Position numbers and translations under genes: made by a program. Below are positions 1 to 64,000 of a stretch of DNA of 64,000 bases, piece after piece (position 1 is the stretch's first letter; every line of letters starts with the position of its first letter). The notes below the pieces were generated by a model, which made no database searches, was not told where the DNA came from, and saw only the letters and a list, made by a program, of their open reading frames with translations. The stretch comes from Acidobacteriota bacterium (GTDB lineage: Bacteria > Acidobacteriota > Blastocatellia > Pyrinomonadales > Pyrinomonadaceae): the NCBI GenBank assembly GCA_003697135.1, contig RFGC01000037.1, forward strand, positions 186,001-250,000. The letters are read 5' to 3'.

Positions 1-2
1 CG

Positions 3-257
3 CCGTTTTTCACACCTGATGGAAAAAGAATTATTTTCTCGACCAATTACTTCGCTACCGATCCGAAAAAAAGAAATTTCGAGCTGGCTCTGATAAACGT
101 TGATGGAACTGGATTGGAAAGAGTAACTTTCAACGAGACTTTCGATGGTTTCCCGATGTTCTCGCCAGACGGTAAGAAATTAGTGTTTGCATCTAACAGA
201 AACGCTTCTGTTCCTGGAGAAACTAACATTTTTATTGCTGATTGGATTGAGTTTTGA
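3..257 (+). CDS. TolB-like beta-propeller protein, C-terminal fragment (partial)
   Basis: The 3' end of a gene whose start lies before the window. The 84 visible codons contain two PD40/TolB-type blade motifs: FTPDGKRIIF near the beginning and FSPDGKKLVFASN about 45 residues later. Each has the aromatic-x-PDGK turn followed by a hydrophobic strand. Proteins with such repeats are usually periplasmic or secreted beta-propellers used for protein binding, for example TolB or the N-terminal part of tricorn-like peptidases. The frame ends at a TGA, with 86 bases before the next gene. The fragment is too short to tell which propeller protein it is. Confidence 0.75.
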   Translation, partial: PFFTPDGKRIIFSTNYFATDPKKRNFELALINVDGTGLERVTFNETFDGFPMFSPDGKKLVFASNRNASVPGETNIFIADWIEF

Positions 258-343
258 GAAATGAGTTATTCAACTTTCAGTGTATCTGAAAAATTGCGAG
301 TGTATTTGAGGTTAAATTGATGGTAATATGGATTTAGTTTTTT

Positions 344-1648
344 ATGAGAGTAACCTTGCGAGTAGTTGAAGGACCTCATGCAGGACGAAGTTTTACTTTC
401 GATAGGCCTGATACTTTTCTAATAGGCAGGGCTGAAACTGCTCATTTTTGCCTTCCCGATGATAAGTATTTTTCGCGTCATCACTGCTTGCTTGAAATCT
501 CCCCTCCAAGAGTCTTTCTAAGAGACTTAAATTCAACCAACGGGACTTATGTAAACGGAGTTAAAGTTGAAACCGCACATCTAAAGAACGGAGATAGGAT
601 TCAGGGCGGAAGGACGGTCATAGAAGTTGAGGTTTCTGTTGTAGTGGAAGGGCAAGAGGCGGAATATGAAGTGACGGTGCCTTCTCTTGTGACTGTTAGC
701 TGTCTAAATTGCGGAAAAACGACGAAAATAGAAGCATCAAGCCCTGATACGAAGTTTTGTTTTATATGCGAAGACTGTCGCCAGAAGTTGAAAGATAATC
801 CTCAAACTATTCCGGGGTATCGGATGATAAAGGTTTTAGGACAAGGTGGGATGGGAAGTGTTATTCTTGCAGAGTCAATAAAAGATGGCCATCTAGTTGC
901 AATAAAGACTCTGCTTCCTGAAGTTGCAGTAAATGAGCAGGCTGTAAAGCGGTTCATGAGGGAAATTCAAGTTTTGGCGAATCTAAAGCACCCAAACATA
1001 GTTAGCTATCTCGATCATGGAACTTACAACGGAATAATCTATCTAATCAGCGAGTTTGTCAATGGAATGGATGCATCAAAGCTAGCTAAAAGTCATGGCG
1101 GTAAGCTTGATTATCAAACGGCTGTTAGCATAATAGAACAGGTTTTATCAGCGCTTGATTATGCACATGGCTTGGGTTATGTTCATCGAGATATAAAGGA
1201 GCAAAATATCTTAGTGCAAGAGGTTGCTCCGCGAAGATATGTAGCCAAGATTACGGATTTTGGATTGGCAAAGAGTTTCAAAGATGCAGGAATGAGCGGC
1301 GTAACGATGGTTGGCGATGTTGCGGGAACTGTGATTTATATGCCGCCAGAACAGATAAGAGATTTCAAGGAAGTAAAACCGCCAACTGATATTTACGCAG
1401 TGGGAATGACTTTATATGTTTTACTTACGGGAACTCATGCGCTGGACGTAAGCCCATCAGCTAGTATAGGGGATATAGTGAAGGCTATTTTTGATAAGCC
1501 GATAGTTCCGGTTAGCATAAGAAACAAAAACATTCCTCACTCGATAGCATCAATTGTTGAAAAGGCTCTTGCTAAGAATCCGAAAGACCGCTGGAAAACA
1601 GCTGGTGACATGCGTCGAGCGCTTCTGGAAGCTGTAAAAATGACTTAG
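344..1648 (+). CDS. FHA domain / zinc ribbon / Ser-Thr protein kinase
   Basis: A predicted cytoplasmic 434-residue signalling kinase. Residues about 5-95 form an FHA phosphothreonine-binding domain (IGRAE, SRHHC and N-S-T-N-G-T are visible). Residues about 118-145 carry two cysteine pairs (CLNCGK and CEDCR, plus CFIC) like a small zinc ribbon. Residues about 154-430 are a Hanks-type kinase: glycine loop GQGGMGSV, lysine in VAIKTL, catalytic HRDIKEQN, DFGLA and PPEQ. The catalytic loop has E-Q where most bacterial kinases have P-E or P-G before the Asn; the Asp and Asn are kept, so it should be active. The FHA domain in the same chain suggests recognition of phosphorylated partners or autophosphorylation. 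No transmembrane segment and no obvious Shine-Dalgarno sequence are seen. The gene stands alone. Confidence 0.9.
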   Translation: MRVTLRVVEGPHAGRSFTFDRPDTFLIGRAETAHFCLPDDKYFSRHHCLLEISPPRVFLRDLNSTNGTYVNGVKVETAHLKNGDRIQGGRTVIEVEVSVVVEGQEAEYEVTVPSLVTVSCLNCGKTTKIEASSPDTKFCFICEDCRQKLKDNPQTIPGYRMIKVLGQGGMGSVILAESIKDGHLVAIKTLLPEVAVNEQAVKRFMREIQVLANLKHPNIVSYLDHGTYNGIIYLISEFVNGMDASKLAKSHGGKLDYQTAVSIIEQVLSALDYAHGLGYVHRDIKEQNILVQEVAPRRYVAKITDFGLAKSFKDAGMSGVTMVGDVAGTVIYMPPEQIRDFKEVKPPTDIYAVGMTLYVLLTGTHALDVSPSASIGDIVKAIFDKPIVPVSIRNKNIPHSIASIVEKALAKNPKDRWKTAGDMRRALLEAVKMT

Positions 1649-1678
1649 CTATCTGCTTAGAGACTCTCGTTTTTTCAT

Positions 1679-2563
1679 TCAGCTTTTTTCTATGCCAGAT
1701 AGAACAGGCAGTCCGACTTCTGGTCGGATAGGCTCGAAGATTTCGTCTAGTTCTTTCTGGACTGAGCCGTGTCCTGGAGGAATTTTCTTTATCAAAGGCT
1801 CAAAATTTCTGAAGTCATAAAGTTTCGTATCAAGCAAGTGCGAACTTATGACGTTGGAAAGAGCTGTCATAATCGAAGAACGGATAAAGGGAATTTCTTT
1901 TTCCAACTCGTTTATCAACCTTTTAACCCGTGCACGCTTCAAGTTAGGTTGTGAGCCACAAAGATTGCATGGAATTATCGGAAATTGTCTAAACTCAGCG
2001 TATTTTGCGATTTCCGATTCAAGGCAGTAAGCTAAAGGTCTTATAACAGTATTTCTTCCATCGTCGGATCGCAAAATCGGGGGCATTGCTTTCATTTGCC
2101 CGATATAGAAAATGTTTAGCAGAAAAGTTGAAATAATATCGTCCGCATGGTGACCTAGAGCTATTTTTGTGCATTTTTCTTCAACTGCAACGCTGTAGAG
2201 TATTCCGCGTCGAAGTCTGGAGCAAAGCGAGCAGTAGGTTTTTCCTTCAGGAATATGCTGACGAACGATTGAATATGTATCTTCCTCGATGATTCTATAA
2301 GGAACGCCTATGCTTTCTAGATAGTTTGGCAATACGTCTGCTGGAAAGCCCGGTTGTTTTTGATCCAGGTTCACAGCGAGTATTTCAAACTTTACAGGCG
2401 AGTGCCTTCTGATTTCCAGCAGTAAATCCAGCATCGTATAGCTGTCTTTACCGCCTGATAGGCACACCATTACCTTGTCGCCTTCTTCAATCATCGAGAA
2501 ATCTCTGATTGCTCTTCCGACTTTGTTGAGTAACTTTGCTTTTAGTTTTCTTTCTGTAGTCAC
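1679..2563 (-). CDS. ttcA: tRNA 2-thiocytidine biosynthesis protein TtcA
   Basis: A 294-residue PP-loop ATPase that thiolates cytidine 32 of certain tRNAs, using an iron-sulfur cluster and ATP. The PP-loop SGGKDS lies near residue 36. A central C-S-L-C pair and a later C-N-L-C-G match the cysteines that hold the [4Fe-4S] cluster in TtcA. The motifs LGHHADD and RPLAY are also typical of the family. Length and start fit the family. It is transcribed divergently from the bactofilin gene with about 100 bases between them, and converges on the FHA-kinase gene. TtcA-like TtuA proteins are the main alternative; the spacing of the cysteines favours TtcA. Confidence 0.87.
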
Positions 2564-2602
2564 TTTTTGTTCAAAAGGTCAAATAAAAAATTACTACAAA
2601 AC

Positions 2603-2631
2603 TTGGAAACTTGGCAAACCTCTTGTAAAAT
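2603..2631 (+). promoter_or_regulatory. putative sigma-70 promoter of the bactofilin gene
   Basis: TTGGAA at 2603-2608, a 17-base spacer and TAAAAT at 2626-2631 fit a housekeeping promoter (4/6 and 5/6 matches). It lies in the divergent gap, and the downstream gene has a strong ribosome site (GGGAGG, 2655-2660) just before its ATG at 2664. Confidence 0.5.
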
Positions 2632-2663
2632 TTAGAACAAACAAATAGAAAAGGGAGGTTTGT

Positions 2664-3308
2664 ATGATAAGAATAGGACGTAAACCAGAAGAAGAACCAA
2701 GTTCTGCGGAAAAGCAGCAAGAAGCAAAAGCAGTTACTCAAACTCCTGCTGCGCAAGCTTCTACTGTCCAAACTTCTACTGCCCAAACTTCTACTGCCCA
2801 AACCACTACGGTTACAAGTTCAAATGAACCACATACGATTGAGATCAAAGGAGAGCGTCTCAATGGGTACGTAGGAAGCGGAGCAACCTTTGTAGGTGAA
2901 GCGACGTTTCAGGCTATGCTAAGGGTTGACGGAACTTTGACAGGGCAAGTAAAGTCAGAAGAAGGAACCTTGATAGTTGGAACGGCGGGAAGAGTAGATG
3001 CAAACGTTCGGGTTGGAGTAGCGATAATAAACGGTGTCGTTAACGGTGATATATTTGCATCTAGTAGGGTTGAACTAGGCAAAACGGCACAGGTGACCGG
3101 CAACATCGAGACTCCGCGCCTGAAGATAGAAGAAGGAGCTTTTTTTGAGGGGAAATGCACCATGCCTAAAACGCATGAAGGCTCTCAGAAGAAGTTCCCA
3201 GAAGGCCCCGCAAGACAGCAAGAAAGTTTTACAAGGCAGAGTAGCGGTCCAACTACTAGCCCGATTACTGGCAGGGGACCTGAATCAGGGGGCGTCAAAA
3301 GCACTTAG
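2664..3308 (+). CDS. bactofilin (polymer-forming cytoskeletal protein)
   Basis: A 214-residue bactofilin. The central domain (about residues 58-160) shows the regular beta-helix pattern of the DUF583 family: short strands with alternating hydrophobic residues and glycines (GRVDANVRVG, GVVNGDIFAS, VELGKTAQVTGNI). Such proteins self-assemble without nucleotide into filaments at the membrane and help position wall or polar machinery. The N-terminal tail (residues 1-57) is low-complexity Thr/Gln/Ala and is built partly of a 15-base tandem repeat. The C-terminal tail is Pro/Ser/Gly-rich. Disordered tails on both sides are usual for bactofilins. The strong ribosome site supports the start. A membrane-anchored protein with a similar fold occurs near 52 kb. 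Confidence 0.9.
   Translation: MIRIGRKPEEEPSSAEKQQEAKAVTQTPAAQASTVQTSTAQTSTAQTTTVTSSNEPHTIEIKGERLNGYVGSGATFVGEATFQAMLRVDGTLTGQVKSEEGTLIVGTAGRVDANVRVGVAIINGVVNGDIFASSRVELGKTAQVTGNIETPRLKIEEGAFFEGKCTMPKTHEGSQKKFPEGPARQQESFTRQSSGPTTSPITGRGPESGGVKST
2754..2813 (+). repeat. four 15-base tandem units inside the bactofilin N-terminal tail
   Basis: Four in-frame units of 15 bases beginning CAA. Units 2 and 3 are identical; units 1 and 4 differ at a few positions. They encode a Q-x-S/T-T-x pentapeptide repeat. In-frame units of this kind can expand or contract without breaking the gene. Confidence 0.85.
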
Positions 3309-3457
3309 CTTTGGTTTGGTTGAATTAAGAACTAGCAAAGCTTTTCGCAAGAGAAGCCTTTAGTTCATAGGGCTCAAGTTTTTGAGCTTCAGGCTGGGTG
3401 TTCTTAATTTCATGGTAAACTTGTCTTGTTTTTCGATTAACAAGCTCATTTTAAGTT

Positions 3458-5143
3458 ATGTTAACAGTCTTGGCACTAGCATTCCTCGGCTGGCTTGTTT
3501 TCGGCTATTTTGCTTACGGTAAAATAATAGCCCGTGAACTAGAGCTTGACGATTTACGCAAAACCCCAGCGAACGAAATCAATGACGGTCAGGATTATGT
3601 TCCGACAAGACCCTTTTATCTTTTCGGTCAACATTTTTCAGCAATAGCTGCGGCAGGCCCGATTGCAGGGCCTATCTTAGCGTGTCAATCCTTCGGTTGG
3701 CTTCCGTGTCTTTTGTGGATTGGGCTTGGAGTTGTTTTGATAGGTGCAGTTCACGATTTCACAACCCTTTTTTCTTCAGTTCGCCATCGTGCTTGCTCAA
3801 TAGCCGAAATCACGCGTGAAAGAATAAGTAGAAGAGCGGGAAGGGCGATGATGCTTTTTATATGGATTGCCTTAATTTATGTTATCATCGCCTTTACCGA
3901 TATAACTGCGGGAACTTTCGTTGCGGGTGATGAAGCTCTAATAGGAGAAACCAGATTCAACCCTGGCGGAGCAGTGGCTTTTGCGAGCATTGCTTATCTT
4001 GGCCTTGCGATTGTTCTTGGTTTTGTTCAAAAATTCCTGAAGCCACCGTTGTGGCTAGTGACTTTGATTTTTGTCCCGGCGACTTTTGCGCTTTCTTATC
4101 TGGGCACAAAGTTTTCGACTCTTTTTCTGCTAGACCACACGAGTTGGGCAGTCTTGATATTGCTTTACTGCCTTGTTGCTTCGATAGTTCCGGTCTGGTC
4201 GCTACTTCAACCGCGTGGTTATCTCGGTGGTTTCGTGCTTTATAGCGCGCTTGCAATAGGTGTTATGGGAGTTTTTTTTGGTGGATATGAAATCAAACAG
4301 CCTTATTTCAAATCTTGGGATGTTGGCGGATTGACAGGCTCACTCTTTCCGTTTTTATTCGTGACGATTGCATGTGGAGCTTGTTCTGGATTTCATGGAT
4401 TGGTTTGCTCAGGCACAACTTCAAAGCAAATTGATAAAGAATCTCATACGCATCCTGTAGGCTATGGAGCGATGCTTGCAGAAGGTTTTGTTGCTTTTAT
4501 CGCTTTAGTGACGATAATGATTGTGTCGGCTGAAACTGTGAAGGGCATTCCACCAGGGAAAATTTACGGAAACGGAATAGGTGAATTTTTGACGATTTTG
4601 ATTGGTAAGGAGAATCTCCCGTTTGCAGTAACTTTTGGAGCAATGGCATTTTCAACTTTTGTCTTCGATACGTTAGATGTTTCGCTACGGCTAGGCCGCT
4701 ACATAGTGCAAGAACTAACGGGCCTTGAAGGCAAAGTAGGCGCAATCGTAGGAACTTTGGCAACGATAGCGATACCTTTCATAAGCGTTTTGCTTGCACC
4801 GAAGGGAAGCTGGAACGAATTTTGGACTCTTTTTGGAGCATCAAATCAACTGCTTGCCGCTTTGACGCTACTTTCCATCACGGTTTGGCTTTATCAATCC
4901 AGAAAAAGAGTTGCGTTTACTCTTTTGCCGATGCTATTTGTTCTAACAATTACTCTCTGGGCGCTCGGTAGCCTTGTAATAGGCAATTTTCAATCTTCGA
5001 GCGGTCTCGACGTGAAATTGATAAATGGAATAGCCGCACTTGTTCTGATCTGCTTAGCTTTGTTTTTGCTGATCTCGGCGATTACAAGGATTCAATACGA
5101 GAAGCGAAGTATCGAACTGAAACTTTCAAATGTTAAGGACTGA
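3458..5143 (+). CDS. cstA: CstA-family carbon-starvation / pyruvate-peptide transporter
   Basis: A 561-residue polytopic membrane protein with a dozen or more hydrophobic segments. The N-terminus (WLVFGYFAYGK), the conserved block YVPTRPFYLFGQHFSAIAAAGP near residue 47, and the later ACGACSGFHGLVCSGTTSKQ and STFVFDTLDVSLRLGRY blocks identify the CstA/BtsT family. Members import pyruvate or peptides and are often induced during carbon limitation. It is shorter than E. coli CstA (about 700 residues), as in many other bacteria. Its last 14 bases overlap the next gene, so the two are probably translated together as an uptake operon. Substrate cannot be decided from sequence. Confidence 0.88.
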   Translation: MLTVLALAFLGWLVFGYFAYGKIIARELELDDLRKTPANEINDGQDYVPTRPFYLFGQHFSAIAAAGPIAGPILACQSFGWLPCLLWIGLGVVLIGAVHDFTTLFSSVRHRACSIAEITRERISRRAGRAMMLFIWIALIYVIIAFTDITAGTFVAGDEALIGETRFNPGGAVAFASIAYLGLAIVLGFVQKFLKPPLWLVTLIFVPATFALSYLGTKFSTLFLLDHTSWAVLILLYCLVASIVPVWSLLQPRGYLGGFVLYSALAIGVMGVFFGGYEIKQPYFKSWDVGGLTGSLFPFLFVTIACGACSGFHGLVCSGTTSKQIDKESHTHPVGYGAMLAEGFVAFIALVTIMIVSAETVKGIPPGKIYGNGIGEFLTILIGKENLPFAVTFGAMAFSTFVFDTLDVSLRLGRYIVQELTGLEGKVGAIVGTLATIAIPFISVLLAPKGSWNEFWTLFGASNQLLAALTLLSITVWLYQSRKRVAFTLLPMLFVLTITLWALGSLVIGNFQSSSGLDVKLINGIAALVLICLALFLLISAITRIQYEKRSIELKLSNVKD

Positions 5144-6644
5144 AGAAACATTTGAAATCCGTGAAGTTTTAAGTGCTGGCGAAGAAAAGTTTCAAATATG
5201 GCGAAGTCGCTTGGGGTTTGTGATTGCTCCAATACTGTTTTTGGTTATTTACTTTGCACCATTGAATCTGAAGGCGGAGGCTCACAAGCTCGCAGCGGTT
5301 ATTGCCGCGACTTTTGTTTTATGGGTTTGCGAATCTTTGCCAATGCCTGTAACCGCACTTTTAGCGGCAACGCTTTGCGTTATTTTGAGAATCGCTCCCG
5401 CAAAAGAAGTTTTTGCACCTTTCGCTGATCCCTTGATGTTCTTATTTATAGGCTCTTTCATCATCGCAAGGGGAATTTTTATCCACGGTTTAGACAAAAG
5501 AATTGCTTACAGTGTTTTATCGCTTAAATGGATTGATGCAAGACCAAGGCGAATTCTCTTTGCTTTTGGAGCTGTAACTGCGTTTGCTTCGGCATGGATT
5601 TCAAATACAGCGATGACAGCAATGATGTTCGCAATCGGAATGTCAATCATTACTTTCGTTTTCAAACATGAAAAAGGGCTGAATGTAAGCTACGCAACCG
5701 TGTTAATGTTAATGGTGTCTTTTTCTGCTTCCATTGGCGGATTGGCAACTCCGATTGGGACTCCTCCGAATGTCATCGGGCTAGGATTTATACGTCAGTT
5801 AGTCGGTGTTGAAATAACTTTCTTCAAATGGCTTTTGATAGGTGTTCCGCTGGTTTTGATTCTGTATCTTTTTCTGTTTTCTTACTTGAGCTTTTTCGCT
5901 CGTGCCGGTGTTGAAAGGCTAGAGGCTTGCCAAGTTATAGTTGAAGAAGAAAAGAACAAGCTGGGAAAATGGACACGCGGCCAAAAATCAGTCTTGATGG
6001 CATTTCTAATAGCTGTGTTTTTGTGGATATTTTCGGGGCTTGTAGGACTTTTTGCAGGAGAAACAAGCGAACTCTACAAGATGATGAGTGCGAGTTTTCC
6101 CGAAGCCGTTGGCGCTATGATTGGTGCTTGTTTGCTTTTTGTATTGCCCGGAAATGAAAAAGGCGAGAAAGCAATGTCCTGGAGTGAAGCTGTGAAGATT
6201 GATTGGGGCGTTATTTTGCTTTACGGTGGTGGATTCACTTTGGGAGTTCTTTCTTTTCAAACAGGACTTGCAAAGGCTCTTGGAGATACCTTGACAAGTT
6301 TTATACCAGTAAATAGTGAAGTCGGACTTCTTGTAGCTTCAGTTTTTTTCGCAGTTATTCTCTCTGAGTTAACGTCGAATACGGCTTCTGCAAACATGAT
6401 TGTCCCGGTGACGATTGCAGTTGCGCAAAGCCAAAATCTTAACCCGTTGATTCCAGCTCTTGGAGCTACTTTTGCTTCAAGTTTGGGTTTTATGATGCCA
6501 GTTTCTACGCCTTGTAACGCTATAGTTTATGGTTCAGGTTTGATCCCTTTGACGAAAATGATTAAATACGGTGTTCTTTTGGATATTTTCGGTGCAGGCT
6601 TGATAATTGCGTTTTTGCTGATAGCTTCAACGTTTCTCATGTAG
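5130..6644 (+). CDS. DASS/SLC13-family sodium-dicarboxylate symporter
   Basis: A 504-residue membrane transporter of the divalent-anion:sodium symporter family. The two inverted-repeat signature motifs are visible: S-N-T-A-M-T followed by TPIGTPPNVIG in the first half, and S-N-T-A-S-A-N with PVSTPCNAIVYGSG in the second. Twelve or so hydrophobic segments follow a short cytoplasmic N-terminus. Known members import succinate, malate, citrate or sulfate with sodium. The start codon lies inside cstA, which indicates translational coupling. Together they suggest co-regulated uptake of pyruvate-like and C4-dicarboxylate carbon sources (inference). Confidence 0.9.
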   Translation: MLRTEETFEIREVLSAGEEKFQIWRSRLGFVIAPILFLVIYFAPLNLKAEAHKLAAVIAATFVLWVCESLPMPVTALLAATLCVILRIAPAKEVFAPFADPLMFLFIGSFIIARGIFIHGLDKRIAYSVLSLKWIDARPRRILFAFGAVTAFASAWISNTAMTAMMFAIGMSIITFVFKHEKGLNVSYATVLMLMVSFSASIGGLATPIGTPPNVIGLGFIRQLVGVEITFFKWLLIGVPLVLILYLFLFSYLSFFARAGVERLEACQVIVEEEKNKLGKWTRGQKSVLMAFLIAVFLWIFSGLVGLFAGETSELYKMMSASFPEAVGAMIGACLLFVLPGNEKGEKAMSWSEAVKIDWGVILLYGGGFTLGVLSFQTGLAKALGDTLTSFIPVNSEVGLLVASVFFAVILSELTSNTASANMIVPVTIAVAQSQNLNPLIPALGATFASSLGFMMPVSTPCNAIVYGSGLIPLTKMIKYGVLLDIFGAGLIIAFLLIASTFLM

Positions 6645-6722
6645 CTTTGAGGTTTCCCAAAATCTGAAAGTGCGAGGGTTCAAAGCATGAGACAGGGCTG
6701 ACTCTGTGGTCTGCGAGACCTA

Positions 6723-7919
6723 TCAAACAATCTTCTTTAGCTTTTCCAATCTTTCTGCCGCTTCTTGCAAGGTTTCGTCCTTTTTGCAGAAGCAAAATCT
6801 GACTTGCTGTTTGCCGAGAGATTTGTTGTGATAAAACGATGAACCCGGAACAACAGCTACTCCGATTTCGCGTATCAGGAATTTTGTGAACTCAAAATCA
6901 TCATTAAAACCAAAGTCCGAGATGTCTGTCATTACGTAGTAAGCGCCTTCTGGATAAACACACTTAAAGCCGGATTGCTTCAGAATAGGCACCAAAAAGT
7001 CGCGTCTTTTTTGATAATCTGCTTGTAGTTTTTGGTAATATGAGTCGGGTAGTTTCATTGCATAAGCCCCGGCGTGTTGCAGGCAATTTGGTGCTCCTAC
7101 AGTAAGAAAATCATGAACCTTGCGAATCGCTCCTGTAATGTCTGCTGGTGCGATTACATATCCGACGCGCCAACCCGTAACCGAATAGGTTTTTGAAAGC
7201 GAATTCACCACAACGGTTCGTTCTTTCATGCCTTCTATTGTTGCCATGCAAACATGCTCGCGCTGAATACCATTGTCCTGATAAATTATGTGTTCGTAAA
7301 TTTCATCTGTGAAGCAAAGAGCGTCGAACTCTTTACATAGCCCAGCAATGAATTCCATTTCTTCTTTTGTGAAGACCTTGCCCGTTGGGTTATTAGGGTT
7401 ACAGATGATAATCGCTTTTGTGCGTTCGTTGAAAGCGGCACGCAGCTCATCTTTGTCGAAAGTCCAGCCTTTTTCAGTTTCGTAAAGCGGAACATGCACG
7501 GGAGTTGCGCTGGAAAGAATTGCATCGGGTGCGTAATTTTCATAAAAAGGCTCAAAAAGTATGACTTCTTCGCCTTCGTTTACGCAAGCTAGCATTGCGG
7601 CAATCATGCCTTCTGTTGAACCGCATGTAACCGTAATTTCGGTTTCAGGATCAATTTCTAAACCATAAAATCTCTTCGTCTTTTCGGCAATAGCGTCGCG
7701 AAATTCTTTAACTCCCCACGTTATGGCATATTGGTTGTGATCATCAGCAATGGCTTGCATTGCTTTTTGTTTTATATCTTCTGGAGCAGGGAAATCAGGA
7801 AAGCCTTGTCCTAAGTTAACGGCACCGTATTTTGTGGCTTCGCGGGACATTTCGCGAATTACCGATTCAACCAAAAGCAATGATTTATCGGATATGCGTT
7901 TTTTCTTGACCTGAAACAT
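6723..7919 (-). CDS. class I/II PLP-dependent aminotransferase
   Basis: A 398-residue fold-type I aminotransferase. The N-terminal substrate loop (NLGQGFPDFPAP), the PNNPTGKVF motif, DEIYEHIIY and the PLP-lysine motif SLSKTYSVTGWRVGY are all present. The closest recognisable group is the kynurenine-oxoglutarate / methionine aminotransferase set (YbdL, MtnE-like); aspartate or N-succinyl-diaminopimelate specificity remains possible. It begins only 3 bases after msrA, so the two form an operon. Pairing with a methionine-sulfoxide reductase would fit a methionine or sulfur-amino-acid substrate, but this is only context. Confidence 0.88.
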   Translation of the reverse strand: MFQVKKKRISDKSLLLVESVIREMSREATKYGAVNLGQGFPDFPAPEDIKQKAMQAIADDHNQYAITWGVKEFRDAIAEKTKRFYGLEIDPETEITVTCGSTEGMIAAMLACVNEGEEVILFEPFYENYAPDAILSSATPVHVPLYETEKGWTFDKDELRAAFNERTKAIIICNPNNPTGKVFTKEEMEFIAGLCKEFDALCFTDEIYEHIIYQDNGIQREHVCMATIEGMKERTVVVNSLSKTYSVTGWRVGYVIAPADITGAIRKVHDFLTVGAPNCLQHAGAYAMKLPDSYYQKLQADYQKRRDFLVPILKQSGFKCVYPEGAYYVMTDISDFGFNDDFEFTKFLIREIGVAVVPGSSFYHNKSLGKQQVRFCFCKKDETLQEAAERLEKLKKIV

Positions 7920-7922
7920 ATT

Positions 7923-8483
7923 TCAGCTTGCTACCTTTTTCTTTTTGAGCCTATCGGCAAAAGTTTTGCGGAACTTTGCGACTTTCGGGGCAACTACTGC
8001 CATGCAGTAGGGCTGATATGGATTTCTTGCGAAGTATTCCTGATGATAGTCTTCTGCGGGATAGAAGTTTTTGAATTCAGTAACTTCTGTAACAATCGGG
8101 TTTTCGTAGATTTTTGCCTCTGTGATTTCGTTGATTATTTTTTCTGCCGATGCTTTTTGTTCTTCAGAATGATAGAAAATAACGGAGCGGTATTGTGTGC
8201 CGATGTCGTTTCCTTGGCGGTTTAGCGTTGTTGGATCGTGAACGGAAAAGAACACTCTGAGAATATCTTCGTAGGAGATGATTTCAGGGTTGAATTTTAT
8301 TTGCACCACTTCGGCGTGACCTGTAGTCCCGGTGCAAACTTCTTGATAAGTTGGATTTTCCTTGTGTCCGCCTGCATATCCTGAAACAACATCTTCGACG
8401 CCTTCGAGTTCATCGAAAACTGCTTCAATGCACCAAAAACAACCACCACCAAGAGTGGCAGTTTGAAGAGTTTCTTTGCTCAT
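7923..8483 (-). CDS. msrA: peptide methionine sulfoxide reductase MsrA
   Basis: A 186-residue MsrA that reduces the S-epimer of methionine sulfoxide in proteins and free amino acid. The active-site motif GCFWCIEAVF is near residue 15, followed by YAGG, Y-Q-E-V-C-T-G-T-T-G-H-A-E-V and GTQYRSVIF. Length is normal for a single-domain MsrA; no MsrB domain is fused. A GAGG ribosome site precedes the ATG. It is the first gene of an operon with the aminotransferase. Confidence 0.95.
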   Translation of the reverse strand: MSKETLQTATLGGGCFWCIEAVFDELEGVEDVVSGYAGGHKENPTYQEVCTGTTGHAEVVQIKFNPEIISYEDILRVFFSVHDPTTLNRQGNDIGTQYRSVIFYHSEEQKASAEKIINEITEAKIYENPIVTEVTEFKNFYPAEDYHQEYFARNPYQPYCMAVVAPKVAKFRKTFADRLKKKKVAS

Positions 8484-8550
8484 AACCTCATTATTTGGGA
8501 TTGTAAGAAAAGAGTCAATTTCGGTTGAGATGTTTTTGTCCTTAAGAATA

Positions 8551-8589
8551 AAAAGCCGATGACTTCGTTAGCGAAGCCATCGGCTTTTT
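8551..8589 (-). terminator. strong intrinsic terminator (probably bidirectional)
   Basis: A near-perfect hairpin: AAAAGCCGATG pairs with CATCGGCTTTT, with a second inner stem CTTCG/CGAAG. Read on the minus strand it ends in a run of T, just downstream of the stop of the TonB-receptor gene (8618). Confidence 0.85.
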
Positions 8590-8617
8590 AGTTTACGCTT
8601 TTAGCGCTTCACTTGAT

Positions 8618-11600
8618 TCACTTGAAGGTATAGCGCAAGACAAATTGCATGTTCCTTGGCGTTCCCTGTATGCCGATGAAGTTAGACCAGTTCGTTGGTG
8701 GATCGACAGGCGGACTGATTGCGGTTCCTGCCGGGTCAAGTGCCAATCCGTAACCGGAACGACTGGTGTCAATGTCACCCATTTTTTGGGTGTTCGTTAC
8801 GTTAAAGATTTCCCAGCGGAATTGTAGTTTGTGGTTTTCATTCCACGGTAAGTCAAATGTCTTACCTATGCCAAGGTCTAGAACCCAGTAACCGGGGAGT
8901 CTAAAGACATTTCTTTCGCCTGTTTCGCCCGGATAAGCATTTCTAAAGCTGCGATAAGCTTCAACCGTATTGCATCCGAAGAGTTTACCACCGCGTGTTG
9001 GGCAAGGTTTGATGTTTTTCGTGCGAGTTGTGTAGCTTTGCACGTTCCAATTTGTTGCCCAGCGGGTGTCATCGTAAGGTGCTGGGAATGGTGTTCCAGA
9101 GTTGTAGCGGTAGATTGCGGCAACTTGCCAGCCACCGATGAAAAAGTCTGTAAGCTTGGATGCATTACTGAAGAAGGGTTGCCCTTTGCCAAACGGAAGT
9201 TTAACTATGGCATTGGCATTGATCATGTGCTTCATATCGAAGTCAGACAAAGCATACATATCTCTTTGCCTGAACGGATTCAATATGAAACCTGCTCCGC
9301 TTGTGACAAGATCGCTTTGAAGACCCGATCCTTCGTCCATTGACTTAGAGAATGTGTAGTTGAAGTCAAATGTGATTTTGTCGCTAAGTCTTTGACGAAT
9401 TGTCAAAGTGCCGCCGTGATAATCCGAGCGTCCTATAGTGCTCCAAGCTCCGTAAGTGCCGTATTGGGGTTGATAGAAGATGTGTCTATTCGGGAACAGT
9501 GGTGAGAAGTATGAAAGTTCAAGCTGAACACTTGTCCAGTCGTTCCCGTAATCAGTTCCACATCCACCCGGCCCTGTATAGACAAGAGAATAAACAACTT
9601 GAGTAGAGTTAGCTCCGGGACAACCAAAAATTCCTCCTAAACCAGGAAACAGATTTTCAAAGTATGGTATAGCAGGAATTTGGTTTATTGGGGTTCCTCT
9701 TTGTCTATACATTTCGAGTATAGTAGCAGCAGTATACCAATCCATGCCAGAGCGTGGATCAACGAAATTTGTAGGTGCTGCTGCGTCTCTAGCTTGTAGT
9801 AATTTTCTTGCCGCACGTCCTAAGTAAGACAAAGAAACCAGAAATCCTTTCGGAAGCGTGCGTTCGTATGTTAAGCTCCATGTGTAGTGGATTGGAGATT
9901 GCAGATCAGAATCAAGACCACCTTCTATGGCTGTTGGGTAGGTTCTATTCGGTTGACTTCTTGGGAAAGAAATACCAGATGGAACAGTTATGTTCGGAAG
10001 AGTTCTAACGGATTGATTAAATCCAGTAAACAAAGGACCAGGGTTTGTCGTGAGATTGTAGAAGTTAGCTCTTATTTGTGAGCTAGAAGAAAAGCCAAGT
10101 GTGTTGTTCAAATCGAATCTGACTGCTAGGGCTTGTCCGAAGTAGTCATTGAAAATACCGAATCCGCCACGAATTACAGATTGACCGTTTCTGCCAATGA
10201 ATTTTCCAAACCAGTTATCACCAAAGTCTGGCGACCATGCAACGGCAATTCTTGGTTGGAAATTGTTTTTATCCCAGTTGTAAAGTGGGGTTCTACCGTT
10301 TTTGGGACCTGAAAGATCGATTACGATAGGCTCATCGTATATTTGTCCTCTAGCAGCTGCCGCAGCACGAGCACGGAAGTATTGACCAAGTGGTATTGTC
10401 GGTTTCGTTTCGTAGCCATTTGCTTCATAAACAGGTCTGCTCAAACCGTAGCGTAGTCCTGCGGTTATTGTAAGGTTTTGGAACAATTTCCAGACGTCTT
10501 GAACGTAGAAATCATATTCTTCTGTTCGGAAATCTCGATTGCTAGGTGAGCCTGACGGTAGAAGTTGTCCGTTCTTCAGGAAGGTAAAGTTGGCCGCATA
10601 TTGTGTATATCTTCCGATTATAGCAGTTACAGCATTCTGAACAGGGCTAACCGAGCCGCTGGCAATTCCATATCCGAATGTAGCATTCAGATAAGCGTTT
10701 ATTGGATTTGAAACTGATTGTCCGCCAGCAGGGTAGAATGAAGGGTTCGTAATGGCTGAATCGTAAGCAGTAGCATAAGTTTCCCTTTCGTTACGGATCA
10801 GCCTAATGTTGGTGCCAAATTGGAAGGTATGTCTGCCCCAAATCAAGGAAAGATCATTTGTTATGTTTTGAACCGGAGTAACTCTAGAAATTGTTCTTGA
10901 GAAAAGCCTAGGTGAGTAGATAAATCTAAACGAGATAGCATTTTCTGCTGAATCACCTTGGTTGCTAAATGCTTCTCTAGTCAAGCCGTATCTGAAATTG
11001 TTTATGAGGTTGTTTCTTATGGTCCAAGTGTGACCGATGACAAAGCCTGTTGGATGCGACCAAAGTCGAGGTTGTGGGGTATCTGGGAATTGAGGTGAAA
11101 AGGTTTGAGTATCGAAAATGTAGTTACCGCGGAAGAAAAGCTGCTGTTGAGAATTGATATTCCAGTCAATTCTCAGAACATGGGAATTGTTATTGACTTC
11201 GTTGTCGGAATTAAAACGAAAACCAGCAGTGTTGAGCAGGCGTCCAGCAATACTGTCGCCAGTATCGAAATTGTTTGCCGGATACTTTGAGGCTGCTTGG
11301 GCAAGAACTTGAAGAGCAACAGTGTTGCAAGCTCCGTTACCACTGTGAGGTGGATTTGTTGGGACTACTGCTGGGAAAATTATGGCAAGTTCTGCACAAG
11401 TTAATTGTGAGACTTGTCCGTTTGTGTTAACGAACCTTACAATTCCTTGTCCAAGTGTTGGAAGCGGGACAACACGAAGGTTTGTTTCTCCAATAGTCGT
11501 TCTTTCGCCTTCGTAGCTATAGAAGAAAAACAGCCTATCCTTTATAATCGGCCCTCCGATTGCACCACCGAACACATTTTTATCCAATTTTTGACGTGGG

Positions 11601-12394
11601 ACACCAGCCCTGTTATTGAAGAAGTCATTTGCCGACCATTGGGTTCTACGTCCAATCAAAAACAAAGCACCTTTTATCTCGTTGGTTCCACGCTTTGTAA
11701 TCAACGAAATCTGAGCACCTGAAGAACGTCCTTGACTTGCATTTGCGGTGGTTGTTGTAACACGGAATTCCTCGATTGCTTCCGCATTTAGTCTTAAGAC
11801 GGGCGAGAAAATGTCGTTTGTTTGCGCTTCGTTAATGTCAACACCATCTAAAGTGATATTGGATTGATCGCTTCTATTGCCGACCACGTAACCGTCTCTG
11901 GTAACTCCGGGTTGAAGAGAAAGCAGGTTAATGACATTACGAGCCTCGGTCGGAAGTTGTGTAACTTGCTGCTCAACGAATGAGTTACCGACCGTAGCAT
12001 CTTGCGTATTCATCAAGGCTTCGGCAGTATTGCCGCCAACAATAACAACTTCCTCTTTTCCACCAACTTCCAGCGGAATCGTAAGCCTCAGCGGTGTATC
12101 AACTATTACCTTAATATTCTGAACTGCCTTTTTGAATCCGTCGGCTTCTATTGAGAGTTGATATTCACCGGGAGGAACTGAGACAAATAAAAAGTTACCT
12201 GTTCCATCGGTTGTTGTAGTTCTCGAAAAGGAAGCTGCTTGATTTGAAAGCGTAACGGTAGCACCAGCTACTACCGCGCCTTGTGGGTCTGTAACAAGAC
12301 CGCTAACGTTAGCTGTTCCTGTTTGAGCACTGATGTTGATTACAAGTCCAAGAGTCAACATCAGAGACCAAAGCAATCCAAAATTTTTTCTCAT
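8618..12394 (-). CDS. TonB-dependent receptor, Oar-like, with carboxypeptidase-regulatory-like domain
   Basis: A predicted outer-membrane protein of 1258 residues. A signal peptide (MRKNFGLLWSLMLTLGLVINISAQ) is followed by a carboxypeptidase-regulatory-like beta-sandwich (VSGLVTDPQGAVVAGATVTL and F-V-S-V-P-P-G-E-Y) at about residues 27-110. A plug-like region (NVINLLSLQPGV, ITLDGVDINE) and a long beta-barrel rich in aromatic strands ending in ...FVLRYTFK follow. This architecture is typical of Acidobacteriota, where genomes hold many copies. The longest frame adds 12 codons, but the perfect GGAGG ribosome site and the signal peptide select the ATG at 12394. A TATAAT at 12437-12442 would also put transcription start almost on the longer start codon. 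Ligand unknown; oligosaccharides or peptides are possible. Confidence 0.9.
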   Translation of the reverse strand: MRKNFGLLWSLMLTLGLVINISAQTGTANVSGLVTDPQGAVVAGATVTLSNQAASFSRTTTTDGTGNFLFVSVPPGEYQLSIEADGFKKAVQNIKVIVDTPLRLTIPLEVGGKEEVVIVGGNTAEALMNTQDATVGNSFVEQQVTQLPTEARNVINLLSLQPGVTRDGYVVGNRSDQSNITLDGVDINEAQTNDIFSPVLRLNAEAIEEFRVTTTTANASQGRSSGAQISLITKRGTNEIKGALFLIGRRTQWSANDFFNNRAGVPRQKLDKNVFGGAIGGPIIKDRLFFFYSYEGERTTIGETNLRVVPLPTLGQGIVRFVNTNGQVSQLTCAELAIIFPAVVPTNPPHSGNGACNTVALQVLAQAASKYPANNFDTGDSIAGRLLNTAGFRFNSDNEVNNNSHVLRIDWNINSQQQLFFRGNYIFDTQTFSPQFPDTPQPRLWSHPTGFVIGHTWTIRNNLINNFRYGLTREAFSNQGDSAENAISFRFIYSPRLFSRTISRVTPVQNITNDLSLIWGRHTFQFGTNIRLIRNERETYATAYDSAITNPSFYPAGGQSVSNPINAYLNATFGYGIASGSVSPVQNAVTAIIGRYTQYAANFTFLKNGQLLPSGSPSNRDFRTEEYDFYVQDVWKLFQNLTITAGLRYGLSRPVYEANGYETKPTIPLGQYFRARAAAAARGQIYDEPIVIDLSGPKNGRTPLYNWDKNNFQPRIAVAWSPDFGDNWFGKFIGRNGQSVIRGGFGIFNDYFGQALAVRFDLNNTLGFSSSSQIRANFYNLTTNPGPLFTGFNQSVRTLPNITVPSGISFPRSQPNRTYPTAIEGGLDSDLQSPIHYTWSLTYERTLPKGFLVSLSYLGRAARKLLQARDAAAPTNFVDPRSGMDWYTAATILEMYRQRGTPINQIPAIPYFENLFPGLGGIFGCPGANSTQVVYSLVYTGPGGCGTDYGNDWTSVQLELSYFSPLFPNRHIFYQPQYGTYGAWSTIGRSDYHGGTLTIRQRLSDKITFDFNYTFSKSMDEGSGLQSDLVTSGAGFILNPFRQRDMYALSDFDMKHMINANAIVKLPFGKGQPFFSNASKLTDFFIGGWQVAAIYRYNSGTPFPAPYDDTRWATNWNVQSYTTRTKNIKPCPTRGGKLFGCNTVEAYRSFRNAYPGETGERNVFRLPGYWVLDLGIGKTFDLPWNENHKLQFRWEIFNVTNTQKMGDIDTSRSGYGLALDPAGTAISPPVDPPTNWSNFIGIQGTPRNMQFVLRYTFK

Positions 12395-12436
12395 ACGAAT
12401 TTCCTCCAAAATTTTGGTAACAAAAAACATTACGGA

Positions 12437-12442
12437 ATTATA
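12437..12442 (-). promoter_or_regulatory. putative -10 element of the TonB-receptor promoter
   Basis: A perfect TATAAT on the minus strand, 43 bases upstream of the chosen ATG. A weak -35 (TTTACT, 18-base spacing) is possible. The expected start near 12430 excludes the longer reading-frame start. Confidence 0.45.
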
Positions 12443-12552
12443 GCCGAATGACGGTCTAAAAGTAAATAAATTTTCAAGAATTTTTTCTTTTTAGGTTTCA
12501 AAATATATCACAAAAGTGTAAATTCGCAAATGTAAAATTCCAAAAAACAAAG

Positions 12553-13485
12553 CTATGCATGAAAATTTTGAGTAGAGATAAACTTTACAGCAGTTGCGCC
12601 TGTGCCGACGGCTGTGCTGATAGTGGGAGAAAGCCGATTGGCAACGTCACCAACAGCAAATACACCTTTTAAGTTTGTTTCGCAATTCTCATTGACTCTG
12701 ATGTAACCAAAGGAATCTGTTTCTACCTGATCTTTGAATAGCTCTGTATTTGGTTCAACACCGATGCGAATTAGAACCGATTGAACAGGTATGAAAAAAC
12801 TTTGCTTTGTAGTCAAATCTTCTAGTTCTACACCTTCAACGCAAGAGTGTCCAATTATCTTTTTGGCGACAGTATTGGTTAGCACCTCGATCTTGCCGTT
12901 ATTTTTGACTTTTTCAATAAATTCACTACGAGCACGGAAATCCTCTCTTCTGTGAATAAGAAAAACTTTTTTCGCTTTCTGACTTAAAATCAGGGCATTT
13001 TCAAGTGCAGCGTCACCACCACCGATGATGCAAACTGTTTTCCCTCTGACTTTTTCAGCGTCTTTCTTTCCAGAGGTTAGAATTCCTTTTCCTTGAAACT
13101 CATCTTCACCTTCGATGTTTAGCTTTCTTCTTCTAACGCCGGTGGCTATGATCAAGTTTGTAGCTGACAGCTTCTTTCCGTCTGAAAGTAAAATCTCTTT
13201 TCTCTCCAAATCTACTTTCGAGATATTAACGCTGGTCTTTATTGATATATTTCGGCTTTCCAGATGCTTCAAAAATCTCTTGTATAGATCAGCTCCGTCT
13301 TTTGCTTTGATGCCTAGATGATTTTCTATCCGGTTATAAATTATGTGCAATTGCCCACCTGGTCGGTTTTCTTTTTCTAGAATTACTGCTTTTAGTTTGA
13401 GTTCATCACACCACAAAGCAGCTGACATACCTGCAACTCCCGCACCAATGATTATCACATCAAGATGTTTCTTCACGGAAGACAT
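12553..13485 (-). CDS. thioredoxin-reductase-like FAD/NAD(P)H oxidoreductase lacking the redox CxxC
   Basis: A 310-residue two-dinucleotide-fold flavoprotein. The FAD motif is GAGVAG at residues 14-19, with RPGGQL following. The NAD(P)H site is GGGDAA at 155-160 with HRREDFRA at about 178-185, whose arginines fit NADPH. GVFAVGDV at about 274-281 is the C-terminal FAD contact. In thioredoxin reductase a C-A-T-C disulfide sits before the second glycine motif. Here the same spacing reads S-G-K-K, with the following Asp kept, so both cysteines are replaced without an indel. It cannot be a classical thioredoxin reductase. TrxR-like ferredoxin-NADP reductases (YumC type) also lack the disulfide and are the best alternative. 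It is divergent from the chemosensory operon. Confidence 0.82.
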   Translation of the reverse strand: MSSVKKHLDVIIIGAGVAGMSAALWCDELKLKAVILEKENRPGGQLHIIYNRIENHLGIKAKDGADLYKRFLKHLESRNISIKTSVNISKVDLERKEILLSDGKKLSATNLIIATGVRRRKLNIEGEDEFQGKGILTSGKKDAEKVRGKTVCIIGGGDAALENALILSQKAKKVFLIHRREDFRARSEFIEKVKNNGKIEVLTNTVAKKIIGHSCVEGVELEDLTTKQSFFIPVQSVLIRIGVEPNTELFKDQVETDSFGYIRVNENCETNLKGVFAVGDVANRLSPTISTAVGTGATAVKFISTQNFHA

Positions 13486-13652
13486 AACGACCTTCGTTGA
13501 TTTTTGTTTATCGAATGAAGCTATTTTCGCTGATTTTTAGAAGGATGCAAAAAAGAAAAATTCTTGTGAAATTTGATGGATTCAAAAACATATTTTTTTG
13601 TTAAAATACAGGTTAGCTTCGGCAAAAGTTTCTCATAAAGCAGGGTGAAAAA

Positions 13653-15611
13653 ATGTCTATGGAACTAAAACCGGACGCTCAAGATTCGTCAACTCAGATG
13701 TTTGATAACGAGCTTCTAGCTTATTTGCATCTCGAGGGTGGTTTGACCGAGATGCTGAAAGCGGCCATTAAGATGGCTCATTCAGGCAAAAAATCAGAGG
13801 CAAAGCGAATTTTCTTGTATGTTGCCAACTCGGAGCCAAACAATGAAGCCGCTTGGTTGTGGCTTGCTTCTTTGAGTGAGTATCCAGAAGAACTGCTATG
13901 TTTTTTGAAGAATGCTCTTCGTGTGAATCCGAATAATCAAAAAGCATTGGAATGGCAAAAAAACGCTCACGCTGTTATGGCAAGAACATTTGTTCAGCGT
14001 GGGATTGTTGCATATCGAGAGGAGAAGAAAGCACTAGCGAAGCAGTTTTTTGAGGAAGCGGTTAAGAATGATAGTGAAAATGAGCATGCATGGCTTTGGC
14101 TTGCTTCTGTTTTGGAAAATGTGGAGCAGAAGCAGGCTTGCTTGGAGAAAGTATTGAGGATAAATCCTAATAATGAAGCGGCAAGGAGTTCTCTAAATAC
14201 GATAAAGCGGCAAGTTGCTTATAATATGCTGAAAAAGGCGAATGCTGCGTTTATCTCTGGTAAAACGACCGAAGCCCGCATGATACTCAATGAGTTGATG
14301 AATTTCGATTCCGAAATCGAAGAAGCGTGGCTTTTGAAAGCTTATCTTGCTGAATCGCTTGACGAAAAGCGAGTTTGCTTTGAAAAGGTTCTAAGTCTTA
14401 ATCCTCATAATGAGATGGCCAAAACCGGATTGGAGGCGCTCAGAGATATTCAAAAAATAGAGGAAAAAGAAGAAATATCGTCTGTAGTTACTTCAAGGGA
14501 GCACGAATCAGCGGTCTCGCCTGAAGATGCAAAAGTTTTCGAGGAAGGCAAGGTAACTGTTGAGTCAAGACAGCTTGAAGAGCAAGCTGCCGGGGAAGAA
14601 ATAGTGAAAAGTGAGGCTTTACACCAAGATTTGTCTGAGCCGGTTTTGCAGGAAATTGAGCGGGCCGAAGTTAAAGAGCCTATTGAAGTTGAATCAGGTG
14701 TTGGATTGGTTCAGGAGCAATTTATATTCCAACAAGAACAAGATTTTCAGCAAGAGCAAGCTAGTTACACAGTAGAAGGCTCTTTGACTCAAGAAGAGAG
14801 CTTTACTCGTCAAAAAGAAGCAGTTTCAGAGGAAAATTTGAGAGCACAAGAAGTGTCTGAGGTTGCTGAATTTGAGACTGCTAGGGAAGCGGAGGCAGGA
14901 AAGACTTTCTTGGAAGAAGTGGAGACAATTCATTCTGAAACTGTTGAGCCCGAGCTTACTGAGTTTAAGCCTGAGTTCGATCGGCCTAATGATAGAACCG
15001 AAGATAAAGATGACTTTAATTTTGAAGTCCTTGAGTCTCCTAGGCAAGATGAGATTGAATCTGTTGAGGCTGCTGAAACTGTAGCTCCAGAAGAAATCGG
15101 AGCGAAGTCTTTGACAGGAAGTCAGCAAGTTTTGCAGGAAGTTGAATCAATTGGAGCAAAGGAACAAGTCATAGAGCATCAGGAAGTTAAGCCAGAAGCA
15201 GTCCCACAGAAACCTGAAGAGGTCTCAGCCTCACAGGAGAAAAGGAGAAAGGTTATTTTGATAGTTGACGATAGTCCGACTATCCGCAAACTTATATCTG
15301 TGAAACTTGAAAAAAGTGGTTATGATGTAATGCAGGCAACTGATGGAATTGAGGCACTTGCTGTAATTAAACGAGTTGTGCCTGATTTGATACTGCTGGA
15401 TATTACGATGCCGAATATGGATGGCTATGAGGTCTGCAAGGCTATTCGCTCTAATGACTCGACGAAGGATGTGCCAGTAATTATAATTTCAGGGAAAGAT
15501 GGGTTTTTTGATAAGGTCCGTGGGCAAATGGCTGGTTCAACTGGATACATCACAAAACCTTTCGGACCTGAAACTCTAATGAAAACAATAGAGCCTTATT
15601 TGAAGGATTAA
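13653..15611 (+). CDS. TPR-repeat response regulator (PilG/CheY-like receiver)
   Basis: A 652-residue protein and the first gene of the chemosensory operon. Residues about 25-265 hold three tetratricopeptide-like modules of about 65 residues, each with AWLWLAS or AWLLKAY and then L-x-K-V-L-x-x-N-P-x-N. Residues about 270-525 are a very Glu/Gln-rich, probably disordered linker. Residues about 533-650 are a complete receiver domain: DD in IVDDSPT, phospho-acceptor Asp near 583 in LLDITMPNMDG, Ser in IISG and Lys in YITKPFG. No DNA-binding output domain is present. The receiver most resembles PilG/PilH/CheY, so it probably takes phosphate from the CheA at the end of the operon and passes the signal through its TPR part. 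Confidence 0.85.
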   Translation: MSMELKPDAQDSSTQMFDNELLAYLHLEGGLTEMLKAAIKMAHSGKKSEAKRIFLYVANSEPNNEAAWLWLASLSEYPEELLCFLKNALRVNPNNQKALEWQKNAHAVMARTFVQRGIVAYREEKKALAKQFFEEAVKNDSENEHAWLWLASVLENVEQKQACLEKVLRINPNNEAARSSLNTIKRQVAYNMLKKANAAFISGKTTEARMILNELMNFDSEIEEAWLLKAYLAESLDEKRVCFEKVLSLNPHNEMAKTGLEALRDIQKIEEKEEISSVVTSREHESAVSPEDAKVFEEGKVTVESRQLEEQAAGEEIVKSEALHQDLSEPVLQEIERAEVKEPIEVESGVGLVQEQFIFQQEQDFQQEQASYTVEGSLTQEESFTRQKEAVSEENLRAQEVSEVAEFETAREAEAGKTFLEEVETIHSETVEPELTEFKPEFDRPNDRTEDKDDFNFEVLESPRQDEIESVEAAETVAPEEIGAKSLTGSQQVLQEVESIGAKEQVIEHQEVKPEAVPQKPEEVSASQEKRRKVILIVDDSPTIRKLISVKLEKSGYDVMQATDGIEALAVIKRVVPDLILLDITMPNMDGYEVCKAIRSNDSTKDVPVIIISGKDGFFDKVRGQMAGSTGYITKPFGPETLMKTIEPYLKD

Positions 15612-15615
15612 AGTT

Positions 15616-16080
15616 ATGGCTTTCACTGATCAATTGGTCGAAGTTCCTCAAACTTCTGAGGTAGCGAGGTATCTGATTTTCTTTCTCGGTGATGAGCTTT
15701 ATGCTATTAACACCGAAAATGTGGTAGAAATTCTTGATAACCTTGCGTTTACACCTATTCCAACTACGGCTGAGTGGTTTTTGGGAGTGGGTAATTTTCA
15801 CGGTGAAATTGTCCCTGTCATAGACATAAAAGCTTTTCAGCAAAAAGATCGTTCTTTAGAACCAAGGAAATTCATAGTGCTACGCTCTCTAAAAAGAAAA
15901 AACTTCGATATAGCAATACCTGTAGACACGGTTTGTGGAATAAACTCTGTAGATTTTGAGATTACTGGTAGAGCGCAAGAAGATTCTTTCCTCATAGCTG
16001 AGTCTGTTTACAATCAAAAGTGCTTGTATTTGGTTGATGTGGAAAGGTTGATAAAAGAAATTCTAAACAGGGTTAAATGA
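15616..16080 (+). CDS. CheW/PilI-like chemosensory adaptor
   Basis: A 154-residue CheW-domain protein. The pattern FFLGDELYAINTENVVEIL..., then FLGVGNFHGEIVPVIDIK and a C-terminal LYLVDVERLIKEIL, matches the two five-stranded barrels of CheW. CheW bridges receptors and CheA in chemosensory arrays. It begins 5 bases after the TPR-receiver gene and ends 4 bases before the first MCP-like gene, so translation is probably coupled. The family residues for CheA and receptor contact are only partly conserved, in line with the atypical receptors next to it. Confidence 0.85.
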   Translation: MAFTDQLVEVPQTSEVARYLIFFLGDELYAINTENVVEILDNLAFTPIPTTAEWFLGVGNFHGEIVPVIDIKAFQQKDRSLEPRKFIVLRSLKRKNFDIAIPVDTVCGINSVDFEITGRAQEDSFLIAESVYNQKCLYLVDVERLIKEILNRVK

Positions 16081-16083
16081 GTT

Positions 16084-17622
16084 ATGGCGAGGACTTTTTC
16101 GATATTCGATTCAATAAGAGGTAAAGTTTGGATCACTACGACTGCCTTGGCATTTTTCGTTTGTGTATTCGGTTTTGTTTCGTATTTGCTGGTTTCCTTT
16201 ATTATTAGCGATAACTTGTATGCAGTTCTTGTTCCTTTTGTTTTAGCGGCTATTTGTGTTGTTATTTTCGGTTGGTGGCTTTCTGGTGAGATTAGCGCTC
16301 CGATAGAAAGACTTAGCCTTATTGCAAAATCTTTAGAAAGAGGTATAACTTCCAGTTTTCCGAATACATCTGGTTCTACGGAAACAGATGAAATTTTGGA
16401 ATCTCTGAGAAAGATTGGCTTACAAATGCAAAAATTTATGCGCTCTATGGAGGAAGTCAGCAATGGAAACATTGAAAACGTCCAGATAACTGCCAATGAC
16501 AGACTTAATCAAACTTTTCAAAAGTTGCTTTCAAAGGTGGCAAGCTCGATCGAGGCAAAAGAGGAGCTCGATAAGTTGAACCAAGAACTCGAAAAACTGA
16601 TTTCTCAAATCACTTCTGCCGGATTCAGTTATGAGCCTTTTGAGATTGATTTTGACTCAAGGAGGGTAAGGGAAATTGCGGCTAATTTTGCTGTTACAGT
16701 AGATGAACTAAGACGTTTCTTAGAGGAGTCTAGGGAAACCTCTACTTCGGGTTATAAAGTTACAGCGGAGGTTAGAAACTCTCTGCAAAGCTTGGTAGAA
16801 GAAACTGATAGTAGAACACGGGAATTGGTGCGAGCTTCAAAAGAGCTTAAAAAACTTCCCGAAATAGTCCAGCGAATTTCAACTGAGCTTTCACAGGCAA
16901 CAGATTGGGTTAAGTTTTCCGTTGAACAAATAAACAAGCGAAACCATACGGTTGTAGAAAGTTCAAATGCATTGAGCTTGATACGTAAAAAGATTCAAGA
17001 TGCTTTTGTTCATGCAGAGCAAATAAACCAACATTTTAGGCAGATAGATAAGTTTGCGAAAACTCTGCAGGATATGGCCCATAGGATTGATATGATTTTA
17101 TTAAACTTTTCGGTTCACGAGGCCCAATCCGAAGGCCAGCTTGAGCGTCCTTCTTTGATTAACGAGGAATTAGAGCGTCTCGCACATCGCATTGAAGACT
17201 TAAGCCACCAAATATATGTTTTGCGCCGAGGCCTACAAAGAGAGCTTGGCGGTATGATGGGCTTGCTTGATTCTTCGATTCAACAAGTTACAAACTTAAC
17301 AAGCTCAATAGTTGAACTTCGAGATTCAATGGAAGATTTAGAAAGATATGCAACTAAGTTTCTCGGCTTACAGGAAAAAACAGTTTCTTATTCTCGTGAG
17401 CAGTCGCAGAAAATAGAAGAATCTTTCCAAACTCTTGCTAAAAGCACTATCGAAGCGGAAGATTTCGCAGAAAGATTGCGCTCGCTTTTGATAAGATTGT
17501 CGGATGTGCTTGAATCAATGAGGAAATTGCAGGATACTGTTTCAAAATTCAAGAAATTCCGAACTCATGAAACAGAAGCGAACAAAAACGCTCTTGAAGC
17601 CTATGACTACGATTTGATTTAG
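16084..17622 (+). CDS. atypical methyl-accepting chemotaxis-like protein 1 (PilJ-like)
   Basis: A 512-residue membrane protein with two close hydrophobic helices at about residues 14-37 and 43-65 and almost no periplasmic loop. A HAMP-like region (to about 120) and a long coiled coil to the C-terminus follow. The operon position between cheW and cheA makes it the receptor. The signalling tip is very degenerate: where normal MCPs read L-L-A-L-N-A-A-I-E-A-A-R, this reads M-I-L-L-N-F-S-V-H-E-A-Q. The trimer-contact Glu and Arg become His and Gln, and the usual G-E-x-G-x-G-F-A-V-V-A block after it is absent. No CheR-binding pentapeptide is seen at the C-terminus. Stimulus probably comes from inside the membrane or a partner, not a periplasmic ligand domain (inference). 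Confidence 0.75.
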   Translation: MARTFSIFDSIRGKVWITTTALAFFVCVFGFVSYLLVSFIISDNLYAVLVPFVLAAICVVIFGWWLSGEISAPIERLSLIAKSLERGITSSFPNTSGSTETDEILESLRKIGLQMQKFMRSMEEVSNGNIENVQITANDRLNQTFQKLLSKVASSIEAKEELDKLNQELEKLISQITSAGFSYEPFEIDFDSRRVREIAANFAVTVDELRRFLEESRETSTSGYKVTAEVRNSLQSLVEETDSRTRELVRASKELKKLPEIVQRISTELSQATDWVKFSVEQINKRNHTVVESSNALSLIRKKIQDAFVHAEQINQHFRQIDKFAKTLQDMAHRIDMILLNFSVHEAQSEGQLERPSLINEELERLAHRIEDLSHQIYVLRRGLQRELGGMMGLLDSSIQQVTNLTSSIVELRDSMEDLERYATKFLGLQEKTVSYSREQSQKIEESFQTLAKSTIEAEDFAERLRSLLIRLSDVLESMRKLQDTVSKFKKFRTHETEANKNALEAYDYDLI

Positions 17623-17643
17623 GGGAACTTAAGGAGAAAAACA

Positions 17644-19218
17644 ATGAAAAAAATCTGGCAAAATTTTTTAAGCAAGATTATATCAGCTCTTTCCATAGTC
17701 TTCCTGATTTTGGGATTGATATTTGTTGGCGCTTCGTATTTTGCTGGAGAAGCCATTAGTTCGGTTGGTGTGATTATAGTTTCGATTGCGTCTGCTTTAG
17801 CAATTTTAGGGTTGGTATCTACGAACTTTTATCTTGCTGAGCTTACGGGAAAAATCAAAGAGGCTGTTTTTGTTGCTGAAAAAATCTCACGAGGAGAAAT
17901 TTTCTACACATCGAAAGAAAAGACCGATAATGAATTGAAGATCGCCTTAGGAAAGATTTCGGAAAATTTTGTTCAAAGAATGGAAGTAATAGAAAAGATG
18001 GCTTTGGGAAATTTGGATTTGGACGTTGAGCTGTATTCTGAGTCAGACGCATTTGGTCAAGCGCTTCAGAATGCAATAGCGAAACTAAAAACACAAGTTC
18101 AGACGAAGAAGCAACGTGAAGAATTCCAAAAATCAATCCAGAATCTTTTGACAAAAACTGCTCAGATCATAAATGGAGATTTCTCAGTTCACGTGACGGT
18201 TTTCAATGAAGACTTTGAGCCTGTAGCTAAAGCTTTTAACTCCATGACCAAAGAGCTTAACGATCTGATTGCGCATATTAAAAAGCTTAGCAATGAAATC
18301 TCGGCCTCATCTCGTAGAGTAAAGGAAATCATTGCCTATTTGGAGCATGAAAACGAGACACAGATTGAGCAAATTTCGCAGTTTGTAAATGCTTATTCAA
18401 ATATGCAAATTCGTAAGATATTTGAAAAAAGTAATTTAGTAGTCCAAACTGCGAGTGATTGTTTAAGTGCTACGGTTTATGCCGTTAAAGCAGTTCAGGA
18501 AAGCCTAGGTTCGATGAGTTCGATTCGATTTCGAGTTCAGGAAACAGCAAAGCGCGTTAAGAAACTGGGCGAACGCTCACAAGAAATATCGCAAACGGTT
18601 GATTCAATTTCAGACGTTTCCCACAAAATTGAGCTTTTAGCTTTGAACTTGAACCTGCATTCAGTATCTTCCCATGACGATAAAAAGAAATCAGCCCAAA
18701 TTGCAAGAGAGGCAGAGGTGTTGGCTGAAAACTTCAATCATCTCACGCAGCAAATAGAGACTTTGGTTCAAACTGCACAATCGGAATTGCAAGAAGTGAT
18801 TGTTTCTATGGACCAAACAATTCAAGAAGTGGTAGTGGGTTCAACGCTTGCAAACCGGATTCAACAAACTCTTTCTGAGCTAGAAAGAGCCACGATTCAG
18901 CTTAATGAATTTTTAGAAGAAGTTTCAGGCTTGATAACTCAAAGTGTTCAGGTTGCAGAAGATATTTCTAGGTTTACTGTTAGCTTTGAGAAATCTGCAA
19001 AGATGATGAAAAGCAACATCAAGCAGTCTCTTGGTGTTGTATCTGAACTTGTATCGGGTTCAAGCGAACTTGTTAGAGCGGTTGGAGACATGAGAACAAC
19101 TGAGATCGAAGTTCCTAAGATCGATGAAAATCTTGAAGATGTTGCAGACCGCAAGGCTGAAGCACTTAAGACTGTTGAAAATTTTAAGACAACCACCATG
19201 GAAAAAAAATTGACGTGA
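17644..19218 (+). CDS. atypical methyl-accepting chemotaxis-like protein 2 (PilJ-like)
   Basis: A 524-residue protein with the same plan as its neighbour: two hydrophobic helices (about residues 14-36 and 41-63), no periplasmic domain, HAMP-like repeats and a long coiled coil. Its tip is easier to recognise (KIELLALNLNL-H-S-V-S, then A-R-E-A-E-V-L-A-E-N-F), corresponding to the MCP hairpin and the E-V-R-x-L-A segment. Again a His stands where the conserved Glu is expected and Ser replaces the Arg. Two divergent copies side by side suggest duplication and possibly mixed receptor oligomers. It is preceded by AAGGAGAAA and spaced 21 bases from the previous gene. Confidence 0.78.
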   Translation: MKKIWQNFLSKIISALSIVFLILGLIFVGASYFAGEAISSVGVIIVSIASALAILGLVSTNFYLAELTGKIKEAVFVAEKISRGEIFYTSKEKTDNELKIALGKISENFVQRMEVIEKMALGNLDLDVELYSESDAFGQALQNAIAKLKTQVQTKKQREEFQKSIQNLLTKTAQIINGDFSVHVTVFNEDFEPVAKAFNSMTKELNDLIAHIKKLSNEISASSRRVKEIIAYLEHENETQIEQISQFVNAYSNMQIRKIFEKSNLVVQTASDCLSATVYAVKAVQESLGSMSSIRFRVQETAKRVKKLGERSQEISQTVDSISDVSHKIELLALNLNLHSVSSHDDKKKSAQIAREAEVLAENFNHLTQQIETLVQTAQSELQEVIVSMDQTIQEVVVGSTLANRIQQTLSELERATIQLNEFLEEVSGLITQSVQVAEDISRFTVSFEKSAKMMKSNIKQSLGVVSELVSGSSELVRAVGDMRTTEIEVPKIDENLEDVADRKAEALKTVENFKTTTMEKKLT

Positions 19219-19234
19219 GGATGGGTGTGAATTT

Positions 19235-21970
19235 ATGTTTCCAGATTTTTTGCAGGCTTTCTCAAAGGAAGCAAAAAATTATTTATCACGAATTCAACAA
19301 GACCTTCGTTTTTATCTAACAAGCGCCCGTTGGTCAGAGTTAAAGAATGCTCTAGATGCTTCGGAAAAAGTAAAGGATGCGGCTTTTGCTATTGGCTTGA
19401 CAAATTTAGCAAACGCAATGGCTGAATTTCATGAGAAACTAAAAAATGCAATGCTTTCGGAATCGTTTTCAGCCGATAAAATCAATCAACTTCTGGGCGA
19501 TCTTGCTGAGATCGAAAAGATATTAGATGAGACCCAGTTGACGCCTGTAGATATAGAGGTTGGACTAGTGGATTTGCAAGGAGTTCAAGAAGAAACGCAA
19601 GAGACTCAGCAAGAGAAGCAAGAAGATTTTGAGATTGACAGGGAACTACTTGAAATCTTTACGATGGAAGCTGATGAACACTTAAGAAACATAAAGCACA
19701 ATTTATCCATACTTGAAAAGTCACCAGAAAACGAGGAGGCTCTATCGCAGATTCGTCGTAGCTGTCACACTCTTAAAGGTTCTGCTGGAGTGATAGGTTT
19801 GAAGAGACTTTCCGAGCTTGCTCACAAAATGGAAGACCTTTTGGACTGCTTGGCTAGACATCCATTCAAAGTTGATGAGGCAATATTAGATACGCTTCTT
19901 GTAGCAACAGATTGTTTAGAGGTTCTAGCTTTTAGTGAAGTTACTCCTCAACTCAGTCAGAAAGTTTTGGAAATTGAAAAGAGACTTTTGGAAGCTCAGG
20001 AAAAAGTAGAATTTTCAGCCGAAAAAGTAGAGTCTGCGGCTGAAAAAATAGAATCTTCGGCTGATCTTAAAGTTTTAGATAAGGTCGAGAAGGAAGTAAC
20101 GATAAGTGAGGCTGGCCACCAACAGTTATCGCTTAAACCGGAACCGCAAATTGAAAAAGCTGTAGAGCAACCTAAAGCAGTTATCCGCGTATCCTTAGAG
20201 CGTCTTGACGAAATAATCGAGTTAGCAAGTGAAATCTCAATCAACTACTCGTTTTTTGGAAGTCAGCTTTTGGAATTGAAAAAACAGGTCGAAGAGATGA
20301 AGAATAATGCTCTTCGCACTGCACGATTGAGTTCAAAAATAGAAACAACCTTCGGTACGGTCAGTGCTAACTCGCAGTTTGCAGAAGCTCTTCACAATGC
20401 CTCTGTTAGAGATTTTGATTTTTTAGAGCTTGACCGATACACGGAGTTTCACCAAACTACACTAGAACTCACTGAAGCCGCATCTGACGCCACGACTATT
20501 GCAAATGAGTTATCTCAAATTCTGAGTGAACTTAATTTCACCTTTAACTCTCAGAGAAGGCTATTTGAGGAGCTACAAAACAAGCTCACGAAGCTCAAAA
20601 TAATTCCTTTTTCTACGATCTCACCGCGCTTGCACCGCACTGTTAAGGTAATCGCAGAGGAAGAGAAAAAGGATGTTGAACTTATAATCGAGGATAATCA
20701 AATAGAAGTTGATTCTGAGGCTCTGCATGTTGTTGTTGAGCCTTTGTTGCATCTTTTAAGAAATGCCGTGGCTCACGGTATAGAGCCTCCTGAGATCAGG
20801 AGAAGTTTGAGAAAGCCTGAAAAAGGAAAAATAGTTGTCCGAGCTTTTAATGAAGGGAACTACATTGGTTTTAGTGTTAGTGACGATGGTAGCGGTATTC
20901 CTGTTGAGCGTATCAAAGAGAAGGCTGTTGAGATGGGAGTCATTTCCGAAGCTGAAGCTCAACAAATGTCCGATGATAAAGCTTTATCGCTTGTTTTTGT
21001 TTCAGGGCTTTCAACTGCATCGAGGCTAGATGAAATCTGCGGACGTGGGCTAGGACTAGATGTTGTTAAGGCATGCTTGCAAAAAAATCGAGGTAGAATC
21101 GAAGTTAAGAGTAGACCTTGGGAAGGCACAACTTTCACGATATTTTTGCCCAGAATGTTTAACATAACAAAGGTTTTGCCTTTCAAGATAGATGGTGCAA
21201 CTTATGCTTTCCCGATTAAATCCATTCAACAAGTTATCGAAATGCGGGTTGAGGAATTTGACATTGCCAGGTCGAAAGAACAACTCCTAATTATCAAAGG
21301 AAAGCCTTATAGACCGCTTTATCTGAATGAGCTTCTAGGTTTCCAAATACCGATGAAATCTTCTGGAGAGAACTATTTGCTTTTGCTCGTCGAAAATCAT
21401 CAAGAATCTTTTGCTGTTGCTGTTGAGATGATTACCACTCCGCAGGAAGTCATTGTTAAACCGCCCAGAGGGCTACTTGAGAAGATCAGAGGTTTCATAG
21501 GAGCTTCTATATTAAGCAACGGACAAGTCATGCCGATTCTGGACATAAATAGTTTACTTGAAGGATTTTCGCCCAAACTAATCTCAACAACTGAGAAAAA
21601 GCCAGAAACTTTGGTTATGGTTGTTGATGATAGCCCAAGTGTTAGGAAAATGAACGAAAAAATGCTCAAAGATGCTGGTTTAGTGCCTATAACGGCTAAA
21701 GATGGTATTGAAGCTTTGGAAATTCTTGAATCTGGCAAAGAACTTCCTAGTGTGATACTAACCGATATAGAAATGCCTCGCATGGATGGTTACGAATTGC
21801 TTGCTACTCTTAAGCGAAGGGAAAAATTCAAGAAAATACCAGTTGTGATGATAACCTCTAGAACAAGTGAAAAGCATCGTCAGAAGGCTTTGGAGTTAGG
21901 CGCTGCAGAATATGTCACAAAACCCTTTGACTATGCCGAATTGGTAGAACGCATCAAGAAAATGATCTGA
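19235..21970 (+). CDS. hybrid CheA/PilL-ChpA-like histidine kinase with C-terminal receiver
   Basis: A 911-residue hybrid kinase. Residues about 1-110 look like an Hpt helical bundle without a usable His. Residues about 130-245 are a true Hpt domain with His178 in S-C-H-T-L-K-G-S-A. The dimerisation helices start near 310. The HATPase is at about 480-640, with N-A-V-A-H-G-I (N box), SDDGSGIP (G1) and GRGLGLDVV (G2). A CheW-like domain follows at about 645-780, and the receiver at about 793-911 has phospho-acceptor Asp844 in LTDIEMPRMDG. This order (Hpt-kinase-CheW-REC) is that of PilL/ChpA and gliding-type CheA proteins. Own receiver plus the TPR-receiver gives two outputs. CheB and CheR are not encoded nearby. 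Confidence 0.92.
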   Translation: MFPDFLQAFSKEAKNYLSRIQQDLRFYLTSARWSELKNALDASEKVKDAAFAIGLTNLANAMAEFHEKLKNAMLSESFSADKINQLLGDLAEIEKILDETQLTPVDIEVGLVDLQGVQEETQETQQEKQEDFEIDRELLEIFTMEADEHLRNIKHNLSILEKSPENEEALSQIRRSCHTLKGSAGVIGLKRLSELAHKMEDLLDCLARHPFKVDEAILDTLLVATDCLEVLAFSEVTPQLSQKVLEIEKRLLEAQEKVEFSAEKVESAAEKIESSADLKVLDKVEKEVTISEAGHQQLSLKPEPQIEKAVEQPKAVIRVSLERLDEIIELASEISINYSFFGSQLLELKKQVEEMKNNALRTARLSSKIETTFGTVSANSQFAEALHNASVRDFDFLELDRYTEFHQTTLELTEAASDATTIANELSQILSELNFTFNSQRRLFEELQNKLTKLKIIPFSTISPRLHRTVKVIAEEEKKDVELIIEDNQIEVDSEALHVVVEPLLHLLRNAVAHGIEPPEIRRSLRKPEKGKIVVRAFNEGNYIGFSVSDDGSGIPVERIKEKAVEMGVISEAEAQQMSDDKALSLVFVSGLSTASRLDEICGRGLGLDVVKACLQKNRGRIEVKSRPWEGTTFTIFLPRMFNITKVLPFKIDGATYAFPIKSIQQVIEMRVEEFDIARSKEQLLIIKGKPYRPLYLNELLGFQIPMKSSGENYLLLLVENHQESFAVAVEMITTPQEVIVKPPRGLLEKIRGFIGASILSNGQVMPILDINSLLEGFSPKLISTTEKKPETLVMVVDDSPSVRKMNEKMLKDAGLVPITAKDGIEALEILESGKELPSVILTDIEMPRMDGYELLATLKRREKFKKIPVVMITSRTSEKHRQKALELGAAEYVTKPFDYAELVERIKKMI

Positions 21971-22093
21971 AAGACCTAGTTTTTCATTTCATTATCAAGA
22001 TTGCTTCAAGTAAAGGCCAACTTGAAATTGTCATTACAAAAATGTAAATTAAATCTTGCTGATAGACTAAACCTTCAAAGATAGTAAAGTCCT

Positions 22094-22387
22094 ATGAAGA
22101 AGGATTTCGGTTTAGACGAGTTAGAACCTGCTACCGATAAGAAAAAATACGAAGATATTTCAATTCGCACCACCATTTTGACAAAAAACAACATGATAGG
22201 TTTACTGAGTCTGAAGACAGCACCGATTGGTGGTGCGATTTGTCGGATCGATCCAAGAGAAGGAAAACCTGCGATTCAAATTTACAGTGATCCTCAGCAG
22301 GCTGAAGAATGGTTTATAAAAAGTCTTAAAACCAGCCAAGAAAACGGTTGGAAAATAGTTTATGATGGCTTGCCGTTGCATGGCTAA
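22094..22387 (+). CDS. hypothetical small protein
   Basis: A 97-residue soluble, charged protein that I do not recognise. It has no signal peptide, membrane helix or cysteine pair (one Cys only). The middle (TILTKNNMIGLLSLKTAPIG) and the end (EEWFIKSLKTSQENGWKIVYDG) look like an alpha/beta fold. It lies 123 bases after the cheA hybrid gene and 21 bases before coaX on the same strand, so it may be cotranscribed with coaX. The reading frame is complete and its codon use resembles the neighbours, which supports a real gene, but the ribosome site is weak. Confidence 0.6.
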   Translation: MKKDFGLDELEPATDKKKYEDISIRTTILTKNNMIGLLSLKTAPIGGAICRIDPREGKPAIQIYSDPQQAEEWFIKSLKTSQENGWKIVYDGLPLHG

Positions 22388-22408
22388 TCGAACCTATCCG
22401 GAACCTTA

Positions 22409-23155
22409 ATGTTGCAAAATAGAATCTTAACTGCCGACATTGGTAATACCGCCACAAAGTTTGGGATTTTCGAGAATTCAAAGCTACGAAGCCGATTTTC
22501 CCTTCCTACAGAGAGGATATTTGCAGATTTGGCACAGCACGTAGGCAATGCAGATTTTTCCGCAATAATTGCCTGTTCCGTTGTCCCAGAGGTAGAAACT
22601 TCCTTCAAGGAAATTTGCTTGAATCTTCTAGGGCTTGAGCCTTTGATGGTTACGCATGAAATTGATTTTGGGATTTCAGTAAAATACTACCCGCTGGAAA
22701 GCTTAGGAATTGACCGCTTGGTTACTGCTTTTTCCGCAGTTGAGAAATATGGCTTCCCACTGATAATCTGTGACTTCGGCACTGCTACGACGATTGATGC
22801 AGTGAATTCAAAAAAGGAGTTTCTCGGCGGAGTAATTTTTCCCGGCGTTGAAATGCTTTCAGAAGCTCTTTTTGAAAAAACTTCCAAATTACCAAAGGTA
22901 GAAGTGAAAACAATAGAAAAGGTTATCGGTAACTCGACTGCTTCCTGCATTCAATCGGGAATTTTCTATGGCTATCTTGGGTTTGCAGAAAAAATTCTCT
23001 CGAAAATGATGGAAGAGATGAAAGAAGAAGCAAAAGTAGTGGCAACAGGCGGCGCTGCCAAGCTCTTTGCAGATTACTTGAATATACCTGTGGACGAAAA
23101 CCTAACTCTTGAAGGTTTGAGAATCCTTTTTGAAAGGACGATTGTAAAAGCCTAG
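22409..23155 (+). CDS. coaX: type III pantothenate kinase
   Basis: A 248-residue CoaX that phosphorylates pantothenate in the first step of coenzyme A synthesis, with an ASKHA-type fold. The N-terminal phosphate motif ADIGNTATKFG, the pantothenate motif L-G-I-D-R-L-V, and CDFGTATTIDAV are present, as is the GG-V-I-F-P-G segment. Length matches the family. Type III enzymes need a monovalent cation and are not inhibited by CoA. The gene overlaps the convergent tmk gene by 4 bases at its 3' end. Confidence 0.92.
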   Translation: MLQNRILTADIGNTATKFGIFENSKLRSRFSLPTERIFADLAQHVGNADFSAIIACSVVPEVETSFKEICLNLLGLEPLMVTHEIDFGISVKYYPLESLGIDRLVTAFSAVEKYGFPLIICDFGTATTIDAVNSKKEFLGGVIFPGVEMLSEALFEKTSKLPKVEVKTIEKVIGNSTASCIQSGIFYGYLGFAEKILSKMMEEMKEEAKVVATGGAAKLFADYLNIPVDENLTLEGLRILFERTIVKA

Positions 23156-23850
23156 AGTGAGATTTCTGGCTTGTTTTTTGATATTGAGTAGTAGCCTTTT
23201 TGTGATCCCAGAAAATCCCAAATAAAGTTCAAAGTTTCCTTTTTGACTTCATCAAACGGCTTATCTGCTGATACTATGCGGAATCTTTCGGGATTCCTTG
23301 CTGCTAGTTCCAAGTAGGCTTTTCTAACTCGTTCGTAGAATTCCGCTTTTTCGGTGTCCATGCGATTTACTTGAATGCCTTGATTTTGCTTTCTCAAGAT
23401 TGCTGTTTGAACTGGCAGATCAAGTAGAATCGTTAAATCGGGAGTTAAACCGCCGCTGGCAATGTTTATCAGTTGCTCAAGCAGCTTCAATGGTAAATTC
23501 CTGCCTGCGCCTTGATAAGCCAAAGTCGAATCGGTGAATCTATCTGAAATGATTATTTTGCCTGCTTTGAGCGCAGGCTTAATTAGGCACTCAACGTGTT
23601 GAGCGCGGTCGGCGGCAAAAAGCAATGCCTCAGCAAGCGGCGATATTTCTTCTTCGCTTTGCACACGCAGAAAAACCTCTCTTAAGCGCATCCCAAGCTG
23701 TGTGCCGCCTGGCTCTTGTGTTGTTAAGACATCTAGCCCTTGCGCAACCAGCTCGTGAGCTATTGCTTTTATCAGAGAGGTTTTTCCGCTTCCATCTATA
23801 CCTTCAAATGTTATAAAGTTACCTTTATCCATCGTCTTTACCGAGAACAT
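23152..23850 (-). CDS. tmk: thymidylate kinase
   Basis: A 232-residue TMP kinase making dTDP from dTMP. The P-loop is FEGIDGSGKTS, the DR-motif is DRFTDSTLAYQGAGR, and a TQEPGG motif lies near residue 40. The lid region has Q-N-Q-G-I-Q-V-N-R, with the DR(Y/F) Arg in the core as usual. A second ATG six codons in (23832), giving MDKGNF, is an equally good start because it is closer to the family start. The 3' end overlaps coaX on the opposite strand. Confidence 0.93.
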   Translation of the reverse strand: MFSVKTMDKGNFITFEGIDGSGKTSLIKAIAHELVAQGLDVLTTQEPGGTQLGMRLREVFLRVQSEEEISPLAEALLFAADRAQHVECLIKPALKAGKIIISDRFTDSTLAYQGAGRNLPLKLLEQLINIASGGLTPDLTILLDLPVQTAILRKQNQGIQVNRMDTEKAEFYERVRKAYLELAARNPERFRIVSADKPFDEVKKETLNFIWDFLGSQKGYYSISKNKPEISL

Positions 23851-23895
23851 TAGTGGCGCCTAATGCTCTGATTTGTGGCCGTGATGGCCATGACT

Positions 23896-24726
23896 TTATT
23901 TTCGCACCCATTCAGGCGCTTCAAAGAGTTTCGGGTCTATCTCTTTGTTGAATTCGACGGAAGTAAATTTTATCAACATCTGGAATTGTGGAGTAATCAG
24001 CATTGTTTGAAAAGGAACTTTCACTCCTTGTATTTCCCGCCAGTCGCTTATGAGTGATTTTGTTGGCATCTTCCCTTGCGGAGTTACAAGAGTGCCTTCT
24101 TGCGCCACCAGCAATCCGGTCTTCGTATCGAAATAGAAGATATTGACAGGAAGTTTCCCTCTCGTTGCAACTACCGCATAAGCCTCGCTTGAATTTATTT
24201 TCTCGATACCTTTAACCTCAAAACCGCTGTAAATGCTTTCAAGCTTGATGTCTTTATGAAGGAGAGCTTCTATCTTTGTTTGCTCTAATTCATCGCCTTC
24301 TTTCTTTCTGTTGCCCGTGATAGGATCAACCGTCCAAGAATTAACACCGTCGAAGACATCAATGAATTCACCGAGTCCTTGGAGATTCATTTTGGTATAA
24401 GATTTATTAGGTTCAAGAGTGTAGGACTCAATCGTGCCTTTAATGCCCAAAGGTGAAAATTCAACTTCGCCTTTAGCGATTTTGGTTTTTATCTTCAGAT
24501 AAGCTTCTCGTCCGCCCAGTGCTTGAACGTATTTTTCGAGAATTTCCTTTGCGGTTGGTAGCTTCTGCTTGCTTGCACTGCTTTCTTTATCAGCCTTTGG
24601 CTGCGCTTTTTCAGGTTTAGTCCCTTCCTGAGCAGTGATCGAAAAAACAAATATCAAGAAGAGAATTGTCAATTTTGGAAACTTCGAGAAATTAACCGAT
24701 AGTTCTAGGATTTTTCGTTTTGCCAT
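23896..24726 (-). CDS. secreted LolA-like / outer-membrane lipoprotein-sorting-like protein
   Basis: A 276-residue exported protein. A signal peptide covers about residues 1-33 (hydrophobic core LTILFLIFVFSITA), then a Lys/Glu-rich spacer. The rest has the A-x-E-I-L-E-K-Y-V-x-A-L-G-G start and repeating beta-strand pattern common in acidobacterial proteins related to LolA and DUF4292 (half-barrel for lipid or lipoprotein binding). It is preceded by a strong AAGGAGG site. It follows the S41 peptidase gene by 21 bases, so the two are probably one operon. The specific role is unknown; LolA itself is usually shorter. Confidence 0.7.
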   Translation of the reverse strand: MAKRKILELSVNFSKFPKLTILFLIFVFSITAQEGTKPEKAQPKADKESSASKQKLPTAKEILEKYVQALGGREAYLKIKTKIAKGEVEFSPLGIKGTIESYTLEPNKSYTKMNLQGLGEFIDVFDGVNSWTVDPITGNRKKEGDELEQTKIEALLHKDIKLESIYSGFEVKGIEKINSSEAYAVVATRGKLPVNIFYFDTKTGLLVAQEGTLVTPQGKMPTKSLISDWREIQGVKVPFQTMLITPQFQMLIKFTSVEFNKEIDPKLFEAPEWVRK

Positions 24727-24747
24727 ATAAGATTCCTCCTTTTTGAT

Positions 24748-26106
24748 TTACTTCTGATTGATTACCTTTATAGCTTCTTTGAGTGGCAAGTCTTCTCCGT
24801 TCAAAAGAGCTTGTCTTGTTTGGAAAACTTCTATATCAGGTTTAACACCGATTCCTTCGATAGTTTTATTTTGTGGTGTTTTGTAATCCATGATTGCATA
24901 TTGAAAAAGAGCGCCTGTTGGCAAAGTTTCGATTACTGAAGTAAGTGCTACTCCTGCGCTTTGTTCTCCAACGATTTTTGCACGCCCGTTTTCTTGAAGC
25001 ACTGCACTAAAGATTTCGCTTGTTGAGCCGGTAGCATAATCTATCAAAATCACAACCTTACCAAGATAAGGATTTGGTTGCGGATAAGCAAAAAGTTCAA
25101 GCTCATTATGGCGTCCTTTCATTTTTCCGAAAGGCATTTTGTTTTCTGTTAGCAGACCGGCTAGCCCTAAAGCTATTCCAACGATCCCTCCAGGATTATC
25201 TCGCAAATCAAAGATTATTCCTTCAGTATCAGCAAAGTCTTTTAAGCTACGTCGTAAATTTTGTGCCTGCGGAATAGTCCACATATTGAAACGAATGTAA
25301 CCAATGTTTCCTTCGAGTCTCTTCGCTTCAAACAAAACTGGTTGCGGTGGGAAATGACCAACGGGTTGGCTGAAGTCCACGGTTTTTAAGTATCTTTCAA
25401 CGGGAAAAACACGACGCTCGTTTTTTTCATCCAGCACTTTGAACTCAACCTTTGTTCCTGCTTCTCCATAGGTTAAGTTTACAAGCAGGACTTCAACATA
25501 AAAGCTTTTTAGCCTATCATTTGCTCTAATCTCTTTCAGGTGCTCTTCAAGTTTTCTTGACAATTCATCAACACTTTTTCCGTTTATTGCCTCGATAATG
25601 TATCCAGCTTTTAAGCCTGCTTTTTCGGCGTTTGAGCCTTTCTCAACCTCAGAAATTACTGGCTTTCCCTCGACTGTTTTTATTTTTATTCCCGTAGTTG
25701 GCAGACTAATTGTTTTAGTCTCATTTACCGTCACTGGAAACTGAGATGATTTTAATAATTCACTTAAATTGTTCTCAAAAACAGCAAAGTGAGACAGCTT
25801 AAGCTCTCCAACCATTTGATTGAGAATCAGGTGAAATTCCTTCAGTCCTTTAGCCGACATTGCCTTAGGTTCGTAAATTTCTCTTATCTTTTTCCAATCA
25901 ACTCCGCCAAAGGTTGGATCGTAATGCTTTTCGTTTATTGTTTGCCAAACTTTCTCAAAAGATTTGCGTCGCAGTTCTTGCTCTTGGCTTTCAATTGCGC
26001 TTGTATTTTCCTGCGTTGCGATTTGAGCTTTTGTGACCGTATGAAGGAAAATCAACAAGAACACAATAAAGATCGCAAGTCTTTGTCTTCGCATTTCTTT
26101 TTTCAT
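24748..26106 (-). CDS. S41-family peptidase with PDZ domain
   Basis: A 452-residue exported serine protease. From the ATG at 26106 the protein begins with a signal peptide (core LAIFIVFLLIFLHTV). The longest frame would begin with a GTG 11 codons earlier, but only the ATG has a purine-rich site (GAGAGAG) at the right distance. A helical N-terminal domain precedes a PDZ domain at about residues 135-185 (A-G-L-K-A-G-Y-I-I-E-A-I-N-G). The peptidase core includes GIIFDLRDNPGG, and A-T-G-S-T-S-E-I-F with the catalytic Ser followed by GEQSAG. It belongs to the tricorn/retinoid-binding-like S41 branch rather than classical CtpA with its Ser-Lys pair. Probably periplasmic. Confidence 0.88.
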   Translation of the reverse strand: MKKEMRRQRLAIFIVFLLIFLHTVTKAQIATQENTSAIESQEQELRRKSFEKVWQTINEKHYDPTFGGVDWKKIREIYEPKAMSAKGLKEFHLILNQMVGELKLSHFAVFENNLSELLKSSQFPVTVNETKTISLPTTGIKIKTVEGKPVISEVEKGSNAEKAGLKAGYIIEAINGKSVDELSRKLEEHLKEIRANDRLKSFYVEVLLVNLTYGEAGTKVEFKVLDEKNERRVFPVERYLKTVDFSQPVGHFPPQPVLFEAKRLEGNIGYIRFNMWTIPQAQNLRRSLKDFADTEGIIFDLRDNPGGIVGIALGLAGLLTENKMPFGKMKGRHNELELFAYPQPNPYLGKVVILIDYATGSTSEIFSAVLQENGRAKIVGEQSAGVALTSVIETLPTGALFQYAIMDYKTPQNKTIEGIGVKPDIEVFQTRQALLNGEDLPLKEAIKVINQK

Positions 26107-26293
26107 TTCTATTGACTCTCTCTGAAATTTTATATTCACACCGATCTATTTTCCATCAGAAAGTTGGTTTCAAGAGTTATTTACGAAATGTTAGCGATAG
26201 AAGTTTTCTGTTTTGTGTTTATTGAGAATTGTAATAAAATCATCAGAACGTAGGGAAAAACTCAAGAAACTTATCAGTGAGGTTGAAGATAAG

Positions 26294-26695
26294 ATGTCTT
26301 TTGAAGCGCTTGGAATGGTAGAAACCAAAGGTTTCATCGGAGCTGTAGAAGTGGCTGATGCGATGGTGAAAGCCGCAAATGTTCAACTGATCGGGAAAGA
26401 ATACATTGGTGCTGGTTACGTGACAGTGTTTGTTCGTGGTGATGTTGGCGCAGTTAAAGCGGCGACCGATGCCGGAGCAGCAGCGGCAAGGCGTGTTGGT
26501 GAATTGGTTAGTGTTCACGTCATACCACGCCCGCATCATGAGGTCGAGAAATGCCTTCCGAAAGGAGGCGCAATTCGGTATAGTCCCGATGAACAGGCAT
26601 TGCAGAGCGGCGAAAGCCGTCAATTGAGTGCTGGTGAAACAAGTGGCACTTTGGAAGTTAAGGTGAATGACAAAAGCAAAACCAAGAAAGAGTAA
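26294..26695 (+). CDS. bacterial microcompartment shell protein, BMC-H type, with C-terminal extension
   Basis: A 133-residue hexameric shell protein (PduA/EutM/CcmK family). The BMC fold (residues about 1-90) opens with [20 protein letters not shown] and contains [13 protein letters not shown] and [11 protein letters not shown]. The longest frame adds 27 codons, but the family start MSFEALGM at 26294 is clear. Residues about 91-133 are an extra hydrophilic tail not needed for the fold. The pore loop reads E-Y-I-G-A-G where PduA has E-K-I-G-S-G, so the pore-lining Lys and Ser are replaced. It is the first gene of a four-gene microcompartment locus, 32 bases before the aldehyde dehydrogenase. 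Confidence 0.93.
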
Positions 26696-26727
26696 GGTCT
26701 AGGTTGCATTTTTGAGGCTTTCCAACA

Positions 26728-28443
26728 ATGGAAAATAACCTTTCGGCATCACAAAGAGAAGCATCCGAAGCTGTGGAAGCCGCTCATTTAGCTTCGCTAA
26801 CGGTAGCTAAGTTTGATCAGGCGAAAATTGATCGCATCTGCGAAGCTATGGCAAGAGTAGCACTGGCTGAATCAGCACGGCTCGGTCAGATGGCTCATCA
26901 GGAAACAGGTTTTGGAAAGCCGGAAGACAAATACGAAAAAAATCGCTTTGCTGCGGAAGATGTCTGGAATCATTTCAAAAATCTAAAGACTGTCGGGATT
27001 ATTTCTGATAAAGGTAGCGTTGTTGAAATAGCTTCTCCAAGAGGTGTTGTTGCGGCGATAATTCCTTCTACGAATCCGACTTCTACAGCGATTTTCAAAA
27101 TCATAATAGCAATTAAATCGAGAAACACAATTGTTCTTTCGCCTCATCCCGCGGCTGTTCGGTGCGTAATGGAGACGGCTCGCGTGATGAAGGAAGTAGC
27201 CGTTAAGGAAGGGCTTCCGCCCGACGCAATACATTGCTTGACTGAGCTAACAATTGAAGGCACTGAAACTTTGATGAGACACAAGCAAACTAAAGTAATT
27301 CTTGCGACTGGTGGGCTTGGATTAGTTCGTGCCGCTTATTCTTCAGGAAAACCCGCCTTTGGTGTTGGGCCGGGAAATGTGCCGGTTTACATTGAAAAAA
27401 CTGCCGATTTGGAAAAGGCAGTTTCTGATATTTTGACAGGCACTTGTTTCGATAATGGCACTATTTGTGCTTCGGAGCAGTCGGTCGTAGTTGATGCTTC
27501 GATAGCAAAACAGGTGCGTGAGGAATTCAAACGGCAAGGCGCTCATTTTCTTACTCAAGACGAAGCTGACAAAGTTGCAAAAGTTTTGGTTACAGAGCAG
27601 AGAACACTAAATCCAAAAATTGTTGGAAAATCTGCTGAATACATTGCGAATCTTGCAGGAATTTCGATCCCGCCAAACACTAGATGCTTGATTGCCGATT
27701 GTGGCGGTGTTGGACGCGATTATCCATGGTCAATCGAAAAGCTTTCACCAACGCTTGCTTTCTTTGTTGTGGAAGATTTTGAAAAAGCGGCTTTGAGATG
27801 TTTGGAAGTTCTGAACTTCGGTGGAATGGGGCATACGGTCGGAATGCATACGCGCAATAGACAGGCCGCCATCGCTTTTGCTGAATTGATGCCCGCTGCG
27901 CGGATTTGCATAAATACGCCGACAACTCACGGTGCAATCGGTTTTTCAACCGATCTGCCACCTTCGATGACTTTGGGATGTGGCTCTTGGGGCGGAAATG
28001 TTACAAGCGACAATATCTCGCCGATTCATCTTCTTGATATAAAGCGCGTAGCTTTTGAAACTCGTCCTGTCGGCAAGAAAATTCAACAAACACAGCAGGT
28101 CCAAAAGCCGAAGCCTAGAATAAGTCGAGAAGAGATCGCTGCAATAGTTGATAGTTTCTTAGCAAAGAGGCTTTCCGAATCTGTTGACATTGAAAAGTCT
28201 CGAGCTGAAGATTTGTCTCAGCCCGAGCTAGCTCAATCCACAAGCCCTGTTAAAACCATAATTCATGAGTTAAGATTGCCTGAAAAAACCGAAAATGGTA
28301 AAAGAGCGGTTGATTTTGTAAGCGAAAATGACGTAAGGAACGCACTTGAACGAAACGAGAAGATTTATATTCACTCTAAGACAATAATCACACCAGCGGC
28401 ACGTGATTTGGGTGAGGAGAAAGATATTTTCGTTAAAACTTAG
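26728..28443 (+). CDS. CoA-acylating aldehyde dehydrogenase (EutE/PduP/AdhE-like) with extra C-terminal module
   Basis: A 571-residue microcompartment aldehyde dehydrogenase predicted to convert an aldehyde, NAD+ and CoA into acyl-CoA. The core (residues about 1-450) shows [28 protein letters not shown], the catalytic Cys247 in NGTICASEQ, and [12 protein letters not shown]. It resembles the AdhE/sulfoacetaldehyde branch more than short PduP. PduP-type enzymes are about 465 residues; here about 120 residues are added. A Gln/Pro-rich linker leads to an amphipathic helix at 465-482 ([17 protein letters not shown]) that looks like an encapsulation peptide. A small module at 528-570 ends with [17 protein letters not shown], similar to the T-P-x-A-R segment in EutT-type proteins. 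No N-terminal encapsulation peptide is seen. Substrate unknown. Confidence 0.92.
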
Positions 28444-28457
28444 GTCTTTTTATTGTA

Positions 28458-29267
28458 ATGGCGGGGAAATCCGTTTTGGAAAAATGCTCTAATTGCGGTG
28501 CAAAGGTTCGCTCAAGAGCGCGTTATTGTCACCGATGCGGTAAGCCTCTCGGCCTGTCGCAAGATAATGCATCAGAAGAGTCTGCAAAATTATCTGAAGC
28601 TCTCAAAAATAATGAAACTACCAAATTAGATACAGGCGAGATAGAGGCTGAAGTTGCAAAACTGAAAAGGATTACGTTGAAAGAGTTGCAAGATGATGAG
28701 ATTTCTTCTGCGAATCTTCATGAAGAGAAATCTTTAGAAGAGGTTAGCCATGAGAAGCGAGAAGTAGGGCAGCATGAAACTGGAGAAGTGTTAAACGAAG
28801 ATAGAACTTTAGCCACCGAAGAAGGCAACGAAGAAGAATTCCAAGCTGAAGAGGAGAGAATCCAGGCTAAAAGTGAACGGATTTTGAAGGATGAGTTTGA
28901 AAGAGGTGATGTTTCTTCTTTTGAAAAGCCCATAAGAAAACCTGAAGCTCCGTTAGAAGTTTTTCTTGGTCGCAACGAAGATTACGACAGACCTATAAAA
29001 AAACCAACTGCTCCTCTTGAGTTTGTAAATGATGAGCTAACTTCAGAAGCATTTGCCCCGGCGGGAGTAGCTGATTCAAAAGATGAGCTTGATGATATTA
29101 CTGAAGATGCGACACAACAAACATTAGTAGCTAAAAAGCTGGTTTCTGAGGATAGTGCGGTAGGGATAGTTCCTGAAAGTAGAGGGGTTTTTTTGTATTT
29201 AGCTACGGCACTCGTCCTTTCTCTAGTTTCACTGTTGTTATTATTGATGATGATCTGGCTCAAGTGA
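28458..29267 (+). CDS. zinc-ribbon, acidic linker, C-tail-anchored membrane protein in the microcompartment locus
   Basis: A 269-residue protein of unknown function. Residues 10-32 form a zinc ribbon (C-S-N-C-G then C-H-R-C-G). Residues about 40-240 are strongly acidic and probably disordered, with two copies of a short motif near residues 155-195: KPIRKPEAPLEVF and RPIKKPTAPLEFV. The last 22 or so residues are one hydrophobic helix ending in WLK, so the protein should be a C-terminal tail anchor with its bulk in the cytoplasm. It sits 14 bases after the dehydrogenase gene and 3 bases before the second BMC-H gene, so cotranslation is likely. The repeats could be ligands for shell or cargo, and the anchor could tether the compartment to the membrane (speculative). 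Confidence 0.8.
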   Translation: MAGKSVLEKCSNCGAKVRSRARYCHRCGKPLGLSQDNASEESAKLSEALKNNETTKLDTGEIEAEVAKLKRITLKELQDDEISSANLHEEKSLEEVSHEKREVGQHETGEVLNEDRTLATEEGNEEEFQAEEERIQAKSERILKDEFERGDVSSFEKPIRKPEAPLEVFLGRNEDYDRPIKKPTAPLEFVNDELTSEAFAPAGVADSKDELDDITEDATQQTLVAKKLVSEDSAVGIVPESRGVFLYLATALVLSLVSLLLLLMMIWLK

Positions 29268-29270
29268 TGT

Positions 29271-29594
29271 ATGGAAGCGCTTGGAATGGTTGAGACAAAA
29301 GGTTTTGTAGCAATGATTGAAGCGGCTGATGCCATGGTAAAAGCCGCAAACGTGAGGCTTGTAGGCTATGAGAAAATAGACGCAGGGTTGGTGACGGCAA
29401 TAGTGCGTGGAGAGGTCGGCGCTGTTAAAGCAGCTGTTGAGGCTGGAGCAGCAGCGGCAAGGCGTGTTGGAGAAGTTGTAGGAGTTCATGTCATCCCGCG
29501 TCCTCACCAAGAGTTGGTTTGGGGAATACCGGTGATAGAAACCGGACAAACAACGAGAAAGAAAATTTCTGGCTCTGTTCCTGAAAGAGACTAA
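29271..29594 (+). CDS. bacterial microcompartment shell protein, BMC-H type
   Basis: A 107-residue hexameric shell protein. It begins at once with the family start [12 protein letters not shown] and continues with [34 protein letters not shown] and [13 protein letters not shown] short 20-residue tail follows. It is a close paralogue of the first shell protein in the locus (DNA similarity is visible in several stretches). The pore loop is E-K-I-D-A-G: an Asp replaces the first Gly of the canonical K-I-G-S-G, which would put a ring of six acidic groups near the pore. The start is 3 bases after the previous stop. Confidence 0.93.
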
Positions 29595-29668
29595 TTTCTT
29601 GCGTTTTGTTAGAATTTTGTAGCTTGATGAAAAATCTATCAGGTTGAAGCTAGGAGGATTTGCTGAGC

Positions 29669-30424
29669 ATGAAAGGTGTTGTTTTGGCAGGTGGATTGGG
29701 AACAAGGCTTTATCCATTGACGAAAGTCACGAACAAGCATTTGCTACCTGTTTATAATCAACCGATGATTTACTATCCGATTCAAACGCTGATAAATGCA
29801 GGCATTCAAGACATAATGATCGTGACGGGTGGCAATTCTGCCGGGGATTTTCTGAGGCTTTTAGGGAACGGAAAAGATTTCGGCTTGAAGCATCTAAATT
29901 ACACCTATCAAGAAGGTGAAGGCGGAATAGCTGATGCTTTAAGACTTGCCGAGCATTTTGCCGACGGAGACCTGATATGCGTAATTTTAGGAGATAACAT
30001 AATCGAAGGTAACATAGTCAAAGCCAAAGAAGATTTTGAGAGACAAGGAAAGGGAGCAAAGATTTTACTCAAAAAAGTTCCAGACCCGCAAAGGTTCGGT
30101 GTTCCCGAATTAGACGGAGACCGAATCATTAGAATAGAGGAAAAACCGAAAATTCCGAAGTCGGATTACGCAGTTACTGGAATTTACTTTTACGATAGCC
30201 GTGTTTTTGAGATAATTAAAACTTTGAAGCCCTCGCTGCGTGGTGAGCTTGAGATAACGGATGTTAATAACGATTACATAGAGCGCGGCGAAATGACTTG
30301 GGCAGAGCTTGAAGGTTGGTGGACTGATGCAGGAACTTTCGATAGTCTCTTGAGGGCATCAAATTTGGTTGCAAAGACAGGAGCAAATAAATTAAATCAA
30401 CCACTTTCCGCTGTGGAGGGTTGA
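29669..30424 (+). CDS. rfbA: glucose-1-phosphate thymidylyltransferase, short form (RmlA/RfbA)
   Basis: A 251-residue sugar-nucleotide transferase making dTDP-glucose from glucose-1-phosphate and dTTP. The signature GGLGTRLYPLT is near residue 7, with KHLLPVYNQPMIYYPI next, then VILGDN with the metal-binding Asp and IEEKP. The upstream GGAGG at 29653-29657 selects the ATG at 29669 over a TTG nine bases earlier. It is shorter than classical RmlA (about 290 residues) and lacks the C-terminal allosteric extension, as in the known short forms. It lies 74 bases after the second shell gene and is coupled to the rmlC-like gene. Confidence 0.88.
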   Translation: MKGVVLAGGLGTRLYPLTKVTNKHLLPVYNQPMIYYPIQTLINAGIQDIMIVTGGNSAGDFLRLLGNGKDFGLKHLNYTYQEGEGGIADALRLAEHFADGDLICVILGDNIIEGNIVKAKEDFERQGKGAKILLKKVPDPQRFGVPELDGDRIIRIEEKPKIPKSDYAVTGIYFYDSRVFEIIKTLKPSLRGELEITDVNNDYIERGEMTWAELEGWWTDAGTFDSLLRASNLVAKTGANKLNQPLSAVEG

Positions 30425-30428
30425 AGAA

Positions 30429-30938
30429 ATGTTGCAGGAAGTGCAAAGAATCGAAGAGCCGATTTTCAAAGTCGGTAAGATTCATGACGTAGTTGTTTAT
30501 CCGTTGAAAAAGCATGTTGACGAAAGAGGGTGGTTGGCAGAACTCTTTCGTCAAGACGAAATTGCGGAAGAATTTTATCCTGTGATGGCTTATATTTCTG
30601 TTACAGAACCACTTGTGCAGAGAGGTCCACATGAACATAGAGATCAAGCCGATCTTTTCTGCTTTATAGGTTCGGGGAATTTCAAGCTTAAACTTTGGGA
30701 CAATCGCCCAGATTCACCGACCTACCGATGCGTCATGACGCTTTACGTTGGTGCAGATAATCCGCAAGCGGTGATAATACCGAAAGGCGTCGTTCACGCT
30801 TACAAAAATATCAGCAAAACTGAAAAAGGCATTGTTTTGAATTTCCCGAACAGACTCTACATGGGTAAAGGCAGGAAAGAAAAAGTTGACGAGATACGCC
30901 ACGAGGACGATCCAAATACCATTTTTGTTATGGATTGA
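30429..30938 (+). CDS. dTDP-4-dehydrorhamnose 3,5-epimerase-like cupin (RmlC family)
   Basis: A 169-residue cupin. The pattern R-G-P-H-E-H-R-D-Q-A-D-L-F-C-F-I-G-S-G corresponds to the active-site segment of RmlC (R-G-L-H-Y-Q), followed by LKLWDNRPDSPT and VIIPKGVVHAYKN with the catalytic-type Tyr. The family acts on dTDP-4-keto-6-deoxyglucose in rhamnose synthesis. Differences around the active site leave WxcM-like or other keto-sugar epimerases possible. It begins 4 bases after rfbA. The dehydratase of the pathway (rfbB) lies about 29 kb away in this window; no RmlD reductase was seen. Confidence 0.78.
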   Translation: MLQEVQRIEEPIFKVGKIHDVVVYPLKKHVDERGWLAELFRQDEIAEEFYPVMAYISVTEPLVQRGPHEHRDQADLFCFIGSGNFKLKLWDNRPDSPTYRCVMTLYVGADNPQAVIIPKGVVHAYKNISKTEKGIVLNFPNRLYMGKGRKEKVDEIRHEDDPNTIFVMD

Positions 30939-30999
30939 TTTAGAACTCGACACCTGAGATTCTTTAGCATCTGCTGTTTAATTTTTAACTTCTCTCTAT

Positions 31000-31027
31000 C
31001 GGGAAAAGATTCAAAACTTCCCGTTTT
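31000..31027 (+). terminator. possible intrinsic terminator after the rfbA-rmlC-like unit
   Basis: CGGGAA at 31000-31005 pairs with TTCCCG at 31018-31023 across a 12-base loop and is followed by TTTTG. The stem is short and the T run brief. It lies about 60 bases after the rmlC-like stop and before the next kinase gene. Confidence 0.4.
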
Positions 31028-31144
31028 GTCGGTCTGTTTCTATCTACCGCTTGGATTGTTAGTTAAGAAAGTGATAAATTACCTTCGGAAATCGCAAAAA
31101 ATGTTAGTAGTAAAGCTCTTGGTTTTGAAAAGCAGTAAGAACAA

Positions 31145-32701
31145 ATGAGAGAATGCCGAAAATGTTATGCATGTTATCCTGATGAAGTAACGGTTTGTCC
31201 CGCCGATGGTGCAGAGACACGCCTAACGCTAGCAGGTGATTTGATGCTTGATGGCAGATACTTGCTGAGGCAACGCCTTGGTAGTGGTGCAATGGGGCAA
31301 GTTTATCTAGCTACGGATTCCAAGTTAGAAACCAAAAGGGTGGCTGTAAAAATCTTGAAACAAGAAATCATGGATTCAGAACATTTGCAAGAAAACGAAG
31401 CTATTTTGCGATTCGAGAGAGAAGCAAAAGCGGCGGCTTTGCTCAATCATCCTCATATCGTAGCTGTTAGTGACTATGGCAAAGCCAAAGAAAGAGAAAA
31501 TGTTTTTTATATTGTGATGGAATATGTTGATGGAGAGACGCTTCATAAACTTTTGCGAAGGGAAGGAACTTTAACAATAAAGCGCGCCGTCAATTTGTTA
31601 AGGCAAATAGTTGCAGGTGTTGGAGCGGCTCACGCAGTCGGGATATTGCATCGAGACTTAAAGCCTGGGAATATCTTTTTGCTCCAGAATGCTCACGGAT
31701 TTGAAGATGGCTTCATAAAGGTTGGTGATTTCGGCTTAGCCAAATTACTTAATGTATCTGAAGGAAGAGACAGCGCCTCAGGACCAAATTCTCGCGGAAT
31801 TATAGGAACGCCTGAATTTATGGCTCCGGAGCAGATAGATGGTCGAGAAACAATAGATGTGCGTGCAGACATTTATGCGGTCGGAACAATTGCTTATCTA
31901 ATGCTAGGCGGAAGATGTCCGTTTATTGGTGAGACTATCCAAATTCTAGCTCAAAAGGTGAATCCTTATCATCAAGTCCCGCCACTTTCCTCATTGCGTT
32001 CTGATATACCTAAGAAGATTGAGGAAGTTATAATGTGGGCGATAGAAAGAGAAGTTGAAAGACGTCCGAAGAGTTTGCAGGAATGGATAAGGGCGTTGGA
32101 GCAAGCGTCGGAAGGTGTTGACGAAAAGAGAACTCAAAAAACAAAGCTTGTGATTTTAGCTCCTCAAGGTGCTGAGGTTTACGTCAATGATGAGCGCAAA
32201 GGAACAGTTGGTAATTCGGAGAAGTTGATCATAAGTGATATTCCAGTAGGGAATCACGTATTGAGAATCTCAAAGAAGGGCAGTAGAGATGACGAAAGAG
32301 TTATAGAAGTGCGCGGTGATATTGATGAGCAAGTTATACAAGCACAACTAAAAGACGAATCACAAAGAAGTAGTGGCAGGCAGTCGGTCATACCCGGTGT
32401 TGTAGCTTGCACCAAATGCGGTGCTAGATTTGCGGAAGGGGTTAAGTTTTGTGGGCGGTGTGGTAATTCTAGTTTTGAGATTGTCAATCTGTCGGCTAAT
32501 AAAGTTTTTTGCAAAAGATGTTCTTTTGTTAATCCTGCAAATGCTAATTTTTGCGGTTCTTGCGGATTTCCGATAGAAAAAACTCTTGTTTCGCCTGATT
32601 TACAACAGCAAGTAACACAAGGTCAAAAGGTTTGCTCCAGATGCGGTAAAGTTTATCCTGTTACTGTAAGATTCTGCGGGAAATGCGGTATAAGTATTTA
32701 G
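31145..32701 (+). CDS. Ser/Thr protein kinase with PEGA domain and zinc ribbons
   Basis: A 518-residue predicted cytoplasmic kinase. A short Cys motif (CRKCYACYPD...C) opens the chain. The kinase domain (about residues 38-310) has GSGAMGQVYLA, VAVKILK, HRDLKPGN, DFGLAK and APEQ and appears fully active. A PEGA-like beta domain follows at about 334-402 (APQGAEVYVNDERKGTVG). Three zinc ribbons close the chain: C-T-K-C-G...C-G-R-C-G, C-K-R-C...C-G-S-C-G and C-S-R-C-G...C-G-K-C-G. No transmembrane helix is seen, so the PEGA domain here is probably an intracellular binding module. Targets unknown. Confidence 0.92.
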   Translation: MRECRKCYACYPDEVTVCPADGAETRLTLAGDLMLDGRYLLRQRLGSGAMGQVYLATDSKLETKRVAVKILKQEIMDSEHLQENEAILRFEREAKAAALLNHPHIVAVSDYGKAKERENVFYIVMEYVDGETLHKLLRREGTLTIKRAVNLLRQIVAGVGAAHAVGILHRDLKPGNIFLLQNAHGFEDGFIKVGDFGLAKLLNVSEGRDSASGPNSRGIIGTPEFMAPEQIDGRETIDVRADIYAVGTIAYLMLGGRCPFIGETIQILAQKVNPYHQVPPLSSLRSDIPKKIEEVIMWAIEREVERRPKSLQEWIRALEQASEGVDEKRTQKTKLVILAPQGAEVYVNDERKGTVGNSEKLIISDIPVGNHVLRISKKGSRDDERVIEVRGDIDEQVIQAQLKDESQRSSGRQSVIPGVVACTKCGARFAEGVKFCGRCGNSSFEIVNLSANKVFCKRCSFVNPANANFCGSCGFPIEKTLVSPDLQQQVTQGQKVCSRCGKVYPVTVRFCGKCGISI

Positions 32702-32723
32702 CTTCAAAAAGGAGGTGGTCTCT

Positions 32724-32822
32724 TTGTTTGGACTGCCTATCGAAATGAGATTGACTAAACTTTTGAAAATAAATAAAATTGAAGCGTCGAGGTGGGATTT
32801 ATGGGCTATCCGGCTAAGGTAA
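32724..32822 (+). CDS. possible leader ORF before the MerR gene
   Basis: A 32-codon frame beginning with TTG, ending at TAA inside the MerR gene and overlapping the MerR ATG by 22 bases in another frame. It is preceded at the right distance by AAGGAGGTGG (32709-32718), the strongest ribosome site in the window, which has no other start to serve. The peptide starts [18 protein letters not shown] and is basic. It may couple or attenuate MerR translation. It could also be a chance frame. Confidence 0.35.
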
Positions 32823-33325
32823 TTCCTGAGAAACTCTTTTTCAAGATTGGTGAAGTTTGCGATATAGTGGGTGTTCAAGCGCATGTTTTAAGATACTGGG
32901 AAACAGAATTCCCAATGCTTTCACCGCAAAAGAATCGCTCTGGCCAAAGAACCTACAGGCGTCGTGATGTTGAAATAGCTTTGCGAATCAAAGAACTTCT
33001 CTACGATGAGCTTTACACCATAGCAGGAGCAAAGAAAAAATTACAAGCAGAACTTCGCGAAGCTAGCCGTTTGAAGGTTGTCCCACCAGTTGAGAAGAAG
33101 GAACAAGAATTGCCCGAAAAGAGTGGGCGAGAGCTAGAAGAAGAAAGTGACGAATACTCCTACTACAGAGAAAGCCGACAGCCGGAAGAATTTACAGGAA
33201 ATTTGGTTTTAACTGAAGAAAGACGCGAAGCCTTGAGGAAGATAGCTTCGGAACTCCTTGAGCTTCGCGAAATACTTAGAAAAAAGCCTTTTGAGGACGA
33301 ACAGCCAAGATTCAGCAGATATTAG
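32801..33325 (+). CDS. MerR-family transcriptional regulator
   Basis: A 174-residue DNA-binding regulator. The winged helix-turn-helix is at about residues 10-80: [25 protein letters not shown] followed by R-T-Y-R-R-R-D-V-E and [17 protein letters not shown]. The chain continues with an acidic, helical tail without a cysteine-based metal site, so it is not a metal-sensing MerR. A similar arrangement is found in the short MerR proteins next to ihf or cell-cycle genes. Start at the ATG; a GTG three codons earlier is also possible. It lies 99 bases after the zinc-ribbon kinase gene and may be in the same transcript. Operator and ligand unknown. Confidence 0.88.
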
Positions 33326-33377
33326 ATTGCGCTTTTTTCATGAAAAAGCTGACTGCTTTGGCACTTCTGCAACTCAG

Positions 33378-34562
33378 TTAAGCGCAAATCTCGTTCAGAA
33401 AACTTTTTCCTTCCTTCAATTGAACTCCAAAGTTTTCTGCAATAGTTTGTCCAATATCAGCAAGCGATTCTCTAGTGCCTAGAAAAACGCCTTTTCGTGC
33501 CGTTTTCCCATAGCAAAGCAAAGGCACATATTCGCGTGTATGGTCTGTGCCCTTGTATGTCGGATCATTACCGTGATCAGCCGTTAAAATCAGTAAATCC
33601 TTTTCCTTGAGTTGCTCTAAAATCTCAGCCAATCGAAAATCAAAGTATTCAAGGGCTTCTGCGTAGCCTTCAACGTTGCGACGATGCCCATAGAGCATGT
33701 CGAAATCAACTAGGTTCGCAAAAATCAAGCCTTTTGATTCGGAGGCTAGAGTTTCAATTGTCCTGTCAATCGCTTGCTGATTATTTTTAGCTGTTAAATC
33801 TTGCGTAATTCCAACTGAGTTATAAATCGAGGCAATTTTGCCGATTCCGATAACGTCGAAACCTGCTGCTTTTAGTTTTGGCAAAAGATTGTCGTCGGGT
33901 GGAGAGATTGCGTAGTCGTGGCGGTTTTCCGTGCGTTTGAAATTCTCTGCATTAGTTCCAATGAAGGGTCTTGCAATGACTCTTCCGACTTTGTCTTCTC
34001 CGTCGAGAATACGTCTAGCAATCTCGCATATTTCATAAAGTCGTTTCAAAGGTATCACTTCTTCATGCGCCGCTATTTGAAATACCGAATCTGCTGAAGT
34101 ATAAACAATTGGTTTGCCTGTCTTGATATGTTCTTCGCCCAACTGTTTTATTATCTCTGTTCCCGATGCTGGAATGTTTCCTAAAATACCGGGCAAACCA
34201 GCCTCTTTTACGAAACGCTCGATTATTCTTTCGGGAAATCCGTTCGGATAAGTCGGAAAAGCCTTTTCCAAGATGATTCCGGCAATTTCCCAATGCCCTG
34301 TAGTTGTGTCTTTGCCGTTTGATTTCAATGCGCATTTTCCGTAGCAACCAATCGGATTTTCAACTGCGGGAAGATTCTCGAAGTTTCTTATATTTCCCAA
34401 GCCCAGCTTTTGTAGATTAGGAAGAGTCAGTTTTCGATATTTCAAAATACTTCCTAAAGTGTCGGCTCCTTTGTCGTTCCAATCAGCGGCATCGGGCATT
34501 TCGCCGATTCCCACCGAGTCCAAGACAATCAAACAAATCCTTTCAAATTTTCTGTTAGTCAT
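33378..34562 (-). CDS. deoB: phosphopentomutase
   Basis: A 394-residue phosphopentomutase that interconverts ribose-1- (or deoxyribose-1-) and -5-phosphate in nucleoside salvage. It belongs to the alkaline-phosphatase superfamily with two manganese ions. The N-terminal ICLIVLDSVGIGEMPDA holds the first metal Asp; KDTTTGHWE has the phospho-acceptor Thr; TADHGNDPT and G-T-D-H-T-R-E-Y carry the C-terminal metal ligands. Length is typical. It converges with the MerR gene; the 52-base gap contains a 7-base AT-rich inverted repeat (33331-33349) without clear function. Confidence 0.95.
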   Translation of the reverse strand: MTNRKFERICLIVLDSVGIGEMPDAADWNDKGADTLGSILKYRKLTLPNLQKLGLGNIRNFENLPAVENPIGCYGKCALKSNGKDTTTGHWEIAGIILEKAFPTYPNGFPERIIERFVKEAGLPGILGNIPASGTEIIKQLGEEHIKTGKPIVYTSADSVFQIAAHEEVIPLKRLYEICEIARRILDGEDKVGRVIARPFIGTNAENFKRTENRHDYAISPPDDNLLPKLKAAGFDVIGIGKIASIYNSVGITQDLTAKNNQQAIDRTIETLASESKGLIFANLVDFDMLYGHRRNVEGYAEALEYFDFRLAEILEQLKEKDLLILTADHGNDPTYKGTDHTREYVPLLCYGKTARKGVFLGTRESLADIGQTIAENFGVQLKEGKSFLNEICA

Positions 34563-34670
34563 AAACCAAGACCTAGATTATCATGATAGCTTTTCACCCG
34601 CCTTTGGAGCAAAGATTCTGCGGTAAAAGGCTTTAGAGCATTGAGTTTGAAATAACTGGAGTTTTTGCCT

Positions 34671-35768
34671 TCAATAGTTTGATCTCGGAGCGAAATATCC
34701 TTCACGAGCTTGGATTTTGAAACCCGGTGAGATGCCTTTGACCTCAACTTTGATTGTTCTATATGTTCCGTCTCGCCTTTCGTTTGAAGAATAATAGCCG
34801 AGCGTGTAAATTGTGCTTATTTCTTCTGCAACTTGTTTGAGAGCTGTTCTAGCTTCGTTCAAATCGGCTACCGGAAATACTTTTCCGCCTGATTCTCTTG
34901 CTAGCGTGTGCATTTCTTCGTCTGCGATTTCATAAAGTTTTTTGCTTATGGCAAGGCGTTCAAAATAGCCTAGTGAGCAGAAGTCGTAGGTTTTTTCCAT
35001 TTTGGATTTTGTCCCGAATTGCTTGTAGTAACGTCTCAATTGAGCGACCGAAAAACGAGTTGCAGTTTCGCAATCTTGAAGAAGTCCTTGCTCGAAGAAA
35101 TCGCGTGTGTCGAGTTGAATGAAATAGGCGACAATGTTTCTTTCTCGTAGTTTTTCCTTAACCTCATCGAAGTCCGAAAGGCTTACCGAATCCACTCCAT
35201 CAGTTAATGCAACAATTGCTCGACGTCCATGTAAGCTGGTTTCTTTAGGCTCTTCGGAGAAAATCTTATCAAGGATTTCAAGCATTGCATCATAGTAGGG
35301 CGTTCCATTGCTAGTTTTAACCTCTGCTAACGCATCTTTAAGTTTTGTGCGATCATCAGTTAGCTTTGTTAAAATTTCTGGCACTGCTGTCGCCTTATTT
35401 TCGGTTTTTACGGTCTGAAATGCAATGATTGCAACCTTGTCACCGGGCTTTAATGAAGATATGAAATTTTCCGCTGCACGTCGAATTAAGGTGAGTTCGT
35501 TTCTGGTTGAACCTGAAGTGTCAAGAAGAAGTGCAATTTCAAAAGGCTCTGTGGCTCTGCCGAATGATTCTATCTGCTGTTTTACGCCATCTTCATAAAC
35601 AACAAAATTTTCTCGTCTCAAATTTAGTATAGGTCTTCCGTTCTTGTCTTTTACTGAAACCGGGACGTTTACCAATTGTGTTTCAACACGGATAATTTCC
35701 TCGTTCTGCCCAAAAACAAAAGATGCAAATGTAACTAGAACGAAAACTATCGAAATATAAGCCCGCAT
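34671..35768 (-). CDS. secreted VWA-domain protein (acidobacterial VWFA-related family)
   Basis: A 365-residue exported protein. The ATG at 35768 begins the signal peptide MRAYISIVFVLVTFASFVFG; the longer frame adds 23 charged codons and is unlikely. A short beta region (VNVPVSVKDKNGRPILNLRRENFVVYEDG) precedes a von Willebrand A domain with the metal-site DTSGS near residue 75 and ALTDGVDS near 180. This layout matches the VWFA-related domain described from Acidobacteria and is a useful lineage hint. Function is unknown; such proteins probably bind partners outside the cytoplasm. It is divergent from the FG-GAP protein gene. Confidence 0.88.
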   Translation of the reverse strand: MRAYISIVFVLVTFASFVFGQNEEIIRVETQLVNVPVSVKDKNGRPILNLRRENFVVYEDGVKQQIESFGRATEPFEIALLLDTSGSTRNELTLIRRAAENFISSLKPGDKVAIIAFQTVKTENKATAVPEILTKLTDDRTKLKDALAEVKTSNGTPYYDAMLEILDKIFSEEPKETSLHGRRAIVALTDGVDSVSLSDFDEVKEKLRERNIVAYFIQLDTRDFFEQGLLQDCETATRFSVAQLRRYYKQFGTKSKMEKTYDFCSLGYFERLAISKKLYEIADEEMHTLARESGGKVFPVADLNEARTALKQVAEEISTIYTLGYYSSNERRDGTYRTIKVEVKGISPGFKIQAREGYFAPRSNY

Positions 35769-35873
35769 TTTTGAATCTCTGTACTCTCTTTTTAACTTCC
35801 CTGCGATTATGATATTCTTTGCTAAAACAAACTTCAATTTTTTGGAGACGAGCGTTCTTGAAAGGAGAAAATT

Positions 35874-37526
35874 ATGATAAGAAACAAAATGCGAAAAATT
35901 TTTCTTGCGCTTTTTTCGGTTTCAGTCTGTGTATGGCTGATTCAAGTGCATGCGGATAATGTTCCGCAGGCGATACCATTTTCTCAAGACTGGTCAACAA
36001 ATCTGATCACAACGAATGATGATTGGTCGCCTGTTCCGGGCATTGAAGGTTATTTGGGGCAAGACATAACCACAGGCACAGGCGTTGATCCGCAAACGCT
36101 TCTTACAACAAGCACTGCTACTAACGATCTAGACGTGATTGCTAATCAGTCAAATCCAAATACTTTAACTTCAGGTGGTGTGGCGGAATTTGATGGAATC
36201 CCGAATCCGGTTGTTGCGCTTCAAGGTTCGGGAACGGCTGATGCACCGTATTTGATTTTTTACTTAAATACGACAACGACGGGCAACAACTACATAAATG
36301 TTTCGTATAACGTGCGTGATATTGACGGCTCAAACGATAATGCTGTTCAGCAAGTGGCGCTACAATATCGAGTGGGGAATACAGGTGATTTCATAAATCT
36401 TCCCAAAGGTTATATTCCAGATGCAACAACAGGTCCAGGTCAAGCAACTTTGGTGACCCCTGTTTCCGTGACGCTTCCTGCCGCCGCTAGAAACAAACCT
36501 TTGGTTCAGGTTCGAGTTATTACCAGCAACGCTCCCGGCAGCGACGAATGGATAGGAATTGACGATATAAACATCACGGCAACTTCGCAACCCGCGCCCA
36601 ATAGGACGAATGTTGATTTCAATGGCGATGGAAGAAGCGATTGGGTAGTTGCTAGAAATGAAGGTTCACTTTTGAGATGGTATATTCAAATAAACGGTGA
36701 AACGACTTCAAGTGCGGTCCAATTTGGGCTTGCAACCGATAAACCTGTTCCTGCCGACTATGACGGTGACGGAATAACGGATATAGCAGTTTGGCGTGAA
36801 ACTGGAAATCCTGAACCGGATAGGTCTTACTTTTACATTTTGAGAAGTTCGACAAACACTTTCCAAGCTGAAATGTTCGGAACACAAGGTGACAATCCTG
36901 CGATAGTGGGCGACTATGACGGTGACGGCAAAGCTGATGTCGCAGTGTTTCGCTCAAATGACAGCAGCGGAGCTTGCGGCACGAATAGCAGTGTCTGGTA
37001 TTATCGCCCTTCGAGCCAACCCGGCGTTGATTTTCTTTACGAATGTTGGGGACTTCCCGGTGATTTCCCTGCACCCGGAGACTTCGACGGTGACGGTAGA
37101 AACGATTTTGCCGTTCAGAGAAACGAAGCTGGCATTGGAGTTTTTTATCTGAAAAAATCGGCCGGTGGTAGTGAAGTGATCCAATGGGGCGCTCCGACGG
37201 ATGTCTTCATTCCGGGAGACTACGACGGTGATGGAAAAACAGACTTCTGCGTGCGTCGAACGGTTGGAAGCACCTATAATTACTTCATTCTGACCAGAAC
37301 CGGAGGTGGAACAGGTGCCACTCCGATTGTTTGGGGCATCAATACAGATATTTCAGCACCCGGAGATTATGATGGCGATGGAAAAACCGATATAGCAGTG
37401 TTTCGCCCAAATACAGACCCAACGCAGAATTTCTTTTATGTGAGACGTTCGACAAATGCAACGCTTCTGCCTTTTGAGTGGGGGCAACAAGGCGATCTCG
37501 TGCCTGCTTCATTTCAAGTGCGATAG
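35874..37526 (+). CDS. secreted FG-GAP/VCBS-repeat protein
   Basis: A 550-residue exported protein. A signal peptide spans about residues 1-28 and follows an AAAGGAG site. The N-terminal half (about 30-240) is a beta-rich region with no recognised motif beyond a possible cell-surface sandwich. The C-terminal part (about 245-550) holds six calcium-binding D-x-D/N-G-D-G-x-x-D loops: DFNGDGRSD, DYDGDGITD, DYDGDGKAD, DFDGDGRND and DYDGDGKTD twice. These are spaced about 50-60 residues apart and indicate a seven-bladed FG-GAP-type propeller. Probably surface-exposed or released; binding partner unknown. Confidence 0.9.
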   Translation: MIRNKMRKIFLALFSVSVCVWLIQVHADNVPQAIPFSQDWSTNLITTNDDWSPVPGIEGYLGQDITTGTGVDPQTLLTTSTATNDLDVIANQSNPNTLTSGGVAEFDGIPNPVVALQGSGTADAPYLIFYLNTTTTGNNYINVSYNVRDIDGSNDNAVQQVALQYRVGNTGDFINLPKGYIPDATTGPGQATLVTPVSVTLPAAARNKPLVQVRVITSNAPGSDEWIGIDDINITATSQPAPNRTNVDFNGDGRSDWVVARNEGSLLRWYIQINGETTSSAVQFGLATDKPVPADYDGDGITDIAVWRETGNPEPDRSYFYILRSSTNTFQAEMFGTQGDNPAIVGDYDGDGKADVAVFRSNDSSGACGTNSSVWYYRPSSQPGVDFLYECWGLPGDFPAPGDFDGDGRNDFAVQRNEAGIGVFYLKKSAGGSEVIQWGAPTDVFIPGDYDGDGKTDFCVRRTVGSTYNYFILTRTGGGTGATPIVWGINTDISAPGDYDGDGKTDIAVFRPNTDPTQNFFYVRRSTNATLLPFEWGQQGDLVPASFQVR

Positions 37527-37658
37527 TTTCTTGCGGAAATTTGGTTGAATTTCGACCTTAAACTCAATGTTTGTTTCAGAGTCCGGGGCTAGATTTGGTG
37601 AGGATTGTGAGCCAAAATAAATCACCTGTCTAGCCCTTCTTAGTGCGGTAAAGTATCA

Positions 37659-37880
37659 ATGAGAGACAAAGAATTGCTGGAACGAATTACTATTGACTCA
37701 AGAGTTATGGCTAGGAAACCTGTTATTCGAGGAACATGGTTAACTGCCGAATACATTCTGAATCTGTTAGCCAACGGTGCGACAAAGGAGGAAATTCTTG
37801 AGGAATACAAAGGATTCACCCAAGAAGATATTTGCGCCTGTATTTTGTTCGCCAGTAAGGCGCTGAGAAAACGGCATTAG
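37659..37880 (+). CDS. DUF433 protein (VapB-like antitoxin family)
   Basis: A 73-residue protein with the DUF433 pattern: I-x-x-x-x-x-x-x-x-x-K-P-V-I-R-G-T-W-L-T-A-E-Y-I, L-L-A-N-G-A-T and Y-K-G-F-T-Q-E-D-I-C-A-C-I. It has a helix-turn-helix-like fold. DUF433 genes often precede a PIN-like DUF5615 toxin gene. Here no such gene follows (98 bases to the end of the convergent DUF2752 gene), so it is an orphan in this window. It may be a relic antitoxin or a small regulator. Confidence 0.82.
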   Translation: MRDKELLERITIDSRVMARKPVIRGTWLTAEYILNLLANGATKEEILEEYKGFTQEDICACILFASKALRKRH

Positions 37881-37978
37881 AATATGCGTTTTTAGGCTAA
37901 TGCTGAAATGCTATTTGGGAAAAATAAAGCTTCTTCATTCCTTCTGACTCCATTCTTTTTTGCCGAAGAATTCTTGGA

Positions 37979-38410
37979 TCAAAACGGATAAAGAAGCGTG
38001 AAAGGGTAGAAAGGCAGGTTGCGCAGGACCCCGAAGATGATTCCGATAATCAGAAATGCAGTCAAAAGTCGGAAGCATTTTTCGGGCGATAGGGGGATTC
38101 CTTTGCCTCTAAAAGTTAACAGGAAGAGATGAAGATAAAGGCTACCTAATAGAATGCCATAAAGCGGGAAAAGAGCGTTGTAGTGAAGAGCCGCTGAAAA
38201 GTCACCGCGAAAAAGTGCATGAAATCCGCGTGTTAGTCCGCATCCTGTGCAGGCAAATCCCGTGAGTTCGTGAAATAAGCACCGCGGGAAAAAACTGACT
38301 TTCTGCGGGTCGAAATATGCTACCAGAATCCCTAGAAAACTCATGAATAAAAATCCGCCGAAAGCTAGAATGCGCTTTGCTGGGTCTGTTGTTTCTGAAA
38401 TCGTCTGCAT
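37979..38410 (-). CDS. DUF2752 membrane protein
   Basis: A 143-residue membrane protein with the DUF2752 core: F-F-P-R-C, then TGFACTGCGLTRGFHALFRGDFSAALHYN, which contains the paired cysteines and the TRG motif. Three or so hydrophobic helices surround it. Function is unknown in the family. An alternative TTG start at 38431, three bases after the holB stop, would couple it to holB; the ATG was chosen as the conservative start. Confidence 0.85.
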   Translation of the reverse strand: MQTISETTDPAKRILAFGGFLFMSFLGILVAYFDPQKVSFFPRCLFHELTGFACTGCGLTRGFHALFRGDFSAALHYNALFPLYGILLGSLYLHLFLLTFRGKGIPLSPEKCFRLLTAFLIIGIIFGVLRNLPFYPFTLLYPF

Positions 38411-38434
38411 AAACTTTTCAATCTTAATCAAGTT

Positions 38435-39493
38435 TTAGGAAATTCGTCCATACAAGCTCTTAGGAGTTTTCATTTCTAACAGTAGTGCATCTGTTGCTAT
38501 CTTTTTGTTTATATTCACATCCAAAAGCGAAAGCGTTTTTTCTATTTGCTGAATCCATTGGCTAAGCGCTTTGCTACTGGCTTTTTGTGCTAATAAAGCG
38601 AGTCTATCCTTTATGTCTGTATTTACGATGCTATCACCGCCTAGGCTGAGAATCCAAATATCTCGAATAAGCTGCTGCAAGGTTTTCAGGAATGATTGAT
38701 AATCGTTTTCCAATTCAGCGATTTTTTCCGATGCCGAAAGAAGTTCTGAAAAATCCGATTCATCAAGTAGCATCTCAATTAGCTCCAATGCTTGGTTTCT
38801 GGTTGAAAGGATTTGTTGTTTGTTGAGCGTTAAAGCTTTCGAGATACTACCATTTGCGTAGAGTGCGATTGCTATTGCTTCGCTTCTTGTCATGCCTTTT
38901 TTCTTGCATAGGAAAGTGACAATTTCTTCTGGTTGCAATGGAGCGAATTGAAGAACTTGCACGCGCGAGAGAATCGTTAAGGGCAAAAGATTTGGTTGCG
39001 AAGAAATTAAAAAAATGTAGGTATTTGCTGGTGGTTCTTCGAGCAACTTCAAAAGTGCGTTTGCCGATGAGTCATTCATTTTCTCGGCTTCGTCTATTAT
39101 AAAGACTTTGCTCGATGCCTCAAACGGCTCTAAGTTTGCCTTTTCTTCCAAATCTCTTATCGCTTCTATAAGAATTTGCTTCTTGAAAGGTAGGACTATA
39201 CCAAAATCGGGATGATTGCTGAAAATCACTTTAGATTTAGCTATCTCTTGGTATTGATGGCTTTTGATTATCTCAAAAATATCATCAACACGCTTACAAG
39301 AAGAGCAAACATCGCAGCTTTCTGAGTTCACAGGTGTTTTGCAAAGTAGTGACTTGGCTAAGTAGATGGCAAAAGTTTTTTTTCCGATGCCGTCTTCGCC
39401 CGCAAAAAGCATCGAGGCAGGAACTTCCTTGCATTTCAACATTTGCCTTAGGATTTTCTTTATCTGATCGTTTCCAGCTAAAAAATCGAACAT
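38435..39493 (-). CDS. holB: DNA polymerase III delta-prime subunit
   Basis: A 352-residue clamp-loader subunit. The N-terminal AAA+ domain has AGEDGIGKKTFA at the P-loop position. A four-cysteine zinc module includes C-D-V-C-S-S-C, and KVFIIDEAEKMNDSSANALLKLLEEPP is diagnostic for delta-prime/tau proteins. The C-terminal collar (about 230-340) is helical. It loads the beta clamp as part of the DnaX complex. It follows the SDR gene by 36 bases and has a GGAG ribosome site. Length fits HolB rather than DnaX. Confidence 0.9.
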   Translation of the reverse strand: MFDFLAGNDQIKKILRQMLKCKEVPASMLFAGEDGIGKKTFAIYLAKSLLCKTPVNSESCDVCSSCKRVDDIFEIIKSHQYQEIAKSKVIFSNHPDFGIVLPFKKQILIEAIRDLEEKANLEPFEASSKVFIIDEAEKMNDSSANALLKLLEEPPANTYIFLISSQPNLLPLTILSRVQVLQFAPLQPEEIVTFLCKKKGMTRSEAIAIALYANGSISKALTLNKQQILSTRNQALELIEMLLDESDFSELLSASEKIAELENDYQSFLKTLQQLIRDIWILSLGGDSIVNTDIKDRLALLAQKASSKALSQWIQQIEKTLSLLDVNINKKIATDALLLEMKTPKSLYGRIS

Positions 39494-39529
39494 AACTCCG
39501 ATTCGAGGTTCAATCTTAGTCTCCTAGAA

Positions 39530-40597
39530 TTAAAGTTTGGGATTCTTTTCAACGAAAGCGATTAAGTTTTTTGCATAATCGGCAAATCTTGGACATGAGA
39601 TGCCATGTTTTGCTAAGAGACTGCTCGCGATGCTTGTATCGTAAGTTTGTGAAATGAAAAAATAAGGCACGCCAGCATGTGGCAAGCCTGTTACTGCTGG
39701 TGAAAACGGCAAATTCAATGTCCATCTAACCAGCGAAGCTGGTGGTGTGACAACAGTTTTTTTGTTGGTAATTGCTTCAACGATTACATCGCAGATTTCT
39801 CTTGTTGTCAAAGGATTTGGATCAGCAAGAGCAACCGTTTTGCCGATTGCAGATTCATCTTTTGAGAGCTTTTCGATTCCGTCAACCACAAAATCAACAG
39901 GCACAATGTTGAGTTTGACCTCGTCATTTCCAACATTGAATATGCGAAGCAGTGACGGAAACATGCGATAGTAGTGAATCAAATAATAGATTCCATCGTA
40001 TTTTGCCGTTTCGCCTGTTTTTGAATCACCTACAACAACTGAAGGACGGAAAATTGTTACAGGAAGATTTGGTTTTAGTTTTTCGACTTCGATTTCAGCG
40101 AGATATTTGGTTTCTTCATAAAAATTGCGGAATCCTGCGTTATGTTCAAGCTCCGTTTCCAGTATAATGCCTTTGCGCTTTCCTGCAACGTAACAGGTTG
40201 AAACGTAGTTATAGCGATTCAAATTGGGCAAAGATTTAACAAACTCATTTACATTGCAAGTGCCTTCTACATTTACGCGATAAGCTGGTTCTCTTTTGAC
40301 TTCGAGATCGTAAATAGCGGCAAGATGAAAGACGTCGGTAGTTTCTTGCTTGATCTCTTCTAGCTTTTCTCGCTGTATGCCGAGATTTTCTTGTGTTATG
40401 TCGCCTTCGATTATTTGAAAATTCTCGGCCGGAATGCTGTATTGTTGCGATATTTTTTCCACAGATTCGCTGGCTTTTTGAAGAAATTGCTTTTGAACAA
40501 GCAGAAAGAATCTATCGCCACTGCGAGCAAGATTTCTCAAAAGCCGTTCAGCTATGAAGCCGGGAAAGCCGGTTAAAAAGATTGTTTTGCTAGCCAT
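39530..40597 (-). CDS. extended SDR-family NAD(P)-dependent oxidoreductase (thioester-reductase-like)
   Basis: A 355-residue extended short-chain dehydrogenase. The N-terminal TGFPGFIAERLL is the NAD(P)-binding loop of the GxxGxxA form found in fatty-acyl-CoA and thioester reductases. F-H-L-A-A-I-Y, V-N-V-E-G-T and the catalytic Y-E-E-T-K motif (near residue 168) follow. The ATG at 40597 gives the usual family start; the longer frame begins 10 codons earlier. A TATAAT lies 7 bases before this ATG, so the mRNA may be leaderless. It may reduce an acyl thioester or act as a sugar epimerase; the specific substrate is not known. It is upstream of holB on the same strand. Confidence 0.8.
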   Translation of the reverse strand: MASKTIFLTGFPGFIAERLLRNLARSGDRFFLLVQKQFLQKASESVEKISQQYSIPAENFQIIEGDITQENLGIQREKLEEIKQETTDVFHLAAIYDLEVKREPAYRVNVEGTCNVNEFVKSLPNLNRYNYVSTCYVAGKRKGIILETELEHNAGFRNFYEETKYLAEIEVEKLKPNLPVTIFRPSVVVGDSKTGETAKYDGIYYLIHYYRMFPSLLRIFNVGNDEVKLNIVPVDFVVDGIEKLSKDESAIGKTVALADPNPLTTREICDVIVEAITNKKTVVTPPASLVRWTLNLPFSPAVTGLPHAGVPYFFISQTYDTSIASSLLAKHGISCPRFADYAKNLIAFVEKNPKL

Positions 40598-40604
40598 CAA
40601 GCCG

Positions 40605-40610
40605 ATTATA
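40605..40610 (-). promoter_or_regulatory. TATAAT element immediately before the SDR start
   Basis: A perfect -10 hexamer on the minus strand with exactly 7 bases to the SDR ATG at 40597, so the expected transcription start coincides with the start codon. No clear -35 at 17 bases. Confidence 0.35.
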
Positions 40611-40711
40611 GCTTGAGCATTGAACAAGTTAAAAAGCTGAGGAAAGCCGAATTTGAATTTCTCGTAGTTCTAAGTGATAATGAAGATTCATATTTGTCGA
40701 GGGCTTAAGTT

Positions 40712-43468
40712 ATGAATCACAACATTTTCAACACCAGACAAACATTCAAAACGGGTGACGGAAAGGAAGGCGTTTTTTATTCACTGCCACAACTTGAGAA
40801 AGAAGGAATCGGACGAATTTCCAGACTGCCGATTTCTATCCGGATCGTTCTGGAGTCGGTTTTGAGAAACTTCGATGGTGGAAAGCGCATAGGTGAAGAG
40901 AACATTTTGGCTTTGGCGAATTGGAAGCCGAATGAAGAAAGAGAGCAGGAGATTCCTTTCATAGTTTCGCGGGTTGTTTTGCAGGATTTTACGGGTGTGC
41001 CGCTTTTAGTTGACCTAGCCGCAATGAGATCAGCAGTTCAAAGAATGGGACGGGACCCGAAATTGATCGAACCGCTTGTTCCTGTGGATTTGGTTATTGA
41101 CCATTCAGTTCAGGTTGATTATTCGGGTTCAAACGAGGCGTTTCAGGCAAATTTAGAGATCGAATTTGAGAGAAACGCTGAAAGATACAGGTTTTTGAAA
41201 TGGGGAATGCAGGCTTTTGATTCCTTCAAAGTCATACCACCGGGCATAGGCATTGTTCATCAGGTTAACATGGAATATCTTGCCAAAGGAGTTTTGGAGC
41301 GTGACGGAGTTTATTTTCCGGATACGCTTGTAGGCACGGATTCGCATACAACGATGATAAATGGACTCGGAGTGCTTGGTTGGGGAGTTGGTGGAATCGA
41401 GGCGGAAGCGGCAATGCTCGGACAGCCTGTTTACTTTTTGACTCCCGATGTTGTAGGCGTGCATCTTAAAGGCAAACTTCGCAGTGGAGTGACGGCTACG
41501 GATTTGGTCTTAACGATTACTGAAATGTTGCGCGCTGCACGAGTTGTGGGGAAGTTCGTTGAATTTTTTGGCGAGGGAGCAAGGAGTTTACCGGCAACTG
41601 ATCGTGCAACGATTGCAAACATGGCACCTGAATACGGTGCAACCATGGGCTTTTTCCCTGTTGATGAGAAAACACTTGATTATTTCCGTGCAACAGGTCG
41701 CAGTGAATCGGCAGTTGAGACCATCAGAAATTACTTTGAAGCCCAAAGAATGTTCGGAATTCCGCTTGAAGGCGAAGTTGATTATTCAACCGTGTTGGAA
41801 TTAGATTTAAGTTCGATTGAGCCTTCGGTAGCAGGTCCGAAACGTCCGCAGGATAGAATTCCGCTTTCGGAAGTGAAAACAAAATTCACGGAGCTTTTCT
41901 CCAAGCCCTTGACGGAAAACGGTTATAACAAACCTGCTGAGGAAATAGGAAAACGTGTCCAGGTTGAACTCAAAGAGAATGGTGATGGAAGAAGACTACC
42001 AATCTATGGCGAAAAACTCTTAAATGCCAATCATGCAGAAGTTGGGCATGGTGACGTTTTGATAGCGGCGATAACTTCATGCACGAATACGTCTAATCCG
42101 AGCGTGATGCTGGCAGCGGGGCTTGTTGCAAAAAAGGCTGTTGAGCGTGGATTAAAAGTTTCGCCTACTGTAAAGACTTCGCTGGCGCCGGGTTCGCGAG
42201 TTGTAACAAAATATCTCCAAAAGACTGGCCTTCAAGAATATCTTGATAAACTCGGCTTCAACCTTGTCGGATACGGATGCACAACTTGCATAGGCAATTC
42301 CGGGCCACTGCATCCAGCGATAGAGAAAGCAATTGTTGAAAACGATTTGGTAGCTTGCGCAGTTCTTTCGGGTAACAGAAACTTTGAGGCGCGAGTCCAT
42401 CAAAACATTAAGGCAAACTTTCTTGCGTCGCCGCCTTTGGTCGTGATTTATGCGCTTGCGGGGACGGTTTTGAAGGATTTGACTAAAGAGCCGATAGGAA
42501 AAGACCAAGAAGGCAAAGATGTTTATTTGAGCGATATAATGCCTTCTGTTGAAGAGATAAACTCGCTGTTTAGCGAGGCATTCGATCCGGAAGACTACAA
42601 GCAAGTTTACAGCGACTTTGCGAATCAAAATCCCTTGTGGAATCAAATTCCTTCGCCCGTAGGGCTAATTTATGAATGGGACGAAAATTCGACTTACATT
42701 CAAGAACCGCCGTATTTCGAGGGTTTTTCGCTTGAAGGCGGGCGATTTGAAGACATATTCGGAGCGAGAGCTTTGGCGATTTTAGGTGATTCCGTTACGA
42801 CCGATCACATTTCACCTGCTGGGTCTATTAAGCCTGATTCGCCTGCTGGTAAGTATTTGCAATCAAGAGGGGTTACGCCGAAGGACTTCAACTCCTACGG
42901 GTCACGTCGAGGTAATCACGAAGTTATGATCCGCGGGACATTTGCAAATGTCCGCATCAAAAACTTGATGGTATTGCCGAAAGAAGGTGGTTACACCATT
43001 CATCAGCCCGATGGCGAGGAGATGTCAATCTATGATGCCGCAATGAGATACCGTTCGGAAGGCATTCCAACGGTGGTTTTTGCAGGGCAAGAATACGGCA
43101 CAGGTTCTTCACGCGACTGGGCGGCTAAAGGCACGAGGCTTTTAGGCATCAAGGCTGTCATAGCACAGAGTTTTGAGCGGATACATCGTTCAAACTTAGT
43201 CGGCATGGGCGTTCTGCCATTGCAATTCAAAGACGGACAAAGCGTTCAAAGCCTTGGAATCACAGGCAAGGAAACTTTCGATATTGTTGGATTAGAAACA
43301 AACGAAGTCAAACCGCGTCAAGATGTGATATTGAGAATCCATCGTCCTGAAGGCACAACGGATGAAGTTGCCCTAACTTTGCGCATTGATACTCCAATCG
43401 AGATCGAATACTACAAAGCTGGTGGCATCTTGCCGTTTGTGTTAAGACAGCTATTAGCAGGAGCGTAA
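40712..43468 (+). CDS. acnA: aconitate hydratase A
   Basis: A 918-residue aconitase interconverting citrate and isocitrate in the TCA cycle. The [4Fe-4S] ligands are in [13 protein letters not shown] and [37 protein letters not shown]-like segments near residue 210, [12 protein letters not shown] and [15 protein letters not shown] in the swivelling domain are all present. The length fits the AcnA/IRP type rather than AcnB. AcnA enzymes can bind mRNA when the cluster is lost. It is divergent from the SDR gene and followed by larB after 56 bases. Confidence 0.97.
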
Positions 43469-43524
43469 CTCTTTCAATCCAATTAACTTTGCGCTTACAA
43501 GCGCGCTACTGAAACTTAAAGATT

Positions 43525-44289
43525 ATGGATGACAAAGAGATTGAGAAAATACTCAATCTGTACTCGAAGGGCGAACTTCCTGCGTCAGAGGCAATTAGAA
43601 AAATAAAAAATCTTTCCTACGAAGATGTAGGGTTTGCAAGGATAGACCACGCCCGAAGAAAGAGGCAAGGCTTTCCTGAAGTCATCTTCGGGCATGGAAA
43701 AACAAGTATTCAAATTGCAACGATTTTCCAAAGACTTGCCGAGTTTGCGCCAAATGTTATGGTGACTCGGACAAATCAAGGAGCTTACGAAGAAATCATA
43801 AAAATCTTTCCTGAAGCTGAATGGCACGAACAAGCGCGACTGATTAGGCTTTTTCGAGATAAAACTAATCTTGGAGTTGGGGAAATTTGCGTTGTAACCG
43901 CAGGAACGGGCGATATTCCCGTTGCTGAAGAAGCGGCTTTAACTGCTGAGACTATGGGAAATCAGGTTCGCCGAATCTGGGATGCGGGCGTTGCGGGTAT
44001 TCATCGAATACTGTCAGAGAGAGAGACACTCAAAGGCGCACGCGTTGTAATTGTAGTCGCTGGCATGGAAGGTGCTTTGCCATCGGTTGTTGGCGGTTTG
44101 GTGAGTGTTCCGGTGATAGCCGTTCCAACTTCTGTAGGCTATGGCGCAAGTTTTCAGGGACTAGCGGCACTTTTGGGAATGCTGAATTCTTGCGCCTCAA
44201 ACGTTGCTGTCGTCAACATTGACAACGGCTTTGGAGCAGGATTTGTCGCAAGTCTTATAAATAGGCGCTGGGAATGCTCCGAAGTTTAA
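43525..44289 (+). CDS. larB: LarB, nickel-pincer cofactor biosynthesis carboxylase
   Basis: A 254-residue LarB (formerly called PurE-related). LarB carboxylates and hydrolyses nicotinic acid adenine dinucleotide to the dicarboxylated mononucleotide that starts the nickel-pincer cofactor of lactate racemase. Visible are [49 protein letters not shown] and [12 protein letters not shown]. The C-terminal half is the PurE-like fold. LarC and LarE, which complete the cofactor, are not in this window. The gene follows acnA on the same strand and may share its transcript. Confidence 0.9.
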
Positions 44290-44364
44290 TCTCCTAACCT
44301 TTCCAGTTGTTGTAACAAAGAATAAAATCCAAATACGTTCAGTTCGCTTCGGGGATTTTGAACC

Positions 44365-45201
44365 TCATGGAATCTTGTATGAAACTAGCTCGGTTTCTGT
44401 TTCAAAAGATTTAACCTCAGGGGTTGGGAGTTTAACATTTGGAAGTTTTGGCATGTTAAATGTTGGCTCCATACCTTTGAATGCACCAACAGCTTTAACA
44501 TTTCCAACACCGCTTACCATCCATGATGTGTTAGTTATGCGGACTTTTTGTTCAAAGCTGTCTAGTTTCATGATTATATCAAGGTCGCAGATTGTCTTGA
44601 GCGCGTCAAATGTCCCAGCCGTGACTTTTACTGTTTCCTTGCTTTGAGCAGTGCAATTGAAGAGGTAAGTCGCTTGAGTTGTTTTGAAAGGGCTTTTTAC
44701 TTTCCCCATGCTTCCACCCACAAGCTCTGCTTTTATGGTTTGAGACCATTTGTCTCCTTCCTTCAAGTTTGCGGGTAAGCTTACACCTTCATTCGAGATA
44801 ATCTTGAAATTTGCTTGAAAGTCCTGGTTGTTGGTGTAAATTGAAGCGAAACCTGTGGGATCAAGGAATTTAATGCCTTTGTCTGAGCATTCTACTTTAC
44901 CTTCGACATTAACGGGAGATTGAGGACTGCTGATCGTAATTCTGGAAGTAAAAGAGTTTTGCTGAACAGAAACAATCGTCTGTGTCATTTCTTTAGCTTG
45001 TCCGTCTTCTCCTGAAAGTTTATAAGTCCAAGTAGATCCGACTTTGACAGGGAAAAACTCATTATAGCACTGTCCGACTTCTTGAACTTTCTGGCTCAAT
45101 GAATCACCGGATTGCTGAGGGTTTTCACCGGATTTTTCAACCGATGGAAACGAACAGCCTACAAACACTAGAAAAAGAAAAATAGTTATTTTCCGAAGCA
45201 T
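44365..45201 (-). CDS. predicted lipoprotein (secreted beta-rich protein)
   Basis: A 278-residue lipoprotein. The signal peptide ends in a lipobox L-V-F-V-G-C-S, with Cys16 as the lipidation site. After a Ser/Gln/Pro spacer, a region beginning FFPVKVGSTWTYKL recalls DUF3108-like and other proteins with a half-barrel fold. Alternating strand patterns continue to the C-terminus. It is convergent with larB. Function unknown. Confidence 0.75.
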   Translation of the reverse strand: MLRKITIFLFLVFVGCSFPSVEKSGENPQQSGDSLSQKVQEVGQCYNEFFPVKVGSTWTYKLSGEDGQAKEMTQTIVSVQQNSFTSRITISSPQSPVNVEGKVECSDKGIKFLDPTGFASIYTNNQDFQANFKIISNEGVSLPANLKEGDKWSQTIKAELVGGSMGKVKSPFKTTQATYLFNCTAQSKETVKVTAGTFDALKTICDLDIIMKLDSFEQKVRITNTSWMVSGVGNVKAVGAFKGMEPTFNMPKLPNVKLPTPEVKSFETETELVSYKIP

Positions 45202-45337
45202 AAGTTTATTTTCCTTTCAAAAGCTTTCAAAACCGACTTTTTAATTCTAGTAGTTTTCAGCAAAAGATGCTAGTTTTGATTACGACTTTTGACTTTTAGG
45301 GTTAACAACGAGGCTTCGAAGTCGAGCAGATTAAGTC

Positions 45338-45343
45338 TATAAT
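45338..45343 (+). promoter_or_regulatory. putative -10 element upstream of the decayed gene
   Basis: A perfect TATAAT, with only a weak -35 match (TTCGAA at 17 bases). It is 57 bases upstream of an ATG with a GAGGAG ribosome site, so a functional expression unit may have existed here. Confidence 0.4.
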
Positions 45344-45399
45344 TGACCCAAATAGGGTGAGTAAATTTACGGAAGACAAAGTTTTGAGGAGAGCAAAAA

Positions 45400-45664
45400 A
45401 TGCCTAGAAGTAAGAGTAAAAAGATGCCTTCCTTTTAGAAATTTTAGGTTGGAGAACATTTTAGTTTGGGTTAAAGAGAAATATCGAGAATATCCGTTGG
45501 TGCTGATATTGAAAGGGTTGATCTATTTTGAAGATGCAGACAAAACGGCGGAAATGGATAAGTTAAGGATTCAAACTTCTGAAAAGCTGAATTGGGAAGA
45601 TGTAAAAAGGTTCATAAGGCATGAAGTAGGAGTGTATTCAAAAAGGCGGATAATAAGAAAGTAA
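45400..45664 (+). pseudogene. possible remnant of a nucleotidyltransferase-like (AbiEii-type) gene
   Basis: An ATG at 45400 with a strong site (GAGGAG) opens a frame of only 12 codons. A second frame (45449-45664, 71 codons from a TTG) encodes a C-terminus-like segment: LILKGLIYFEDADKT, then W-E-D-V-K-R-F-I-R-H-E-V. Such segments close proteins annotated near the AbiEii nucleotidyl-transferase family, which typically read L-T-Y-F-D-D-A-E then W-E-x-V-K-x-F. The catalytic part is missing, so this looks like an internal deletion with the ends retained. The family assignment is from memory of the pattern and is uncertain. It may also be a small intact gene. Confidence 0.4.
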
Positions 45665-45692
45665 ATGTAAGCAAGTAAACACTACGAATGGT

Positions 45693-45739
45693 AAAAAGCT
45701 CATTGTGGCAGATTCAACTTCTATCACAATGAGCTTTTT
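45693..45739 (-). terminator. strong intrinsic terminator, bidirectional
   Basis: A perfect 15-bp stem (AAAAAGCTCATTGTG with its complement) around a 17-base loop, with A and T runs on each side, so it can work on both strands. It ends the DUF1800/DUF1501 operon (stop at 45765) and the plus-strand remnant. Confidence 0.85.
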
Positions 45740-45764
45740 GAAGATGTCATTAAGTTCCCTTAAT

Positions 45765-47240
45765 TTATGTGGCAGTCAAGAATCCCAAGTCCCAAACGGG
45801 GAAGTTTGTGATTTTTGGAAAAACTGCAGGCATATCTGATTGTGGTAGTCCAAACCATTTTGCCAAAGTTGCGGCGTATTGTTCAACAGAAGTTGTTGGA
45901 ATCCAGCGCCCGCGAGCATTAGAGCCTGAATCAGCATCATCTGGCCCGTTGAAAGCTAGCGTTGGGAAAGGAGTTCCATTAGATGTATTCATTCCGTAAA
46001 AGTCTGAAGCAGTTACGGCATCGCTGATTACAATCAGGTGATTTCCCCAAGCATGGTCGCTTCCTACGGAACTGCCGGAACCTGCAGGATTGAAGGTTCT
46101 ATTAAAGTCAGTCATCCAGAATTGCACAACCTTGTTTGCTAAACCTTGCACCACCATTTCATCATAAAATGCTCGCATAGCTTGGCTGACTTGAAGCAGA
46201 AGAGAGTTGTGGGTTGACGGTTGATTTTGGTGAGTATCGAATCCGCCAAGCTGACAGAAGAAAATTTGGCGATTTACTCCTAAGTCTGTGCGTTTCTTTA
46301 TCATTCTAGCAACTTGTTTGAGTTGGTTCCCTAAAGTTGTATTCGGGAAGGTTACGGTGACTTCTTGATAAGATTGGAGAGCATTACTTGCTTGGATTGC
46401 TTGTTCGGTAATATGGCTAGCGGCAGCTATCAGTTGATGATTGAGATCGTAGGTTCTCAAATCGTTGAATGCGGCTCGTCGTGCTTGAGAGGCTGAGGTT
46501 GAGTTATAGCCTTGGAGCGCCAAGACTTGATTTAATCCTGTAGGAGCAGGTGCTATGGAAAGGGGTAAGGTCAACTGTCCAGAGGTGAAAAGTTGCGCTC
46601 CAGCTACCGAAGTAATCATTGGCACCAAAGCATTAGGATTATCTTGAGATGTTCGACGATCCGCTATGCGTCCGCCCCAACCTGTGTAAGATATTTGATC
46701 GCTTCTTGCGGCGTGAAACTGAGCAACCTGATCCGAGTGCGAGTATAGCTGATAAGGAATTGGCACAGTTCGCTGCTGATATTGTTGCCTTGTTGTTGGT
46801 TGAACTAGAGTTCCAACATTTGTCACGATTGCCATTTTGCCTTGAGACCACAGCTCGTAGATGCCGTTGTTGACGATCGTCGTCCCGTTTTGAGTCTGAG
46901 GGCCAAGTGCCGGATGCAAACCGTAAGTTAATCCTCCCATGCGCGGGACAGAAATCGGCAAAAGTTGATTTTGCGGGATTGCCAGACCTTGAGAATTTCG
47001 AGCATTGTAATAGACCGAGTAGTTGCTTACGCTTGAGTCGTTGTGATTAGGAATGACAGTGTTATTTCCATCGTTTCCACCAGCCAAGAATATGCAAACT
47101 AATGCTCTGTAATCGCTCGGCGGAAAAGACTCGTTTTTCTGTGCGTATGCGCTCAGGAGGCCAAAGTGCCGAACCTGAGTAGCTAGAGCTGTCATTGTCA
47201 GTGCCGCGCATGTTGATTTCAGAAACTCTCTTCTCTTCAT
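45765..47240 (-). CDS. DUF1501 secreted protein (sulfatase-like fold)
   Basis: A 491-residue exported protein. The N-terminus MKRREFLKSTCAALTMTALAT is a Tat-type signal (R-R-E-F-L-K) with hydrophobic core. The mature part begins LVCIFLAGGNDGNNTVIP, a DUF1501 hallmark, and later has Q-L-G-G-F-D-T-H-Q-N-Q and S-D-H-A-W-G-N-H, both metal-site-like motifs of the alkaline-phosphatase superfamily. DUF1501 is nearly always encoded beside DUF1800, as here (gap of 6 bases). The pair's function is not established; they are common in Planctomycetes, Acidobacteria and Proteobacteria. Confidence 0.92.
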   Translation of the reverse strand: MKRREFLKSTCAALTMTALATQVRHFGLLSAYAQKNESFPPSDYRALVCIFLAGGNDGNNTVIPNHNDSSVSNYSVYYNARNSQGLAIPQNQLLPISVPRMGGLTYGLHPALGPQTQNGTTIVNNGIYELWSQGKMAIVTNVGTLVQPTTRQQYQQRTVPIPYQLYSHSDQVAQFHAARSDQISYTGWGGRIADRRTSQDNPNALVPMITSVAGAQLFTSGQLTLPLSIAPAPTGLNQVLALQGYNSTSASQARRAAFNDLRTYDLNHQLIAAASHITEQAIQASNALQSYQEVTVTFPNTTLGNQLKQVARMIKKRTDLGVNRQIFFCQLGGFDTHQNQPSTHNSLLLQVSQAMRAFYDEMVVQGLANKVVQFWMTDFNRTFNPAGSGSSVGSDHAWGNHLIVISDAVTASDFYGMNTSNGTPFPTLAFNGPDDADSGSNARGRWIPTTSVEQYAATLAKWFGLPQSDMPAVFPKITNFPVWDLGFLTAT

Positions 47241-47246
47241 AGTTTT

Positions 47247-49460
47247 TCACCTCTGTATTTGATATTGCGAAGATGTCAAGACAAGGTAAGCTGCTGTTTG
47301 TGCACGCAAGCGTGCATCGGTTGCTGGAACTGCGTTCAAAGCTTGCAGAATCCTATTTCTCATTTGGTTTGACATTGTGCCATGTAGCAATCTCCAATTC
47401 AATTCGTCAAGAAGTTGGTTACCACTTGCATCAGCAGCCGCCAGAGCTTCCAGATCAGCCAAGCTGATTGAAGTGCCTTTCGTAACGCCTCGTCCTGTGT
47501 TTACGTTTATGCGATTGAATACGAGCGTATTCACTATGTTTGCTCTTGCTATAGAGGTTGAAGTTGTGTAGATAGCGAATTCTGGTGCATTGAGACTGGT
47601 GCCTGGGATAACGTAATCAGGCGGATAGTAGTTGAAAACGCTTGGAGCCATGAATGCGAGTTGTCCCATAGAGTTTGTTTCAACTGATACGACACCATCG
47701 CTGAGATCAGTCCTATCAGCCGATCTGACGTCAAACTGTCTTGCAATGTTGGTCAAGAACTGAACAGGCTCTCTTAGCTTACCGTAGTTAGGCTCTGTTT
47801 TCACATCACCGCGGGCTTCTGGATCAAGAAGAATCGCTTTAATGACTTCTTTCAGTTGATTTGGATTTGAACGATTTGCGTTAAAGACTGTAGCGACACG
47901 CTGGACATAAGCCGGTGTTGGATCACTTGTTACCAAGTGTTGAATCAAGATTCGGCTTATGAAAGGAGCAACGTTCGGGTGATTGTAGATATTGTCTAGT
48001 GCCTGATTTAGCGAGTTATTAGCGTAAGTTGTGATGGCAGATATGGTGGTGCAGTTACTACAGGCAGGGATGTATCTCGTTGTGCTTGCTCCCGGATAGT
48101 CTAGAAGAGTCTTGGCCGTTAGATCATGATTGTTAGGTCTGAGAAGCATTGGGTCTTTGAAGTTTATTGCTCCTTGTGTTCTGTTTGGACATTGTGTTGT
48201 ATCCTCGCAGAAGGACCACCCCGTGAAAACTTTGGTGAAATTGTTTACGACTTGCTGATCGTATGTCGGAATCAAATTTCCTTGAGCATCGCGTTTGTAA
48301 GTTCCGTCCAGATTCAACATGAAAAGACCTACATTAAAGAGTTGGAGGATTTCACGCGCATAGTTTTCGTTCGGATTGTTTTTCGTTGAGCGAGCCATGT
48401 CGAGATATTCGCCCATACCAGGATTGAGTGTCATTTCATACATCAACTGTCTCCAGTTTCCAAAGGCATTTCTCGAAAGGACTTGGTGATAAGCAATCAT
48501 GTGACTTGATTGCTGTATGTCTGTGCCTGAGATTACCCAAATTTGACTTAAAGCCCATGCAACCTTGTGCCTCAATTGCGCCTCTCCGTAAAAGGCTTCC
48601 TTGTAAAACCAGGATTGAGCTGAATACATGCCGTATCGTTCTCGGTAGCAGTTTGGAGGATTATCAGGAACACCATCGCCGTCGTTACCGTTGCAATCTG
48701 GAGGCGGCGTTGAAGGCATCAGCGGAAGGTTGGGATAGGGAAATGCCGAAGGATAAGGCATGTTGAACTGCTCCTCCAGCCAAGCTCTGATGCCTATACG
48801 TCTTATTCTGGCGTCGAGCGCTGGTGTGGGTCCAAAGGTTGCTTGTTCCATGAATCTTATTCTGTCACCGGACCAGCGACGACCGACGTATTCCGCCGTA
48901 TTATCTTGATTCTTTTTCGGTGGCTCCATAGGAGCGGGAGTAGGTTTGCTTTCCGGATCATCTTCTATTTTGCCACCGACAAATCCTATGCCGAGCCTGG
49001 TCCGATTACTTGTAAGTCCACGCCAAGAGACTCTTATCAAAACATCACCTTGAGCAGGAGGTTCTTCCCAGTAGCCTATTTCATCAATAAGTTGAACAGT
49101 TAAACCATAAATCCAGCCTTTGCCTTTTACAGGTTGTAAGTCTAAAACAGGGAATCTGTATTCTCTACCGCTAGAGTCTTGGATATAAACACGAAAGGCA
49201 TTTGCGCCTTCATCGGGCATCAGCTCAATGTTGGTGATGAAGATAACTATCTCTGCACCGTATGCAAAAGCTCTAGTATCTTCTTTGGGCAATTGCCCAC
49301 GCCATTGTTTTGCAGGTATCGCCAAAGTGCGTGTTGAATCCGAATGGCTTATCAGAATTGGTGTTGGTGAATTCGGGTCTGGGTCTTCTTGGGACAAGGC
49401 AAACCCCGCAATAAGCAAAATCGCAAAGAAAATGCTGAAAACTGAAACAAATTTTTTCAT
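47247..49460 (-). CDS. DUF1800 secreted protein
   Basis: A 737-residue exported protein. The ATG at 49460 is preceded by GGGTGGAGAA and gives the signal peptide MKKFVSVFSIFFAILLIAGFALS; the longest frame adds 84 codons with no signal and is rejected. Residues about 25-180 are a beta-rich extra domain. The DUF1800 core then starts at about 195 with FMEQATFGPTPALDARIRRI and includes LRHKVAWALSQIWV, NENYAREILQLFNVG and P-N-Y-G-K-L-R-E-P-V. It is the upstream partner of the DUF1501 gene. Both probably act in the periplasm or on the surface as a complex (inferred from their constant pairing). Confidence 0.9.
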   Translation of the reverse strand: MKKFVSVFSIFFAILLIAGFALSQEDPDPNSPTPILISHSDSTRTLAIPAKQWRGQLPKEDTRAFAYGAEIVIFITNIELMPDEGANAFRVYIQDSSGREYRFPVLDLQPVKGKGWIYGLTVQLIDEIGYWEEPPAQGDVLIRVSWRGLTSNRTRLGIGFVGGKIEDDPESKPTPAPMEPPKKNQDNTAEYVGRRWSGDRIRFMEQATFGPTPALDARIRRIGIRAWLEEQFNMPYPSAFPYPNLPLMPSTPPPDCNGNDGDGVPDNPPNCYRERYGMYSAQSWFYKEAFYGEAQLRHKVAWALSQIWVISGTDIQQSSHMIAYHQVLSRNAFGNWRQLMYEMTLNPGMGEYLDMARSTKNNPNENYAREILQLFNVGLFMLNLDGTYKRDAQGNLIPTYDQQVVNNFTKVFTGWSFCEDTTQCPNRTQGAINFKDPMLLRPNNHDLTAKTLLDYPGASTTRYIPACSNCTTISAITTYANNSLNQALDNIYNHPNVAPFISRILIQHLVTSDPTPAYVQRVATVFNANRSNPNQLKEVIKAILLDPEARGDVKTEPNYGKLREPVQFLTNIARQFDVRSADRTDLSDGVVSVETNSMGQLAFMAPSVFNYYPPDYVIPGTSLNAPEFAIYTTSTSIARANIVNTLVFNRINVNTGRGVTKGTSISLADLEALAAADASGNQLLDELNWRLLHGTMSNQMRNRILQALNAVPATDARLRAQTAAYLVLTSSQYQIQR

Positions 49461-49704
49461 TTCTCCACCCCTGCCTCTCGGTTTTCTTGGGAATGAACTA
49501 ATCAAGCTTTCTGTTTTAGAAAGCATATAACCTTTCCTCAAAAAAGTCAATCTTTTTGAAAACCAAAAATAAGATGCTTGGCTGAGTGAGTTGGTCGAAA
49601 TTTCTTGTGGAAATTTTTCTACGAAGACGGGATTTACTGATTTTTGTTCAGACTTGTTAACGCTTAATGTGCTTGTCTGTAAGCTCAAAGACAAGAGAAA
49701 ATAG

Positions 49705-49733
49705 AAAGCCAATCCGAATAAAGGATTGGCTTT
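49705..49733 (-). terminator. intrinsic terminator after htrA-like gene
   Basis: AAAGCCAATCC (49706-49716) and GGATTGGCTTT pair around a 6-base loop. On the minus strand a CTATTTT tract follows. It lies about 30 bases after the stop of the serine-protease gene. Confidence 0.75.
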
Positions 49734-49751
49734 GCAATCTTTGATAACGTG

Positions 49752-49772
49752 AGCCTAATTTTTAATTAGGCT
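49752..49772 (-). repeat. perfect 9-base inverted repeat across the htrA-like stop codon
   Basis: AGCCTAATT and AATTAGGCT with a TTT loop form a perfect hairpin that includes the stop codon (49762-49764). There is no T run after it. It may stabilise the mRNA end just before the true terminator. Confidence 0.6.
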
Positions 49773-51222
49773 GAACTGTTACGTAAAGTGTTTGATCGCC
49801 GCGTGCGATCAGAAGCAGTATGGGGCGATTGCCAGCTTTTTCTAAAGCGGCAGTCACGTCTTCGAACTTTTCCACGGGTTGACGATTGATTGAAAGTATT
49901 ACATCACCACGCTCAACGCCAGCCTCAGCGGCAGGACCAGCCGGATCAACATTTGTAACTAACATGCCCTTGGTGTTCGGCGGAAGTTGCAATTGTCGGG
50001 CAGTTTCCGGTGTTAGAGGTTGCAAATCCAAACCAAGCCTTCCGCTTGATTGCGGTTTGCCTTGGCTTCCGTCTCTTCTACCGCTGGCTCTTAAGTTCTC
50101 GGTTTGCAATTCATCTAAAATCGCTTTCACTTGAATTTCTTTACCATCTCGAACAATGGTTAACGTTACCTCAGTTCCCGGTAGCGTTTCAGCAACTTTA
50201 TTCCTCAGCATGTTTGTATCTTCGATTTTTTCACCGTTGAAAGCTATTATCACATCGTCTCGTCGAATACCTGCCTTTTCAGCCGCGCTTCCCGGTCTAA
50301 CTTGACTTACCAGCGCACCAGCAGTTGATTGTAAACCGAATTGCTCCTTGATGGTTTCGTTCACAGGTTGAATTATCACTCCAAGTTGGCCACGACGAAC
50401 TTTCCCGTTTTTGATGAGTTGCTCCATAACCGATCGAGCCATGTTTGAAGGAATTGCGAATCCGATACCGATGTTTCCGCCTGAAGGTGAGAGTATCTGT
50501 GAGTTTATGCCAATTAGCTCTCCGTTTAAGTTAACCAAGGCTCCACCGGAGTTGCCACGATTTATCGGAGCATCTGTTTGGAGAAAGTTTTCAAAGCTAC
50601 CGTCAGAAATGCCAGTTCTTCTGCCTTTTGCACTTATGATGCCTGCTGTTACTGTTTGACCAATGCCAAGTGGATTACCGATTGCTAGAACAATATCTCC
50701 GACGCGCACCTTGTCAGAGTCTCCTAAAGTCAAATACGGGAGGTTGGTTGCGTCAATTTTCAGGACTGCAAGGTCGCTTAAGGGATCAGTTCCTACGACT
50801 TTTGCTTGGAAAGTTCTTTTGTCGTTTAGCTCAACGGTGATCTTCTCTGCGCCTTCTATTACGTGGTTGTTTGTCAAGATATATCCATCAGAGCTTACAA
50901 TTACGCCGGAGCCAACACCGCGCTGAATTCTCGGACGTTGCGGTGTTCTAGGAGTGCCCGGAAGACCCGGAAAGCCAAAGTCTCTAAAGAAATCTTCAAA
51001 CGGGAAGTCAATCGAAGAAGAGACTTTTTGCTCTGTGCTGACATTCACTACGGCAGGCGCTGCTTTTTCGACTACATCTGCATAGCTTATCCTAGTTCCA
51101 TCTGCAATAACTGGTGGTGCCGAAGATTGGGCTTGAACTTGATTCGTTGGTGTTTCTGAATTTATTTTGCATCCACCCAAAAGCATGATCAATACAATGG
51201 CAAGACATAATAAAGCTTTCAT
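49762..51222 (-). CDS. DegP/HtrA-family serine protease, lipoprotein, two PDZ domains
   Basis: A 486-residue periplasmic quality-control protease. The N-terminus MKALLCLAIVLIMLLGGC carries a lipobox (Cys18), unlike soluble DegP. The trypsin-like domain (about 105-290) shows the full triad: His in L-T-N-N-H-V, Asp in D-L-A-V-L-K-I-D region and Ser in N-R-G-N-S-G-G-A-L. Two PDZ domains follow at about 295-380 and 395-480. A strong AAGGAG site and a putative promoter (-10 TAAAAT at 51256-51261, -35 TTGTAG at 51278-51283, spacer 16) lie upstream. Being next to an ECF sigma/anti-sigma operon on the same strand suggests an envelope-stress role. Confidence 0.95.
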   Translation of the reverse strand: MKALLCLAIVLIMLLGGCKINSETPTNQVQAQSSAPPVIADGTRISYADVVEKAAPAVVNVSTEQKVSSSIDFPFEDFFRDFGFPGLPGTPRTPQRPRIQRGVGSGVIVSSDGYILTNNHVIEGAEKITVELNDKRTFQAKVVGTDPLSDLAVLKIDATNLPYLTLGDSDKVRVGDIVLAIGNPLGIGQTVTAGIISAKGRRTGISDGSFENFLQTDAPINRGNSGGALVNLNGELIGINSQILSPSGGNIGIGFAIPSNMARSVMEQLIKNGKVRRGQLGVIIQPVNETIKEQFGLQSTAGALVSQVRPGSAAEKAGIRRDDVIIAFNGEKIEDTNMLRNKVAETLPGTEVTLTIVRDGKEIQVKAILDELQTENLRASGRRDGSQGKPQSSGRLGLDLQPLTPETARQLQLPPNTKGMLVTNVDPAGPAAEAGVERGDVILSINRQPVEKFEDVTAALEKAGNRPILLLIARGDQTLYVTVQPN

Positions 51223-51255
51223 ATATCTCCTTACCTCGAAAAGTTTTCTGTAAAA

Positions 51256-51283
51256 ATTTTATCGCACGACAAAAACTCTACAA
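51256..51283 (-). promoter_or_regulatory. putative promoter of the htrA-like gene
   Basis: Minus strand: TTGTAG at 51278-51283, 16-base spacer, TAAAAT at 51256-51261; about 34 bases upstream of the ATG. The -35 is weak. Confidence 0.35.
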
Positions 51284-51357
51284 ACCGCTAGGCCTGAAAC
51301 AAGACTTATTTGGTTAATCTTTCAATTGACTACGATTTTGGCTCATTTGGTCGAAAT

Positions 51358-52248
51358 TCAGGGAGTCACTCTTTTATTTACAACTAGAGTAGCGCCTATG
51401 CAAAGAGACCACATTGCAAAAACTATCAAAACCCATACGTATGGGACGGAAAGCATGACGACTAAGAAAGCCGTTCCGAGAAAAGATGCAATTGATTCGG
51501 ATTGCCATTTTTCCGAAAGTCGAAATTTCTGTGTGAGATGCTTTTGAAGCTTCTTCCCAATAGCAATTTGAAGTGCAACGCGGCCAAAAACGTAAGCTAA
51601 AATCAAGAGCAGAAAAACCATCAATGCTACAACTGTGCTGACATAGCTTGGAAATACAAGCAAGGAAACTACGACTAACAAGATTGCGGCGATAAATCCG
51701 ATTGTTCCAATTGCGAAAATCTTCAAGGTCGAAAGTTGTAAGGCGGTGACGGATTGTGATATGGCTTTTGGGGCGATTGTGGTTATACCTAGCGTAACCA
51801 AAAACCAAAAGATAATTGACAAAAGTCTTTGCGCAAGAAATTCCCATGAAAGTGGTGTTTGAAGAATCTCGACAGGATTTCTTATCAAATGCCTTAACTC
51901 TTCTTCATATCCAGCATAAATGATGGTTTGCTTACCTTCCGATCTTAAGGGTTTTTCGTCTTCATAGGAATACTTTCCTCCGAGGACGATTATATCTCCG
52001 CCAATGAAGGCATTGCTTTTTTGCTGGACAGAGCCACCAATTGTGGCAACGTCGCCCTCGACTTTGCCTTCGATAATTGCATCACCTCCGAATACCAAAA
52101 CTCCTTTCACTCGACTTTTAACAATCACATCTTGCCCGACAACTATGACTTCAGTATCTTGAGGTTGCACAATGTTTATTTCCTGACCTAAGGCTTGAAG
52201 GTAAATGAGGAGAAAAAGGATTGTTGAAAACCTTGCAAATAGCTTCAT
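51358..52248 (-). CDS. bactofilin-like secreted/membrane protein (polymer-forming domain plus membrane helices)
   Basis: A 296-residue protein. The ATG at 52248 overlaps the anti-sigma stop as ATGA, so translation is coupled; the longest frame would start 19 codons earlier. A signal peptide (about residues 1-22) leads to a beta-helix-like region at about 30-110 with the V-x-G-x-G-x-x-x bactofilin pattern (GVLVFGGDAIIEGKVEGDVATIGGSV, IGGDIIVLGG). The C-terminal half has four hydrophobic helices (about 150-290). Bactofilins normally are cytoplasmic and lack such helices. With the signal peptide, the beta-helix should be outside the membrane. Possibly it senses or stabilises the wall and reports to the anti-sigma factor (inference). 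Confidence 0.75.
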   Translation of the reverse strand: MKLFARFSTILFLLIYLQALGQEINIVQPQDTEVIVVGQDVIVKSRVKGVLVFGGDAIIEGKVEGDVATIGGSVQQKSNAFIGGDIIVLGGKYSYEDEKPLRSEGKQTIIYAGYEEELRHLIRNPVEILQTPLSWEFLAQRLLSIIFWFLVTLGITTIAPKAISQSVTALQLSTLKIFAIGTIGFIAAILLVVVSLLVFPSYVSTVVALMVFLLLILAYVFGRVALQIAIGKKLQKHLTQKFRLSEKWQSESIASFLGTAFLVVMLSVPYVWVLIVFAMWSLCIGATLVVNKRVTP

Positions 52249-52772
52249 CGGTTCAAGTTCAAAGATTTTTTTAGAAATGCCAAAAGTAAGACAAAAGCTA
52301 GGCAAAAAACAGATAAGAGCGAAATCAGCACAGGAAATCTTAGGAAAAATGCTCTTAAAATCACGGAAAGTCCGATCATGAGACCATCAAGCAATTCGTA
52401 AGCTATGCGAAAGAATGACGTCAAGATCAAAGCAAAATTCAAAATAGAGTCATTAAGATAATGCAAACAAACAGATGTAAACAATAGAAAAAGAACGACT
52501 TTGTAGAATAAGTTTTTGTCTTTCAATCCCTTAACGTTGCTCTCTGCGCGAATAATAATGGGTTTTGTTAAGTCAGGCAAGTCTTCGGTATTTTTCTTGA
52601 AAGCAAAATCCAAAACGCACAAAATCTTTTTCTGGTCATTCAACTCTTGAAAACAAATCGGGCATTCGGCGATGTGTTTTTCAAGAGCTGTTTCCTCTTG
52701 TTTTGAAAGTTCTCCATCAACGTAAGCGCCTATTTCAGGTAGCGGACATTTTTGGTTACTTCTTATCTCCAT
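52245..52772 (-). CDS. zinc-finger anti-sigma factor (zf-HC2), membrane-anchored
   Basis: A 175-residue anti-sigma factor. The N-terminus holds the ZAS motif H-I-A-E-C-P-I-C (about residues 34-41) after Y-V-D-G-E-L, typical for proteins that hold ECF sigma factors. Hydrophobic helices occupy about residues 88-107, 112-130 and 145-168, so it sits in the inner membrane with the zinc-finger domain inside the cell. It is 52 bases after the sigma gene and overlaps the next gene. In known systems, stress causes its release or proteolysis and frees the sigma factor. Confidence 0.88.
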   Translation of the reverse strand: MEIRSNQKCPLPEIGAYVDGELSKQEETALEKHIAECPICFQELNDQKKILCVLDFAFKKNTEDLPDLTKPIIIRAESNVKGLKDKNLFYKVVLFLLFTSVCLHYLNDSILNFALILTSFFRIAYELLDGLMIGLSVILRAFFLRFPVLISLLSVFCLAFVLLLAFLKKSLNLNR

Positions 52773-52824
52773 AAATTCCGGTTCGTTTTCAGATTTCTAT
52801 TTAGCTTCAAGATTTTCAAATTTT

Positions 52825-53406
52825 TCAGAAATTAAATCCTCGTTTGCTTAGCAATTTTTTCATTTCGGCACGCGCACGAAAAAGCCGATTTTTTACTGTC
52901 CCAATTGGCAAGCTTGTAACTTCCGCAATTTCCTCGTAGCTTAAGTCATGAGAATGACGTAGTAGAATCAATTCACGATAACTCGGTGGTAAGCATTCTA
53001 TAACCGCCTTAATTTCTTCCAAACATTCTTTCGCTTCGCTTTCTCTTTCAGGAGTTGGAAGTCTGCTTTCCAACGTTAAGAAGCTTGTTTCAGAGTCAGT
53101 TTCTTGATCCTTGTAGTTTCGTCTCAGGTAGTCAATTGTTGCATTATGGGCGATTTTATAAATCCATGTTGAGAACTTGTAGTCTGAGCTGTAACTCGTG
53201 AGGTTGTTGTAAACCTTAATGAAAACTTCTTGTGTTATGTCGAGAGAGGTTTCGTAGTCGCCTATCATTTTGTAAACATAAGATGCAATCGAGCGTTGAT
53301 AACGTCGAACGATTTCCTCGAAGCTGTTTTCATCGCCCGCAATTGCCATTTCTACAAGCTCCGCATCACTCAATTCTTGAAAAGCTCTTAGTAGCTTTAC
53401 TTTCAT
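52825..53406 (-). CDS. ECF-type RNA polymerase sigma factor
   Basis: A 193-residue group 4 sigma factor. Region 2 (about residues 28-95) contains R-Y-Q-R-S-I-A-S-Y-V-Y-K-M, D-I-T-Q-E-V-F-I-K-V-Y and F-S-T-W-I-Y-K-I-A-H-N. Region 4 (about 130-185) contains LPPSYRELILLRHSHDLSYEEIAEV and the recognition helix I-G-T-V-K-N-R-L-F-R-A-R. It resembles RpoE. It starts the operon with the anti-sigma and bactofilin-like genes; a SigW-like ECF promoter just upstream suggests autoregulation. Confidence 0.93.
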   Translation of the reverse strand: MKVKLLRAFQELSDAELVEMAIAGDENSFEEIVRRYQRSIASYVYKMIGDYETSLDITQEVFIKVYNNLTSYSSDYKFSTWIYKIAHNATIDYLRRNYKDQETDSETSFLTLESRLPTPERESEAKECLEEIKAVIECLPPSYRELILLRHSHDLSYEEIAEVTSLPIGTVKNRLFRARAEMKKLLSKRGFNF

Positions 53407-53420
53407 CGTCCCTCATCTTT

Positions 53421-53447
53421 TACGCAAGATTTGTCAAACGGGTTTCA
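53421..53447 (-). promoter_or_regulatory. putative ECF-type autoregulatory promoter of the sigma gene
   Basis: On the minus strand TGAAAC (53442-53447), a 17-base spacer and CGTA (53421-53424) resemble the ECF consensus known for SigW/SigM-type factors. It is very close to the ATG at 53406 (leader of only about 8 bases), so either the message is nearly leaderless or translation starts further in. Confidence 0.35.
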
Positions 53448-53699
53448 TAACCTTGAAAATATCATTTGGAACTCAAATTAGGCAACGAAAACAATCTAAA
53501 CTTCCAACAATAAGAGTTATAATTTATTCACCTTTTGGGAAGTTTTCAGAATTGTGTCAGATTTTTGTTCTGGGATTTAGTTTGACTAAAATTTTCAGTT
53601 TCTCCAAGACGCTGTTTGAATTTTACATTCCCGAAATGTCGTAAGGTTAGGATTGGTAAAATAGAGCTTTTCAGAAAATTTCAGATGAGAGGTTTGAGT

Positions 53700-54788
53700 A
53701 TGTATAAGCAAATAGGAATTTTAACTGGTGGAGGAGATGCACCCGGATTGAATGCAGTGATTAGAGCAGTTGTAAGAACGGCTATTAAGCAATTTGGTAT
53801 GAAATGCATAGGAATTGAAGACAGTTTCGAGGGAATACTTGGCGAGCCAAGAGTAATGAAACTGACGACAAAAACCGTTAGCGGATTACTTCCTCGGGGC
53901 GGGACAATTTTAGGAACAAGAAATCGTGGCAGTTTCGCAAAAATAGTTGATGGCAAAGTTGTATTTCCTGAAATGCCGATAGAAGAAGCACTAGCAAACT
54001 TGGAAAAACTTGAAATCGAAGCTTTAGTTGTAATAGGCGGAGAAGGGACTTTGGCGATTGCTGAGCAGTTTCACAGAAGAGGGTTTCCGGTGATTGGAGT
54101 TCCTAAGACTATTGACAATGATCTTTCAGCGACAGAATTGACATTCGGATTTATGACAGCAATTGACATTGCAACAGAGGCACTCGATAGGCTTCACACA
54201 ACGGCGGAATCTCACGATAGGGTTATGGTTTTAGAAGTTATGGGAAGACATACCGGTTGGATTGCGCTTCATGCCGGTATTGCAGGTAGCGCTGACATAA
54301 TTTTGATCCCTGAAATTCCATTTTGCTTTGAATCAATGGTAGAAAAAATTCTACAGCGCGAAAGAAGTGGGTCTCGGTTTACGAATATCGTTGTTGCTGA
54401 AGGAGCAAAGGAAGTTGGAAAGGAGGAATTCTATTTAGACGGAGATAAGAAGACACGACTTGGTGGTATCGGGAATTATGTTGCAAAAAGAATTGAGGAG
54501 CTTACCGGAAAAGAAGCCAGATGTGTTGTTTTAGGGCATCTTCAAAGAGGCGGGAGTCCGAATGCTTTCGACAGAATGTTAGGCACTAGTTTCGGAGCTT
54601 GTGCTGTTAGAGCTTTAGCAAACGGTCAAACAGGTAAAATGGTGGCTCTAAAGGCTGGAGAAATCGTTACTGTGCCGTTAGCCGAAGCAGTCGCAAACAT
54701 AAAGAGAGTTCCAGTTGATGGGCAACTTGTTAGAACCGCTCGTGATATAGGTATCTCGTTTGCCGCACCGAACGAATCGAAGCTGTAG
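53700..54788 (+). CDS. pfkA: 6-phosphofructokinase (group III type)
   Basis: A 362-residue phosphofructokinase of glycolysis. The start at 53700 gives MYKQIGILTGGGDAPGLNAVIRA, the family start; the longest frame begins 28 codons earlier. The phosphate-donor site reads VVIGGEGTL and the catalytic region PKTIDNDL, followed by HDRVMVLEVMGRHTGW and A-E-G-A for the sugar site. In this family Gly after the acidic residue in the first motif points to ATP, while Asp there points to pyrophosphate. Lys in P-K-T-I-D-N-D is the group III form. ATP use is thus predicted, but this needs an assay. Gene is divergent from the sigma operon; the 293-base gap between them shows no other gene. Confidence 0.92.
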   Translation: MYKQIGILTGGGDAPGLNAVIRAVVRTAIKQFGMKCIGIEDSFEGILGEPRVMKLTTKTVSGLLPRGGTILGTRNRGSFAKIVDGKVVFPEMPIEEALANLEKLEIEALVVIGGEGTLAIAEQFHRRGFPVIGVPKTIDNDLSATELTFGFMTAIDIATEALDRLHTTAESHDRVMVLEVMGRHTGWIALHAGIAGSADIILIPEIPFCFESMVEKILQRERSGSRFTNIVVAEGAKEVGKEEFYLDGDKKTRLGGIGNYVAKRIEELTGKEARCVVLGHLQRGGSPNAFDRMLGTSFGACAVRALANGQTGKMVALKAGEIVTVPLAEAVANIKRVPVDGQLVRTARDIGISFAAPNESKL

Positions 54789-54881
54789 AAAACTGCTCTC
54801 TCCGCCGCACATGGCTTGCTTTGCAAGGTGTTTGAACCTAAAAGTATCTTGAAAGTTTGTGGCGAAGCCAGAGCTATATGA

Positions 54882-56276
54882 TCATTCTTTTCTAGGTTCT
54901 ATCGGAACGAAAAATTCCATAGACCTGTAGATTTCGAGATAAATTCTTGTTTCTGCAGGAAGTAAATTTTTCCAATTTGCTCCGCCGCGTTGAATGTAAA
55001 GCGGCAGCCTTGCGGGATTAGAGTTGTAACCAGCGGCGAGAAGCTCTTTTTGGGTTGCAATCTGATTTTGAAGTGCTTCGTAAACAGTGCTGTTTAGGAT
55101 CAAATCGTTCCAAGTCATGTGCATATAAAGTAACATGGCTTTTGCGGCGTTCAGATGATTACGCATTCCTTCAACAAAATCAGGTATCAATCCGACCATG
55201 TAAAAGCGATTTCTAACCATTGAGTAAGTTGAAGGAATCATCTGAACCATGCCGCCTGCACCTGCACGGCTTACGGAATATCTGTAGGTTTGCCCTTCAT
55301 TTAGAGCATACAGCGTGTAAATGTCATCGAAGATTTTTTGGTGAGGCTCATTTCTAAATCTTGCATGATCAACATGCTCAACGATTACTAATCTCTCTGC
55401 AATATCAGCGATTTCTTTGGAAATGAATATGCCTTGGGATTTTAGCTGATTCCGTGCGGTATCTATTATATTGCGCACATAAACTTTTCCTGCTTGCACC
55501 ACTTCAGGTATAACCAGCCCTGTGTGGGTGGAAACATAGTAAGCAGTTTCTTGGTACTTGCCGTTTTTTTCGATTGGATATTGAACAAGCAAAGGTAGAT
55601 GTAACTTTCCGTTTTCGTCTAAAATTGTTACGGGAGTGTTGACACCATTTCCGCGAATTATTCTGATGATAATTTTCTTTCCGTCGGCACTAAAGGCTGG
55701 AAACTCTGCGCCTTTTTGCAAAAATAGGAATTTTGGAATTGCCACAAAATCGAGCTTTTCCCTATCAAAATCGTAAAAAGCGAGCCTGACAATACTTGTA
55801 TCAACACTGGACGCATCATTCATTGCTGTTGGGAGTGGGCGTGATTGCAAAAGTCTTTTGGCTTCTGCGATTTTGCTCTTGAGTTTCGCAAGGTTCAGTG
55901 ATTTTTGATCTTGCTGTAAAGGACGATTGCTTTCGTTTATCTTTTTGACGTTTTCGGACGAGTCTTCTATCAGGTCTTCAATGGAGACTTGTTTTGTGTT
56001 TGTTTTTGGCTCGCTTGGCTTATTGGTAATGACAATCGGCGTCGGGAGCGGATTAACTTTTATGTTCGGATTTGTCTTCTGTGACTGCGAGTTAATACTT
56101 GAATCGTGAGTTTCAGCAGATTTCTTATCTGGACTTTTTGTTTGATCCGAAGCTACAACCACTCGCGGCCTTGTCAAGGAAGGGTTTTGAATGTCTTGGG
56201 CCGCTATTTCAACTGAAAGTTCTAAACTTAATACAAACGAAACTAGCAAAAATATTTGTGCATTCACCTTTGACAT
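54882..56276 (-). CDS. lytic transglycosylase (SLT-like) with large N-terminal region
   Basis: A 464-residue exported protein. The ATG at 56276 gives a signal-like segment (IFLLVSFVLSLELSVEIAA). Residues about 30-150 are Ser/Lys/Pro-rich; 150-290 form a beta domain without a name I know. The C-terminal part matches the lysozyme-like SLT pattern: Glu327 in N-E-G-Q-T-Y-R-Y-S, VSRAGAGGMVQMIPSTY, L-A-A-G-Y-N-S-N-P-A-R and PAETRIYLEIYR. These correspond to the E-S, GLMQLMP, A-Y-N-A-G-P and E-T-R-x-Y motifs. The catalytic Glu is kept. It should cleave peptidoglycan glycan strands without water. Confidence 0.78.
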   Translation of the reverse strand: MSKVNAQIFLLVSFVLSLELSVEIAAQDIQNPSLTRPRVVVASDQTKSPDKKSAETHDSSINSQSQKTNPNIKVNPLPTPIVITNKPSEPKTNTKQVSIEDLIEDSSENVKKINESNRPLQQDQKSLNLAKLKSKIAEAKRLLQSRPLPTAMNDASSVDTSIVRLAFYDFDREKLDFVAIPKFLFLQKGAEFPAFSADGKKIIIRIIRGNGVNTPVTILDENGKLHLPLLVQYPIEKNGKYQETAYYVSTHTGLVIPEVVQAGKVYVRNIIDTARNQLKSQGIFISKEIADIAERLVIVEHVDHARFRNEPHQKIFDDIYTLYALNEGQTYRYSVSRAGAGGMVQMIPSTYSMVRNRFYMVGLIPDFVEGMRNHLNAAKAMLLYMHMTWNDLILNSTVYEALQNQIATQKELLAAGYNSNPARLPLYIQRGGANWKNLLPAETRIYLEIYRSMEFFVPIEPRKE

Positions 56277-56357
56277 TTCGCAAAAACTCACTTTCAAATC
56301 TGAAACTTTCCTTATTTTCAGGATGCAAGATAATTAGGAAGTTTTGCAAGCAGATTT

Positions 56358-58727
56358 TCATCCCTTTTTCAATTTTGCGTATTTTTCTATCAATTTTTTC
56401 ACGCCAAAGCCGGGAAAACTAACCGTAAGCTTTGCCGCTTCACCTTTCCCTTCCTTTTTCAAAACGAGTCCGCGTCCATATTTTTCATGTAGAACATATA
56501 TTCCCGGGTAAATCTCGTCGGCGAGATTTTCATCATTTAGTTTCGGACTGTTTTCAATTTCCTCAGTCCTTTGCATCTCGTTTCTTACAGATTTCTGCCT
56601 GAAGAATTCCGCTACTGCTTCGACTGAGTCGTATGTAGGAACGCCGATTTTTGCCTGTTTTTTCTTTTTTCTTTCAGCGGAAAGCCAAGAAGAAGAATAT
56701 GAGAGGTCTTCTAAGAATTCATCTGGCATTTCTTTCAGGAAGATAGAAGGCTCATTTTCGACTTCTGAGAGGTAGAAATGTCGCTTTTTGGCATGAGTTA
56801 GAAAGAGAACTTCTTTAGCGCGTGTTAGTGCGACATAACACAAGCGCCTTTCTTCTTCGAGCTGATTTTCATCATCGAGCGAACGAATATGCGGGAAAAC
56901 TCCTTGTTCTAGACCTACCAAGAAAACAACCGAAAACTCCAGACCTTTAGCTGCATGAACAGTCATTAAAGTCAAATTAGAGGCTTCATCGAAATCGTCT
57001 GTGCTTGAAGTCAAAGCGGCATAGTCAATGAATTCCCTTAGTCCTAATAATCCCGATGATTTTGTAACGCCTTCTTCATCTTCTACTTCATCATACCGAG
57101 CCGCCGCACTTACGAATTCATAAAGGTTTTCGGCTCTGCTGTGGTCTTGGTCGCTGTTTGAAGAAAGTAGCATTTGCAGGTATCCGCTTCTTTCTATCAC
57201 TCCCTTAACAAATTCAGAGATGCTTTTTTCGCCTTTTTGTATCAGTGCTGTTTCACGTTGGAATTCTTCAATCAATCCCTTGAAACTGCAAAGAGATGAA
57301 ACTGCTCGTTTTGGAAATTGTATTGCTATCTCTGTAAGTGCGGAGTTCGCTTTTTCATCTGTGATAATCGAGATTGCTTCCCACAAGGAAACATTCATTT
57401 GCTTGGCGATTTCTCTTATCTTTTCTAACGTTCTTTCACCTAGTTCCCGCGGCGGAATGTTTATTATTCGTTCAAGTGCCAAGTTATCAAAAGGATTCAG
57501 AATTACTTTCAGATAAGCCACTATGTCTTTGATTTCAGCGCGTTGGTAGAATGAGAAACCGCCTACGATTTTGTATTTTATTTGATGCTTTCTCAAAGCT
57601 TCTTCAAAAAGGCGAGATTGAGCATTTGTCCGATACAAAACGGCAATTTTCTTTTGTGGATCGATTTTCAAAATCTCTTTAATCTTTGACGCTACGAATT
57701 CGGCTTCTTCTTCGCCTGTAAGAGCTTGGTAATAATAAACTTTTTCGCCTTCAGGATTGTTTGTCCAAAGTTTTTTGTCCTTTCGATAAACATTCTGTTT
57801 AATGACAGCTTCGGCTACATTCAGGATTGTTTTTGTCGAGCGGTAATTTTGTTCTAGTTTTATCACTTTAGCTGAAGGATAGTATTTCTCGAAATCGAGA
57901 ATGTTTCTGATGTCAGCATGGCGGAAGCCGTAGATGCTTTGTGCATCGTCTCCGACAACGCAGATGTTCTGATGCTCTTCAGTTAAGAGTTGAAGCAGGA
58001 CAAACTGCAAAGGATTTGTGTCTTGATACTCGTCAACCATTATGTATCTGAAAATTTCGTTATACTTTCGGCGGATTTCTTTATCTTTCTGCAGAAGCTG
58101 AACTGTTTTGAGAAGCAAATCGTCGAAATCAAGAGCATTAGCGGTTTTCATTTCCTTTTCGTAGCTTGCCGCTATGTTTAAGATTGCATCTCTTTTGGCG
58201 GGTGGATAGTCTCGAATATAGCTTTCCAAGTCTTCGCCACGATTCTTTGCTCCTGATATGACGTTTTGAACAAACTTCGGTGTAATTTTTTTCTCGTCAA
58301 TGCTTAAATTCCTGATACAAAGTTTTATGACTTGCTCGCTTTCATCAGCGTCGTAGATATTGAAGTTTTTCGTGTAGCCTTCTTCAAGTTTTTCTATGTA
58401 GGCGCGCAGAATTCGTGTGCAAAAAGAGTGAAACGTGCAGACCAGTGGCAAGGCTTTGTTGTAAGGATTTTCTTTGAGTTTGTTATGCCCTAAAGATGCT
58501 ATGAGTCCGACGATTCTTTCTCTCATTTCTTCAGCCGCTTTGTTTGTGAAAGTGACTGAGAGAATGTTTTGTGGTTGAACATGGCAGTGTGTCATTAAAT
58601 AAGCTGTGCGAACCGTTATGACTCTAGTTTTCCCTGAACCAGCTCCAGCAAGCACAAGGACTGGCCCTTCAGTTGTTGTAACTGCTTCTAATTGTTGTGG
58701 ATTGAGAGTTGAAAGGATATGTCTCAT
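56358..58727 (-). CDS. pcrA: ATP-dependent DNA helicase PcrA/UvrD
   Basis: A 789-residue superfamily 1A helicase. All motifs are visible: Q motif LNPQQLEAV, Walker A AGAGSGKT, motif Ia TFTNKAAEEMR, Walker B MVDEYQDTN, motif III VVGDDAQSIYGFR, motif IV YRST, motif V TVHAAKGLEF and motif VI ALTRAK. The C-terminus (Y-G-R-G-L-V-L) is the Tudor-like domain that binds RNA polymerase in PcrA/UvrD. It moves 3' to 5' and serves repair and replication-conflict clearance. It is only 3 bases after the isochorismatase gene. Confidence 0.95.
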   Translation of the reverse strand: MRHILSTLNPQQLEAVTTTEGPVLVLAGAGSGKTRVITVRTAYLMTHCHVQPQNILSVTFTNKAAEEMRERIVGLIASLGHNKLKENPYNKALPLVCTFHSFCTRILRAYIEKLEEGYTKNFNIYDADESEQVIKLCIRNLSIDEKKITPKFVQNVISGAKNRGEDLESYIRDYPPAKRDAILNIAASYEKEMKTANALDFDDLLLKTVQLLQKDKEIRRKYNEIFRYIMVDEYQDTNPLQFVLLQLLTEEHQNICVVGDDAQSIYGFRHADIRNILDFEKYYPSAKVIKLEQNYRSTKTILNVAEAVIKQNVYRKDKKLWTNNPEGEKVYYYQALTGEEEAEFVASKIKEILKIDPQKKIAVLYRTNAQSRLFEEALRKHQIKYKIVGGFSFYQRAEIKDIVAYLKVILNPFDNLALERIINIPPRELGERTLEKIREIAKQMNVSLWEAISIITDEKANSALTEIAIQFPKRAVSSLCSFKGLIEEFQRETALIQKGEKSISEFVKGVIERSGYLQMLLSSNSDQDHSRAENLYEFVSAAARYDEVEDEEGVTKSSGLLGLREFIDYAALTSSTDDFDEASNLTLMTVHAAKGLEFSVVFLVGLEQGVFPHIRSLDDENQLEEERRLCYVALTRAKEVLFLTHAKKRHFYLSEVENEPSIFLKEMPDEFLEDLSYSSSWLSAERKKKKQAKIGVPTYDSVEAVAEFFRQKSVRNEMQRTEEIENSPKLNDENLADEIYPGIYVLHEKYGRGLVLKKEGKGEAAKLTVSFPGFGVKKLIEKYAKLKKG

Positions 58728-58730
58728 AGT

Positions 58731-59282
58731 CTATTTGATTAAACTTTGGATTTCCTTGAAGCAAGGATGGGCTGAACTGCGCATCAATTCAAAAATCGCC
58801 ATTTCGAGCGAAGACAAAACAGCACCGCTTTGCTTCATTTTCTCGATCCCTATTTGTTTATTGATTTCAAAGCGACTGCTAACGCAATCGGCTAAAAGAT
58901 GCACCTGAAAACCTTTTTCCAGAAGTTCATGTGCTGTTTGATTGACGCAAACATGGGTTTCTATACCACAAATAATAGCCTGGCTAGCATTCAAACTTTC
59001 AAGATGTTCCATAAAGCCTTCCGCTCCGCACGAGCTAAAAGAGCTTTTTTCATAAATTTTCTGATCAGCAGGTAAAACCGATAAGATTTCTTCCACCGTG
59101 TGCTTCAAGCCTTTTGGATATTGCTCGGTCACAATTACGGGGACTTGAAGAATTCTACATGCTCGAATCATGGTCGAAATTTTCGCAGTAAGCTCGTAAA
59201 AATCTGGAATTACTTTACGGAAGGCTTCCTGCATGTCAATAACAATTAGTGCGGCTTTTTCTCTTTGCAAAAGATTTTGCAT
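58731..59282 (-). CDS. isochorismatase-family cysteine hydrolase
   Basis: A 183-residue hydrolase with the complete Asp-Lys-Cys triad: Asp in VIDMQ, Lys in Y-E-K-S-S-F-S-S and Cys in C-G-I-E-T-H-V-C-V. The length and the E-K-S-S-F-S pattern resemble YcaC/ISOC-type members rather than nicotinamidase (which has an additional metal motif). The substrate is unknown. It lies between the small membrane protein gene (gap 1 base) and pcrA (gap 3 bases), indicating one operon. Confidence 0.88.
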   Translation of the reverse strand: MQNLLQREKAALIVIDMQEAFRKVIPDFYELTAKISTMIRACRILQVPVIVTEQYPKGLKHTVEEILSVLPADQKIYEKSSFSSCGAEGFMEHLESLNASQAIICGIETHVCVNQTAHELLEKGFQVHLLADCVSSRFEINKQIGIEKMKQSGAVLSSLEMAIFELMRSSAHPCFKEIQSLIK

Positions 59283-59283
59283 T

Positions 59284-59463
59284 TTATGCTTGCTCCTCTT
59301 TTTCCTCTTTTCGTTTTAGTTGCTCGATTTTTCGGGCTTCCTTTTCGCGTTCAAGTTGCTCTCGTTTATAGGTGCGGAAAAACAAAACTACGGCAATGGC
59401 GCATCCGATTAGGATCAAAATCATCATTGCCGATACAAAGTAGATTTCGGCAAGGTTTTCCAT
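59284..59463 (-). CDS. small membrane protein with basic/acidic tail
   Basis: A 59-residue protein from the ATG at 59463 (the longer frame of 77 residues lies largely upstream). One hydrophobic helix at about residues 7-28 (FVSAMMILILIGCAIAVVLF) is followed by a Lys/Glu-rich helical tail. It resembles small single-span proteins in which the tail is in the cytoplasm. No family recognised. Its position between rfbB and the isochorismatase gene supports its being real. Confidence 0.6.
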   Translation of the reverse strand: MENLAEIYFVSAMMILILIGCAIAVVLFFRTYKREQLEREKEARKIEQLKRKEEKEEQA

Positions 59464-59518
59464 AATGTTGATTTTAACATTCGAGCTTTTTCGAGCCAAT
59501 TTGCTTGAGTTTGACAAA

Positions 59519-60541
59519 TCAAAGTCCCAGTCTTGATCCGTAAAGCCGTCGGTAATATTCTCTGTAGCTTCCGTTTCTAATTCTTTCGACCCAATCTTGA
59601 TTTTCTTGATACCATTGAATCGTTCTTCTCAAACCTTCTTCCCACTTTACTTTCGGTTTCCAGCCTATTTCTGTTTCAACTTTTGTTGGATCAATCGCAT
59701 AGCGGCGATCGTGTCCGGGACGGTCTTGAACAAACCTTATCAGGGAATACGGTTTCCCCAAAATATCAAGAATTGATTTGACAACCTCAATGTTTTGCCT
59801 TTCGTTTCGCGCACCAATGTTGTAGATTTCGCCGCTTCTACCTTTTTCATAAATTTCCCAGATTGCCCTGCAATGGTCTTCAACGTAAATCCAATCGCGA
59901 ACATTTTTGCCATCACCATAAACTGGTAGTGGTTCGTCGTTCATTGCATTTGCAATCATTAAGGGGATTAACTTTTCTGGAAATTGTCTTGGTCCATAGT
60001 TGTTTCCACATCGGGTTATAATCGTATCAAGCCCGAAAGTTTTTCTAGCAGCACGAACTATCAGCTCAGCAGAAGCTTTTGAAGCGGCATAAGGAGAATT
60101 AGGACGAAGAGGCGATTGTTCGGTGAAGAAACTCTTATCATCTTCGGGTAGAGAACCCATGACTTCATCTGTGCTGATTTGGATAAATCTTTTCACCTTT
60201 TTGTAGCGTGCCGCGTCCAATAAAACTTGCGTTCCCAATACGTTTGTTCTCAAAAATTCGTCTGCTGATTCTATGCTTCTGTCAACATGAGATTCAGCCG
60301 CAAAATTAAAAATCGCATCTGCGTTTTCCGGTAGCGCCTCAAAAACCGCCTTTCTGTCGGCTATATCTCCGTGGACGAATTCATGCCTTGATGGATCAAG
60401 ACCTTTTAGATTCTCTAAATTTCCGGCATAGGTCAAGGCGTCGAAGTTGATTACTTTGACGTCGGAAGTTTCTTCTAAAATCAATCTAACGAAGGCCGAA
60501 CCGATGAATCCAGCTCCGCCAGTAACAAAAATGATTCTCAT
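59519..60541 (-). CDS. rfbB: dTDP-glucose 4,6-dehydratase
   Basis: A 340-residue extended SDR that converts dTDP-glucose to dTDP-4-keto-6-deoxyglucose for rhamnose and other deoxysugars. The NAD motif is TGGAGFIGS, followed by NFAAESHVDRS, I-S-T-D-E-V-M-G-S (with catalytic T-D-E), YAASKASAE and RCGNNYGPRQFPEKLIPL. These are diagnostic for RfbB. Its product is the substrate of the RmlC-like epimerase encoded near 30.4 kb. Confidence 0.95.
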   Translation of the reverse strand: MRIIFVTGGAGFIGSAFVRLILEETSDVKVINFDALTYAGNLENLKGLDPSRHEFVHGDIADRKAVFEALPENADAIFNFAAESHVDRSIESADEFLRTNVLGTQVLLDAARYKKVKRFIQISTDEVMGSLPEDDKSFFTEQSPLRPNSPYAASKASAELIVRAARKTFGLDTIITRCGNNYGPRQFPEKLIPLMIANAMNDEPLPVYGDGKNVRDWIYVEDHCRAIWEIYEKGRSGEIYNIGARNERQNIEVVKSILDILGKPYSLIRFVQDRPGHDRRYAIDPTKVETEIGWKPKVKWEEGLRRTIQWYQENQDWVERIRNGSYREYYRRLYGSRLGL

Positions 60542-60860
60542 AATTTTTCGATAGATTTTGCTTTTTTCAAGTCAAGCTAAATGCATTTTCACTCGATTGA
60601 GGTGAAATTTACGAACTTTGATTTTACCTTGCTTTTTGGTTTTCATCAAAGCATCATCGGTTCTTTTTAAGCAAACCTAAGTTTCAATTTTACAAGATTT
60701 TTATCTCTGGATTTGCTTTTTGCAAAAAGGTTTGATAATTCTAAAACAAGTTCCGTTTTAGGAATCAGCCAAAGACAATAAACGAATCTTAGTTGAATTT
60801 GCTTTATGCTCTTTTTCCGGGCAGGGGTCTTTCTTGAAAAACTTGCTGGGAGTAAAGTGG
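60542..60860. other. intergenic stretch of about 320 bases
   Basis: A divergent gap between rfbB (minus) and the M23 peptidase gene (plus). I see no convincing gene. A small hairpin (CTAAAAC 60741-60747 with GTTTTAG 60755-60761) is present. A GGGAG sequence lies just before the peptidase ATG. Promoters for both sides should be here but no clear pair was found. Confidence 0.6.
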
Positions 60861-61661
60861 ATGAAGAAAGATAGCTATGCTTTTTTGATTTTCTATTCGT
60901 CTCGCTCTGGCATTTACATACGCCGGGTTGAGATTTCAAAAAACAAAATAAAGAGAAGTGTTGCTTGTTCGGCTTTTGGATTGTTTGTTTTGATTGTTAT
61001 TGGTTTTATTAATCCTGGCTTCAACAAAGTCTTCAGCCAAATTGAAGTTGGAAAAAGTTTGATAGATCCTGCATTTGCAGAAAGTCATATTTCAATATCA
61101 CAAGAGCAATTTGAGTGGGGAGAAAGGCAATTAAACTCTGGCGGTCCTGTCATGACAAGAAATTCGGAATCGGTGCAATCTGATAAAGATGAAGAAATAG
61201 ATGGTGAATTAAGAGAGATTGTTTCTAAGCTTGAGCCTGAATACGTTCCGAATCTCTGGCCGCGGGAAGACAAAATAAACAATGAGTTCGGTTTTAGGAG
61301 CAATCCTTTTGGTGGAAGGACTTACGAATTTCATGAAGGGATTGATATTAGCGGTGAACGTGGTGATAGTGTAGTAGCCGCAGGAGGCGGAAGAGTTATC
61401 AAAGCAGGTTGGCAAGGTGGTTATGGAAATTTGATCGAAATAGATCACGGCGGTGGTCTAACAACTCGCTATGGGCATTTGATGAAGATAGAAGTTAAAG
61501 TCGGCGAATTTGTAAGCAAGGGACAACAAATCGGACTAGTCGGCTCAACGGGACGTTCGACAGGTCCTCATCTTCACTTTGAACTTCGATTGAATGATAG
61601 AGCTATAAACCCAAGAAAACTATTACCGCCAGAAATAGAGATATTGCCTAATAGAGAGTGA
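60861..61661 (+). CDS. M23 metallopeptidase (LytM-like)
   Basis: A 266-residue membrane-anchored peptidoglycan endopeptidase or regulator. The ATG at 60861 follows a GGGAG site; the longest frame begins 9 codons earlier with TTG. A transmembrane helix at about residues 35-55 follows a basic cytoplasmic N-terminus. The M23 domain (about 150-255) shows H-E-G-I-D-I for H-x-x-x-D, Y-G-H-L and HLHFEL, so all zinc ligands are present and it is likely active. Also visible is the FGFRSNPFGG turn. It is convergent with the GGDEF gene. Confidence 0.9.
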   Translation: MKKDSYAFLIFYSSRSGIYIRRVEISKNKIKRSVACSAFGLFVLIVIGFINPGFNKVFSQIEVGKSLIDPAFAESHISISQEQFEWGERQLNSGGPVMTRNSESVQSDKDEEIDGELREIVSKLEPEYVPNLWPREDKINNEFGFRSNPFGGRTYEFHEGIDISGERGDSVVAAGGGRVIKAGWQGGYGNLIEIDHGGGLTTRYGHLMKIEVKVGEFVSKGQQIGLVGSTGRSTGPHLHFELRLNDRAINPRKLLPPEIEILPNRE

Positions 61662-61686
61662 GAAGATCGGCTAATAAAATTTTCCC

Positions 61687-63207
61687 TTATTTGACTTTTC
61701 TAGTTTTCGGAAATGCTTTTTTCTTATTTTTTTCTTCATACATACGTAAGTCGGCTACTTCTAAAAGTTCTTTCATACTGAGGCCATCTTTAGGATAAAC
61801 TGCAAGCCCACAACTTATGCTGACCTTTATAGATTTTCCAGAGATCAAAAAAGGCTCTTCAACAGCTTTGCAGATTCTTGAAACGACTTTTTTAGCACTT
61901 TCTTCGCCACATTCATGTAGCAACACGGCAAACTCATCTCCGCCGAGTCTTGCGACCGTATCAGGACCGCGTAAAACGGAAGCAACACGAGCCGCAACGA
62001 GCTTTAGAAGTTCATCGCCAACATTATGCCCGAAGCAGTCGTTGACATTTTTGAAATCGTCAATATCGAAATAGATAACCGAAAAAATCCTTCTTAAAAC
62101 CCTTGAACGTTCTATCAAAAGCTCAAAGTCTTCTTGAAACTTTCGCCGATTCGCTGTGTGTGTCAAGCTATCACGAAAGGCTAGGTTTCTCAGGAAGAAC
62201 TCATATCTTTTGCTTTCTGTTATATCTCTTAGTATAAAAACACGGCCTTCAAGAACATCTGCTTTGCTTTTGACGGGAGAGACTTTGACGGAAATATAGC
62301 GCTGTTCACCATGGAGATTGATTTGAAATTCATCATAAAAATTCTCGGCATCCTTGCATTTGCTTAGCAGATCACTCCACTCAGAGAAAACTTCTTCTAA
62401 TTTTTTCCCTACAAGCTCTTCAACCGTTTTCCCCAAACCTTCGGCAGCAGCTGGGTTTATATCAATAATCCTGTTGTTTGTATCAACAACCAAAACGCCA
62501 TCGCTTATACTGCTGAAAACTTTTTCGTATGCGAGTGGACTGGCTCTTAGGAAGTTATATCGGAAAATAGCAAAACTAACGGTAAGAAAGAATAAGGGCA
62601 ACGAAAATGCTGTTAATGAAATATCTCCAAACACTTTGAAGACCGACAAAGCATTAGCAATAAACGGTATCAAAACGGCAGCAAACAACGTTTTTAATCT
62701 TTTTCTTTCTTCCTTTGGAGTTTTTCTCAACTGGTCGAGTATTAGAACAAGGGTGATCATCAACAGAGTGTAGGAGTAGGGTAAGTGAACGAGCCAATAA
62801 TAAAGACCGTATGTAAATCTCAGGTGTTCTTGTGAATCCAAATAGCTTTGCTTGAAAAAAAGTAAGTGGTTATCATTCGTGAGTAGCATTATGGTTGAAA
62901 TAGAGGGAACGACAAAAAGCAGAACAGTTTTTTTGAGCCCAATGTTTTTCCCAAGATAGTTGCTTATAAACAAAAAAGAAAAGACGGGCAAAGCAATGGC
63001 TGCAATAAATCGGGGTGTTTCGGCTTGCCATTGGATTTGTAGCGTTTGATCCGTTCTTTTGATCAATTCGGCATACATCCACAAAATTGATAGAAAACAG
63101 CTAATGGCGAAAAAATTGCCGCCGCGAATGCGACTGCGTAAGGTGTAAATCAAGATAAGCAGAGAAACGAGAATCCCAATGACGAGATATGTTGATGCAA
63201 AGTCCAT
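61687..63207 (-). CDS. membrane PAS-GGDEF diguanylate cyclase
   Basis: A 506-residue signalling protein. The ATG at 63207 gives MDFASTYLVIG, starting straight into the first of seven hydrophobic helices (about residues 5-205), like the His-kinase N-terminal 7TM sensor. A PAS domain (about 205-325; V-L-V-V-D-T-N-N-R-I-I-D-I-N-P-A-A-A-E) follows, then GGDEF at about 335-500. The active site reads RLGGDEFAV. The R-x-x-D inhibitory site five residues before it (R-G-P-D) is present, so it should be feedback-inhibited by c-di-GMP. No EAL domain is fused. Confidence 0.92.
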   Translation of the reverse strand: MDFASTYLVIGILVSLLILIYTLRSRIRGGNFFAISCFLSILWMYAELIKRTDQTLQIQWQAETPRFIAAIALPVFSFLFISNYLGKNIGLKKTVLLFVVPSISTIMLLTNDNHLLFFKQSYLDSQEHLRFTYGLYYWLVHLPYSYTLLMITLVLILDQLRKTPKEERKRLKTLFAAVLIPFIANALSVFKVFGDISLTAFSLPLFFLTVSFAIFRYNFLRASPLAYEKVFSSISDGVLVVDTNNRIIDINPAAAEGLGKTVEELVGKKLEEVFSEWSDLLSKCKDAENFYDEFQINLHGEQRYISVKVSPVKSKADVLEGRVFILRDITESKRYEFFLRNLAFRDSLTHTANRRKFQEDFELLIERSRVLRRIFSVIYFDIDDFKNVNDCFGHNVGDELLKLVAARVASVLRGPDTVARLGGDEFAVLLHECGEESAKKVVSRICKAVEEPFLISGKSIKVSISCGLAVYPKDGLSMKELLEVADLRMYEEKNKKKAFPKTRKVK

Positions 63208-63369
63208 GCGAAAAAAGTCAATGCAAGAATTACTAACTGAATGATATTCAAAATTACAGACGTTGGTCAATGATCTTATTGCAGAATCAGTATGTTAGAT
63301 CGACAAGTTTTTGTGTGGGCTTTTTGCTGATTAAGAGCTAGTCGTATTAGAATTTTGCAAGTTGGAGAA

Positions 63370-64000
63370 ATGGCTTTTGATCCTTCAGTAGCGTTGGTTA
63401 TTGTGAATCCGCAGTCGGCATCGGGTTCGACAAGGGAGCGATGGGCAGAGATCGCTTCCGACCTTAGAGCGCACTTTGGGGCTTTTCAAGTTGCCTTTAC
63501 CAAAAAACAGGGCGACGGTATCGAGATTGCATTTCACGCCGCTAAAAAAGGAAGAAAGTTTATCATAGCCTGCGGTGGTGATGGCACAATTAACGAAGTT
63601 GCAAACGGGATTTTGCTTTCTCAAAAAGACGTTGAGCTTGGTATCTTGCCCTCAGGAACGGGCGGAGATTTCCGGCGAACATTAGGCATCTCGACTGAAG
63701 TCCGCCAAGCAGCAAAACAGTTAAGGGAAGGCGTAACCAGATTGGTTGATGTCGGTAAAGTATCTTATACAAATGATAAAGGCGAGTTTAGCGAAAGATA
63801 TTTCCTGAACGTAGCATCTTTTGGGCTTTCTGCATCTGTAATACGCAGGGTAAAGACTAACATAAAGCTTCAATGGCTACCGCTACAGGAACTGCGCGGC
63901 AAGTTGAGTTTTGCACTTTCGACTTTGCAGGAAATTATGGAATCAAACAGCATATATGTCAAAGTCAAGATAGATGAGAAAAGAGAAAACTCATTGATTA
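63370..64000 (+). CDS. diacylglycerol kinase/lipid kinase family protein, N-terminal part (partial)
   Basis: A gene running off the window end (210 codons visible, ATG after GGAGAA). VIVNPQSASGSTRERW opens the chain, then C-G-G-D-G-T-I-N-E-V, the nucleotide-binding motif of the DAGK/YegS/sphingosine kinase family, and LPSGTGGDFRRTLG, which stands where most members have L-G-T-G-N-D-F-A-R-T-L. NVASFGLSASV follows. The Asn-to-Gly change in the G-T-G-x-D motif is also seen in some family members. Substrate is unknown. It is divergent from the GGDEF gene. Confidence 0.88.
   Translation, partial: MAFDPSVALVIVNPQSASGSTRERWAEIASDLRAHFGAFQVAFTKKQGDGIEIAFHAAKKGRKFIIACGGDGTINEVANGILLSQKDVELGILPSGTGGDFRRTLGISTEVRQAAKQLREGVTRLVDVGKVSYTNDKGEFSERYFLNVASFGLSASVIRRVKTNIKLQWLPLQELRGKLSFALSTLQEIMESNSIYVKVKIDEKRENSLI

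Follow-up and report, generated by a model that had tools for sequence, protein, structure and literature searches.

A Tfp-class chemosensory operon without CheR and CheB in the Pyrinomonadaceae, and the possible stepwise loss of its receptor array

The operon and its genome

The window, i.e. the whole analyzed stretch of 64,000 nucleotides, carries an operon of five genes in one direction (13653-21970), ordered TPR-REC, CheW, receptor 1, receptor 2, and CheA-REC. Together with the gene adjoining it upstream, the features are as follows.

12553..13485, minus strand: thioredoxin-reductase-like flavoprotein without CxxC (TIGR01292 257.9 bits, below the cut-off of 343)
13653..15611, plus strand: TPR-REC, with a TPR solenoid at about residues 30-270, an acidic linker at 271-530, and a PilG-type receiver at 535-646
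15616..16080, plus strand: CheW (PilI-like coupler), Pfam CheW 5.4e-19
16084..17622, plus strand: receptor 1, with two transmembrane helices, a weak HAMP, MCPsignal 3.1e-9, and a degenerate tip
17644..19218, plus strand: receptor 2, with a layout like that of receptor 1, MCPsignal 4.3e-10, and a degenerate tip (alignment and tip comparison)
19235..21970, plus strand: CheA-REC (ChpA-like), with an Hpt-like region, an active Hpt, P3, P4 ATPase, P5/CheW, and REC

The genes are spaced by 4, 3, 21, and 16 bases, all five open reading frames are intact, and their products comprise 652 aa (TPR-REC), 154 aa (CheW), 512 and 524 aa (receptors), and 911 aa (CheA-REC). Positions, spacing, and Pfam assignments agree with an earlier note on this DNA, which had described five coupled genes for a TPR-REC, a CheW, two receptors, and a hybrid CheA. 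An Rfam search of the operon region gave no match.

The receiver of TPR-REC was recognized at 3.3e-30 (Pfam Response_reg) and its TPR repeats only near the Pfam cut-off; residues 1-270 form a TPR solenoid in the AlphaFold model (pLDDT 91.5). A structure comparison of the TPR part returned generic TPR proteins only, and the absence of FimV among the matches listed shows nothing either way. The linker is indeed rich in glutamate (62 of the 260 residues from 271 to 530). In both receptors, hydropathy revealed two adjacent hydrophobic segments with no space for a periplasmic domain, as had also been claimed before, and alignments showed this hairpin layout to be common to all relatives of the same layout (type II, see below). 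The methylation consensus [ASTG]2-x2-[EQ]2-x2-[ASTG]2 had no match in the window receptors and matched two receptors of type I operons; because the pattern also misses receptors from CheR-bearing operons, the missing match is weak evidence. CheA-REC contains the Pfam domains Hpt, HATPase_c, CheW, and REC, and no P2. One good Hpt bears the active His (HTLKG), a second, weaker Hpt-like region at the N-terminus has no active His, and the remaining catalytic motifs are NAVAHGI, DDGSGI, and GRGLGLDVV.

The genome of the window (2.79 Mb, 47 contigs, 97% complete) has its nearest public kin in isolate SKYG66, among the metagenome-assembled genomes of the Pyrinomonadaceae (Acidobacteriota, Blastocatellia). 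Searches of the operon and of the rest of this 97%-complete genome found neither CheR nor CheB, while the controls in other genomes (E. coli, B. subtilis, and others) were positive; in the control Synechococcus elongatus, CheW and MCP were present and CheR and CheB both absent. The methyltransferase and methylesterase reported missing from the operon are therefore missing genome-wide, and adaptation by methylation seems absent. CheW domains are limited in this genome to the operon CheW and the one inside CheA, and no MCP domain occurs outside the two operon receptors.

The genome searches for pilB, pilT, cheR, and cheB that the earlier note had proposed also returned PilB (above the TIGR02538 cut-off) and three PilT homologs (above the TIGR01420 cut-off). 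PilB, one PilT, and PilC form one cluster. In addition to these and to the two further PilT homologs, the genome has PilM and, as a separate cluster, type II secretion-like genes. No pilus genes adjoin the operon. As PilB occurs in nearly all Blastocatellia genomes, with or without the operon, co-occurrence cannot prove the pilus as its target.

Two further observations were made outside the operon. At its N-terminus, PilB (G000:C19, L158 8502-10331) carries a c-di-GMP-binding domain of the MshE type (NF053729, 74 bits vs. a cut-off of 38), so that c-di-GMP may be a further input to pilus extension. Within the window, at 26213-28443 on the plus strand, a short microcompartment-shell-like protein was seen by eye beside an aldehyde dehydrogenase-like gene, a possible bacterial microcompartment locus.

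Class assignment and known systems

In a tree of CheA P4 and P5 domains, the Blastocatellia CheAs shared one side with Acinetobacter ChpA, a PilL-like CheA from a Pseudomonas plasmid, and a Deinococcus CheA. The branch delimiting this side was supported at 100/99 in a tree with few Tfp references, two of them long branches; with P4 alone, the Tfp placement was weaker (85/69) and did not decide the class. Across the branch lay Salmonella (F7), Listeria, Priestia, Azospirillum, and the Mesorhizobium and Burkholderia ACF references. We took the class labels of these references from gene context and general knowledge. The CheA phylogeny called for by the earlier note thus places the kinase on the Tfp side, against F1, F7, and ACF references. 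Two other classes were rejected for CheA on the basis of the references across the 100/99 branch, namely the flagellar class (Salmonella, Listeria, and Priestia) and the ACF class (Mesorhizobium, PleD-type, and Burkholderia, Wsp-type).

The receiver of TPR-REC has its best match in Acinetobacter PilG (41%, 1e-36; 47% for the type I receiver), with which it shares the stretch S-x-KDG-x-FD ... G-x-x-x-GS-x-x-Y-x-TKPF. The stand-alone REC of type I operons matches PilH best (47%), and the CheA receiver matches the REC of ChpA (48%). Because of the CheA tree, the PilG-type receiver, and the pilus machinery in the genome, the window operon is assigned to the Tfp class (Pil-Chp), and the suspected Pil-Chp likeness is borne out by the tree and the receiver. 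By the same sequence comparisons, TPR-REC is identified as the PilG belonging to this system, in a form fused with TPRs. A PilH-type second response regulator is absent from the operon, and type II operons have no stand-alone REC. PilH is usual in P. aeruginosa, but A. baylyi can position its pili without it, and CheR/CheB are also missing from the operon of Acinetobacter, an accepted member; for these reasons, neither PilH nor CheR/CheB were taken as defining for the class. A RomR-like regulator was considered for TPR-REC and dropped, as the domain order is reversed: in RomR, the REC is N-terminal and precedes a Pro- and Glu-rich output (PMC3441718).

Comparison with known systems located the shared and the deviating parts. 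The window operon shares with the Pil-Chp system of P. aeruginosa (PilG-PilH-PilI-PilJ-PilK-ChpA-ChpB) a Tfp-class CheA with C-terminal REC, a PilG-type receiver, CheW, a receptor, and the pilus machinery. It differs in (i) having no PilH, PilK (CheR), or ChpB (CheB); (ii) two receptors without periplasmic domain; (iii) fewer Hpt; and (iv) a PilG fused to a TPR solenoid and an acidic linker. The Pil-Chp operon of Acinetobacter baumannii/baylyi likewise has no CheR/CheB, but it has PilH, a single PilJ of 704 aa, and a bare-receiver PilG recruited by separate FimL/FimV. The cyanobacterial Pix/Hmp (Tax) systems share a Tfp-like layout and an output receiver to which a further domain (PATAN) is joined at the N-terminus, and Synechococcus elongatus also has no CheR/CheB. 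A Tfp-like layout was also seen in an operon on the Deinococcus proteolyticus plasmid pDEIPR01 (CheW-MCP-MCP-CheA-DUF4388-REC), in whose stretch CheR/CheB are not annotated. In contrast to the window operon, these last two have PATAN or DUF4388 in place of TPR, and larger receptors with sensory parts of their own. A Pil-Chp system without CheR/CheB is thus already known, and the absence of the two enzymes has precedents in Acinetobacter and Synechococcus. We found no description of the TPR-PilG form, of the family-wide loss of adaptation, or of the type III loci described below; with incomplete coverage of the literature, this is weak evidence. It is above all the type III end state that we regard as new.

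Three operon layouts in the Blastocatellia

Relatives were collected by a search of 162 genomes across the class together with a scan of named genomes, and annotated with local profiles and a Pfam check. Three layouts were found. Type I, in other Blastocatellia families, consists of TPR-REC, REC (PilH), CheW, a receptor that is longer and includes a periplasmic region, CheR, CheA (ChpA), and CheB (examples L064, L065, and L067; partial variants L066, L070, L073, and L077; L068 is a contig fragment of a type I operon that includes CheR and CheB). Outside its family, the window operon has its closest relatives in the three example operons; they share TPR-REC, CheW, a receptor, and a ChpA-like CheA with it, but retain the PilH-type REC, CheR, CheB, and the longer receptor. 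Type II, the layout of the window, comprises a TPR-REC whose acidic linker is long, a CheW, two receptors that have no periplasmic domain, and a CheA; PilH, CheR, and CheB are absent from the operon. By search it was counted in 35 Pyrinomonadaceae genomes (the window genome and 34 others), with about 25 operons read, and is therefore a variant of the lineage and not a one-off.

Of the 35 genomes with the type II layout, 28 had no convincing CheR. In the other seven, CheR lies beside additional CheW domains (G052, G055, and G065) or in open reading frames of 538-2968 aa (G042, G053, G057, and G096). The loss of adaptation is therefore a property of the layout and not an accident of one assembly. 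Methylation enzymes encoded elsewhere and pairing with the operon, which the earlier note had named as a possible refutation, were rejected on the same grounds, none being present in the window genome. The TPR-PilG fusion is ancestral across the class and also occurs in operons that retain CheR and CheB, so that the view of TPR-REC as an unusual output gives way to that of a TPR-fused PilG. Between TPR and receiver, most relatives of types I-III carry a zinc-ribbon-like CxxC...CxxC (e.g. residues 688-705 of the L043 TPR-REC), which is missing in the window genus.

In type III, TPR-REC is directly followed (gap of -44 to 67 bases) by a kinase of 680-759 aa with Hpt, P3, P4, and REC and without a CheW domain, and the locus has no CheW or receptor gene. 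Using as criterion a best CheA match confined to P4 and a trailing receiver, with no CheW domain anywhere in the genome, the search counted type III in 21 genomes, all of genus code g22. All 21 have PilB, and an MCP appeared in a single one (G089), as a weak match below the cut-off. Hpt, N, G1, and G2 motifs are kept in all 16 distinct kinases examined, and none of the 16 has a hydrophobic segment above the usual threshold. One kinase (L121) is shorter and has no receiver. Where flanks were read (L074-L076), the flavoprotein gene lies upstream as in type II, and because it is shared, type III is taken to be the same locus. In the window this gene is transcribed away from the operon. Among 24 loci of types II and III, about 20 have it beside the operon, whereas genus code g3 does not; it was not counted as a part of the system.

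CheA is understood as the kinase of a receptor array, to which it is tied by its CheW domain. A survey of CheAs in 2023 found the CheW domain in 100% of them, this domain being also one of the two used for recognizing CheA (PMC10782961). Compared with the canonical CheA of that survey, the four core domains are all present in the CheA of the window, whereas type III kinases have no CheW (P5) domain. Type III is classified, on domain and gene content, as a putative array-free descendant of a chemosensory system.

Changes at the receptor tips were detected within type II. Receptor 2 of most type II genera carries the canonical Tfp-type tip ALNASLQASAAGEAGRGF (PilJ counterpart ALNAAIQASMAGEAGRGF). 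In the window and in L047 of the same genus, both tips are unlike ALNASLQASAAGEAGRGF and unlike each other. Tip identity between the two species is 18% and 24%. Among pairs with a similar P4 divergence, 84 for the one tip and 124 for the other, none was as low; the pairs are not independent, since species recur in them, and windows of 45 residues are noisy, yet the contrast is large. CheW, P5, TPR, and the receptor 1 membrane hairpin are at least as conserved between the two as expected, CheW and P5 more so than average, and no other part has diverged nearly as far as the tips; identities are 66% (TPR), 69% (REC), 52% (P4), and 74% (hairpin). Thus, the tips are probably no longer under the usual constraint in the window genus, and the kinase probably works for the most part without dependence on the receptors.

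The P4 tree places type II inside type I (99/98) and type III inside type II, a nesting with which the TPR-REC tree agrees. A single clade (100/100) unites 15 of the 16 kinases of type III, and L074 groups with a long-branched type II row; a single origin of type III was not rejected (AU p 0.31). As the trees were rooted by the type I outgroup or by midpoint, we infer the direction of change, and a direction from full to reduced is supported because the complete gene set matches Pil-Chp elsewhere. These data can be read as a stepwise dismantling of the Pil-Chp array in the Pyrinomonadaceae, with losses of (i) methylation and PilH; (ii) the outer domain of the receptors; (iii) the receptor-kinase interface, in the window genus; and (iv) in type III, the receptors, CheW, and the CheW domain of the kinase. 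A soluble CheA-derived kinase and a TPR-PilG working without an array would be left. We regard this account as about evenly balanced between right and wrong.

Proposed function and alternatives

We moderately favor the reading that the operon encodes a reduced Tfp-class system controlling type IV pili, with decreasing reliance on receptors. CheA (ChpA) would phosphorylate the PilG-type receiver of TPR-REC. In Pseudomonas and Acinetobacter, FimL and FimV recruit PilG to pili (PMC9596432; PMC12632253); here, the fused TPR solenoid would replace such a separate adaptor and dock phospho-PilG at the pilus machine, where it could control pilus placement or extension by PilB. Methylation memory would be absent, given that there is no PilH, CheR, or CheB. 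The CheA receiver would probably drain phosphate, as a CheA-REC has been argued to act as a phosphate sink in genomes without phosphatases (PMC10782961). As short membrane hairpins, the receptors could report at most on the membrane or the cell interior.

For pilus placement in A. baylyi, whose operon has no pilK and chpB, pilI, chpA, and pilG are required and pilJ and pilH are dispensable (PMC9596432; PMC12632253). A pathway mainly doing placement could thus shed PilH, methylation, and finally the receptors, an order of dispensability that matches the series of losses observed here. The parallel has a limit, since CheW is lost in type III but still required, as PilI, in A. baylyi.

The constrained CheW and P5 of the window genus count against this pilus reading, as they argue that some array-like contact is still in use. 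They are consistent with a working array, in which the two hairpin receptors would sense the state of membrane or cytoplasm without methylation adaptation, the odd tips having co-evolved in such a way that coupling to CheW and CheA is preserved. A non-methylating array is also assumed for the cyanobacterial Pix/Hmp systems. Moreover, the receptor genes are retained, in order, in the family operons that were readable, and the tip of receptor 2 is canonical in most type II genera. However, no comparison pair with similar kinase divergence has tips as poorly conserved as either tip of the window genus, and a co-evolving interface should change on both sides, yet CheW and P5 are conserved. Co-evolved tips are therefore disfavored, and we consider a working array of this kind rather unlikely. 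The same tip divergence, together with the stepwise gene loss in relatives, could suggest a decaying remnant without present function. This seems highly improbable to us, since all five frames are intact, TPR, REC, P4, and the receptor 1 hairpin are conserved between the two species at the identities given above, and the catalytic motifs persist in every type III kinase examined.

An ACF-type or second-messenger pathway, with TPR-REC governing c-di-GMP, cAMP, or gliding instead of pili, would fit a TPR-REC without known effector domain, and the MshE-type domain of PilB makes a nucleotide route to pili possible. Against it, the PleD-type and Wsp-type references branch with the flagellar classes, apart from this CheA, and no GGDEF or cyclase gene was recognized in or beside the operon among the open reading frames read. 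We hold such a pathway to be improbable.

Under the preferred pilus reading, the TPR-PilG fusion suggests, by gene fusion, the docking partner of PilG. Within one operon lineage, extant forms span the range between a full Pil-Chp system and an array-free module of two genes at the same place in the genome. The series makes it testable by comparison which jobs of Pil-Chp need a receptor, and what minimum of CheA is required for it to stay useful. If the stepwise dismantling is true, it would mean that the core of CheA can be selected outside arrays, and that pilus positioning needs no sensing.
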